From: Saprospiraceae bacterium
GTDB taxonomy: Bacteria; Bacteroidota; Bacteroidia; Chitinophagales; Saprospiraceae
Reading direction: 5' to 3'
Length of the DNA stretch: 32,157 nucleotides
NCBI GenBank assembly: GCA_029263015.1
Contig: JAJCYI010000229.1
Coordinates: forward strand, 1-32,157
Shown here: positions 1-32,157 of the stretch, piece after piece
How positions within the stretch are numbered: position 1 is the first letter of the stretch
How the letters are laid out: each line of letters begins with the position of its first letter
Made by a program: the position numbers and the translations under genes
Notes under the pieces: generated by a model
The model's database searches: none
The model's input: the letters and a program-made list of their open reading frames with translations, nothing else
Told to the model about the DNA's origin: nothing

Positions 1-1
1 C

Positions 2-265
2 AACCGGAAACGGGCGGAGGACATTGCACAAAACCTTATCATCAACCTGGAAACTGGTGGATTGGGCATTGATGTTGATCAAATTATTAAAGTCTTGGAA
101 TTACATTCTTCGCAGTTGGAACTGCGCCGCCTTGACGAACACCATTCACAAATGGAAATCGCATTTGTGGTCAGCTTTGAAAACCACCAAGCATTGTTAT
201 CCGCAAAAGAAGGACTGAAAAAAATACACCCAGGTGCTTCGTTCAGCTTTTTGGAACTGGTGTGA
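2..265 (+). CDS. C-terminal part of a probable DUF4956-family membrane protein (5' end outside window)
   Basis: The reading frame is open from base 2 to the TGA at 263-265 and gives 87 residues, so the gene begins upstream of the window. The fragment has no membrane segment and reads as a small soluble alpha/beta domain ending in FSFLELV. I did not recognise it from sequence alone. The DUF4956 assignment rests on two points: this domain resembles the cytoplasmic tail of DUF4956 proteins (membrane helices first, soluble tail last), and DUF4956 genes are typically found beside CotH and VTC-domain genes, which follow here. The next gene starts 32 bp downstream on the same strand, suggesting an operon. 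It could instead be another membrane protein with a C-terminal regulatory domain. Confidence 0.5.
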   Translation, partial: NRKRAEDIAQNLIINLETGGLGIDVDQIIKVLELHSSQLELRRLDEHHSQMEIAFVVSFENHQALLSAKEGLKKIHPGASFSFLELV

Positions 266-297
266 AAAATTGCCTTTAGTAACGGTCAATATTTTCT

Positions 298-3297
298 ATG
301 AAAATAAAATATGCCAAACAGTCTTTTACTATTAAAACCATCCTTCTCCTCCTGGGTCTCCTGACTCTATTGTTGTCAAGTGCTTATTTCATAAAAAAAA
401 ATAAACCCTCAATTGTTGACCCATCCTCTCCCTCTAGTAAGGAATCCAGTTTTTTGAAAAAAAAGTCTTCTGTCATGGAGGTTCTCAACCATTATGAAGA
501 CCACCTTATTTTTTTTAGTGTAAAAGATGAAGCTTCTTCAAAATTCCCCAAAGAAATGCGGGAAAAGCTTGCCACAATAGGCGGTAATAAACTGGCAGGA
601 ATAGGTATGCGCTACTCCTATGCTGCCGTTTTTCAAAATGGCAAAATAAGCAAGGAGGCCATGAACAGCTCAAAAGCAGTTTCGATACAACAGGGGGGAA
701 TTAGGGTGGAAAGCGCTGGAAACCACACAGGCAATTACAGTCGGCTGTCGCTGAATTCCATCAGACATATTGCGGAGAACAGAGGACTCAACCTATTCGT
801 TGTCAATGACTTGAACCAATTGATTGGAACATGGAACTTTGATTTTTACGAATCCGAAACGCCTGTTTCCTCAGCGATGAACTGGTTGGATAGGGAGTTG
901 GAAAAAATTGAAATCACCCTATCTGAAAAACAATATAAAAAGCTTAAAAAGAAACGGGACATTGCCATAGAAGGCCAGGTTCTGCTCAGCGGAAATGAAG
1001 ATTTGGTGCCAGCCTTATTGCATTTCAAAGAAAAAGAGTACAATGTAAAGATGCGCCTCAAAGGCGACTGGGTAGATCATTTGCAGGGCGACAAATGGTC
1101 GTTCCGGGTAAAAGTAGAGGATGAAGAAACGCTATTGGGGATGCGGAAATTTTCACTCCACCGACCAGGTACGAGAAACTATGCCGGAGAGTGGCTATTC
1201 CACCAAGTACTGGCAGATGCAGGCATCATGCACCTCCAATACCACTTTGTACAGATGATTTTGAAAGTGGAAGGCGATGTTCATTCAGAAGTAAAAAACC
1301 TCGGCATTTATGCACTTGAAGAAGGCTTCGATAAACAGCTCATCGAACGCAACGAACGGCGGGAGGGAGTCATCCTAAAATTGGACGAGAGCCTGATGTG
1401 GGAGGAACATGAAGCCTACCTGAAAGGCCGCCTTGAAATCCCCGATATCCAGTATCTGAATTTTCATAAATACAAGGAAATGAATGTGGTGCCGTTTTCT
1501 GAAAAACGGATTCGAGCTGACAGCACCTTGTACAAACAGTACCTCACCGGATCATCCTTGTTCCGTGATTTCATTGATGGAAAAAAGAAATTAAGCGAGG
1601 TCTTCGATGTGGAACTAGTTGCCAAATACACTGCTATTGCCAACCTTTTAGGTGCCAATCATGCCCTTGGTGGTCACAATTACCGCGTTTTTTACAACCC
1701 AGTCACTTCTAAACTCGAACCTATTGGCTTCGACGGCAACGCAGGAAAAAAGGTGTATGGCTTCATGGAATTTTACAATAGCCGGGAAGACCTGACCTTT
1801 GTCGAGGCATATATAAAAGCTGTTGAGGAAATAACAGATGACGAGTACATTGCAAAACTGACCAAATGGCCTGGGCTGTCCAAACAAATCTCCTTGATGC
1901 AGACCGTTCATCACAAGTACGCTTTGACGGATAAAATGCTCATCCATAACCAGCGTATGTTGCAGGGCAATATCCACCCCAAACGGCCGCTTCGAATCAA
2001 TTTTGATGGCATCAGGAAGGGCTACTTTTATGTAAACATTGAGAACTTTGGTCGTCTACCCAGAGAAGTTTTTAATTTAAGCTACAAAGGCAAAAAGGTA
2101 TTTGGCACACCAGAACGGCGGATTATCTTACCTCCCAAATCCCGCACGATGGTCGCATTCAAACTGGATGTAGATTATGAAAAGGTGTTCACCAAAAAAG
2201 GGAAACAGAAAGTTGGATACCAGCCATCATCAGATATTGACAAAATACGAGTTACCTATAATACACTGGGTAGCAATTATTTATCCCATGAAAGTGTACT
2301 GCTGTGGAAGGCCAACAGGAATGGAGTGGCCGAAAAAGATCCCTTCCAGCGAAGTCCAAATGCCCACGAGTTTGAATTTTTAGTTTTTAACGAAAAGGAT
2401 AAAACGATCACTTGTCAACCTGGAGAATGGAACGTGGATCGCCCTTTGGTTATACCTTCCGGTTATACTTTCATCGCTGGACCAGGCTGCCAATTGAACC
2501 TTATGAGCCAGTACACAGCTATTTTTTCATATTCGCCGTTGCGCTTCATTGGCACCCCTAGCAACCCGGTCGAAATCTATTCAAATACCGGCATGGGAAA
2601 GGGCTTGTTTGTCGCTAATACGTCCGACACATCGCTGCTGCAATATTGCAAATTTTCGGGGCTATCAAATCCAGCCACGGTAGGTTGGTCGGTCACAGGA
2701 GCCATCAATTTTTATGAGGCAGATGTAAAACTGGCCCATTGCTCGTTCAGTGAAAACCGCTGTGAAGATGCGCTGAACATCATGCGTTCCTATTTTGAAA
2801 TGGACAACTGCGTTTTCACAGATATTAATTCGGATGCTTTCGACGGGGATTTTGTAACCGGCACGGTCAAAAATTGCATCTTTGCTAACATTGGCAACGA
2901 CGCCATTGACGTATCGGGTTCAAAAATTGAGGTTTATAACGTGGCCATTGAAAAAGCAGGCGACAAAGGCATCAGTGCTGGGGAGGACAGTGAAATAACG
3001 GCTTCCCACATTATTGTCAAAAACAGTGAAATAGCGCTCGCCAGCAAGGATAATTCTGTAATTACCATCACAAACGGGTTGTTGTCCAACAACCATCTTT
3101 GCTTCGCTGCTTTCCAGAAGAAATCCGAATTCGGCCCGGCCAGTATCACTGCTGACAGCATTGACCTCTCCGATTGCCAACAGCAACATTTGATCGAAAA
3201 CGGTTCATCCCTGAAACTAAATGGCGAAAGTGTGGAAACGGTGAAAGAGGTGAAAGGGAAAATGTATGGGATTGAGTTTGGGAAGAGCAGTAAATAA
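298..3297 (+). CDS. CotH-type kinase domain protein with C-terminal right-handed beta-helix
   Basis: A 999-residue protein with an N-terminal membrane anchor or signal segment (about residues 12-32, TILLLLGLLTLLLSS) and the rest probably outside the cytoplasm. Residues about 250-485 match the CotH family: MRLKGDW near 252, the stretch FSLHRPGTRNYAGEWLFHQV, an ILKLDES strand near 360 that may hold the nucleotide-binding Lys, and LLGANHALGGHNYRVFYNP followed by PIGFDGNAG near 480. That last position normally carries a metal-binding Asp pair (WDxD-like); here it reads FDGN, so catalysis needs checking. Residues about 730-965 are a run of short repeats with regular N, G and V/I positions (NCVFTDINSDAFDGD, NCIFANIGNDAIDVSG), typical of a PbH1 parallel beta-helix. 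CotH proteins are atypical secretory kinases; the beta-helix suggests binding of a polysaccharide or surface polymer. It sits between the DUF4956-like and VTC genes. Confidence 0.8.
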   Translation: MKIKYAKQSFTIKTILLLLGLLTLLLSSAYFIKKNKPSIVDPSSPSSKESSFLKKKSSVMEVLNHYEDHLIFFSVKDEASSKFPKEMREKLATIGGNKLAGIGMRYSYAAVFQNGKISKEAMNSSKAVSIQQGGIRVESAGNHTGNYSRLSLNSIRHIAENRGLNLFVVNDLNQLIGTWNFDFYESETPVSSAMNWLDRELEKIEITLSEKQYKKLKKKRDIAIEGQVLLSGNEDLVPALLHFKEKEYNVKMRLKGDWVDHLQGDKWSFRVKVEDEETLLGMRKFSLHRPGTRNYAGEWLFHQVLADAGIMHLQYHFVQMILKVEGDVHSEVKNLGIYALEEGFDKQLIERNERREGVILKLDESLMWEEHEAYLKGRLEIPDIQYLNFHKYKEMNVVPFSEKRIRADSTLYKQYLTGSSLFRDFIDGKKKLSEVFDVELVAKYTAIANLLGANHALGGHNYRVFYNPVTSKLEPIGFDGNAGKKVYGFMEFYNSREDLTFVEAYIKAVEEITDDEYIAKLTKWPGLSKQISLMQTVHHKYALTDKMLIHNQRMLQGNIHPKRPLRINFDGIRKGYFYVNIENFGRLPREVFNLSYKGKKVFGTPERRIILPPKSRTMVAFKLDVDYEKVFTKKGKQKVGYQPSSDIDKIRVTYNTLGSNYLSHESVLLWKANRNGVAEKDPFQRSPNAHEFEFLVFNEKDKTITCQPGEWNVDRPLVIPSGYTFIAGPGCQLNLMSQYTAIFSYSPLRFIGTPSNPVEIYSNTGMGKGLFVANTSDTSLLQYCKFSGLSNPATVGWSVTGAINFYEADVKLAHCSFSENRCEDALNIMRSYFEMDNCVFTDINSDAFDGDFVTGTVKNCIFANIGNDAIDVSGSKIEVYNVAIEKAGDKGISAGEDSEITASHIIVKNSEIALASKDNSVITITNGLLSNNHLCFAAFQKKSEFGPASITADSIDLSDCQQQHLIENGSSLKLNGESVETVKEVKGKMYGIEFGKSSK

Positions 3298-3300
3298 ATG

Positions 3301-3321
3301 GAGAATTGAGAATGGAGAATT
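3301..3321. repeat. Heptamer tandem repeat, GAGAATT family (3 copies)
   Basis: Three head-to-tail 7-base units, GAGAATT, GAGAATG and GAGAATT, begin four bases after the CotH stop codon. The same word family recurs at 31948-31975 at the end of the M16 peptidase gene, 28 kb away, so it is a dispersed short tandem repeat and not a chance run. Confidence 0.75.
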
Positions 3322-3333
3322 ATGCGGATAGGG

Positions 3334-3418
3334 GTGGGCAATTATTACACGAATCAATTGCCACCTAAATTCATGATTTTCAATATTTTATACTCAAAAC
3401 TCAATAATTCAAAAACTC
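3334..3418. repeat. Hairpin plus ACTCAAA-type repeat in the CotH-VTC spacer
   Basis: Bases 3334-3343 and 3356-3365 form an inverted repeat (GGTGG...CAATT against AATTGCCACC, with one extra G in the left arm) around a 12-base loop. Bases 3392-3418 are a degenerate short repeat built on ACTCAAA, ACTCAATA and ATTCAAAA. Both lie in the 135-bp spacer between CotH and VTC and argue that this stretch is not coding, although the reading frame is open through it. Confidence 0.5.
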
Positions 3419-3432
3419 TCGTTAAAATAAAC

Positions 3433-4137
3433 ATGGAACAAGCAATTGAAAAAAATACGGTTTTCAGGTACGAACGGAAATTTACTGTTTCGTCCGCCAG
3501 TCGAGGTGAAATTATTTCCCGTATCAAAAACCACCCTGCTTTTTTCCGTGAAATTTTTGCTCCCCGACAAGTCAATAATATCTACTTTGATACGCCAGCA
3601 CTAAAATTTTACCGGGACAATGAAATTGGTATTTCCGAAAGAAAAAAGGTGCGGGTCAGGTGGTATGGCGAGTTGTTCCAAAAAATAGGATCGCCCAAAC
3701 TTGAATACAAAATCAAATCAGGGCTATTGGGTACAAAATGGACTTTTGAAGTGCAACCTTTTGAGATGAAAGAAAAATTTTCGACAGCTTTCATCTCTTC
3801 CGTTTTAGACCGTTCTTATGTTCCAAAACCAATTTTGGAGGACCTCAAAATGCTCAGTCCTTCCCTTATTAATTGTTATAAAAGAACGTATTTTTTGAGT
3901 GCTGACAAGCAGTTCAGGCTTACTTTTGACGAAGACCTATCCTATTATCGGGTAGCTACTTTCCATCCAAATATTTTAAGGAAAAAAGAACAGGAAAATG
4001 CGTTTGTCATCGAATTGAAGTATAGCGAAGAATCTGACGAAATGGCCAACCTAATAACCAGCCGCTTCCCATACCGGCTTGACAAAAGTTCAAAATATGT
4101 GAATGGAATCCATTTGACGAGAATAAAAAAAGGATAG
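3433..4137 (+). CDS. VTC-domain (polyphosphate polymerase-like) triphosphate tunnel protein
   Basis: A 234-residue protein of the VTC/triphosphate tunnel metalloenzyme fold. Basic and acidic tunnel residues are visible in order: RYERKF at 12-17, YFDT at 51-54, KVRVRW at 72-77, LEYKIKSG at 90-97, YKRTYF at 149-154, FVIELKYS at 191-198, and SKYVNG near 220-225. In eukaryotic VTC4 this tunnel polymerises ATP gamma-phosphate into polyphosphate; bacterial homologues beside CotH and DUF4956 genes are mostly uncharacterised, so polyphosphate synthesis is an inference. No membrane segment is seen. An ATG at 3322 is in frame but lies just after a tandem repeat and before a hairpin, so the ATG at 3433 is preferred: family similarity starts right after it. 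The stop codon at 4135-4137 lies inside the terminator of the convergent rpoC gene. Confidence 0.8.
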   Translation: MEQAIEKNTVFRYERKFTVSSASRGEIISRIKNHPAFFREIFAPRQVNNIYFDTPALKFYRDNEIGISERKKVRVRWYGELFQKIGSPKLEYKIKSGLLGTKWTFEVQPFEMKEKFSTAFISSVLDRSYVPKPILEDLKMLSPSLINCYKRTYFLSADKQFRLTFDEDLSYYRVATFHPNILRKKEQENAFVIELKYSEESDEMANLITSRFPYRLDKSSKYVNGIHLTRIKKG

Positions 4138-4157
4138 CACCGAAGCACTACCCTTTT
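4125..4157 (-). terminator. Strong intrinsic terminator of the rpoBC operon
   Basis: Read on the - strand, the stem AAAAGGGUAGUGC (4157-4145) pairs with GUGCUAUCCUUUU (4140-4128) around a UUCG tetraloop closed by C-G, with only G-U wobbles breaking Watson-Crick pairing. Seven U residues (4131-4125) follow. It lies 47 bases after the rpoC stop and overlaps the last codons of the VTC gene on the other strand. Three pairs that are G-U wobbles in the - strand RNA become A-C mismatches in + strand RNA, so it should work mainly for rpoC. Confidence 0.9.
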
Positions 4158-4203
4158 ATACTTTTCTCATGTCCTGCACCAAAGCAGAACTATTCTGTAT
4201 TTT

Positions 4204-7200
4204 CTATTCTTCGTAATCTTCGTATTCCTCCATCAATGCTTTCCGGTCCTTATATGCATCGTGTGATTCCATACTCGTCACGAACAGGTTGTCGTATTTA
4301 CGGAGACCTGTACCGGCAGGTATTTTCTTGCCGACGATCACATTTTCTTTCAAACCATAGAGCAAGTCAGGTTTGGCATTGATTGCAGCGGTACTGAGTA
4401 CCTTGGTCGTTTCCTGGAAAGAAGCAGCCGATATCCAACTTTCAGTCCCCAGTGAAGAACGGGTAATCCCCTGCAACATTGGGCTTGATGTAGCGGCCAC
4501 AGCATCCCTGAACTGTACAGGCTTGCGGTCGTTGCGTTTCAGGAAGGAATTCTCTTCCCTGATCTGGCGCAGCGATACCAAAGCACCTGCTTTGAGCTTG
4601 GAGCTGTCTCCTCCTTCAGTAACAACTTTCTTATCATAAATCCAGTCGTTCTGGTGGATGAAATTCCATTTTTCAATAGCCTCGCCTTCAAGGAAAGTAG
4701 TGTCCCCAGAATCCTCGATGGTCACCCGGCGCATCATCTGGCGAACAATCACCTCAATGTGTTTATCGTTGATGGCGATACCCTGCGAGCGGTAAACTTC
4801 CTGTACACCATTGACCAAGTACGCCTGTACGGCAAATGAACCTTTGATGGCAAGGATACTTTTCGGTGTAACGGTACCGTCGGAAAGCGCAGTCCCTGCA
4901 CGCACAAAGTCACCTTCCTGCACGAGCAGGTGTTTGGAAAGTGGCACGAGGTATTTGCGCACCTGGCCGTCTTTGGCTTGCACGATTACCTCCTGGTTGC
5001 CACGTTTGATCTTACCGAACACCACTTCACCGTCGATTTCAGAAACAACAGCTGGGTTGGATGGATTACGTGCCTCAAACAGTTCGGTCACCCTTGGCAA
5101 GCCACCAGTGATATCCTGAATCTTGCCAAGTTTCCGTGGTATTTTCACGATTTTCTGGCCGGCAATTACATCCGATCCATCTTCGATGGAAACGTAAGAA
5201 CCCACTGGTAGGTTATACCGCCGTAACTCTTCTCCTGAAGGTGATACGATCCTGATAACTGGAATTTTCTTTTTGTTTTTACTTTCAATAACTACCTTTT
5301 CGGCATAGCCAGTTTGGTCGTCCCTTTCAAGACGGAAGGTCACCCCTTCTTCGATACTTTCAAACTGTGCAATACCAGAGAATTCAGAAACAATCACCGC
5401 GTTGAACGGATCCCACTCACAGATGGAATCACCTTTACTCACCTTCTTGTTCTCTTTCACAAACAGCGTTGAACCATAAGGGATGTGGTGCGATAATAAC
5501 ATTTTTGTTCCTTCCGGATTCATTAACCTCAATTCACCTGTTCGGGAAATTACGACTTCAATGCTGCTGCCTTCATCATTATTGTAGGTGGTGGTACGAA
5601 TGCCATCAAATTCGATCTTAGCATCAAATTTAGAAGTGATTTCGTTTTCTGTTTTCGATACGGAAGCGATACCACCCACGTGGAATGTCCGCAGGGTCAA
5701 CTGTGTGCCCGGCTCACCGATCGACTGTGCTGCAATGATACCAACGGCATCGCCCATTTCAGTGATTCGGCCTGTTGCGAGGTTTTTACCATAACATTTG
5801 CCACAAACACCACGGTTGGTTTCACAGGTGAGTACTGAACGTATAGTTACTATCTCAATACCTTCATCTTCAATGTATTGTGCAATTTCATCGCTAATAT
5901 ATTCTCCTGCTTTCAGGATCAGGTCATCAGAAACAGGATGGTAAATATCGTGTAAGGTATAACGACCTCGGATACGGTTGTTCAATGGATCAATGATTTT
6001 TTCATTGTCCTTCAGTGCCAAGGTTTCGATCCCCCGCAAGGTATCGCAATCCTCCTCAATAATGACCACGTCCTGGGCAACATCGACCAAACGACGGGTG
6101 AGGTAACCTGCATCTGCCGTTTTCAACGCTGTATCTGCAAGACCCTTACGGGCACCGTGTGTAGAGATAAAGTATTCGAGTACCGACAGCCCATCCACAA
6201 AATTGGAAAGGATCGGGTTTTCGATGATTGCACCTCCTGCATCCCCGGATTTTTTTGGCTTGGCCATCAATCCACGAAGTCCACACAACTGCTTGATTTG
6301 CTGTTTGGAGCCACGGGCTCCGGAATCAAGCATCATATATACTGAATTAAAGCCTTGTTTATGCTGGGCCAATTCTTTCATCAAAGAATCTGTAATGCGA
6401 TTATCGGCATAGGTCCATTTATCGATGATCTGATTGTATCGCTCATTATTGGTAATAAGCCCCATGTTGTAATTCTCCCAAACTTCATCCACTTCTTCTT
6501 GGGCAGAATCTAGGATATTATTTTTTACAGAAGGTTCAATCAAATCACCCAAGTTGAACGATAACCCCCCTTTGAATGCCCAAGTAAAGCCAAGCTCTTT
6601 TATTTTATCTAGAAAAACAGCAGCTTCAGCAAAACCCGTCCGATTAATGATGCCGCCAATGATTTTCTTCAAATTACGCTTGGTCATCAACTCATTGATA
6701 AAAGCGATACTTGCTGGTGTTGCATGATTGAACAACACACGACCCGTGGTTGTCTCTATCACCTTATCGACCATTTCACCTTTTTCGTTTTCGGTACGAA
6801 CACGGCAATGAATATGAGCGTGCATATCCAATTTGCCCTCGTTGAAAGCAATCATCACCTCCTCAGCCGAGTAAAATTTGATTCCCTCCCCTTTCACGAT
6901 ACGTTCAGGTGTCGATTTCCTACCTTTAGTTATATAGTAGAGGCCAAGCACCATATCCTGTGAAGGCAAGGTGATCGGTGAACCATCCTGAGGGTTGAGC
7001 ATATTGTGTGCAGATAGCATCAACAACTGCGCCTCAAGAATAGCGGCATGACTCAATGGCACGTGAACCGCCATTTGGTCACCATCAAAATCGGCATTGA
7101 AAGCACCACAGACGAGTGGGTGCAACTGAATTGCCTTACCTTCCACCAATCGAGGCTGGAATGCCTGAATTGAAAGTCGGTGAAGCGTCGGAGCCCGGTT

Positions 7201-8514
7201 GAGCATGATAGGATGCCCTTTCAAAATGTTATCCAATATATCCCAGATAACCGGGTCTTTCCTATCCACCAATTTCTTGGCTGATTTTACTGTTTTTACT
7301 ATTCCCCTTTCTATCAGTTTCCTGATAACGAATGGTTTGAAAAGTTCGGCAGCCATACCTTTTGGCAGACCACATTCGTGCAATTTCAAAGTTGGGCCAA
7401 CCACTATGACCGAACGGCCAGAGTAATCCACACGTTTCCCCAAAAGGTTTTGACGGAAACGACCTTGCTTACCTTTCAAAATATCACTCAAAGATTTGAG
7501 CGCACGTCCACCTTCCGCTTTCACAGCATTCGATTTACGTGAATTATCGAACAAGGAGTCAACTGCTTCCTGGAGCATCCTTTTTTCATTCCTCAGAATA
7601 ACCTCTGGGGCTTTGATTTCCAATAGACGCTTGAGGCGGTTATTACGGATGATAACCCTACGGTAAAGGTCGTTCAAATCTGAGCTAGCAAAACGGCCAC
7701 CATCTAACGGCACCAATGGACGAAGTTCTGGCGGCACTACTGGAAGGTATTGGATAATCATCCATTCCGGCTTGTTTTCCATCCGCGTCTGTCCATCACG
7801 AAAAGCCTCTACAACCCGGAGGCGCTTGAGTGCTTCGCTCTTACGTTGCATGCTTGTTTCATTAGCCGCTTGGTGGCGAAGGTCGTAAGAAAGCTGGTCG
7901 AGGTCGAGTCCCATCAAGAGGTCACGAATTGCACCTGCGCCCATTTTGGCAACAAATTTATCTGGGTCTTCGTCGTCCAACTGCTGGTTTTCTGGAGGCA
8001 GTGAATCGATGATTTCCATGTATTCCTCCTCCGTCAACAATGCCAATGGTTCGGACTCGTCAGTATGGGCAGCACCCCAATTGATAACAACGTAGCGCTC
8101 ATAATAAACAAGCGTTTCGAGTTTTTTGGAAGGAATGCCCAATAGGTAACCAATCTTGTTTGGCAGTGACTTAAAAAACCAGATGTGAACGACTGGTACG
8201 ACCAATTTGATGTGGCCCATCCGCTCACGGCGTACCTTTTTTTCTGTTACTTCAACACCACACCGGTCACATACAATTCCTTTGTAACGGATACGCTTAT
8301 ACTTTCCACAGTAACATTCATAGTCTTTGACCGGGCCAAAAATACGCTCACAAAAAAGGCCATCACGTTCTGGCTTATAAGAACGGTAGTTGATGGTTTC
8401 TGGCTTCAAAACCTCCCCGTAGCTCCGCTCCAGAATATCATCTGGAGATGACAAGCTGATTGTGATCTTATTAAAATCAGAACTAGGGTTTGATGTTTTT
8501 TTCTTAAAAGGCAT
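4204..8514 (-). CDS. rpoC: RNA polymerase beta' subunit
   Basis: The 1436-residue largest subunit of RNA polymerase. The N-terminus carries the zinc ribbon (CYCGKYK...CDRCG, about residues 67-88), followed by the clamp. The catalytic Mg-binding loop [14 protein letters not shown] lies near residue 470, and the second zinc site is [14 protein letters not shown] near 895. The trigger-loop region follows it, with [19 protein letters not shown]. Length fits the Bacteroidota form. The acidic C-terminal tail (MEEYEDYEE) is intact. The gene is last in the operon, 104 bp after rpoB, and ends at a strong terminator. The start at [14 protein letters not shown] is the expected family start; no Shine-Dalgarno sequence precedes it, as is usual in this phylum. 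Confidence 0.99.
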
Positions 8515-8534
8515 AAATATGGTGATTGGTAACC

Positions 8535-8616
8535 AGTGATTAGTGTTTAGTGATTAGTTATCGGGAGCCAGTTGCCCCCATTTACTAATCACTAATCACT
8601 AATCACTAATCACTAA
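8535..8616. repeat. ACTAATC heptamer repeat forming a long hairpin between rpoB and rpoC
   Basis: The right arm (8584-8616) is almost five tandem copies of ACTAATC. The left arm (8535-8558) is the reverse complement of the first 24 bases of the right arm with a single mismatch. In the rpoB-rpoC transcript this gives a stem of about 24 bp with a loop of about 25 bases that includes TGGGGGCAACTGGCTCCC. It fills most of the 104-base spacer, leaving about 20 bases before the rpoC ATG. Confidence 0.85.
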
Positions 8617-8618
8617 CG

Positions 8619-11600
8619 TTAATCAAATTTCACATCCAAAGCTAGGCCACGCAATTCGTGGACGAGTACGTTGAATGACTCAGGAATATTTGGCTCGGGA
8701 AGTACATCTCCTTTCACGATGGCTTCGTATGTTTTGGCACGGCCAACTATATCATCCGACTTGAGGGTGAGCAATTCCTGAAGAATCGAAGCTGCACCGA
8801 ACGCCTCCAATGCCCATACCTCCATCTCACCAAAACGCTGTCCACCAAACTGGGCTTTACCACCCAATGGTTGTTGCGTGATGAGCGAATAAGGCCCAAT
8901 GGAACGAGCGTGCATTTTATCATCTACCATGTGTGATAATTTCAACATGTAAATGACCCCCACGGTAGCTTGCTGGTGGAATCGATCGCCCGAACCACCA
9001 TCATGTAGCCAAGTCTGGCCCAATGAAGGCAAGCCCTCACTTTGGATATAATCTTCAATCTCTTGCTGGGAAGCTCCATCGAAGATGGGCGACGCAAACT
9101 TGACCCCTTTCTTCTCACCAGCCCAACCAAGCACTGTTTCGAAAATTTGTCCCAAATTCATCCTTGAAGGTACGCCAAGTGGGTTCAGTACAATATCGAC
9201 TGCATGTCCATCTTCGGTAAATGGCATGTCTTCCAAACGGACGATCCTTGCCACAATACCTTTGTTACCGTGGCGTCCGGCCAGTTTATCCCCAACTTTC
9301 AACTTGCGTTTTTTGGCGATGTAAACCTTAGCCAATTTCAATACACCTGCAGGTAGTTCATCACCAATACTGATGTTGAATTTTTTCCGCTTATAACGGC
9401 CTACCTCTTCGTTGAGCTTGATGCTGTAATTGTGCAACAATTTGGCAATCAATTCATTAGTAGAAGTATCATCAGTCCAGCTACTGTAATCTATTTGGGT
9501 AAAATCCAAAGTACGCAACAGTTCGGTGGTGAACTTGGTACCTTTCGGGATCAGGGCTTCATTGTAAATGCTTTTCACACCTTGTGAAACATGGCTTTTT
9601 ACCAAAACCAATAACTTATCAATAAGGATGGTCTTCAACTCATTGGTTGCTACAGCATGTTGGTCATCCAGTTTCTTCAAGACTTCAGCTTCCTGCAATT
9701 TTTGTTCGTTGCTCTTTTTTGCTCGTGCAAACAATTGCTTGGCAATCACCACACCCCTGCTTGAAGGCGGTACTTTCAAAGATGCATCCTTCACATCACC
9801 AGCTTTGTCACCAAAGATTGCACGGAGCAATTTTTCTTCAGGAGTTGGATCTGTTTCACCTTTAGGTGTGATTTTCCCAATCAAAATATCCCCATCCTTC
9901 ACCCAAGCACCGATACGGATGATACCGTTTTCGTCAAGGTCTTTAGTAGCATCTTCACTGACGTTCGGGATGTCGTTTGTCAATTCCTCTTCACCCAATT
10001 TGGTGTCGCGCACATCCAAGTCAAATGACTCAATGTGTACTGAGGTAAATACATCTTCCCGCACGACTCTTTCAGAAAGCACGATCGCATCCTCAAAGTT
10101 GTAGCCTTTCCAAGGCATGAATGCTACTTTAAGGTTTTGGCCCAAAGCCAGCTCGCCGTCTTGTGTTGCATATCCATCGCAGAGAATCTGGCCTTTTACC
10201 ACTCGCTGATCTTTACGGACGATTGGTTTCAAGTTCACAGAAGTTGCCTGGTTGGTACGGAGGAACTTGGTCAGTTTATATGTTTTGCGGTTATCTTCAA
10301 ACGAAACAAGTTGCTCCTCTTTTGACCTATCGTAACGGATTACAACTTCTGTGGCATCTACATATTCTACAACACCATCTCCTTCCGCATTTATCAACAT
10401 CCGCGAGTCACGTGCTACCTTGCCTTCCAGACCAGTACCTACGATCGGAGATTGTGGGCGAATTAGCGGCACCGCCTGGCGCTGCATGTTCGAGCCCATC
10501 AATGCCCGGTTGGCATCATCATTTTCCAAAAAAGGAATCAACGAAGCGGAAACACCCACAATCTGGTTGGGTGCCACATCCATGTATTCAACCTCTTCGG
10601 GTGTCAACACAGGGAAGTCACCATGTTCGCGAGATTTGACTCGGTCATTAACAAATTTACCTTTTGTGTCGAACGGTGCATTTGCTTGAGCAACTTTTTT
10701 GAAATCCTCAGCTTCTGCAGAAAGGTAAACGGCAGGGTTAGTTATATCTACGACACCTTTGTCAACCTTGCGGTAAGGGGTTTCGAGGAAACCCATTTTA
10801 TTGATTTTTGCGTGAACGCAAAGAGTAGAGATCAATCCAATGTTCGGACCTTCTGGCGTCTCAATAGTACATAAGCGGCCATAATGAGAATAATGGACGT
10901 CACGAACCTCGAAGCCAGCTCGTTCTCTCGAAAGACCACCTGGCCCAAGCGCTGAAATACGGCGTTTGTGTGTAATCTCCGATAGCGGGTTGGTCTGGTC
11001 GAGGAACTGAGACAATTGACTAGTTCCGAAAAACGAGTTAATGACGGAGGAAAGCGTCCGTGCGTTGATGAGGTCAATTGGCGTGAACACCTCGTTGTCG
11101 CGCACGTTCATCCGCTCACGGATTGTACGTGCCATCCTTGCTAAACCTACCCCAAACTGAGCATACAACTGCTCACCTACAGAACGAACACGACGGTTGC
11201 TCAAGTGATCGATATCGTCAATTTCCGCGTTCTGATTCATCAAGCGGACGAGATAGGTCACAATCGCTATGATGTCTTCTTTTGTCAGGACAAGCGTCTC
11301 CATGGACGTCTCCAACTTCAACTTACGGTTGATTTTGTAACGACCTACTTCCCCGAGATTATAACGTTTGTCGGAGAAGAACAATTTATCGATAATGCCC
11401 CTTGCAGTTTCATCATCTGGTGGCTCTGCACCGCGCAACTGACGATAGATGTAGTTCACCGCTTCCATTTCTGAACTACTGGGGTCTTTTTGGAGTGTGT
11501 TGTAAATAATACTGTAATCCTCTTCAATATCTTCCCGTTGCAAGATCACTGTTGCAAGGCCCGATTCCAGTACTTGTTCAATATTATTTTCATCTAAAAC

Positions 11601-12440
11601 AACATCACGTTCAAGGATAATTTCATTACGCTCGATGGTTACTACTTCTCCTGTATCTTCATCCACAAAATCTTCCGTCCAAGAGCGGAGTACCCGTGCG
11701 GCCAACTTCCTTCCAATGGCATTTTCGAGGTTGTCCCGATCATTGGGTACTTCATCGGAAAGATTGAATAATTCTAAAATGGTTTTATCCGTGTCAAAAC
11801 CAATAGCCCTTAGCAGTGTGGTAACAGGGAATTTCTTTTTCCGGTCAATGTATGCAAACATCACATTGTTGATGTCTGTCGCAAATTCCATCCAAGCTCC
11901 TTTGAACGGGATCACCCTAGCCGAATAAATGGCCGTACCATTTGGATGATATGTGTGACCAAAAAACACTCCAGGCGAACGGTGGAGCTGGGAGACCACA
12001 ACGCGTTCTGCACCATTGATGACAAAAGTGCCCTTAGGCGTCATATAAGGTATGTTCCCAAGGAATACGTCCTGCACAATGGTTTCAAAATCGACGTGTT
12101 CTTCGTCATTACATGACAACCGAAGTTTGGCTTTGAGTGGAACACTATAGGTCAATCCCCGTTGCATACATTCTTCAATAGTGTACCGAGGTGGGTCAAT
12201 GTAATAATCCAGAAATTCCAAGACAAAAATGTTCCGAGCATCCGTAATCGGGAAATTCTCCATGAACACTCTGTATAACCCTTCGTTGATCCTATTTTCA
12301 GGAGTGGTTTCCAATTGGAAAAACTCATGGAAGGATTTCAACTGTATTTCCAACAAGTCTGGGTGCTCAGAAGGTAGACGAATTTTGCCGAAAGTAATCC
12401 TGCCTGTTTCTGTATAATTGACATTATCAAGTGATGTCAT
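8619..12440 (-). CDS. rpoB: RNA polymerase beta subunit
   Basis: The 1273-residue second-largest RNA polymerase subunit. It opens with the expected beta-lobe and protrusion sequence ([24 protein letters not shown]), and the rifampicin pocket is complete: [17 protein letters not shown], then [21 protein letters not shown]. The positions matching E. coli Asp516, His526 and Ser531 are wild type, so no common rifampicin-resistance change is present. Conserved nucleotide-binding segments near the end include [10 protein letters not shown] and [14 protein letters not shown]. The C-terminus ([13 protein letters not shown]) is intact. rpoB lies 408 bp after rplL, with a hairpin in the spacer, and 104 bp before rpoC. 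The ATG at 12438-12440 gives the standard start. Confidence 0.99.
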
Positions 12441-12848
12441 ATCTGGAAAAAGTATTTATAGTTATTGAAAAGTTGCTGTCTTCTTCGATTATTCAATGTG
12501 CTTTGGACCAAGGTGCTGTTCATAGCTCAGTAAAAAAGAAATGGCACATTTTTAGTTCTGAGGTGTTTAGTAACGATGATATAATAACTTAATATCATTG
12601 TTGATTTATCTCAAAAAAGATTGAAATCCACCGCAACACGTCTTACTTTCATTCCTTGTATATTCAAATAATAAACTAGTAAGCTTTATCTCCTTAGTGA
12701 AACGACAATAGGCTTAGCCATTCCGGTGATCGGAACGACTAAGCCTCCTGTGCCTAAGATCTGTATGTAGCAGAAAAGTTTTGAATCAGCATAGATGAAA
12801 TTTAGTAGAATACCGCTTTCCTGCCCCGTTTACTGAATGGGGAAGAGA
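12441..12848 (-). other. rplL-rpoB intercistronic region (408 bp), no gene seen
   Basis: No convincing coding frame is present on either strand. On the - strand, transcription from rplL enters through a small hairpin just after the stop (arms about 12824-12830 and 12836-12842), then meets a large hairpin at 12710-12746, then about 270 AT-rich bases before rpoB. I found no exact TAnnTTTG promoter box on the - strand here, so rpoBC is probably transcribed by read-through from the ribosomal protein genes. Confidence 0.7.
12710..12746 (-). promoter_or_regulatory. Large hairpin in the rplL-rpoB spacer (attenuator or RNA-processing site)
   Basis: AGGCTTAG (12710-12717) pairs perfectly with CTAAGCCT (12739-12746), and inside it TTCCG (12721-12725) pairs with CGGAA (12731-12735). 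The two stems are separated by a 3 x 3 internal loop and capped by a 5-base loop. No U-tract follows on either strand, so it is not a standard terminator. In E. coli the same spacer holds a partial terminator and an RNase III site that set the ratio of L7/L12 to RNA polymerase; a comparable role is an inference from position. Confidence 0.6.
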
Positions 12849-13226
12849 TTACTTCAATTCAATTTGGGCGCCAACACCTTCAAGATCAGCCTTGATTTTT
12901 TCAGCCTCATCTTTAGATACACCCTCTTTGATTGCAGCAGGAGCAGAATCTACTAATTTCTTCGCTTCAACGAGTCCGACACCAAGTAAATCTTTAACAG
13001 CTTTCACAACTTGTAACTTAGTTGCGCCAGCAGATTCAAGAACTACATCAAACTCAGTTTGTTCAGCTTCTGCACCACCGGCATCACCGCCAGCAGGGCC
13101 AGCAACAGCCACTGCAGCTGCAGCAGGTTTGATACCATGCTCTTCTTCCATAATATTTGTCAGTTCAGTCACATCTTTGATAGTAAGATTTACCAACTGT
13201 TCTGCAAGTGCTTTCAAATCAGCCAT
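12849..13226 (-). CDS. rplL: 50S ribosomal protein L7/L12
   Basis: A 125-residue stalk protein. The N-terminal dimerisation domain (residues 1-33) is followed by an Ala/Gly-rich hinge (about 35-55, [18 protein letters not shown]) and the C-terminal factor-binding domain ([20 protein letters not shown], then [13 protein letters not shown]). It binds L10 in multiple copies and recruits translation GTPases. It lies 129 bp after rplJ, a spacer that carries a CAGTC heptamer repeat. Length and domain order are normal. Confidence 0.99.
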
Positions 13227-13285
13227 TGTAAATTAATTTTAATTTTTTTAGAAAATATATGCGTTAAAAACTTGGAAGCCGTGTT

Positions 13286-13328
13286 CAGTCTGCAGTCAAT
13301 CAGTCCACAGTCGGCAGTCAATTGACTG
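13286..13328. repeat. CAGTCnn heptamer tandem repeat ending in a palindrome (rplJ-rplL spacer)
   Basis: Five tandem units sharing CAGTC (CAGTCTG, CAGTCAAT, CAGTCCA, CAGTCGG, CAGTCAA; one unit is 8 bases) are followed by the inverted unit TTGACTG. The junction CAGTCAATTGACTG (13315-13328) is a perfect 14-base palindrome. It occupies the middle of the spacer between rplJ and rplL, where the transcript must supply several L12 per L10. Confidence 0.8.
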
Positions 13329-13355
13329 CTGGGTGTACCCTGATGATTGCAGTAA

Positions 13356-13889
13356 TTATTCTCCTTTTTCTTCGAGTGCCTTAAGCAAACCCATCACGTT
13401 GGTTCCACCAGAACCGAGGCCAGAGAGGAGGTTGCTCATTGGAGAATTCAAGAGTGTGAGCAAATCGCCCAGCAAATCTTCTTTGGATTTCAGTAAAGCC
13501 AGGTCATCCAATTTGTCATCTCCGAGGTAAACCGAAGTATCAATGTATGCCGCTTTGATTACAGGTCTCTCTCCTTTACTATCCTTCCTGAAATCTTGAA
13601 TGATCTTTGCAGGTGCATTAGCTACTTCGGTGAACAACAAAGCCGTTGGCCCCTTCAATGATTCATATACTTGAGAATAATTTTTCTCTTCGGGCGCAGA
13701 TTCCAGGGCTTTAATAGCGAGTGTATTTTTCACCACTTTCATTTCGATGCCCTTCTCAAAAAACTTACCCCTTAATGTATTGATCTGTTCAACTGTCATT
13801 GCTGACGAATCCGCAACATAAAAGAAAGAGTTGCTGGAAAATTTTTCCTTTAATTCATCAATGACAACTGCTTTTTCTTGCTTGGTCAT
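13356..13889 (-). CDS. rplJ: 50S ribosomal protein L10
   Basis: A 177-residue protein that anchors L12 dimers to the 50S stalk base. The N-terminal rRNA-binding domain begins MTKQEKAVVIDELKEKF and continues through MKVVKNTLAIKALE; the long C-terminal helix that binds L12 covers roughly residues 135-177 (LLGDLLTLLNSPMSNLLSGL). It lies only 51 bp after rplA, too short for the long L10-L12 operator leader known from E. coli unless the operator lies inside rplA; no such operator was recognised. Confidence 0.98.
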   Translation of the reverse strand: MTKQEKAVVIDELKEKFSSNSFFYVADSSAMTVEQINTLRGKFFEKGIEMKVVKNTLAIKALESAPEEKNYSQVYESLKGPTALLFTEVANAPAKIIQDFRKDSKGERPVIKAAYIDTSVYLGDDKLDDLALLKSKEDLLGDLLTLLNSPMSNLLSGLGSGGTNVMGLLKALEEKGE

Positions 13890-13940
13890 TTTATTATATT
13901 TTTTACGGCCATTGCCCCTAATGGGAATTGGACGAAAGGA

Positions 13941-14633
13941 TTAGCGAATTGATTTAGTATCTACCTTTATCCCTGGGCTCATAGTGCTAGCCACAGTAAG
14001 GGATTTCATGTAAATGCCTTTAGCAGAAGACGGTTTCATTTTGACCAAGGTTGTAACGATTTCATTAGCGTTGTCAACCAGTTTGTTTGAGTCAAATGAT
14101 ACCCTGCCTACAGATGTGTGGATAATCCCATATTTGTCAACACGGAATGCTACCTTACCCCCTTTCACATCTTTAACCGCTGAGGCTAAGTCCATGGTAA
14201 CGGTACCTGTTTTCGGGTTTGGCATCAAACCTCGAGGGCCGAGAACTCGAGCCACCCGGCCAACCTTGGCCATAGCTGATGGCATTGCAACAGCTACATC
14301 AAAATCTAACCAACCGCCTTGTATTTTGGTAACTAATTCATCTAATCCTACTTCATCAGCTCCGGCATCAATGGCTTCTTGTTCCTTGTCAGGGGTACAA
14401 AAAACGATCACCTTTTTGGTTTTACCAGTTCCGTGAGGAAGGGTAACTGTACCCCTCAGCGCCTGATCAGCTTTACGGGGATCAACCCCTAAACGGACGT
14501 GCAGATCAACGGAAGCATCAAATTTTGTGGTGTTGACACCTTTGATAAGAGCCATTGCATCCTCCAAACTATAAAGCTTGTCCTCGTCAACTTTAGCGTT
14601 GGCGGCCTTTCTTTTTTTGGAAATTTTTCCCAT
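13941..14633 (-). CDS. rplA: 50S ribosomal protein L1
   Basis: A 230-residue L1-stalk protein with the signature region [22 protein letters not shown] and a normal C-terminus ([10 protein letters not shown]). It binds 23S rRNA at the L1 stalk and, in many bacteria, represses its own rplK-rplA mRNA. It follows rplK by 96 bp. The N-terminal extension is lysine-rich ([14 protein letters not shown]), as usual. Confidence 0.99.
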
Positions 14634-14729
14634 TATGAAAAATGATTTCGAGGTAATATCGCCGTGGCAAACTTCTCTGCCCAGGCTTCCTCATTATTTA
14701 ATTTTTTTTTATAAATGTCCGCCTCCAAA

Positions 14730-15170
14730 TTAATTCGGAGGTGTTCCACCTTCAACTACAAGTCCCATGCTTCTTGCTGTACCAGCAATCATTCTCATTG
14801 CAGAATCAATGACAAAGCTGTTAAGGTCAGGCATTTTGTTTTCAGCTATGACTCGCACTTGGTCCCAGGTCACATTACCTACTTTTTGTCGGTTGGACTC
14901 TGGTGAACCTTTCTTGAGTTTAGCGGCTTCCAACAATTGGACTGCTGCAGGTGAGGTTTTAATGACAAATTCAAAAGACTTATCCTTATAAACCGAAATA
15001 TGCACAGGCAACAACTGTCCCATCCGATCTTGAGTAGCAGCGTTGAAACGCTTGCAGAACTCCATGATGTTTACACCCTTCGCACCCAAAGCAGGTCCGA
15101 TTGGTGGGGAAGGGTTGGCCTGGCCACCTTTCGCTTGAATCTTAATTAGAAATTCGACTTCTTTAGCCAT
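14730..15170 (-). CDS. rplK: 50S ribosomal protein L11
   Basis: A 146-residue protein of the GTPase-associated centre. The N-terminal domain has [20 protein letters not shown], and the C-terminal rRNA-binding domain ends with [15 protein letters not shown]. Length is slightly above the usual 141 because of a short C-terminal tail (EGGTPPN). It follows nusG by 68 bp; a hairpin in that spacer is a candidate leader control site. Confidence 0.99.
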
Positions 15171-15208
15171 TTTGTAAACTGATTTTATATATCGCCAGCT
15201 ATTGGAAA

Positions 15209-15228
15209 GCCCCTGAAAACATCAGGGC
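15209..15228 (-). promoter_or_regulatory. Hairpin in the rplK leader (possible L1 operator)
   Basis: CCCTGA (15211-15216) and TCAGGG (15222-15227) form a 6-bp stem with a 5-base loop, bounded by a further bulged G-C pair. It lies about 40 bases before the rplK start on the - strand and has no U-tract. In E. coli L1 represses translation from a structured site in the rplK leader. The position fits, but I cannot show that the L1-binding bases are present. Confidence 0.35.
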
Positions 15229-15238
15229 AAAAACTGGT

Positions 15239-15805
15239 TTATTGCGTTTTATCTACTTGCATAAAGTTCAATTCCACTTCTGTGCCCCGTCCAAATATTT
15301 TCACAATTACCTTCAATTTCTTTTTATCTTCATTTATTTCTTGGACCTCCCCGACGAATTCAGCAAACGGGCCATCTATAATTTTGACCGTTTCTCCGAC
15401 GAGGTATGGTTCGAGCATCAATTCGCCTGCATCTTTGGACTCATCCACCTTGCCCAATAAACGGTTGGCTTCAGCTTGCCGCATCGGAACAGGTGCATTC
15501 CTTCCTAAAAAATGGATCACATTGGGTATATTGGCAATTGTGGTAACAATTTCACCAGAAAGCCTTGAAGGTTCAGCCTCTATCAAAATATAACCAGGCA
15601 AAATATTCCTTTCGGAAATCACTTTCTTTCCGTTGCGGATTTTATAAACCTTTTCTGTCGGAACAATTATTTGAGTGACAGAATCAGACCAGTTGCTTCG
15701 TTCAATTTCCAATTCAATCCGCTCTTTGATCTTCTTTTCTTTGCCACTAATGACCCTTAGTGAATACCATTTTTTTTCTTCGGACATTTCGGACATTTCA
15801 GACAT
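15239..15805 (-). CDS. nusG: Transcription termination/antitermination factor NusG
   Basis: A 188-residue protein with the NGN domain (WYSLRVISGKEKKIKERIE through LPGYILIEAE, about residues 13-75) and a C-terminal KOW domain (PYLVGETVKIIDGPFAEFVGEV, about 133-155). It binds RNA polymerase and couples it to Rho or ribosomal protein S10. The N-terminus reads MSEMSEMSEEKK: a 9-base unit (ATG-TCN-GAA) is repeated three times, so three in-frame ATG codons (15805, 15796, 15787) could start the protein. It lies 18 bp after secE. Confidence 0.98.
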   Translation of the reverse strand: MSEMSEMSEEKKWYSLRVISGKEKKIKERIELEIERSNWSDSVTQIIVPTEKVYKIRNGKKVISERNILPGYILIEAEPSRLSGEIVTTIANIPNVIHFLGRNAPVPMRQAEANRLLGKVDESKDAGELMLEPYLVGETVKIIDGPFAEFVGEVQEINEDKKKLKVIVKIFGRGTEVELNFMQVDKTQ

Positions 15806-15823
15806 GAATCTAGTTTTTGTTTT

Positions 15824-16039
15824 CTATCCTGGATAGATAATGTCATTCAAAATAAACTTGGAAATGGAATCCATGATAAAAACAAGTGCAGTGAATATGC
15901 CCAGGCCGACAAGTACAACCACAGTAGTTTGCTGTAGGTTGGGCCACGTAGGCCACGTCACTTTAGTCATCAATTCATTATAACTTTCCTGGACGTATAA
16001 TTTAATACTTTCCATGTTGAATGGGTTGACGGTGGACAA
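15824..16039 (-). CDS. secE: Preprotein translocase subunit SecE
   Basis: A short SecE of 71 residues with one membrane helix (about residues 38-58, TTVVVLVGLGIFTALVFIMD) after the conserved amphipathic segment (YNELMTKVTWPTWPNL). It holds the SecYEG channel together. The internal ATG at 16015 (MESIKLYVQESYNEL, 63 residues) matches the usual family start more closely than the upstream ATG at 16039, so the first eight residues may not be made. It lies between tRNA-Trp and nusG, the standard order. Confidence 0.95.
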   Translation of the reverse strand: MSTVNPFNMESIKLYVQESYNELMTKVTWPTWPNLQQTTVVVLVGLGIFTALVFIMDSISKFILNDIIYPG

Positions 16040-16093
16040 TGGTAATGTTTATTTAAAAAATCACCGTAAGTCGAGAATACCGCTATTTGTTTG

Positions 16094-16166
16094 CACGGGC
16101 GGAAGGACTTGAACCCTCAGCCTACGGTTTTGGAGACCGTCGCTCTACCAATTGAGCTACGCCCGC
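16094..16166 (-). tRNA. tRNA-Trp (anticodon CCA)
   Basis: A 73-nt cloverleaf with acceptor GCGGGCG/CGCCCGT, D-arm GCTC...GAGC, anticodon stem ACGGT/ACCGT with loop CTCCAAA, and T-loop TTCAAGT. The discriminator is G, as expected for bacterial tRNA-Trp. The 3' CCA is not encoded. It lies between tuf and secE. Confidence 0.97.
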
Positions 16167-16187
16167 ATTCATTATTCTATAAATGTC

Positions 16188-16251
16188 GATAATTAAGCAC
16201 CCCACATAAGGGATGCTTAATTATCATTTAGACACCAAAAATATGTGTCTA
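16188..16251 (-). promoter_or_regulatory. Two hairpins between tuf and tRNA-Trp
   Basis: GATAATTAAGCA (16188-16199) and TGCTTAATTATC (16214-16225) form a perfect 12-bp stem, extended inside by CCC/GGG across one mismatch. A second hairpin, TAGACAC (16229-16235) with GTGTCTA (16245-16251), lies next to it, directly after the tuf stop. Neither has a good U-tract on the - strand. They may stabilise the tuf mRNA end, act as a partial terminator, or guide cleavage that frees tRNA-Trp. Confidence 0.6.
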
Positions 16252-16257
16252 TGTATT

Positions 16258-17454
16258 TTATTCAAGAATCTCAGTAACCTGTCCTGCACCTACAGTCCTT
16301 CCACCTTCCCTAATCGCAAAACGGAGACCTTTTTCCATTGCAATTGAATTGAGAAGGGCAACATTCAGTGTTACGTTATCACCAGGCATAACCATTTCTA
16401 CACCTTCTGGTAGATTCACGTCACCAGTGACATCCGTAGTACGGAAATAAAACTGTGGACGGTAACCATTGAAGAATGGTGTGTGGCGTCCTCCTTCGTC
16501 TTTGCCCAGCACATAAACTTCGCACTTGAATTTCTTGTGCGGTTTAACAGAACCAGGCTTGCAGATCACCATACCACGTTTGATGGCATCTTTATCGATT
16601 CCACGGAGCAATAAACCAGCATTGTCACCAGCTTCACCTCTTTCAAGGATCTTCCGGAACATCTCAACACCAGTAACAACTGATGTCAGTGGCTTTTCAT
16701 CGTCTTTCATCATCCCTATAATCTCTACTGAGTCACCAGAGTTGATTACACCGCGCTCAATACGGCCAGTAGCAACAGTACCACGACCAGTTATAGAGAA
16801 CACGTCTTCAACAGGCATTAGGAATGGCTTATCAACAACACGTACAGGGTCTGGGATTTGCTCATCCACAGCTTCCATCAAAGCTCTGATTGCGGCAACA
16901 CCGCCTTCATCGCCTTCAAGTGCTTTCAATGCAGAACCTGGTATAACAGCAGCGTTATCACCATCGAATTCATATTGGCTCAACAATTCACGAACCTCCA
17001 TTTCTACAAGTTCCAACATTTCATCGTCATCAACCAAGTCAACTTTGTTCATGAAGACAACAAGCTTAGGCACACCTACCTGACGAGCAAGCAGGATATG
17101 CTCACGAGTCTGGGGCATAGGGCCATCGGTAGCCGCAACCACGAGGATTGCGCCATCCATTTGGGCAGCACCCGTAACCATGTTCTTCACATAATCAGCG
17201 TGACCTGGACAGTCAACGTGGGCATAGTGGCGTTTTGTTGTTTCATATTCTACGTGAGCAGTATTGATCGTGATGCCCCTTTCTTTTTCTTCGGGAGCTG
17301 AGTCAATACTGTCGTAGGAAGCGGTTTCCGCAAGACCATCACCAGATAGAACAACAGTGATGGCAGCCGTAAGTGTGGTCTTGCCGTGGTCAACGTGTCC
17401 TATTGTACCAATATTGACGTGCGGTTTGTTTCTTTGAAATGTTTCTTTTGCCAT
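16258..17454 (-). CDS. tuf: Elongation factor Tu
   Basis: A 398-residue GTPase that delivers aminoacyl-tRNA to the ribosome. The P-loop GHVDHGKT is at residues 19-26, followed by switch I ([13 protein letters not shown]), [12 protein letters not shown] near 82, and NKVD near 137. Domains 2 and 3 are complete, ending [17 protein letters not shown]. It lies between tRNA-Thr(GGU) and tRNA-Trp, as in the tufB locus of many bacteria. No other translation-factor gene is next to it. Codons look well adapted compared with the accessory genes to the right. Confidence 0.99.
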
Positions 17455-17509
17455 CGGAAAAAATTTTTAAAACCTTAAAAAATTGGTTAAGAATAAAAAA
17501 TGAACAATT

Positions 17510-17583
17510 TGCACAAACTTGAAAAGGAATGCCGTTAGAGAAGCTTAATCAATAAGAGCAGAACTTCCAGATTAGTTTGTGCA
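17510..17583 (-). promoter_or_regulatory. tuf leader: 10-bp stem starting right after tRNA-Thr(GGU)
   Basis: TGCACAAACT (17510-17519) and AGTTTGTGCA (17574-17583) are perfect reverse complements. On the - strand the first arm follows immediately after the encoded CCA of tRNA-Thr, and the stem closes a 54-base loop. About 55 U/A-rich bases then lead to the tuf ATG. The stem may form the 5' end of the tuf mRNA once the tRNA has been cut off, or influence RNase P/RNase Z processing. Confidence 0.5.
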
Positions 17584-17658
<75 letters not shown>

Positions 17659-17760
17659 AGGCTTTCGGGTTGTACGTCGCCAGTTGGTTGTTGTTCGGTT
17701 TTGAAGTTTAATTGTTCAAATCCGAAACCCCACACAGCCGTCAAAGGACAACTAAAAAAG

Positions 17761-17833
17761 AGCGGGAGACGAGACTCGAACCCGCGACCCTCAGCTTGGA
17801 AGGCTGATGCTCTACCAACTGAGCTACTCCCGC
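17761..17833 (-). tRNA. tRNA-Gly (anticodon UCC)
   Basis: A 73-nt cloverleaf with acceptor GCGGGAG/CTCCCGC, anticodon stem TCAGC/GCTGA with loop CTTCCAA (anticodon TCC), T-loop TTCGAGT and discriminator T. CCA is not encoded. It lies between tRNA-Tyr and tRNA-Thr(GGU). Confidence 0.97.
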
Positions 17834-17957
17834 TTGTCAAAAAAAGAATTTTCTGATCTATGCTTTCATTTAAGCATAGATCAGAGAAAAAAATGAAGGG
17901 TTAAATCTAATTGTTGTACTTTTCAATAATCCGCCACTCCTTGAAATATTCAAGAAG

Positions 17958-18040
17958 TGGGGGCGGTAGGATTCGAACCTACTCAGTCGTAGACAACAGA
18001 TTTACAGTCTGCCCCGGCTCTCCAACTCCGGCGCGCCCCC
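17958..18040 (-). tRNA. tRNA-Tyr (anticodon GUA)
   Basis: An 83-nt class II tRNA with acceptor GGGGGCG/CGCCCCC, anticodon loop CTGTAAA (anticodon GTA), a long variable arm (about 17985-17999) and T-loop TTCGAAT. The discriminator is A. CCA is not encoded. Confidence 0.96.
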
Positions 18041-18123
18041 TGGTTCAGTTTACAATCCAAGTCTCCTCCATCTGCAAATATTGAAAATACTTTAAGAGAA
18101 AATTAAAAAGCAATCTGAATCAG

Positions 18124-18196
18124 AGCCAGTAGACGGACTCGAACCGCCGACCGGCTGATTACAAATCAGCTGCTCTACCAACTGAGCTATACTGGC
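18124..18196 (-). tRNA. tRNA-Thr (anticodon UGU), first gene of the cluster
   Basis: A 73-nt cloverleaf with acceptor GCCAGTA/TACTGGC, anticodon stem GCTGA/TCAGC with loop TTTGTAA (anticodon TGT), T-loop TTCGAGT and discriminator T. CCA is not encoded. It is the promoter-proximal gene of the tRNA-tuf-ribosomal cluster. Confidence 0.97.
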
Positions 18197-18271
18197 TTTT
18201 TGCGCTCCTTTTTTGACCAAAATTCCAAAGAACTTTTATCTTCTAAACGGTAGTTTTTTTGAAAACGCCCG

Positions 18272-18279
18272 CAAAGATA
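18272..18279 (-). promoter_or_regulatory. Promoter -7 box of the tRNA/tuf/ribosomal/rpoBC cluster
   Basis: On the - strand the sequence reads TATCTTTG followed by CGGGCG, an exact match to the Bacteroidota -7 consensus TAnnTTTG. Upstream is a T-rich stretch (around 18297-18306) in place of a clear TTTG -33 box. It lies about 75 bases before the first tRNA gene, which fits a short transcribed leader. Confidence 0.75.
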
Positions 18280-18573
18280 GATTATTCAGGAAAAAAGAAA
18301 AATTTTGATTTGATTTTTTCCCTGTAATTTTTGGAGGCGCAAAACTATGTCTTTCATCATTAATTGTCACCGCCAAACAACAAGGAATTTAAAAAAAAAT
18401 TCCGCACTACAATTGAAGCCCTAAAGACTATGCACAAAAAGGTTCTTTTTCGTTCTGTTTCCAGCCTCCTACCCAGGCACATCATCTATATTTTGCTTGT
18501 CTCAATTAGAGTGTGTCTAGTTTTTTATTTGAACTGGAAACTAGGGTGAACTTTCAATACTTCCTCTAATAGA
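18280..18573. other. Spacer between the cluster promoter and the hpf terminator, no gene assigned
   Basis: An AT-rich stretch of about 290 bases. It contains two weak palindromes (18384-18403 and 18517-18544) and one 61-codon open frame on the + strand that has no family resemblance, no promoter box and low-complexity composition. I see no supported gene here. Confidence 0.5.
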
Positions 18574-18609
18574 AATCGGGCCTGCCCGTGTAATGGAGCA
18601 GACCCGATT
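18574..18609 (-). terminator. Hairpin downstream of hpf (probable terminator)
   Basis: AATCGGG (18574-18580) pairs with CCCGATT (18603-18609), and inside it CTGC (18582-18585) pairs with GCAG (18598-18601), leaving one mismatch and a 12-base loop. On the - strand the stem is followed by TTCTATT, a weak U-tract. It lies 45 bases after the hpf stop and marks the end of the xerC-hpf unit. Confidence 0.6.
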
Positions 18610-18625
18610 GTAGTTTTTATTGCGC

Positions 18626-18653
18626 AGCCCTTTTTCCAACGCATTACAGGGCT
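18626..18653 (-). promoter_or_regulatory. Hairpin abutting the hpf stop codon
   Basis: AGCCCT (18626-18631) and AGGGCT (18648-18653) form a 6-bp stem directly next to the hpf stop codon. No U-tract follows; together with the stronger hairpin 17 bases further on it probably protects the 3' end of the mRNA. Confidence 0.4.
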
Positions 18654-18950
18654 TTATGCCCTTATCTTCTCTTTGTATCTTGTCAGTTGTCGCCGGAGAT
18701 TGTCAACAGCTTCATCTATTGATTGCTCGAATGTTTTATTTATTTCTTTGGCAAACAGCGTATGGCCCGGCACATCAAGCCGGACTTCTGCTACTTTATC
18801 TTTGACCTTACCTGAATTTTCCAATTTGAGCTTTACATCGGCTGTGATTATTCGGTCGAAGTAGTTTTCCAGTTTCCCAACCTTTCGATCAATAAAATTT
18901 ACCAATTTTTGGTCCGCTTTGAACTGAACTGATTCTGTGTGAACTTTCAT
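18654..18950 (-). CDS. hpf: Ribosome hibernation-promoting factor, short form
   Basis: A 98-residue HPF/YfiA-family protein with the beta-alpha-beta-beta-beta-alpha domain (MKVHTESVQFKADQKLVNFI through VDNLRRQLTRYKEKIR). It binds the 30S decoding centre in stationary phase and inactivates or dimerises ribosomes. There is no C-terminal dimerisation domain, so it is the short type. Its gene lies 70 bp after the xerC-like gene and just beyond the promoter of the translation cluster, a placement seen in other Bacteroidota. Confidence 0.92.
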   Translation of the reverse strand: MKVHTESVQFKADQKLVNFIDRKVGKLENYFDRIITADVKLKLENSGKVKDKVAEVRLDVPGHTLFAKEINKTFEQSIDEAVDNLRRQLTRYKEKIRA

Positions 18951-19020
18951 AGGCGCTGATTTATAAGTTTAATAATTTTGTTTGGATGCTCTTGAGGAAA
19001 TAGCTATGCCCCAAGGCACC

Positions 19021-19923
19021 TCAAGGTGTAGAGGAAGTTTTCGCTTTTGGATGGGCCTGGGCATATACTTTCTTCAATTTATCAATTGTGTTGTGCATAT
19101 ATACTTGTGTAGATGCCAAACTGGAATGCCCAAGGAGTTCCTTGATGGCATTCAGGTCGGCTCCATTATTGGATAGGTGCGTGGCAAAAGTATGCCGCAA
19201 TACATGGGGGCTGCGCTGCTCAAGGGTTGTCACCGCAGATAAATATTGTTTAACCAGTATATAAACTTTGGATGAAGCGAGCGGAAGTCCTTTTTTTGTA
19301 ATCAACAAACTGCTGCCACTTTCGGGAGAACTGTGCATCTCACGCTCATTCAAATACTGTTCAAGCAACTTGGCCAAATGCCGGGCCATTGGGATCAGCC
19401 GTTCTTTACTTCCTTTTCCCAATACTTTAATTTGATTGTTGGAAAAGTCAACGTCGCCTACTTCCAGACCAACAAGCTCAGATCGCCGGATACCAGTACA
19501 ATATAAAAGCTCCATCATCAACCGGTTTCGGTGACCATCGAAACCCTCCCCAAAATCAACTTTCTCAAACAACAGTTCCATATTGTTTTCATTCACAAAA
19601 ACAGGCAACCGTTTTCCAGTTTTAGGCGCTATCACCTTGGCCAAAGGGTTGTTTTCGATTTCACCCTGTTTGCGAAGGAACTTGAAATAAGTCTTCAAAC
19701 AGGAAAGTTTCCGGTTGATGGAACGAGTCGTATTGCCATTTCCCAAAAGGTGGACGATCCAAGAACGGATGTGAAAATGACGGACATCGGGAGCACTGCT
19801 TAACTCAAAAGTTAGTTCTATGAATTTGGTGAATTGCCCAAGATCCGACTGGTAGGCGGTGAGTGTGTGAGGTGAGAACCTTTTTTCGTACTGTAAATAT
19901 TGAAAAAATCGCTGTTGCTTCAT
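19021..19923 (-). CDS. xerC: Tyrosine recombinase, XerC/XerD type
   Basis: A 300-residue tyrosine recombinase with the N-terminal SAM-like DNA-binding domain (residues 1-90) and catalytic domain. The catalytic residues are all present: Arg146 (GIRRSEL), Lys173 (GKGSKER), His240 and Arg243 (PHVLRHTFATHL), His266 (LLGHSSL) and nucleophile Tyr275 (STQVYMH). Length, core spacing and housekeeping neighbours fit a chromosome-dimer resolution recombinase and not a phage integrase. Whether it is XerC or XerD cannot be settled here. No dif-like site was recognised in the window. Confidence 0.88.
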   Translation of the reverse strand: MKQQRFFQYLQYEKRFSPHTLTAYQSDLGQFTKFIELTFELSSAPDVRHFHIRSWIVHLLGNGNTTRSINRKLSCLKTYFKFLRKQGEIENNPLAKVIAPKTGKRLPVFVNENNMELLFEKVDFGEGFDGHRNRLMMELLYCTGIRRSELVGLEVGDVDFSNNQIKVLGKGSKERLIPMARHLAKLLEQYLNEREMHSSPESGSSLLITKKGLPLASSKVYILVKQYLSAVTTLEQRSPHVLRHTFATHLSNNGADLNAIKELLGHSSLASTQVYMHNTIDKLKKVYAQAHPKAKTSSTP

Positions 19924-20102
19924 TCCTTTTGCCGTATCCTTTTTTCTATCGAAATTGAATACCTAAAGTTAGGGATTGAGTTGGACAAATGCAAAGCATA
20001 AAATCTATTTCTTTCAAAAAATTAATTTTTTCATATTATTAATTTTTAAAACATGGCTTCCGTCTACTCAAAACGACCCATACTATATCCAAAATTCCGT
20101 CT

Positions 20103-20110
20103 TACTTTAG
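20103..20110 (+). promoter_or_regulatory. Candidate -7 box of the M14 peptidase gene
   Basis: TACTTTAG differs from TAnnTTTG at one position and lies 22 bases before the start codon at 20132. No clear -33 TTTG is visible, so the call is weak. The surrounding 208-bp spacer is shared with the divergent xerC-like gene. Confidence 0.3.
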
Positions 20111-20131
20111 CTTTTTAATAAACAATAAGGA

Positions 20132-21904
20132 ATGAGATTTAAATCACCCATGCTTAAAGTATTTACCTTGCTGATCTCAGCAATCCCTGTGATTGCATTC
20201 ACCCAAAACACGGAACTCCTCACTCCTTTTGAGAAAGACCAGAACACCACTGCCACCTATTTAGAAGCCATTGATTTTTATAAAAGACTGGCTGCCAAAC
20301 ACAGTCAATTGCAATTGACTGAATGGGGAACAACCGACGCAGGGCACCCCATCCACGTTGCTGTTTTATCAAAAAATGGAAATTTTGATAAAGAAAAAAT
20401 CCAATCGCAAAACAAATGCGTGCTGTTCATCAACAACGCCATCCATCCAGGTGAGCCGGAAGGCGTTGACGCAACCATGATGCTGGTGAGGGACTATCTG
20501 GAAAAACCAGCTTTGCAATCCCATTTGGAGAATGCGGTACTTGTCGTGATCCCGTTTTACAACATCGGTGGAGGGCTGAACAGGGGCGGCCACAGCCGGG
20601 CCAACCAAAACGGCCCTGATGAATACGGCTTCCGGGGCAATGCAAAAAACCTCGACTTAAACCGCGACTTTATCAAATGCGATTCTAAAAATGCACAGAC
20701 ATTCAACCAGGTTTTCAATCACTGGCAACCAGATGTTTTCATAGACAACCATACCAGCAATGGAGCAGACTATCAATATACCCTGACTATGCTCACCACC
20801 CAGGAAGACAAACTTGGCCCAGTGCTGGGCAAATATGTACGGGATGAATTCCTACCTGTTTTATATCAAAAAATGGCTGACAGAGATTGGGAAATGACAC
20901 CTTATGTAAATGTATGGGGCAACACGCCCGACAAAGGCATCCCCGGTTTTAATGACTCACCGAGGTACGGTTCAGGATTTGGCGCCATTCATCACTGCAT
21001 CTCTTTTGTGCCGGAAACACACATGCTAAAACCCTACCCCGACCGCTTACGGGCAACATACACATTTATGGATGTAGTAATCAAAGAGGTGAACGCACGA
21101 GCGAACGAAATTATCGGAAAACGGCAAAAAGCCATCGAAAATTACCGAGCAAAAACAAACATCCCCATAGATTGGGAAATTGACCGCACAAAAGCTGACA
21201 CTATTGTTTTTAATGGCTACGAGGCCAAATACAAACCCAGCGAAGTCACCGGCCTGGACCGCCTTTGGTACGACAGATCTGCTCCATATCAAAAAGAAAT
21301 CCCATACTGGAACCACTTCACTCCAAGTATTGAAATCAAAAAACCAACAGCCTACGTGATCCCACAAGCCTATTCAGCTGTAATCGAGCGACTGAAGTGG
21401 AACGGTGTGGAGATGAAACGACTGAGGGAAGACCAGAACCTCGAAGTGGAACTATACTACATTAATGACTACAAAGACCGCCCGGCCTATGAAGGCCACT
21501 ATCTGCACCACCACGTGGAAATGGAAAAGAAAATCCTGAAGCGAACGTACCACAAAGGCGATTATGTCATTTTCACCGACCAGCCTGCGGTGCGGTACAT
21601 TGTCGAAACGTTGGAGCCACAAGCTCCCGACAGCTATTTTGCTTGGAATTTCTTTGATGGGATTCTTGGGCAAAAAGAGGGTTTCTCAGCTTATGTCTTC
21701 GAGGATATGGCTGCTGAGTTTCTAAAGGATAATCCTGCCGTAAGGGCAGAATTAGAAAGCAAAAAACAAGCGGATCCAAAATTTGCCAAAAACATGTGGG
21801 CACAGCTTGGTTTCGTGTATTCGAAAACACCACATTACGAACCTACCCATAATTTGTATCCTGTTGGAAGGGTGACGGATAAATCGCAGTTAGGGAATTT
21901 CTGA
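20132..21904 (+). CDS. M14-family zinc carboxypeptidase, secreted
   Basis: A 590-residue protein with a signal peptide (about residues 1-24, ending in IPVIAFTQ). The M14 zinc site is present: His105 and Glu108 in NNAIHPGEPEG, and His207 in FIDNHTSNG. The substrate carboxylate-binding pair Asn173/Arg178 (NLDLNRDF) and the catalytic Glu295 (FVPETHM) are in the usual order. The C-terminal 270 residues are a less conserved region probably forming a beta-rich accessory domain. It probably trims peptides in the periplasm or outside the cell. The gene is monocistronic, ends at an intrinsic terminator at 22046-22073, and is divergent from the xerC-like gene. Confidence 0.88.
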   Translation: MRFKSPMLKVFTLLISAIPVIAFTQNTELLTPFEKDQNTTATYLEAIDFYKRLAAKHSQLQLTEWGTTDAGHPIHVAVLSKNGNFDKEKIQSQNKCVLFINNAIHPGEPEGVDATMMLVRDYLEKPALQSHLENAVLVVIPFYNIGGGLNRGGHSRANQNGPDEYGFRGNAKNLDLNRDFIKCDSKNAQTFNQVFNHWQPDVFIDNHTSNGADYQYTLTMLTTQEDKLGPVLGKYVRDEFLPVLYQKMADRDWEMTPYVNVWGNTPDKGIPGFNDSPRYGSGFGAIHHCISFVPETHMLKPYPDRLRATYTFMDVVIKEVNARANEIIGKRQKAIENYRAKTNIPIDWEIDRTKADTIVFNGYEAKYKPSEVTGLDRLWYDRSAPYQKEIPYWNHFTPSIEIKKPTAYVIPQAYSAVIERLKWNGVEMKRLREDQNLEVELYYINDYKDRPAYEGHYLHHHVEMEKKILKRTYHKGDYVIFTDQPAVRYIVETLEPQAPDSYFAWNFFDGILGQKEGFSAYVFEDMAAEFLKDNPAVRAELESKKQADPKFAKNMWAQLGFVYSKTPHYEPTHNLYPVGRVTDKSQLGNF

Positions 21905-22045
21905 TTATCCTCATAAGGATTAGAGTTTTTGTGCGATTGGGTTAGCCGGAAGTTGTACTTCCCGCCAACCTCCATATTACAACAAGCACAGGACCTACTT
22001 AAGCCTGCAAACCACGGTCACGAAATTATTTAGGCTATATGCATT

Positions 22046-22073
22046 GGTGTTGATTTTTCAACACCTTTTTTTT
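22046..22073 (+). terminator. Intrinsic terminator of the M14 peptidase gene
   Basis: GGTGTTG (22046-22052) pairs perfectly with CAACACC (22059-22065) around a 6-base loop, followed by eight T residues (22066-22073). It is 141 bases after the stop codon. A second imperfect hairpin lies in between at about 21950-21978. Confidence 0.9.
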
Positions 22074-22176
22074 ATTCCTAAACCCTTGAAAACCAGCTAT
22101 ACAAAACTATCGAAATAAACATTTTAAAGACATATTATCAGTATTAAACTGTTAAACAGGTAGCGGCGAAATAGGA

Positions 22177-22288
22177 GGGTGCATTTCAAAATGTCGGCGG
22201 AGATGTAGTGCGGATTTCCCAATCCGCACCACTATAGCCGGATTCGGAAATCCGGCCTACCTTCGAACCGACATTTTAAAATGCACCC
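22177..22288. mobile_element. 112-bp MITE-like element with 21-bp inverted ends and 8-bp target duplication
   Basis: The ends 22177-22197 (starting GGGTGCATTT) and 22268-22288 (ending AAATGCACCC) are reverse complements over 21 bases with one mismatch. The octamer AAATAGGA occurs directly outside each end (22169-22176 and 22289-22296), as expected for a target-site duplication. Inside are two perfect hairpins: GTGCGGATT/AATCCGCAC (22208-22229) and GCCGGATT/AATCCGGC (22237-22256), so the folded element is a three-way structure. It has no coding capacity and would need a transposase supplied in trans. It lies between the M14 gene terminator and the HAD gene stop. Confidence 0.85.
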
Positions 22289-22349
22289 AAATAGGATAAA
22301 TTTCTCCAGTTTTAAAAATAAATTGTATTATGGCACACCAAAAGTTCGA

Positions 22350-22997
22350 TCAAACAAATTCAAACAACTGATCCAATTCATCCAATATCATTATTTCATT
22401 TTTCGTTTTTTTGATTAATCGTTTTTTTGATTGGTGTCCATTAGCTATTAAAATACAATCAACACCAATCTCTCTGGCCACATCATAATCGTGAATAGTA
22501 TCGCCAATCAATACTGTTCCTTCTTTCCTGACCTCGTTATTTTCAACTAACTTAATTCCGCGTTCAACTTTGCTTTCCGCTCGGTGATTATCTAATCCTT
22601 CAACATGTTTGAAAAAATCACGAATAGAAAAATGATCCAATAATGGCAGGACACCTTCCTTGTGTGCCGCTGTCAACATGAACTGATGCAACCCTTTATC
22701 AGCAAACCCATTTAATACATTGGTTACATCATTATGCAATTCACATTTCACAACGTGACTTTCATAGCTGCCAATAAATTTATGCGTCAACACCTCAAAT
22801 GATTCTTTCTGAAAATCAATTCCTATTTTCCGATAATATTCTGTGATCGGAAAACCAAATACATCCCGATAAGTGGTAGCATCTAATTGCAAGTCATTAT
22901 GATTGACCAAAATAGTATTGACAATCTCGACACAAAGCCAGACATCGTTCAGCAAGGTGCCGTTCCAATCCCAGATAATGGTATCGTATTTTTTCAT
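22350..22997 (-). CDS. HAD-superfamily hydrolase, phosphoglycolate phosphatase-like
   Basis: A 215-residue HAD phosphatase. Motif I is DWNGT with nucleophile Asp10; the second acidic position is Asn12 (DxN instead of DxD), a variant seen in one HAD subgroup. Motif II is Thr109 (MLTAA), motif III probably Lys143, and motif IV GDTIHDYD with Asp166 and Asp170. The helical cap lies at residues 18-90. The substrate is unknown; a small phosphorylated metabolite is likely. The ATG overlaps the stop codon of the GrpB gene by four bases (ATGA), so the two are translationally coupled. The gene is AT-rich compared with the mutase region. Confidence 0.8.
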   Translation of the reverse strand: MKKYDTIIWDWNGTLLNDVWLCVEIVNTILVNHNDLQLDATTYRDVFGFPITEYYRKIGIDFQKESFEVLTHKFIGSYESHVVKCELHNDVTNVLNGFADKGLHQFMLTAAHKEGVLPLLDHFSIRDFFKHVEGLDNHRAESKVERGIKLVENNEVRKEGTVLIGDTIHDYDVAREIGVDCILIANGHQSKKRLIKKTKNEIMILDELDQLFEFV

Positions 22998-23593
22998 TTT
23001 ATATTATTCGTATTATACCACGCAATAGCTTTCGCTTCTTCTTCTTTAATAAAACTATTTTTCCCATCATTATAATCCATTCCGTGTTTCCAATTTTTTA
23101 AACTCAATTTCTTTTTCAAATCTTGATATTGTTGTTTCACATCAGGATGAGCTTTTAAATATTCCCTGAATGCAATATGCCTGACCCAATCAGGTGTCCC
23201 AAATTCCCAGACATGAACATGTGCCATCCGATAAATATTGATTTGATCGTGAGGAATATGATCTGGATTGATAAATACTTTCGGAAACAACTTTTGATCT
23301 GCTTCTTTTTTCAACCTTACAAAAAGCCTCCTTTTTGGCATTGTTGAATTAAATACTTTATAATAAATATAAGGATGAGGCTCCATTAGTTCTACCACTC
23401 TATCAAATTGTTTGACATCTTTTATTCCAACCGAAATATCAATGACTGGTTTGGCAGCCAGGCCAGGTACAGAAGTGCTTCCAATATGTTCAATGACAGG
23501 ATTTAATTCTTTTAATATAAGTGACAATTCATTTTTTAATGAACTAAATTGTTGAATCCATTTAGGGTTGTAGGGTGTTATTGTTATTTTCAT
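22994..23593 (-). CDS. GrpB-family nucleotidyltransferase-like protein
   Basis: A 199-residue protein of the GrpB/DUF157 family with the nucleotidyltransferase-like core: N-terminal ITPYNPKWIQQF, then IEHIGSTSVPGLAAKPVIDI (Gly-Ser and the Asp near residue 53 are the family signature). Some relatives occur fused to dephospho-CoA kinase, but the activity of stand-alone members is not established. It overlaps the HAD gene by four bases and is probably cotranscribed with it from a promoter near 23710. Confidence 0.85.
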   Translation of the reverse strand: MKITITPYNPKWIQQFSSLKNELSLILKELNPVIEHIGSTSVPGLAAKPVIDISVGIKDVKQFDRVVELMEPHPYIYYKVFNSTMPKRRLFVRLKKEADQKLFPKVFINPDHIPHDQINIYRMAHVHVWEFGTPDWVRHIAFREYLKAHPDVKQQYQDLKKKLSLKNWKHGMDYNDGKNSFIKEEEAKAIAWYNTNNIK

Positions 23594-23702
23594 TTATTGG
23601 TAGGCAGGAAATCTTGTGATTTACTATTACTGGATATGTCGAAAACACGAATCTATATTAATGCCAACCGTCAAGCATTGAATAGAAATTTAAGTATAGT
23701 AC

Positions 23703-24671
23703 TTAACAAAAGTAATTAAAATTTATACATATAAATTCTTTCACAGTTTCATTGACGAAATCTTGTATCAACCCTTCAGCTACTGAGGCTATAAAGAACA
23801 ACCCTACTTGTAGCACAACAAATACAATTATAATTAAAAAAGATGATTTTTCTTTATTTTTTAATATTTCTTGTTCAAGAGCTTTTCTAACACCATACAT
23901 TTTAGGTTTTTCAAGTTGAAGCAAAAGGTTTATAGCTTTCTGACGGTTTTTCAACAACTTAGCTTCCGATGCTAACGCGTATATTATTTTTTCTGACGGT
24001 ACTATCCGTAATAGAAAACGTTGAAAAAGATTTAGTTTTCCGTGTCCACCATTTAGGTATGTATAATATATTAGAAGAGAAACAACAATGGTAATTATTA
24101 TAGAAAATTCAACTACATCAAAATTTATCCATTTACTAACCATAAACGCTACCAATACAATAGGATGTAAATAAAACAATCCTGTAGCCAATCCAGTCAA
24201 TATGTTTGATTTAATTTTTTCGGGTCTCCTATAAACACAAACCATCATAAGTAATAAAACCAAAAAATTTAACACTTGAACTACAGCAAAAAATAAAGCT
24301 ATTTTGGATAATCCGAGCAGGAAACTGGTGATGGCCAAAACTAAATACCCAAAAAAAAGAACAAGCATTCTTTTTTTTTCAATGTTCCATAAATAACTTT
24401 CAAATTCTCTAAATCTTACAGGTATCTGTCTTTTGTATGTTGACAAATAAATCAATATCGTCAAAAATATGACATAAGTATTAACTGCCTTTATAAATAT
24501 CTCATCAGCCCCGTATGTAGCATAATCAATAACATAAAATGCCGTCATTAGCAGCACTAATATTTGTAAAAATTTATAAAATATTAGCTGTTTTTTTCTA
24601 ATTTCAAACAGTTTTTCCCTATCAAATTTGTAATTTTTATTAAACTTTTTTATTTCTTTAAGCAAATTCAT
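23703..24671 (-). CDS. Seven-helix membrane protein of unknown function
   Basis: A 322-residue protein that I do not recognise. It has a basic N-terminus (residues 1-27), six hydrophobic segments at about 28-48, 62-79, 101-120, 124-147, 157-178 and 186-205, a basic cytoplasmic stretch of about 65 residues (210-275, with KLLKNRQKAINLLLQLEK), and a final helix at 277-299. No catalytic motif, signal peptide or known domain is visible. The DNA is very AT-rich and uses Lys, Ile and Phe heavily, unlike the mutase gene next to it, which suggests transfer or relaxed selection. It lies alone, 110 bp upstream of the GrpB-HAD pair on the same strand. Confidence 0.7.
   Translation of the reverse strand: MNLLKEIKKFNKNYKFDREKLFEIRKKQLIFYKFLQILVLLMTAFYVIDYATYGADEIFIKAVNTYVIFLTILIYLSTYKRQIPVRFREFESYLWNIEKKRMLVLFFGYLVLAITSFLLGLSKIALFFAVVQVLNFLVLLLMMVCVYRRPEKIKSNILTGLATGLFYLHPIVLVAFMVSKWINFDVVEFSIIITIVVSLLIYYTYLNGGHGKLNLFQRFLLRIVPSEKIIYALASEAKLLKNRQKAINLLLQLEKPKMYGVRKALEQEILKNKEKSSFLIIIVFVVLQVGLFFIASVAEGLIQDFVNETVKEFICINFNYFC
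23707..23714 (-). promoter_or_regulatory. Candidate -7 box for the GrpB-HAD operon
   Basis: On the - strand TACTTTTG matches TAnnTTTG exactly and lies about 115 bases before the GrpB start. It overlaps the last codons of the upstream membrane-protein gene. No good -33 box is seen; the AT-rich setting makes a chance match possible. Confidence 0.35.
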
Positions 24672-24740
24672 TTTCCTTCATTTTAACAATGTCGGGCATC
24701 AAAGAATTGGTGTAGTATATTACAACTTTAGACCATTGTT

Positions 24741-24783
24741 GTTGCAAGTTTCCTATTTATTGTCGCAAGTTTGCAACTTGCAA
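24741..24783. repeat. TTGCAAG-type short repeats and hairpin at the mutase stop codon
   Basis: The word TTGCAAGT occurs in direct and inverted copies; GCAAGT (24765-24770) and ACTTGC (24776-24781) form a hairpin that ends three bases from the mutase stop codon. It may serve as the 3' end structure of the mutase mRNA and belongs to the same class of simple intergenic repeats as the heptamers elsewhere in the window. Confidence 0.5.
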
Positions 24784-26916
24784 TCACATCAACCTCCCTA
24801 AAATCCCCATCGCCGCCTCCGCAATCTTCGTCCCTGGCCCAAACACCGCAGCTACACCCTGCTCATATAAAAAGCTATAATCCTGCTGCGGGATCACACC
24901 ACCTGCCACCACAAGGATGTCGCCCCGTCCGATTTTTTCCAATTCGGCGATGGTCTCCGGCACCAGCGTGCGATGACCAGCAGCGAGGGAACTGATACCT
25001 AGGATATGCACGTCGTTTTCGGCTGCTTGTTTTGCTGCTTCAGCGGGTGTTTGGAAGAGTGGCCCGATGTCCACATCGAAGCCGAGGTCGGCGAATCCGG
25101 TGGCAATGATCTTGGCCCCGCGGTCGTGGCCGTCCTGTCCAAGCTTGGCCACCATGATGCGGGGGCGGCGGCCTTCCATTTCGGCAAATTCATTGGCCAT
25201 TTGTTGGGCCTTTTTAAAACTGTTGTCCATTTTCATTTCTTTACTGTAAACACCTGATATTGAGCGGGTGGTCGGCACATAACGGCCAAAGGCACGTTCC
25301 ATCGCATCGCTTATTTCACCTAAAGTTGCCCGCAGGCGGGCGGCTTTGACGGCAGCGGCGAGCAGGTTAGCCTCCCCCCGCCCCCCTCCTAAGGAGGGGG
25401 AGTTAGCGCATCGATATATGATGTCCAAAGCAGCTAGCACAGCGGGTTCGTCCCGCTCTGATTTCATTTTTTTTAAACGGGCGATCTGCGATTCCCGCAC
25501 AGCGGAGTTGTCCACTTTCAAAATGTCCAATTCGCGTTTGTCGTCCGTCTGGAAAATATTTACCCCAACAATTTGGTCTTGCACGCTATCTATGCGAGCC
25601 TGCTTGCGAGCAGCGGCCTCTTCGATGCGGAGTTTTGGCAAGCCTTTTTCAATGGCTTTGGCCATGCCGCCAAGCGCCTCCACTTCCTCGATCAATGCCC
25701 ACGCCCGCTGGGTGAGTTGTTCGGTCAAATATTCGATGTAGTAACTGCCCGCCCAGGGATCAACGATTTTTGTAATGCCCGTTTCCTGCTGGATATACAA
25801 TTGTGTGTCACGGGCTATTTTGGCAGAAAAATCGGTCGGCAAGGCAATCGCCTCGTCCAGCGAATTGGTGTGCAGCGACTGTGTACCGCCCAGCGCCGCC
25901 GACATCGCTTCTATACAAGTTCGGGCCACGTTGTTGAACGGGTCTTGTTCGGTAAGGCTCCAGCCACTGGTCTGGCAGTGCGCCCGCAGCGACATGCTCT
26001 TCGGGTTTTCAGGATTGAACTGTTTGACAATTTTCGCCCATAATAAACGTCCTGCCCGCAGTTTGGCTATTTCCATAAAATGGTTCATCCCAATGCCCCA
26101 GAAGAAAGAAATGCGTGGTGCAAAGTCATCAATTTTCAAGCCTGCCTTTATTCCTGTCCGCAAGTACTCCAAGCCATCGGCAAGGGTATATGCGAGCTCA
26201 ATATCAGCAGGGCCGCCCGCCTCGTGGATGTGGTAGCCGCTCACGCTGATGGAGTTGAAGCGCGGCATGTGCTGTGAAGTATATTTGAAAATATCACCCA
26301 CGATGCGCATACTTGGCTGGGGTGGGTATATAAAGGTATTGCGCACCATGAACTCTTTCAGGATGTCGTTCTGGATCGTCCCGTTCAACTGTTCAGGCGC
26401 AATCCCCTGTTCCTCCGCCGCCACAATGTAAAAGGCCATCACCGGAATCACTGCCCCGTTCATCGTCATGCTCACCGACATTTTATCCAAAGGAATCTGA
26501 TCGAACAGAATTTTCATGTCTTCCACTGAATCAATTGCCACGCCTGCCATGCCAACATCGCCCGTTACCCGCGGGTGGTCGCTATCATAGCCCCGGTGCG
26601 TCGCCAGGTCGAATGCAACAGAGAGACCTTTTTGCCCCTGCGCTAAATTTCTTCGGTAAAATGCATTGCTTTTCTCAGCGGTGGAAAACCCTGCATATTG
26701 CCGCACCGTCCACGCACGCCCAGTGTACATGGTGGAGTAAGGACCCCGCAGGTAAGGAGGGATGCCAGAGACGAAATTTTGATGCGGGAAGGTCGTTGGT
26801 TCAAAATGCTTGGGCACTTCGATCTGTTCCGGTGTCAGGTGACTGCCAACTGAAGGTTGCGGGCTGCCACCAGCGTTTCTATCGAATTTTATTTTTGAGA
26901 AGTCAGGGCGTTGCAT
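24784..26916 (-). CDS. scpA: Methylmalonyl-CoA mutase, large (catalytic) subunit
   Basis: A 710-residue adenosylcobalamin enzyme that interconverts methylmalonyl-CoA and succinyl-CoA. The N-terminal TIM barrel includes [20 protein letters not shown] (substrate region), and the C-terminal domain has the B12-binding signature DGHDRG near residue 595, then GISSLAAGH and GGVIPQQDY. Between barrel and cobalamin domain, residues 506-515 ([10 protein letters not shown]) are encoded by a GC-rich palindrome not expected in this family. The usual partner, the small subunit gene, is not next to it; upstream lies a transposase region. The mature start at [11 protein letters not shown] fits the family. 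No cobalamin riboswitch was recognised upstream. Confidence 0.95.
25372..25407 (-). repeat. In-frame palindromic insertion inside the mutase gene
   Basis: On the coding strand, TCCCCCTCCTTAGGAGGGGG is a near-perfect palindrome followed by CGGGGGAG, encoding S506-E515 ([10 protein letters not shown]). The hexamer GCTAAC lies on both sides (25402-25407 and 25366-25371), so the insert plus one copy is 36 bp, exactly 12 codons, and the frame is kept. The encoded Ser/Pro/Gly/Arg peptide lies in the linker before the cobalamin-binding domain, where family members usually have about 7 fewer residues by my recollection. Confidence 0.65.
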
Positions 26917-26945
26917 AAAATATGGTTTTGTCCAAAAATAATACG

Positions 26946-26982
26946 GCCCGTTCAGCGGGTTGGCAAACGGGCTGTAAAGATA
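26946..26982 (-). promoter_or_regulatory. Candidate promoter and 5' hairpin of the mutase gene
   Basis: On the - strand TATCTTTA (26982-26975) is one base from TAnnTTTG. Just downstream GCCCGTT and AACGGGC (26972-26966 and 26952-26946) form a 7-bp stem with a 13-base loop, followed by the U-rich stretch ATTATTTTT. The hairpin would lie at the very 5' end of the mRNA and could stabilise it, or act as a leader terminator. Confidence 0.4.
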
Positions 26983-27003
26983 GGTCAGGTGTAACTAACT
27001 GAT

Positions 27004-27240
27004 GTTGATGTTTTGCAAAGATGTTAGATGTGGTTTCTGCTGCGTTGTACCCTCCTCGTTGAAACGAGGGGTTTCAAGATGTTGGATGTAACCAGTTTTC
27101 AAAAAACCACTTGTCGTGTAAACACTTTATTGGAACAACCGCCCCGCCCTTGAACATTACAACCGCTGAACAGGACTCTCATTTAACATTTTGCACCCCC
27201 CGTTTCAACGGGGGGCAAGAAACGATCGGGGCACATCTAT
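27004..27240. repeat. REP-containing unit A, left of the transposase
   Basis: The unit starts with a 39-base segment (27004-27042) that matches 27817-27855 at 36 positions. It holds two palindromes in opposite orientation: CCTCGTTGAAACGAGG (27054-27069) and C6-GTTTCAAC-G6 (27196-27215). They share the core CGTTTCAACG read on opposite strands. Bases between the palindromes have diverged from unit B but keep short matches. The right end that unit B has is missing here, replaced by the end of the transposase gene. Confidence 0.75.
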
Positions 27241-27246
27241 GAAACT

Positions 27247-27684
27247 TTACCCCAGATAGCGAACCATTCCATACCGCACCATAAATTCCTCGCACTCTTT
27301 TTTGAATGTCTTCTTCCCATGATGTTCTTCTTGGATTTTGATGTATTCTCTGACAGATGCCACATGCGACTGGCTGACAGACACCGCATAGTAATCATCA
27401 GCCCAATCAAAATACTTATCAAATAGGTTGGTTTTATTCGCCCAACTTGAGCTTTCCCCTTTTAGTAGCTTCATGATCTGTGCAATATTCTGGTCACAGG
27501 CCATTGATATTAGACAATGTACATGATCGCTAGCTCCGTTGATAAAATCAAGGTAAATCTTTTTCCCTTTGGCGTTCGCCTTAATGTGTTTGAATAATTC
27601 AATGCGCTTGTTTTTGTTTTCCATGAAGGGGACCCTCTTTTTTGTAGCCCAGACTGCATGTATCCAAATGCGTACTTGTGCCAT
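27247..27684 (-). CDS. REP-associated tyrosine transposase (IS200-like, Y1 HUH family)
   Basis: A 145-residue Y1 single-strand transposase. The HUH motif is His54-Val-His56 (ASDHVHCLISM) and the nucleophile is Tyr114 in VREYIKIQEEHHGKKTF, with the typical EHH following. Length matches IS200/IS605-type TnpA and RAYT proteins. No accessory tnpB is nearby. The gene lies between two diverged copies of a unit holding GTTTCAAC-core palindromes, so it is more likely a domesticated REP-mobilising RAYT than a free insertion sequence. The C-terminus (MVRYGMVRYLG) is short but not clearly truncated. Confidence 0.88.
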   Translation of the reverse strand: MAQVRIWIHAVWATKKRVPFMENKNKRIELFKHIKANAKGKKIYLDFINGASDHVHCLISMACDQNIAQIMKLLKGESSSWANKTNLFDKYFDWADDYYAVSVSQSHVASVREYIKIQEEHHGKKTFKKECEEFMVRYGMVRYLG

Positions 27685-27719
27685 GGTTTTTTGATTTTAG
27701 GTTAAAAAAAATAGTTGGT

Positions 27720-27727
27720 CAAATATA
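27720..27727 (-). promoter_or_regulatory. Candidate -7 box of the transposase gene
   Basis: On the - strand TATATTTG matches TAnnTTTG exactly, 36 bases before the start codon, giving a leader of about 25-30 bases. A TTG lies 15 bases further upstream, closer than the usual spacing. Confidence 0.45.
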
Positions 27728-27816
27728 GTGCTTTCCTTACTTCAAGAAGTGTTTAGAGTGACATTCTGATGTAGACCATCATCAATTTGGAACCCTGCTT
27801 TTCTATAACCAATAAT

Positions 27817-28066
27817 GTTGATGATCTGCAAAGATGTTAGATGTGGTTTCTGTTGTCCTCCTCGTTGAAACGAGGGGTTACAAGATGTTAAATGTATTCA
27901 GTTTTCTAAAAATCACTTGTCAGTTACTCAATTTTTTTTTGTCACCTGCCCTGCCCCTTATTGCTATAAAACCCAAAGACAGCTCTCATCTATCATCTTG
28001 TAACCCCCCGTTTCAACGGGGGGAAAGCACCAGGCACACCCACATCCAACATCTTTGCAACACATC
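27817..28066. repeat. REP-containing unit B with inverted ends, right of the transposase
   Basis: A unit of about 250 bp. Its left end (27820-27846) and right end (28040-28066) are near-perfect reverse complements built on GCAAAGATGTTAGATGTGG. Inside are two palindromes in opposite orientation, CCTCGTTGAAACGAGG at 27860-27875 and C6-GTTTCAAC-G6 at 28004-28023, each next to TTGTAAC/GTTACAA and ACATC/GATGT words. Unit A to the left of the transposase is a diverged direct copy. The arrangement of two inverted REPs corresponds to a BIME. Confidence 0.75.
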
Positions 28067-28097
28067 ACATCTATCCAATATTACCCTCAGGCACATC

Positions 28098-28117
28098 CCC
28101 CTCGTTGAAACGGGAGG
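28098..28117. repeat. Single REP palindrome near the S10 peptidase stop
   Basis: A fifth copy of the palindrome, CCCCTCGTTGAAACGGGAGG, with one mismatch in the stem, lies 18 bases from the S10 gene stop codon and may protect that mRNA end. It has the same CGTTGAAACG core as the copies around the transposase. Confidence 0.65.
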
Positions 28118-28134
28118 CGAGATGGTAGACACCT

Positions 28135-29637
28135 TTATTCCCCCAAATAAAATCCCCGCACATCCCCTGCCATCTTAATCAAGGAAGGCTTTCGGATATA
28201 CATCATATGCCCCGATTCATAATATTTCATCGTAATATTCTTTTTTAAATCATCCTGTAAAAACAGGTGGTCGAGTGTGTATTGAGTCGCAAAATAAGGT
28301 GTCGCCAAGTCGTAATAGCCATTGCAAATGAGCACCTTTAAATAGGGGTTTTTATGCATCGCTTGGCGCAGGGTCTCCGACACGTTCAGGTATTGGTTTT
28401 GCACATTATCATAATTCCAGGGGCGGGCTCGGCCGGTCAGTATTTCATAGGGAATATCATTTTTGTATTTCAGGGAGCGCCGGATGTGGTCGTTGACGGC
28501 CATCGTGTATGGGCCATAAATAGCCTTGTTGTAACTGGGGTCAAATTCATACCGCTCCCTTGTTCCATCATAATCTACTGCTGTGAAACGACTGTCCAAA
28601 CGGCCAACTGTCAAGCCCTCGTCCCGGCGCAATTCTTTCACAAATCGGTGGATGACGGGGCGCAGATTTGCCTGCAAAATGTATTCTTTTGAAACCCCGA
28701 TGTATTCCGACAGCTTTTCTGCAATCCGATCTTTTTCTTTCTCAGAAAGTCGGTCGCCTTTGGTGAGGGCGAGGGTGTAATCGCCGAGTGCAAAATCCTC
28801 CACTTCCCGCAAAAGGTTTTGCAAATTATCATAAGCCGGATCCAATTGTTTGTGGTACCAAGCTGTTGCAGCATAGGTCGGCAGGAAGAGCGGATAGGGC
28901 AAGTCGTTACCGATTTCAAAACGGGCTGTCTGGAAATTCGTGATCTGAGAAATCAGCACTAACCCATTGATATACAACCCATAACGATCTTGCAAATGGC
29001 CTGCAAGCCCACAAGCACGGGTGGTGCCATAGCTTTCGCCAGCCAGGTATTTGGGGGAATTCCATCGCTCGTAACGAGAGGTATATAGTCGGATAAATTC
29101 CCCCACTGACTCAACATCCTCCACAAAACCAAGAAATTCTTTTTTGTCTGTACTGTCTACTGGCCGGCTGAAGCCAGTCATTACGGGATCAATGAAAACG
29201 AGGTCGGTGTGTTCGAGCCAACTGTACTCATTGTCCACCACTTCATAAGGTGGAGTGGTGGCGCCACCCTCGTCGGTCATCACGATGCGTTTTGGGCCGA
29301 GGGCACCCATGTGCAGCCATACAGATGCCGAGCCTGGGCCACCATTGAACGCAAAAGTGATGGGGCGTTGAGAAGGTTCTTTTTCTCCATCTTTTGCATA
29401 AGCTATAAAAAATATTTTTGCACGGGGCTTACCTTCTTCTGTTTCCAAAAAGGTGTAACCTGTGGTCGCAGTGTAATTTATTTTATTCCCATTGGACAAT
29501 TGTAAGGTATGGTGGGTTATAGCGTGACCATATTTATACGCCATCATTATTTCATCGTCCAATGCTTTATTTTCTTGAGAAAAAATGGAGGAAAAGATAA
29601 GGATTGCGAGGAGGCTAAGGATTGCGAGTTTTTTCAT
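28135..29637 (-). CDS. S10-family serine carboxypeptidase, secreted
   Basis: A 500-residue alpha/beta-hydrolase peptidase with a signal peptide (about residues 1-20, ILSLLAILIFSSIFS). The catalytic triad is Ser202 (LAGESYGTT), Asp443 (NGYYDLATP) and His477 (YESGHMMY). The oxyanion-hole sequence FNGGPGSAS is at 97-104. It releases C-terminal amino acids from peptides, probably in the periplasm. Such bacterial S10 enzymes are common in Bacteroidota and Acidobacteria. It follows the TonB-like gene by 150 bp on the same strand, with an inverted repeat in the gap, so it may have its own promoter (TACCTTAG on the - strand around 29664 is a weak candidate). Confidence 0.9.
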   Translation of the reverse strand: MKKLAILSLLAILIFSSIFSQENKALDDEIMMAYKYGHAITHHTLQLSNGNKINYTATTGYTFLETEEGKPRAKIFFIAYAKDGEKEPSQRPITFAFNGGPGSASVWLHMGALGPKRIVMTDEGGATTPPYEVVDNEYSWLEHTDLVFIDPVMTGFSRPVDSTDKKEFLGFVEDVESVGEFIRLYTSRYERWNSPKYLAGESYGTTRACGLAGHLQDRYGLYINGLVLISQITNFQTARFEIGNDLPYPLFLPTYAATAWYHKQLDPAYDNLQNLLREVEDFALGDYTLALTKGDRLSEKEKDRIAEKLSEYIGVSKEYILQANLRPVIHRFVKELRRDEGLTVGRLDSRFTAVDYDGTRERYEFDPSYNKAIYGPYTMAVNDHIRRSLKYKNDIPYEILTGRARPWNYDNVQNQYLNVSETLRQAMHKNPYLKVLICNGYYDLATPYFATQYTLDHLFLQDDLKKNITMKYYESGHMMYIRKPSLIKMAGDVRGFYLGE

Positions 29638-29717
29638 TTCAGTTGAGTTTTTGTTTGCTCGCTAAGGTAGGATTATGGTTGTGATTGTTGATTTATGAGT
29701 GATGATTTTTTTTACTT

Positions 29718-29779
29718 CTCCGATCTGACCGCTGCATAGGCGATCCAATCGACTTCCAAAGTATCCGGTCGGATCGGAG
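29718..29779. repeat. Inverted repeat with 14-base arms between the TonB-like and S10 genes
   Basis: CTCCGATCTGACCG (29718-29731) pairs with CGGTCGGATCGGAG (29766-29779) with one T-G wobble; the 34-base loop contains GCGATCCAATCGAC. No U-tract follows on the - strand, on which both neighbouring genes lie, so it is not a simple terminator. It could be an mRNA-stabilising element or another small mobile palindrome. Confidence 0.6.
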
Positions 29780-29787
29780 TATCATAT

Positions 29788-30531
29788 TCAATCCAATTTA
29801 AACTTAACAGGCAGGTTATACTGCACCCGAACTTCCATGCCCCGCTGCTTGCCCGGAATCCAATCGGGCATCATTTTGACGACCCGCAGAGCTTCTTGTC
29901 CGCATCCTGCACCAATATCCCGCACTAATTCAGGTATGGAAACACTACCATCTTTTTCCACTATAAATCGGATGACGACCATTCCTTCCACACCATTTTC
30001 CCGAGCGATGGTTGGATAGTGGAGATGCCTGGCCAGAAACTTCATTAGTTCGGCATCTGAACATTTTTTCCTTTCTGTTCTAGAAATGCTCACATCGTAA
30101 CAGTCCCCGAACAACGGCATGTCTTCAGCAACGATCACACAAGTAAATTCTTCATTGACAATTTCCGGTTTTGGCGGCAGTCCCCCTGGCACGTATTCTT
30201 TGTTAGAATATACCAAATTCGGTTGTTCGGGAGGGGCTGGGTTTTCCATTTTTATTTCAGTGCTGACGAGGGAAGGCGCTTTTGATTCAACGATGATCTT
30301 ATTTTCAAGGGTAAGCTTGGGCAGAGATGGGAGTTCTTTTGCAGGTTCTTGGTAAGTACGGGTGATTTTCAGTTCAGCCGTCAGTGCCGTGTCATCAAAA
30401 GGGTCTTCATAAATGGGCCGTTCAGTTGTCCAGGAGAATGCGGCCAACATTAAACAAAGTGCGATTGCCAATCCAATTTTTAAATTAATGGAACGTAACC
30501 GCTCCAAACGGGAAATATCCAATTTTTTCAT
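29788..30531 (-). CDS. TonB-like protein with C-terminal energy-transducer domain
   Basis: A 247-residue protein: one N-terminal membrane helix (about residues 16-35, LKIGLAIALCLMLAAFSW), a Pro/Glu-rich periplasmic linker (about 50-120), and a TonB C-terminal domain (about 160-247) with the hallmark YPTIARENGVEGMVVIRFIVEKDG... and a final beta-strand VQYNLPVKFKLD. Such proteins link inner-membrane proton energy to outer-membrane TonB-dependent receptors, but no ExbB/ExbD or receptor gene is nearby, so the partner is unknown. The frame is open to an ATG at 30639, but MKKLDISRLERLR at 30531 is the likely start because the first 36 residues of the longer form lie over repeats and the divergent promoter region. 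Confidence 0.8.
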   Translation of the reverse strand: MKKLDISRLERLRSINLKIGLAIALCLMLAAFSWTTERPIYEDPFDDTALTAELKITRTYQEPAKELPSLPKLTLENKIIVESKAPSLVSTEIKMENPAPPEQPNLVYSNKEYVPGGLPPKPEIVNEEFTCVIVAEDMPLFGDCYDVSISRTERKKCSDAELMKFLARHLHYPTIARENGVEGMVVIRFIVEKDGSVSIPELVRDIGAGCGQEALRVVKMMPDWIPGKQRGMEVRVQYNLPVKFKLD

Positions 30532-30540
30532 AGCAAAAAA

Positions 30541-30694
30541 GTTTTGAGTTATTGAGTTGGACAGTTTTGAGATTAGTCTCAATATTTTAAACCAACAATT
30601 TAATAGATGAGGCGGTCTTTTTTTTGTGGTGTACGACAAAATGGTTTTCTACTTTTGCGCCCCTAAAATACCTCAGAAACTCAGAAACTCAAAA
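30541..30694. repeat. Divergent spacer with TTTTGAG and CTCAGAAA short repeats
   Basis: Bases 30541-30573 carry repeated words (TTTTGAG, TTATTGAG, TTTTGAGA), and 30672-30694 carry CTCAGAAA, CTCAGAAA, CTCAAAAC in tandem. Together they flank the M16 promoter. The words are related by complement (TTTTGAG and CTCAAAA), and a similar run occurs at 3392-3418 before the VTC gene. Confidence 0.5.
30623..30657 (+). promoter_or_regulatory. Promoter of the M16 peptidase gene
   Basis: TTTG (30623-30626) and TACTTTTG (30650-30657) match the Bacteroidota -33 and -7 boxes with a 23-base gap. Transcription would start near 30664, about 45 bases before the TTG start codon at 30708 and after the upstream ATG at 30624, which therefore cannot be used from this promoter. 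Confidence 0.65.
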
Positions 30695-30707
30695 CCCTTT
30701 CTATACA

Positions 30708-31970
30708 TTGATAAATTTTTCAAAATATAAACTGGACAATGGCCTGCGGGTCATTATTCACGAGGACAACAGCACGCCGATGGTGGCAGTGAATGTTTTG
30801 TACGATGTGGGCAGCAAGGATGAATCGCCAGACAAGACGGGGTTCGCCCATTTATTTGAGCACTTGATGTTCAGCGGCTCGGCAAACATTCCGGATTTTG
30901 ACGAACCGATCCAAGTGGCGGGCGGCGAGAACAATGCCTTCACCAATAGTGACATCACCAATTTTTACGACTTAATGCCTGCGGAAAACCTGGAAGTAGC
31001 CTTATGGCTCGAAAGCGACCGCATGAAGCAATTGAATTTCAGTGAAAAAGCATTGGACGTTCAGCGGAAAGTCGTCGTGGAGGAGTTTAAAGAAACCTGC
31101 CTCAATGAGCCTTACGGTGATGTTTGGCACCACCTTTCTGACCTTTCCTACAAAGTCCATCCTTATCAGTGGCCGACGATTGGCAAAGTGCCCAAACATG
31201 TGGAAGATGCAACTTTGGAAGATGTAAAATCTTTTTTCTACAAATATTACCGACCCAATAATGCCATTCTTGTGATAGCTGGAAATGTGAAAAAAGAAGA
31301 GGTGGCACAGCAAGTGGAAAAGTGGTTCGGTGACATTGAAACGGGTGAAGGGTATGAACGAAAGTTACCCTCTGAACCGCCTCAACAGGTTTTACAAGAA
31401 CGGTTGAACGTGGCCAAAGTGCCCGTAGATGCTCTTTATTTAGCCTTCCACGTGTGCTCACGGGCCGATAAAGATTTCCATGCGATGGACCTGTTGTCCG
31501 ACGTGCTGGGCAATGGCCCTTCTTCTCGCCTGTACCGCCGTTTGTTGAAAGAGCAGGAGCTATTTTCGAGTGTGGATTGCTATATCTCCGGCAGCATCGA
31601 ACCGGGATTGTTGATTTTGGAGGGGAAACCCTCGGAGGGAGTCTCGTTGGAAAAGGCGGAGGAAGCGTTGTGGCAGGAATTGGATTTCCTGAAAAACGAA
31701 TTGCTTCCTGCAAAGGAGTTACAGAAACTCAAAAACAAATCGGAATCGACCCTGGTATTTTCAGAGGTGAATATTTTGAACAAAGCCATCAATCTCGCTT
31801 TTTTTGAAGTGGTCGGCGATGCTGGGATGATAAACCAAGAGGCCAATAAATACCAGGAAGTCACAGTCGAAGCAATCCGACAAGTGGCCAAAGATATTTT
31901 CACAAAAGAAAATTGCTCAAAGTTGATTTATAAAGCGGGGGGAAATGGAGAATTGAAAATGGAGAATTGA
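30708..31970 (+). CDS. M16-family zinc metallopeptidase (insulinase/MPP-like), TTG start
   Basis: A 420-residue M16B peptidase half. The inverted zinc motif HxxEH is His48-Leu-Phe-Glu51-His52 (AHLFEHLMF), and the distal zinc-ligand Glu lies in KVVVEEFKE (about 125-129). A C-terminal M16_C domain follows (about 170-350). There is no signal peptide with this start. The TTG at 30708 gives MINFSKYKLDNGLRVIIHED, the normal family N-terminus; no ATG lies between it and 30624, and that upstream ATG falls inside the promoter. The last residues, GELKMEN, and the stop codon are encoded by a heptamer tandem repeat. M16 enzymes degrade or process peptides and often work in pairs; the partner may lie beyond the window. 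Confidence 0.88.
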   Translation: MINFSKYKLDNGLRVIIHEDNSTPMVAVNVLYDVGSKDESPDKTGFAHLFEHLMFSGSANIPDFDEPIQVAGGENNAFTNSDITNFYDLMPAENLEVALWLESDRMKQLNFSEKALDVQRKVVVEEFKETCLNEPYGDVWHHLSDLSYKVHPYQWPTIGKVPKHVEDATLEDVKSFFYKYYRPNNAILVIAGNVKKEEVAQQVEKWFGDIETGEGYERKLPSEPPQQVLQERLNVAKVPVDALYLAFHVCSRADKDFHAMDLLSDVLGNGPSSRLYRRLLKEQELFSSVDCYISGSIEPGLLILEGKPSEGVSLEKAEEALWQELDFLKNELLPAKELQKLKNKSESTLVFSEVNILNKAINLAFFEVVGDAGMINQEANKYQEVTVEAIRQVAKDIFTKENCSKLIYKAGGNGELKMEN

Positions 31971-32015
31971 GAATTGCTGGAAATCAATATTTTGAACAAC
32001 TTTCAATTCTCAATT
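31948..32015. repeat. GAGAATT heptamer repeat overlapping the M16 stop, with inverted copy
   Basis: Four tandem heptamers (GAGAATT, GAAAATG, GAGAATT, GAGAATT) cover 31948-31975, including the last codons and TGA of the M16 gene. The 12 bases AATTGAGAATTG (31965-31976) pair perfectly with CAATTCTCAATT (32004-32015) around a 27-base loop, giving a hairpin that may serve as the transcript end. The same heptamer family lies at 3301-3321. Confidence 0.8.
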
Positions 32016-32030
32016 TTGACGAAGCTCATT

Positions 32031-32068
32031 AAGTCGTACTAAGTGCGAGGTCCAAAAAGTCGTACTAA
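32031..32068. repeat. Direct repeat AAGTCGTACTAA, two copies
   Basis: The 12-mer AAGTCGTACTAA occurs at 32031-32042 and 32057-32068, 26 bases apart, just before the gene at the right edge. Tandem half-helix-phased copies of this kind could bind a regulator or be part of another dispersed repeat; nothing further can be shown. Confidence 0.55.
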
Positions 32069-32088
32069 CTTGTGTCATAAAAATACCA

Positions 32089-32157
32089 ATGGGAGTACCA
32101 CTTAATTTATCGCAAAAAAAGTTCATTGAAAAGCAAACGGAACTTGGGGCTGCTGCC
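32089..32157 (+). CDS. Start of an unidentified gene running off the right edge
   Basis: An ATG at 32089 opens a frame of 23 codons without a stop (MGVPLNLSQKKFIEKQTELG...) to the window end. It is the same strand as the M16 gene and about 120 bp after it. The sequence is too short to assign a family. The call rests on the open frame and spacing only. Confidence 0.4.
   Translation, partial: MGVPLNLSQKKFIEKQTELGAAA

Follow-up and report, generated by a model that had tools for sequence, protein, structure and literature searches.

Inverted hairpin units around a Y1 transposase gene in a Saprospiraceae genome: a probable REPtron-like locus outside the RAYT class

In a window of 32,157 nucleotides (contig C229 of the 6.95-Mb genome of a Saprospiraceae bacterium), a single-copy gene for a Y1 HUH transposase with intact HUH and tyrosine motifs is bracketed by inverted hairpin units, further copies of which lie elsewhere in the genome. 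The hairpins around related genes follow a common rule of loop and orientation, and in the Weeksellaceae the gene keeps the same neighbour. The locus is probably REPtron-like, with a transposase of subclass 1.2 that would bind, cut and mobilise its cognate REP units, for which the short 5' foot would serve as the guide. Such a locus type is not described in the literature found. REP sequences paired with RAYTs are the textbook case of transposase domestication in bacteria.

Palindromes and units in the window

The core CGTTTCAACG occurs six times in the window, against 0.06 expected from shuffles. As an earlier note on this DNA had described, five palindromes that share it lie within 27057-28112 in alternating orientation (-, +, -, +, -), and they bracket the gene of a 145-aa, IS200-like Y1 transposase (27247..27684, minus strand). 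The sixth core (15041-15050) falls within a 146-aa open reading frame (14730-15170), which we take to be rplK, and is probably a chance occurrence. The genes that flank the transposase gene presumably encode a methylmalonyl-CoA-mutase-like and an S10-peptidase-like protein.

The two related units that had been placed on either side of the transposase were recovered at 27002-27219 and 27815-28067, with outermost ends that are indeed inverted copies of each other (27006-27033 and 28040-28067, 28 nt, 93%). Each of the two is a foot-to-foot pair of asymmetric elements of about 95 nt, and the term unit is used here for the latter. A unit consists of a foot ACATCTAnCATCTTGTAA, an 8-bp stem with the loop TTCA or TTTA, about 20 nt and then TCACATCTAnCATCTTTACAAAACATCAnCATCA, its 3' part being a repeat of the foot motif.

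The pair A/B lies downstream of the transposase gene and the pair C/D upstream. Three of the four units score highly with the covariance model, namely unit A (26993..27089, minus strand, foot to the right and tail to the left, hairpin 27052-27071; 90.2 bits, E 6.8e-14), unit C (27806..27895, minus strand, hairpin 27858-27877; 81.6 bits, E 3.6e-12) and unit D (27986..28079, plus strand, hairpin 28004-28023; 86.8 bits, E 3.3e-13). Unit B (27179..27272, plus strand, hairpin 27196-27215; 33.7 bits, E 0.015) is decayed, with a tail that runs into the 3' end of the transposase gene. The foot reads GTAA at C and D and GAAA at A, and is altered at B. The two units nearest to the gene, B and C, are mutually inverted, so that on the gene strand the nearest upstream hairpin (C) has the loop TTCA and the nearest downstream hairpin (B) a loop of the TRAA type. 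What the earlier note had called a fifth REP at the next gene exists as a palindrome (28098..28117, minus strand), although it is only a remnant, a two-mismatch hairpin that has lost its foot and tail and on which the covariance model is silent at E <= 10.

The covariance model was trained on 22 units. In their stems, 96.6% of the cells are paired and 33 cells carry a double change, against 7.6 in shuffles (0 of 500), while the measure of pairs changed on both sides was matched by 44 of 500 shuffles; the test is partly circular, since the hairpin scan had picked most of the 22 units.

The transposase and its place among known systems

The window protein matches Pfam Y1_Tnp (3.3e-23) and passes the cut-off of the NCBIfam IS200/IS605 model NF033573 (56.6 bits vs 55); its score with the NCBIfam model REP_Tyr_transpos (20.6 bits) falls below the cut-off of 80. 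All of 12 aligned relatives match the IS200 model, and 11 of them match REP_Tyr_transpos too (E <= 0.01). The tyrosine motif is of the form Y---Q--HH (YIKIQEEHH), with Y114, Q118, H121 and H122 invariant across the 12 relatives, and the motif DHVH, also conserved in the alignment, fits together with the length of 145 aa the DH[IV]H and approximately 148 aa of subclass 1.2. The WQ motif of this subclass is replaced by WA in the window protein and its closest relatives, and is present in most of the loci of the best 80 of 111 relatives. By motif, the protein fits TnpAY1 subclass 1.2. Six Y1 genes were found in the genome, all with a tyrosine followed by Q..HH; the transposase gene itself is single copy there, and its next homologues are 29-43% identical. 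In a side observation, a palindrome was noted upstream of a similar one, at 710-766; REPs within tnpA genes have been described as unique to subclass 2.4 (PMC6006769). Among solved structures, the closest sequences are those of ISDra2 (E 0.0016) and the IS608 TnpA (E 0.12). Both also come out ahead of the REP-associated transposase 4er8 (rank 30) in a fold comparison, for which a structure model of middling quality (pLDDT 78, five-row alignment) was used to assign the fold class only.

Given the Y---Q--HH motif in the place of Y---NP and the low score with REP_Tyr_transpos, the protein falls outside the RAYTs as they have been published, contrary to the name given in the earlier note. Of the REP-RAYT layout proposed there, the REPs around a Y1 transposase and the copies elsewhere stand, whereas the RAYT class does not; the foot is GTAA in place of the GT[AG]G of RAYT systems. 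The locus works like a REPtron and, by protein motif and foot, is no RAYT.

The published description of subclass 1.2 agrees with the window protein in length (about 148 aa), in the motifs DH[IV]H and Y---Q--HH, in the occurrence in Bacteroidetes and in low copy number. Quentin et al. (2018) assign the subclass to Cyanobacteria and Bacteroidetes, with low copy numbers and no REPs in their Table 1 (PMC6006769), whereas here inverted hairpins flank the window gene and its relatives and recur elsewhere; the WA of the window protein likewise differs from the WQ of the published table (PMC6006769). The automatic REP search of these authors required GTAG or GTGG (PMC6006769), and feet such as GTAA, ATAG and ATTG would therefore be passed over. 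No report of REPs for subclass 1.2 was found in the literature searched, which comprised main texts and few subscription papers.

The RAYT or TnpAREP REPtrons of class 2 share with this locus the single-copy Y1 gene between inverted REPs, the REP pairs and the dispersed extragenic copies (PMC2817692, PMC8266576). The REPs of S. maltophilia are alike in further points, namely the perfect 8-bp stem, the tetranucleotide on its 5' side and the short loop, the bases of which matter (PMC8266576). The window locus differs from them in its Y---Q--HH motif, its GTAA foot and its TTYA loop, and Nunvar et al. (2010) saw RAYTs with abundant REPs in no group but the gammaproteobacteria (PMC2817692). GTAG and CGTC REPs as well as TIRYTs were described by Di Nocera et al. 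(2013; PMC3733652), and TIRYTs are similar in that their Y1 genes lie between inverted repeats that are not GTAG REPs and that are in part dispersed. Most TIRYTs, however, belong to class 2.1 (PMC6006769) and have GGGGWSAS repeats, and no rule of a TTYA loop was seen in the parts of that description consulted (PMC3733652). The layout of inverted hairpins with a conserved TTYA loop recurs around many genes of transposases published as REP-less, and it is read here as a REPtron class of class-1 transposases, which would mobilise the units.

Hairpin rule and neighbourhoods of related genes

A scan of genome contigs returned 111 relatives, the best 80 of which were kept; they come from Saprospiraceae/Chitinophagales, Chryseobacterium and its kin, Bacteroidales, Ignavibacteria, Chlorobiota, KSB1 and other taxa. 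Five of the 80 were dropped, for more than one stop or a flank under 150 nt, which left 75 loci. Perfect stems of at least 8 pairs, with a GC content of half or more, stand on both sides of the gene in 38 of the 75 loci, against 7 of 1500 shuffled flank pairs. When 8-bp stems with a 4-nt loop and no more than one mismatch were scanned, the upstream flanks had the loop TTTA in 43 loci, TTCA in 21, TAAA in 18 and TGAA in 10, and the downstream flanks TAAA in 41, TGAA in 19, TTTA in 12 and TTCA in 10, any other tetraloop being found in at most one locus each. Of the hairpins nearest to the gene, the upstream one has a TTYA loop in 61 loci and a TRAA loop in 5 (none in 9), and the downstream one a TRAA loop in 58 and a TTYA loop in 5 (none in 12); the combination of upstream TTYA and downstream TRAA is present in 49 of the 75 and absent in 26.

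By the same scan, 322 kb of flank more than 1.5 kb away contained 98 hairpins of any loop, with TTTA in 3, TTCA in 0, TAAA in 2 and TGAA in 2. The rule is kept upstream in 36 and downstream in 37 of the 45 loci that remain without the 30 of the Weeksellaceae, and in 22 and 20, respectively, of 24 loci when one is taken per 70%-identity cluster. As the rule had been derived from the same 75 loci, it was fixed before being applied to 30 further loci, which a search across the phylum (395 genomes) had supplied and from which two duplicates and one locus with a short flank were removed. In the resulting 27 loci, the upstream hairpin is TTYA in 17, TRAA in 4 and lacking in 6, the downstream hairpin is TRAA in 24, TTYA in 1 and lacking in 2, and both sides are as predicted in 17.

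Across the loci, the loop (TTYA), the type of foot and the orientation are conserved, while the stems vary and the palindrome core is not conserved. The tetranucleotide on the 5' side of the stem is ATAG in 83 units, ATTG in 24, GTAA in 19, CTAA and ATTA in 8 each and GTAG in 4, with rarer others. About 22 nt past the stem, most units carry another, smaller hairpin (the second hairpin), GG(G)CTTTAGCC(C), after which AAAACYT follows in Chryseobacterium. A predicted dependence between letters 3-4 of the foot and the dinucleotide at the 3' end of the unit was looked for, and nothing decisive was seen. Among 30 other loci of subclass 1.2, mostly more distant, hairpins stand on both sides in 11, against 1 of 600 shuffles, and some of these loci have other loops; two of them (L077 and L087) have GTA upstream and mostly TAC downstream.

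The neighbourhoods differ between the groups. In the Weeksellaceae, the transposase gene lies beside one and the same gene, which we take to be sua5-like, in 30 of 30 loci, at distances of 65-1748 nt. Comparison of the fetched Chryseobacterium loci found the second unit present or absent between species, and no clean insertion junction or empty site. Given the constant neighbour and the variable second unit, the Weeksellaceae transposase behaves as a resident gene. The proteins of the two direct neighbours and of three further genes of the window, on the other hand, had no match at 1e-10 in 82 loci (those of the 80 relatives plus L092 and L093), and there is therefore no neighbourhood shared with the window, so that in the Saprospiraceae the gene may have moved.

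These observations bear on whether the locus is an ordinary IS200-type insertion sequence, with the palindromes as its ends and the scattered copies as transposition debris. The score above the IS200/IS605 cut-off and the ISDra2 and IS608 TnpA as the nearest solved structures speak for this, and so does the hairpin anatomy, for a guide tetranucleotide stands 5' of the left-end hairpin of IS608, and a small second hairpin 3' of that of IS608, ISDra2 and IS605 (PMC5934647), as in the units described here. An insertion sequence of this kind is nevertheless unlikely, as the gene is single copy in its genome, with next homologues of 29-43% identity, the hairpins at its two ends are inverted to each other across the group in place of a terminal left/right pair, units without a gene are dispersed, and the neighbour in the Weeksellaceae is constant. 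No tnpB-like frame was noticed among the listed open reading frames near the window gene.

Dispersed copies and the proposed mechanism

The covariance model finds eight units in the genome of the window (E <= 0.02), four in the window itself and two at each of two other places (C186 and C219), where they are arranged tail-to-tail and where no transposase was seen in the stretches read around them. The earlier note had held that a palindrome found only here would be just the ends of one insertion sequence; the full unit is present four times more, at two places, and with the REP layout being real the locus is therefore more than such ends. Two of these four units have another stem, CCCGCCAT-TTTA-ATGGCGGG, and for this reason a search for the core misses them. 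The genome-wide count of the core that the same note had suggested gave no enrichment (19 matches, against 27 for the reversed-pattern control); as a test of dispersal this count was misleading, because the stems vary, and it was dropped for searches with the unit. With eight units, the family is small in this genome, far under the more than 100 copies that are usual for the REPs of RAYTs.

Of 60 related genomes, 11 have matches to a model of the unit (R1; E <= 0.1), with counts that are lower bounds, as at most 69 candidates were scored per genome: at least 8 in the genome of the window, 68 in G031, 53 in G007 (of the same genus as the window's genome), 52 in G003 and 36 in G005, and at least 6 in G011, 4 in each of G002 and G008, 3 in G006 and 2 in each of G009 and G012. 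G031 has a transposase homologue of 63% identity, and of its 20 fetched copies all have the hairpin and 19 the GTAA foot, as sharply bounded monomers of about 100 nt; the left flank is common to another copy in 6 and unlike that of other copies in 14. It was also noted that the CATCNNNNATC repeats on the two sides of a given hairpin have the same last two N letters (..AA or ..GC) in 19 of these 20 copies (L297-L316), and the two ends of the unit seem to evolve together.

In G003, G005 and part of G007, copies are instead carried inside other repeats. In G007, 22 of the at least 53 matches belong to eleven near-identical REP dimers (L259-L269) inside a MITE, ten of them with both terminal repeats, and these are REPs hitch-hiking in a MITE. 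The terminal repeats of this MITE are GGTTCTTCGTG/CACGAAGAACC, and short flanking duplications were noted by eye in four copies. At four further places in G007 (L270, L272, L275 and L276), REP dimers are, by eye, enclosed by the arms of longer inverted repeats, which are of several different sequences, as if the dimers entered the tips of large hairpins or were the cores of foldback elements. All the copies read in G003 (12) and G005 (8) are, by eye, within longer repeats, and no transposase match was found in these two genomes at E <= 1e-15. The copies in G003, G005 and part of G007 were therefore not counted as support, the reading of their number as REP spread was rejected, and copy number alone is no measure of the work of this transposase.

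These genomes would suit the view that unrelated transposases (of the DDE type) spread MITEs or longer repeats to which the units belong, and that the Y1 gene was inserted among them or is carried as a passenger. The hitch-hiking dimers of G007 and the copies of G003 and G005, which lack a close Y1 gene at E <= 1e-15, would be expected under such an origin; it is improbable, given that the hairpin pair surrounds Y1 genes in many phyla, its orientation being conserved while the flanks are unrelated, and that most copies in G031 have distinct left flanks and all 20 share the hairpin.

In Chryseobacterium-type genomes, the exact 18-mer AACGGGCTTYAGCCCGTT occurs in 18 of 18, with 4-28 copies per genome, and has 0 copies in 6 other genomes, its reversed control being absent from all 24. 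Of the 42 copies in two genomes, 36 were inspected (22 of 28 in G067 and 14 of 14 in G060), the six left out in G067 including two beside its transposase. An ATAG foot was present in 28 of the 36 and the second hairpin in 27, and the transposase motif was found at 1 of the 34 loci of these copies. Of the 36, 32 are covered by no open frame of at least 90 codons, and in 8 a TTTT follows the stem within 8 nt, both of which would suit a role in transcription termination or RNA processing that has nothing to do with the transposase. Such a role is very improbable as the explanation of the hairpins, since the window palindromes have no terminator-like site and no Rfam match, the downstream hairpin points against the transcription of the gene, and the foot, the tail and the orientation rule would be left unexplained.

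Returning to the REPtron-like locus, we infer that transposases of subclass 1.2 move or manage the units. A single-stranded unit, for example on the lagging-strand template, would fold into the 8-bp hairpin, and a transposase dimer would recognise the TTYA loop and the shape of the stem, though not its sequence; loop bases matter for IS608, ISDra2 and the REP transposase of S. maltophilia (PMC8266576). The tetranucleotide of the 5' foot, GTAA here and roughly NTWR in the group, would act as the guide, the flanking repeated motif CATCTAnCATCT would be cut via a 5'-phosphotyrosine, and the unit or the inverted pair would be re-joined elsewhere.

We also lean towards the wider view that subclass 1.2, whose proteins stand on the IS608 side of the family, has a REP world to itself among Bacteroidota, Ignavibacteria, Chlorobiota and KSB1, a partnership of Y1 transposases with dispersed REPs outside the RAYT class, with free stems and clade-specific loops (TTYA, and GTA in a paralogous clade). 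If this is true, the domestication of IS200-type transposases into REP managers took place two or more times, or else predates the split between class 1 and class 2. With its simple code of a free 8-bp stem, a TTYA loop and an NTWR-like foot, a second REP class would be an independent system open to testing, would provide a proposed substrate for a transposase subclass with none listed before, and would be the likely source of the dispersed palindromes in Chryseobacterium and Saprospiraceae genomes.

Finally, a second palindrome, CGTCCCGTAGGGACG, has 15 copies in the genome of the window, 13 in G001 and 16 in G007, with none for the reversed control in these genomes. Arrays of it flank both sides of the subclass 1.2 paralogues L077 (C14 of G001) and L087 (C41 of G007), and small clusters of it occur in the genome of the window at C72, C79, C108, C177, C179 and C186.
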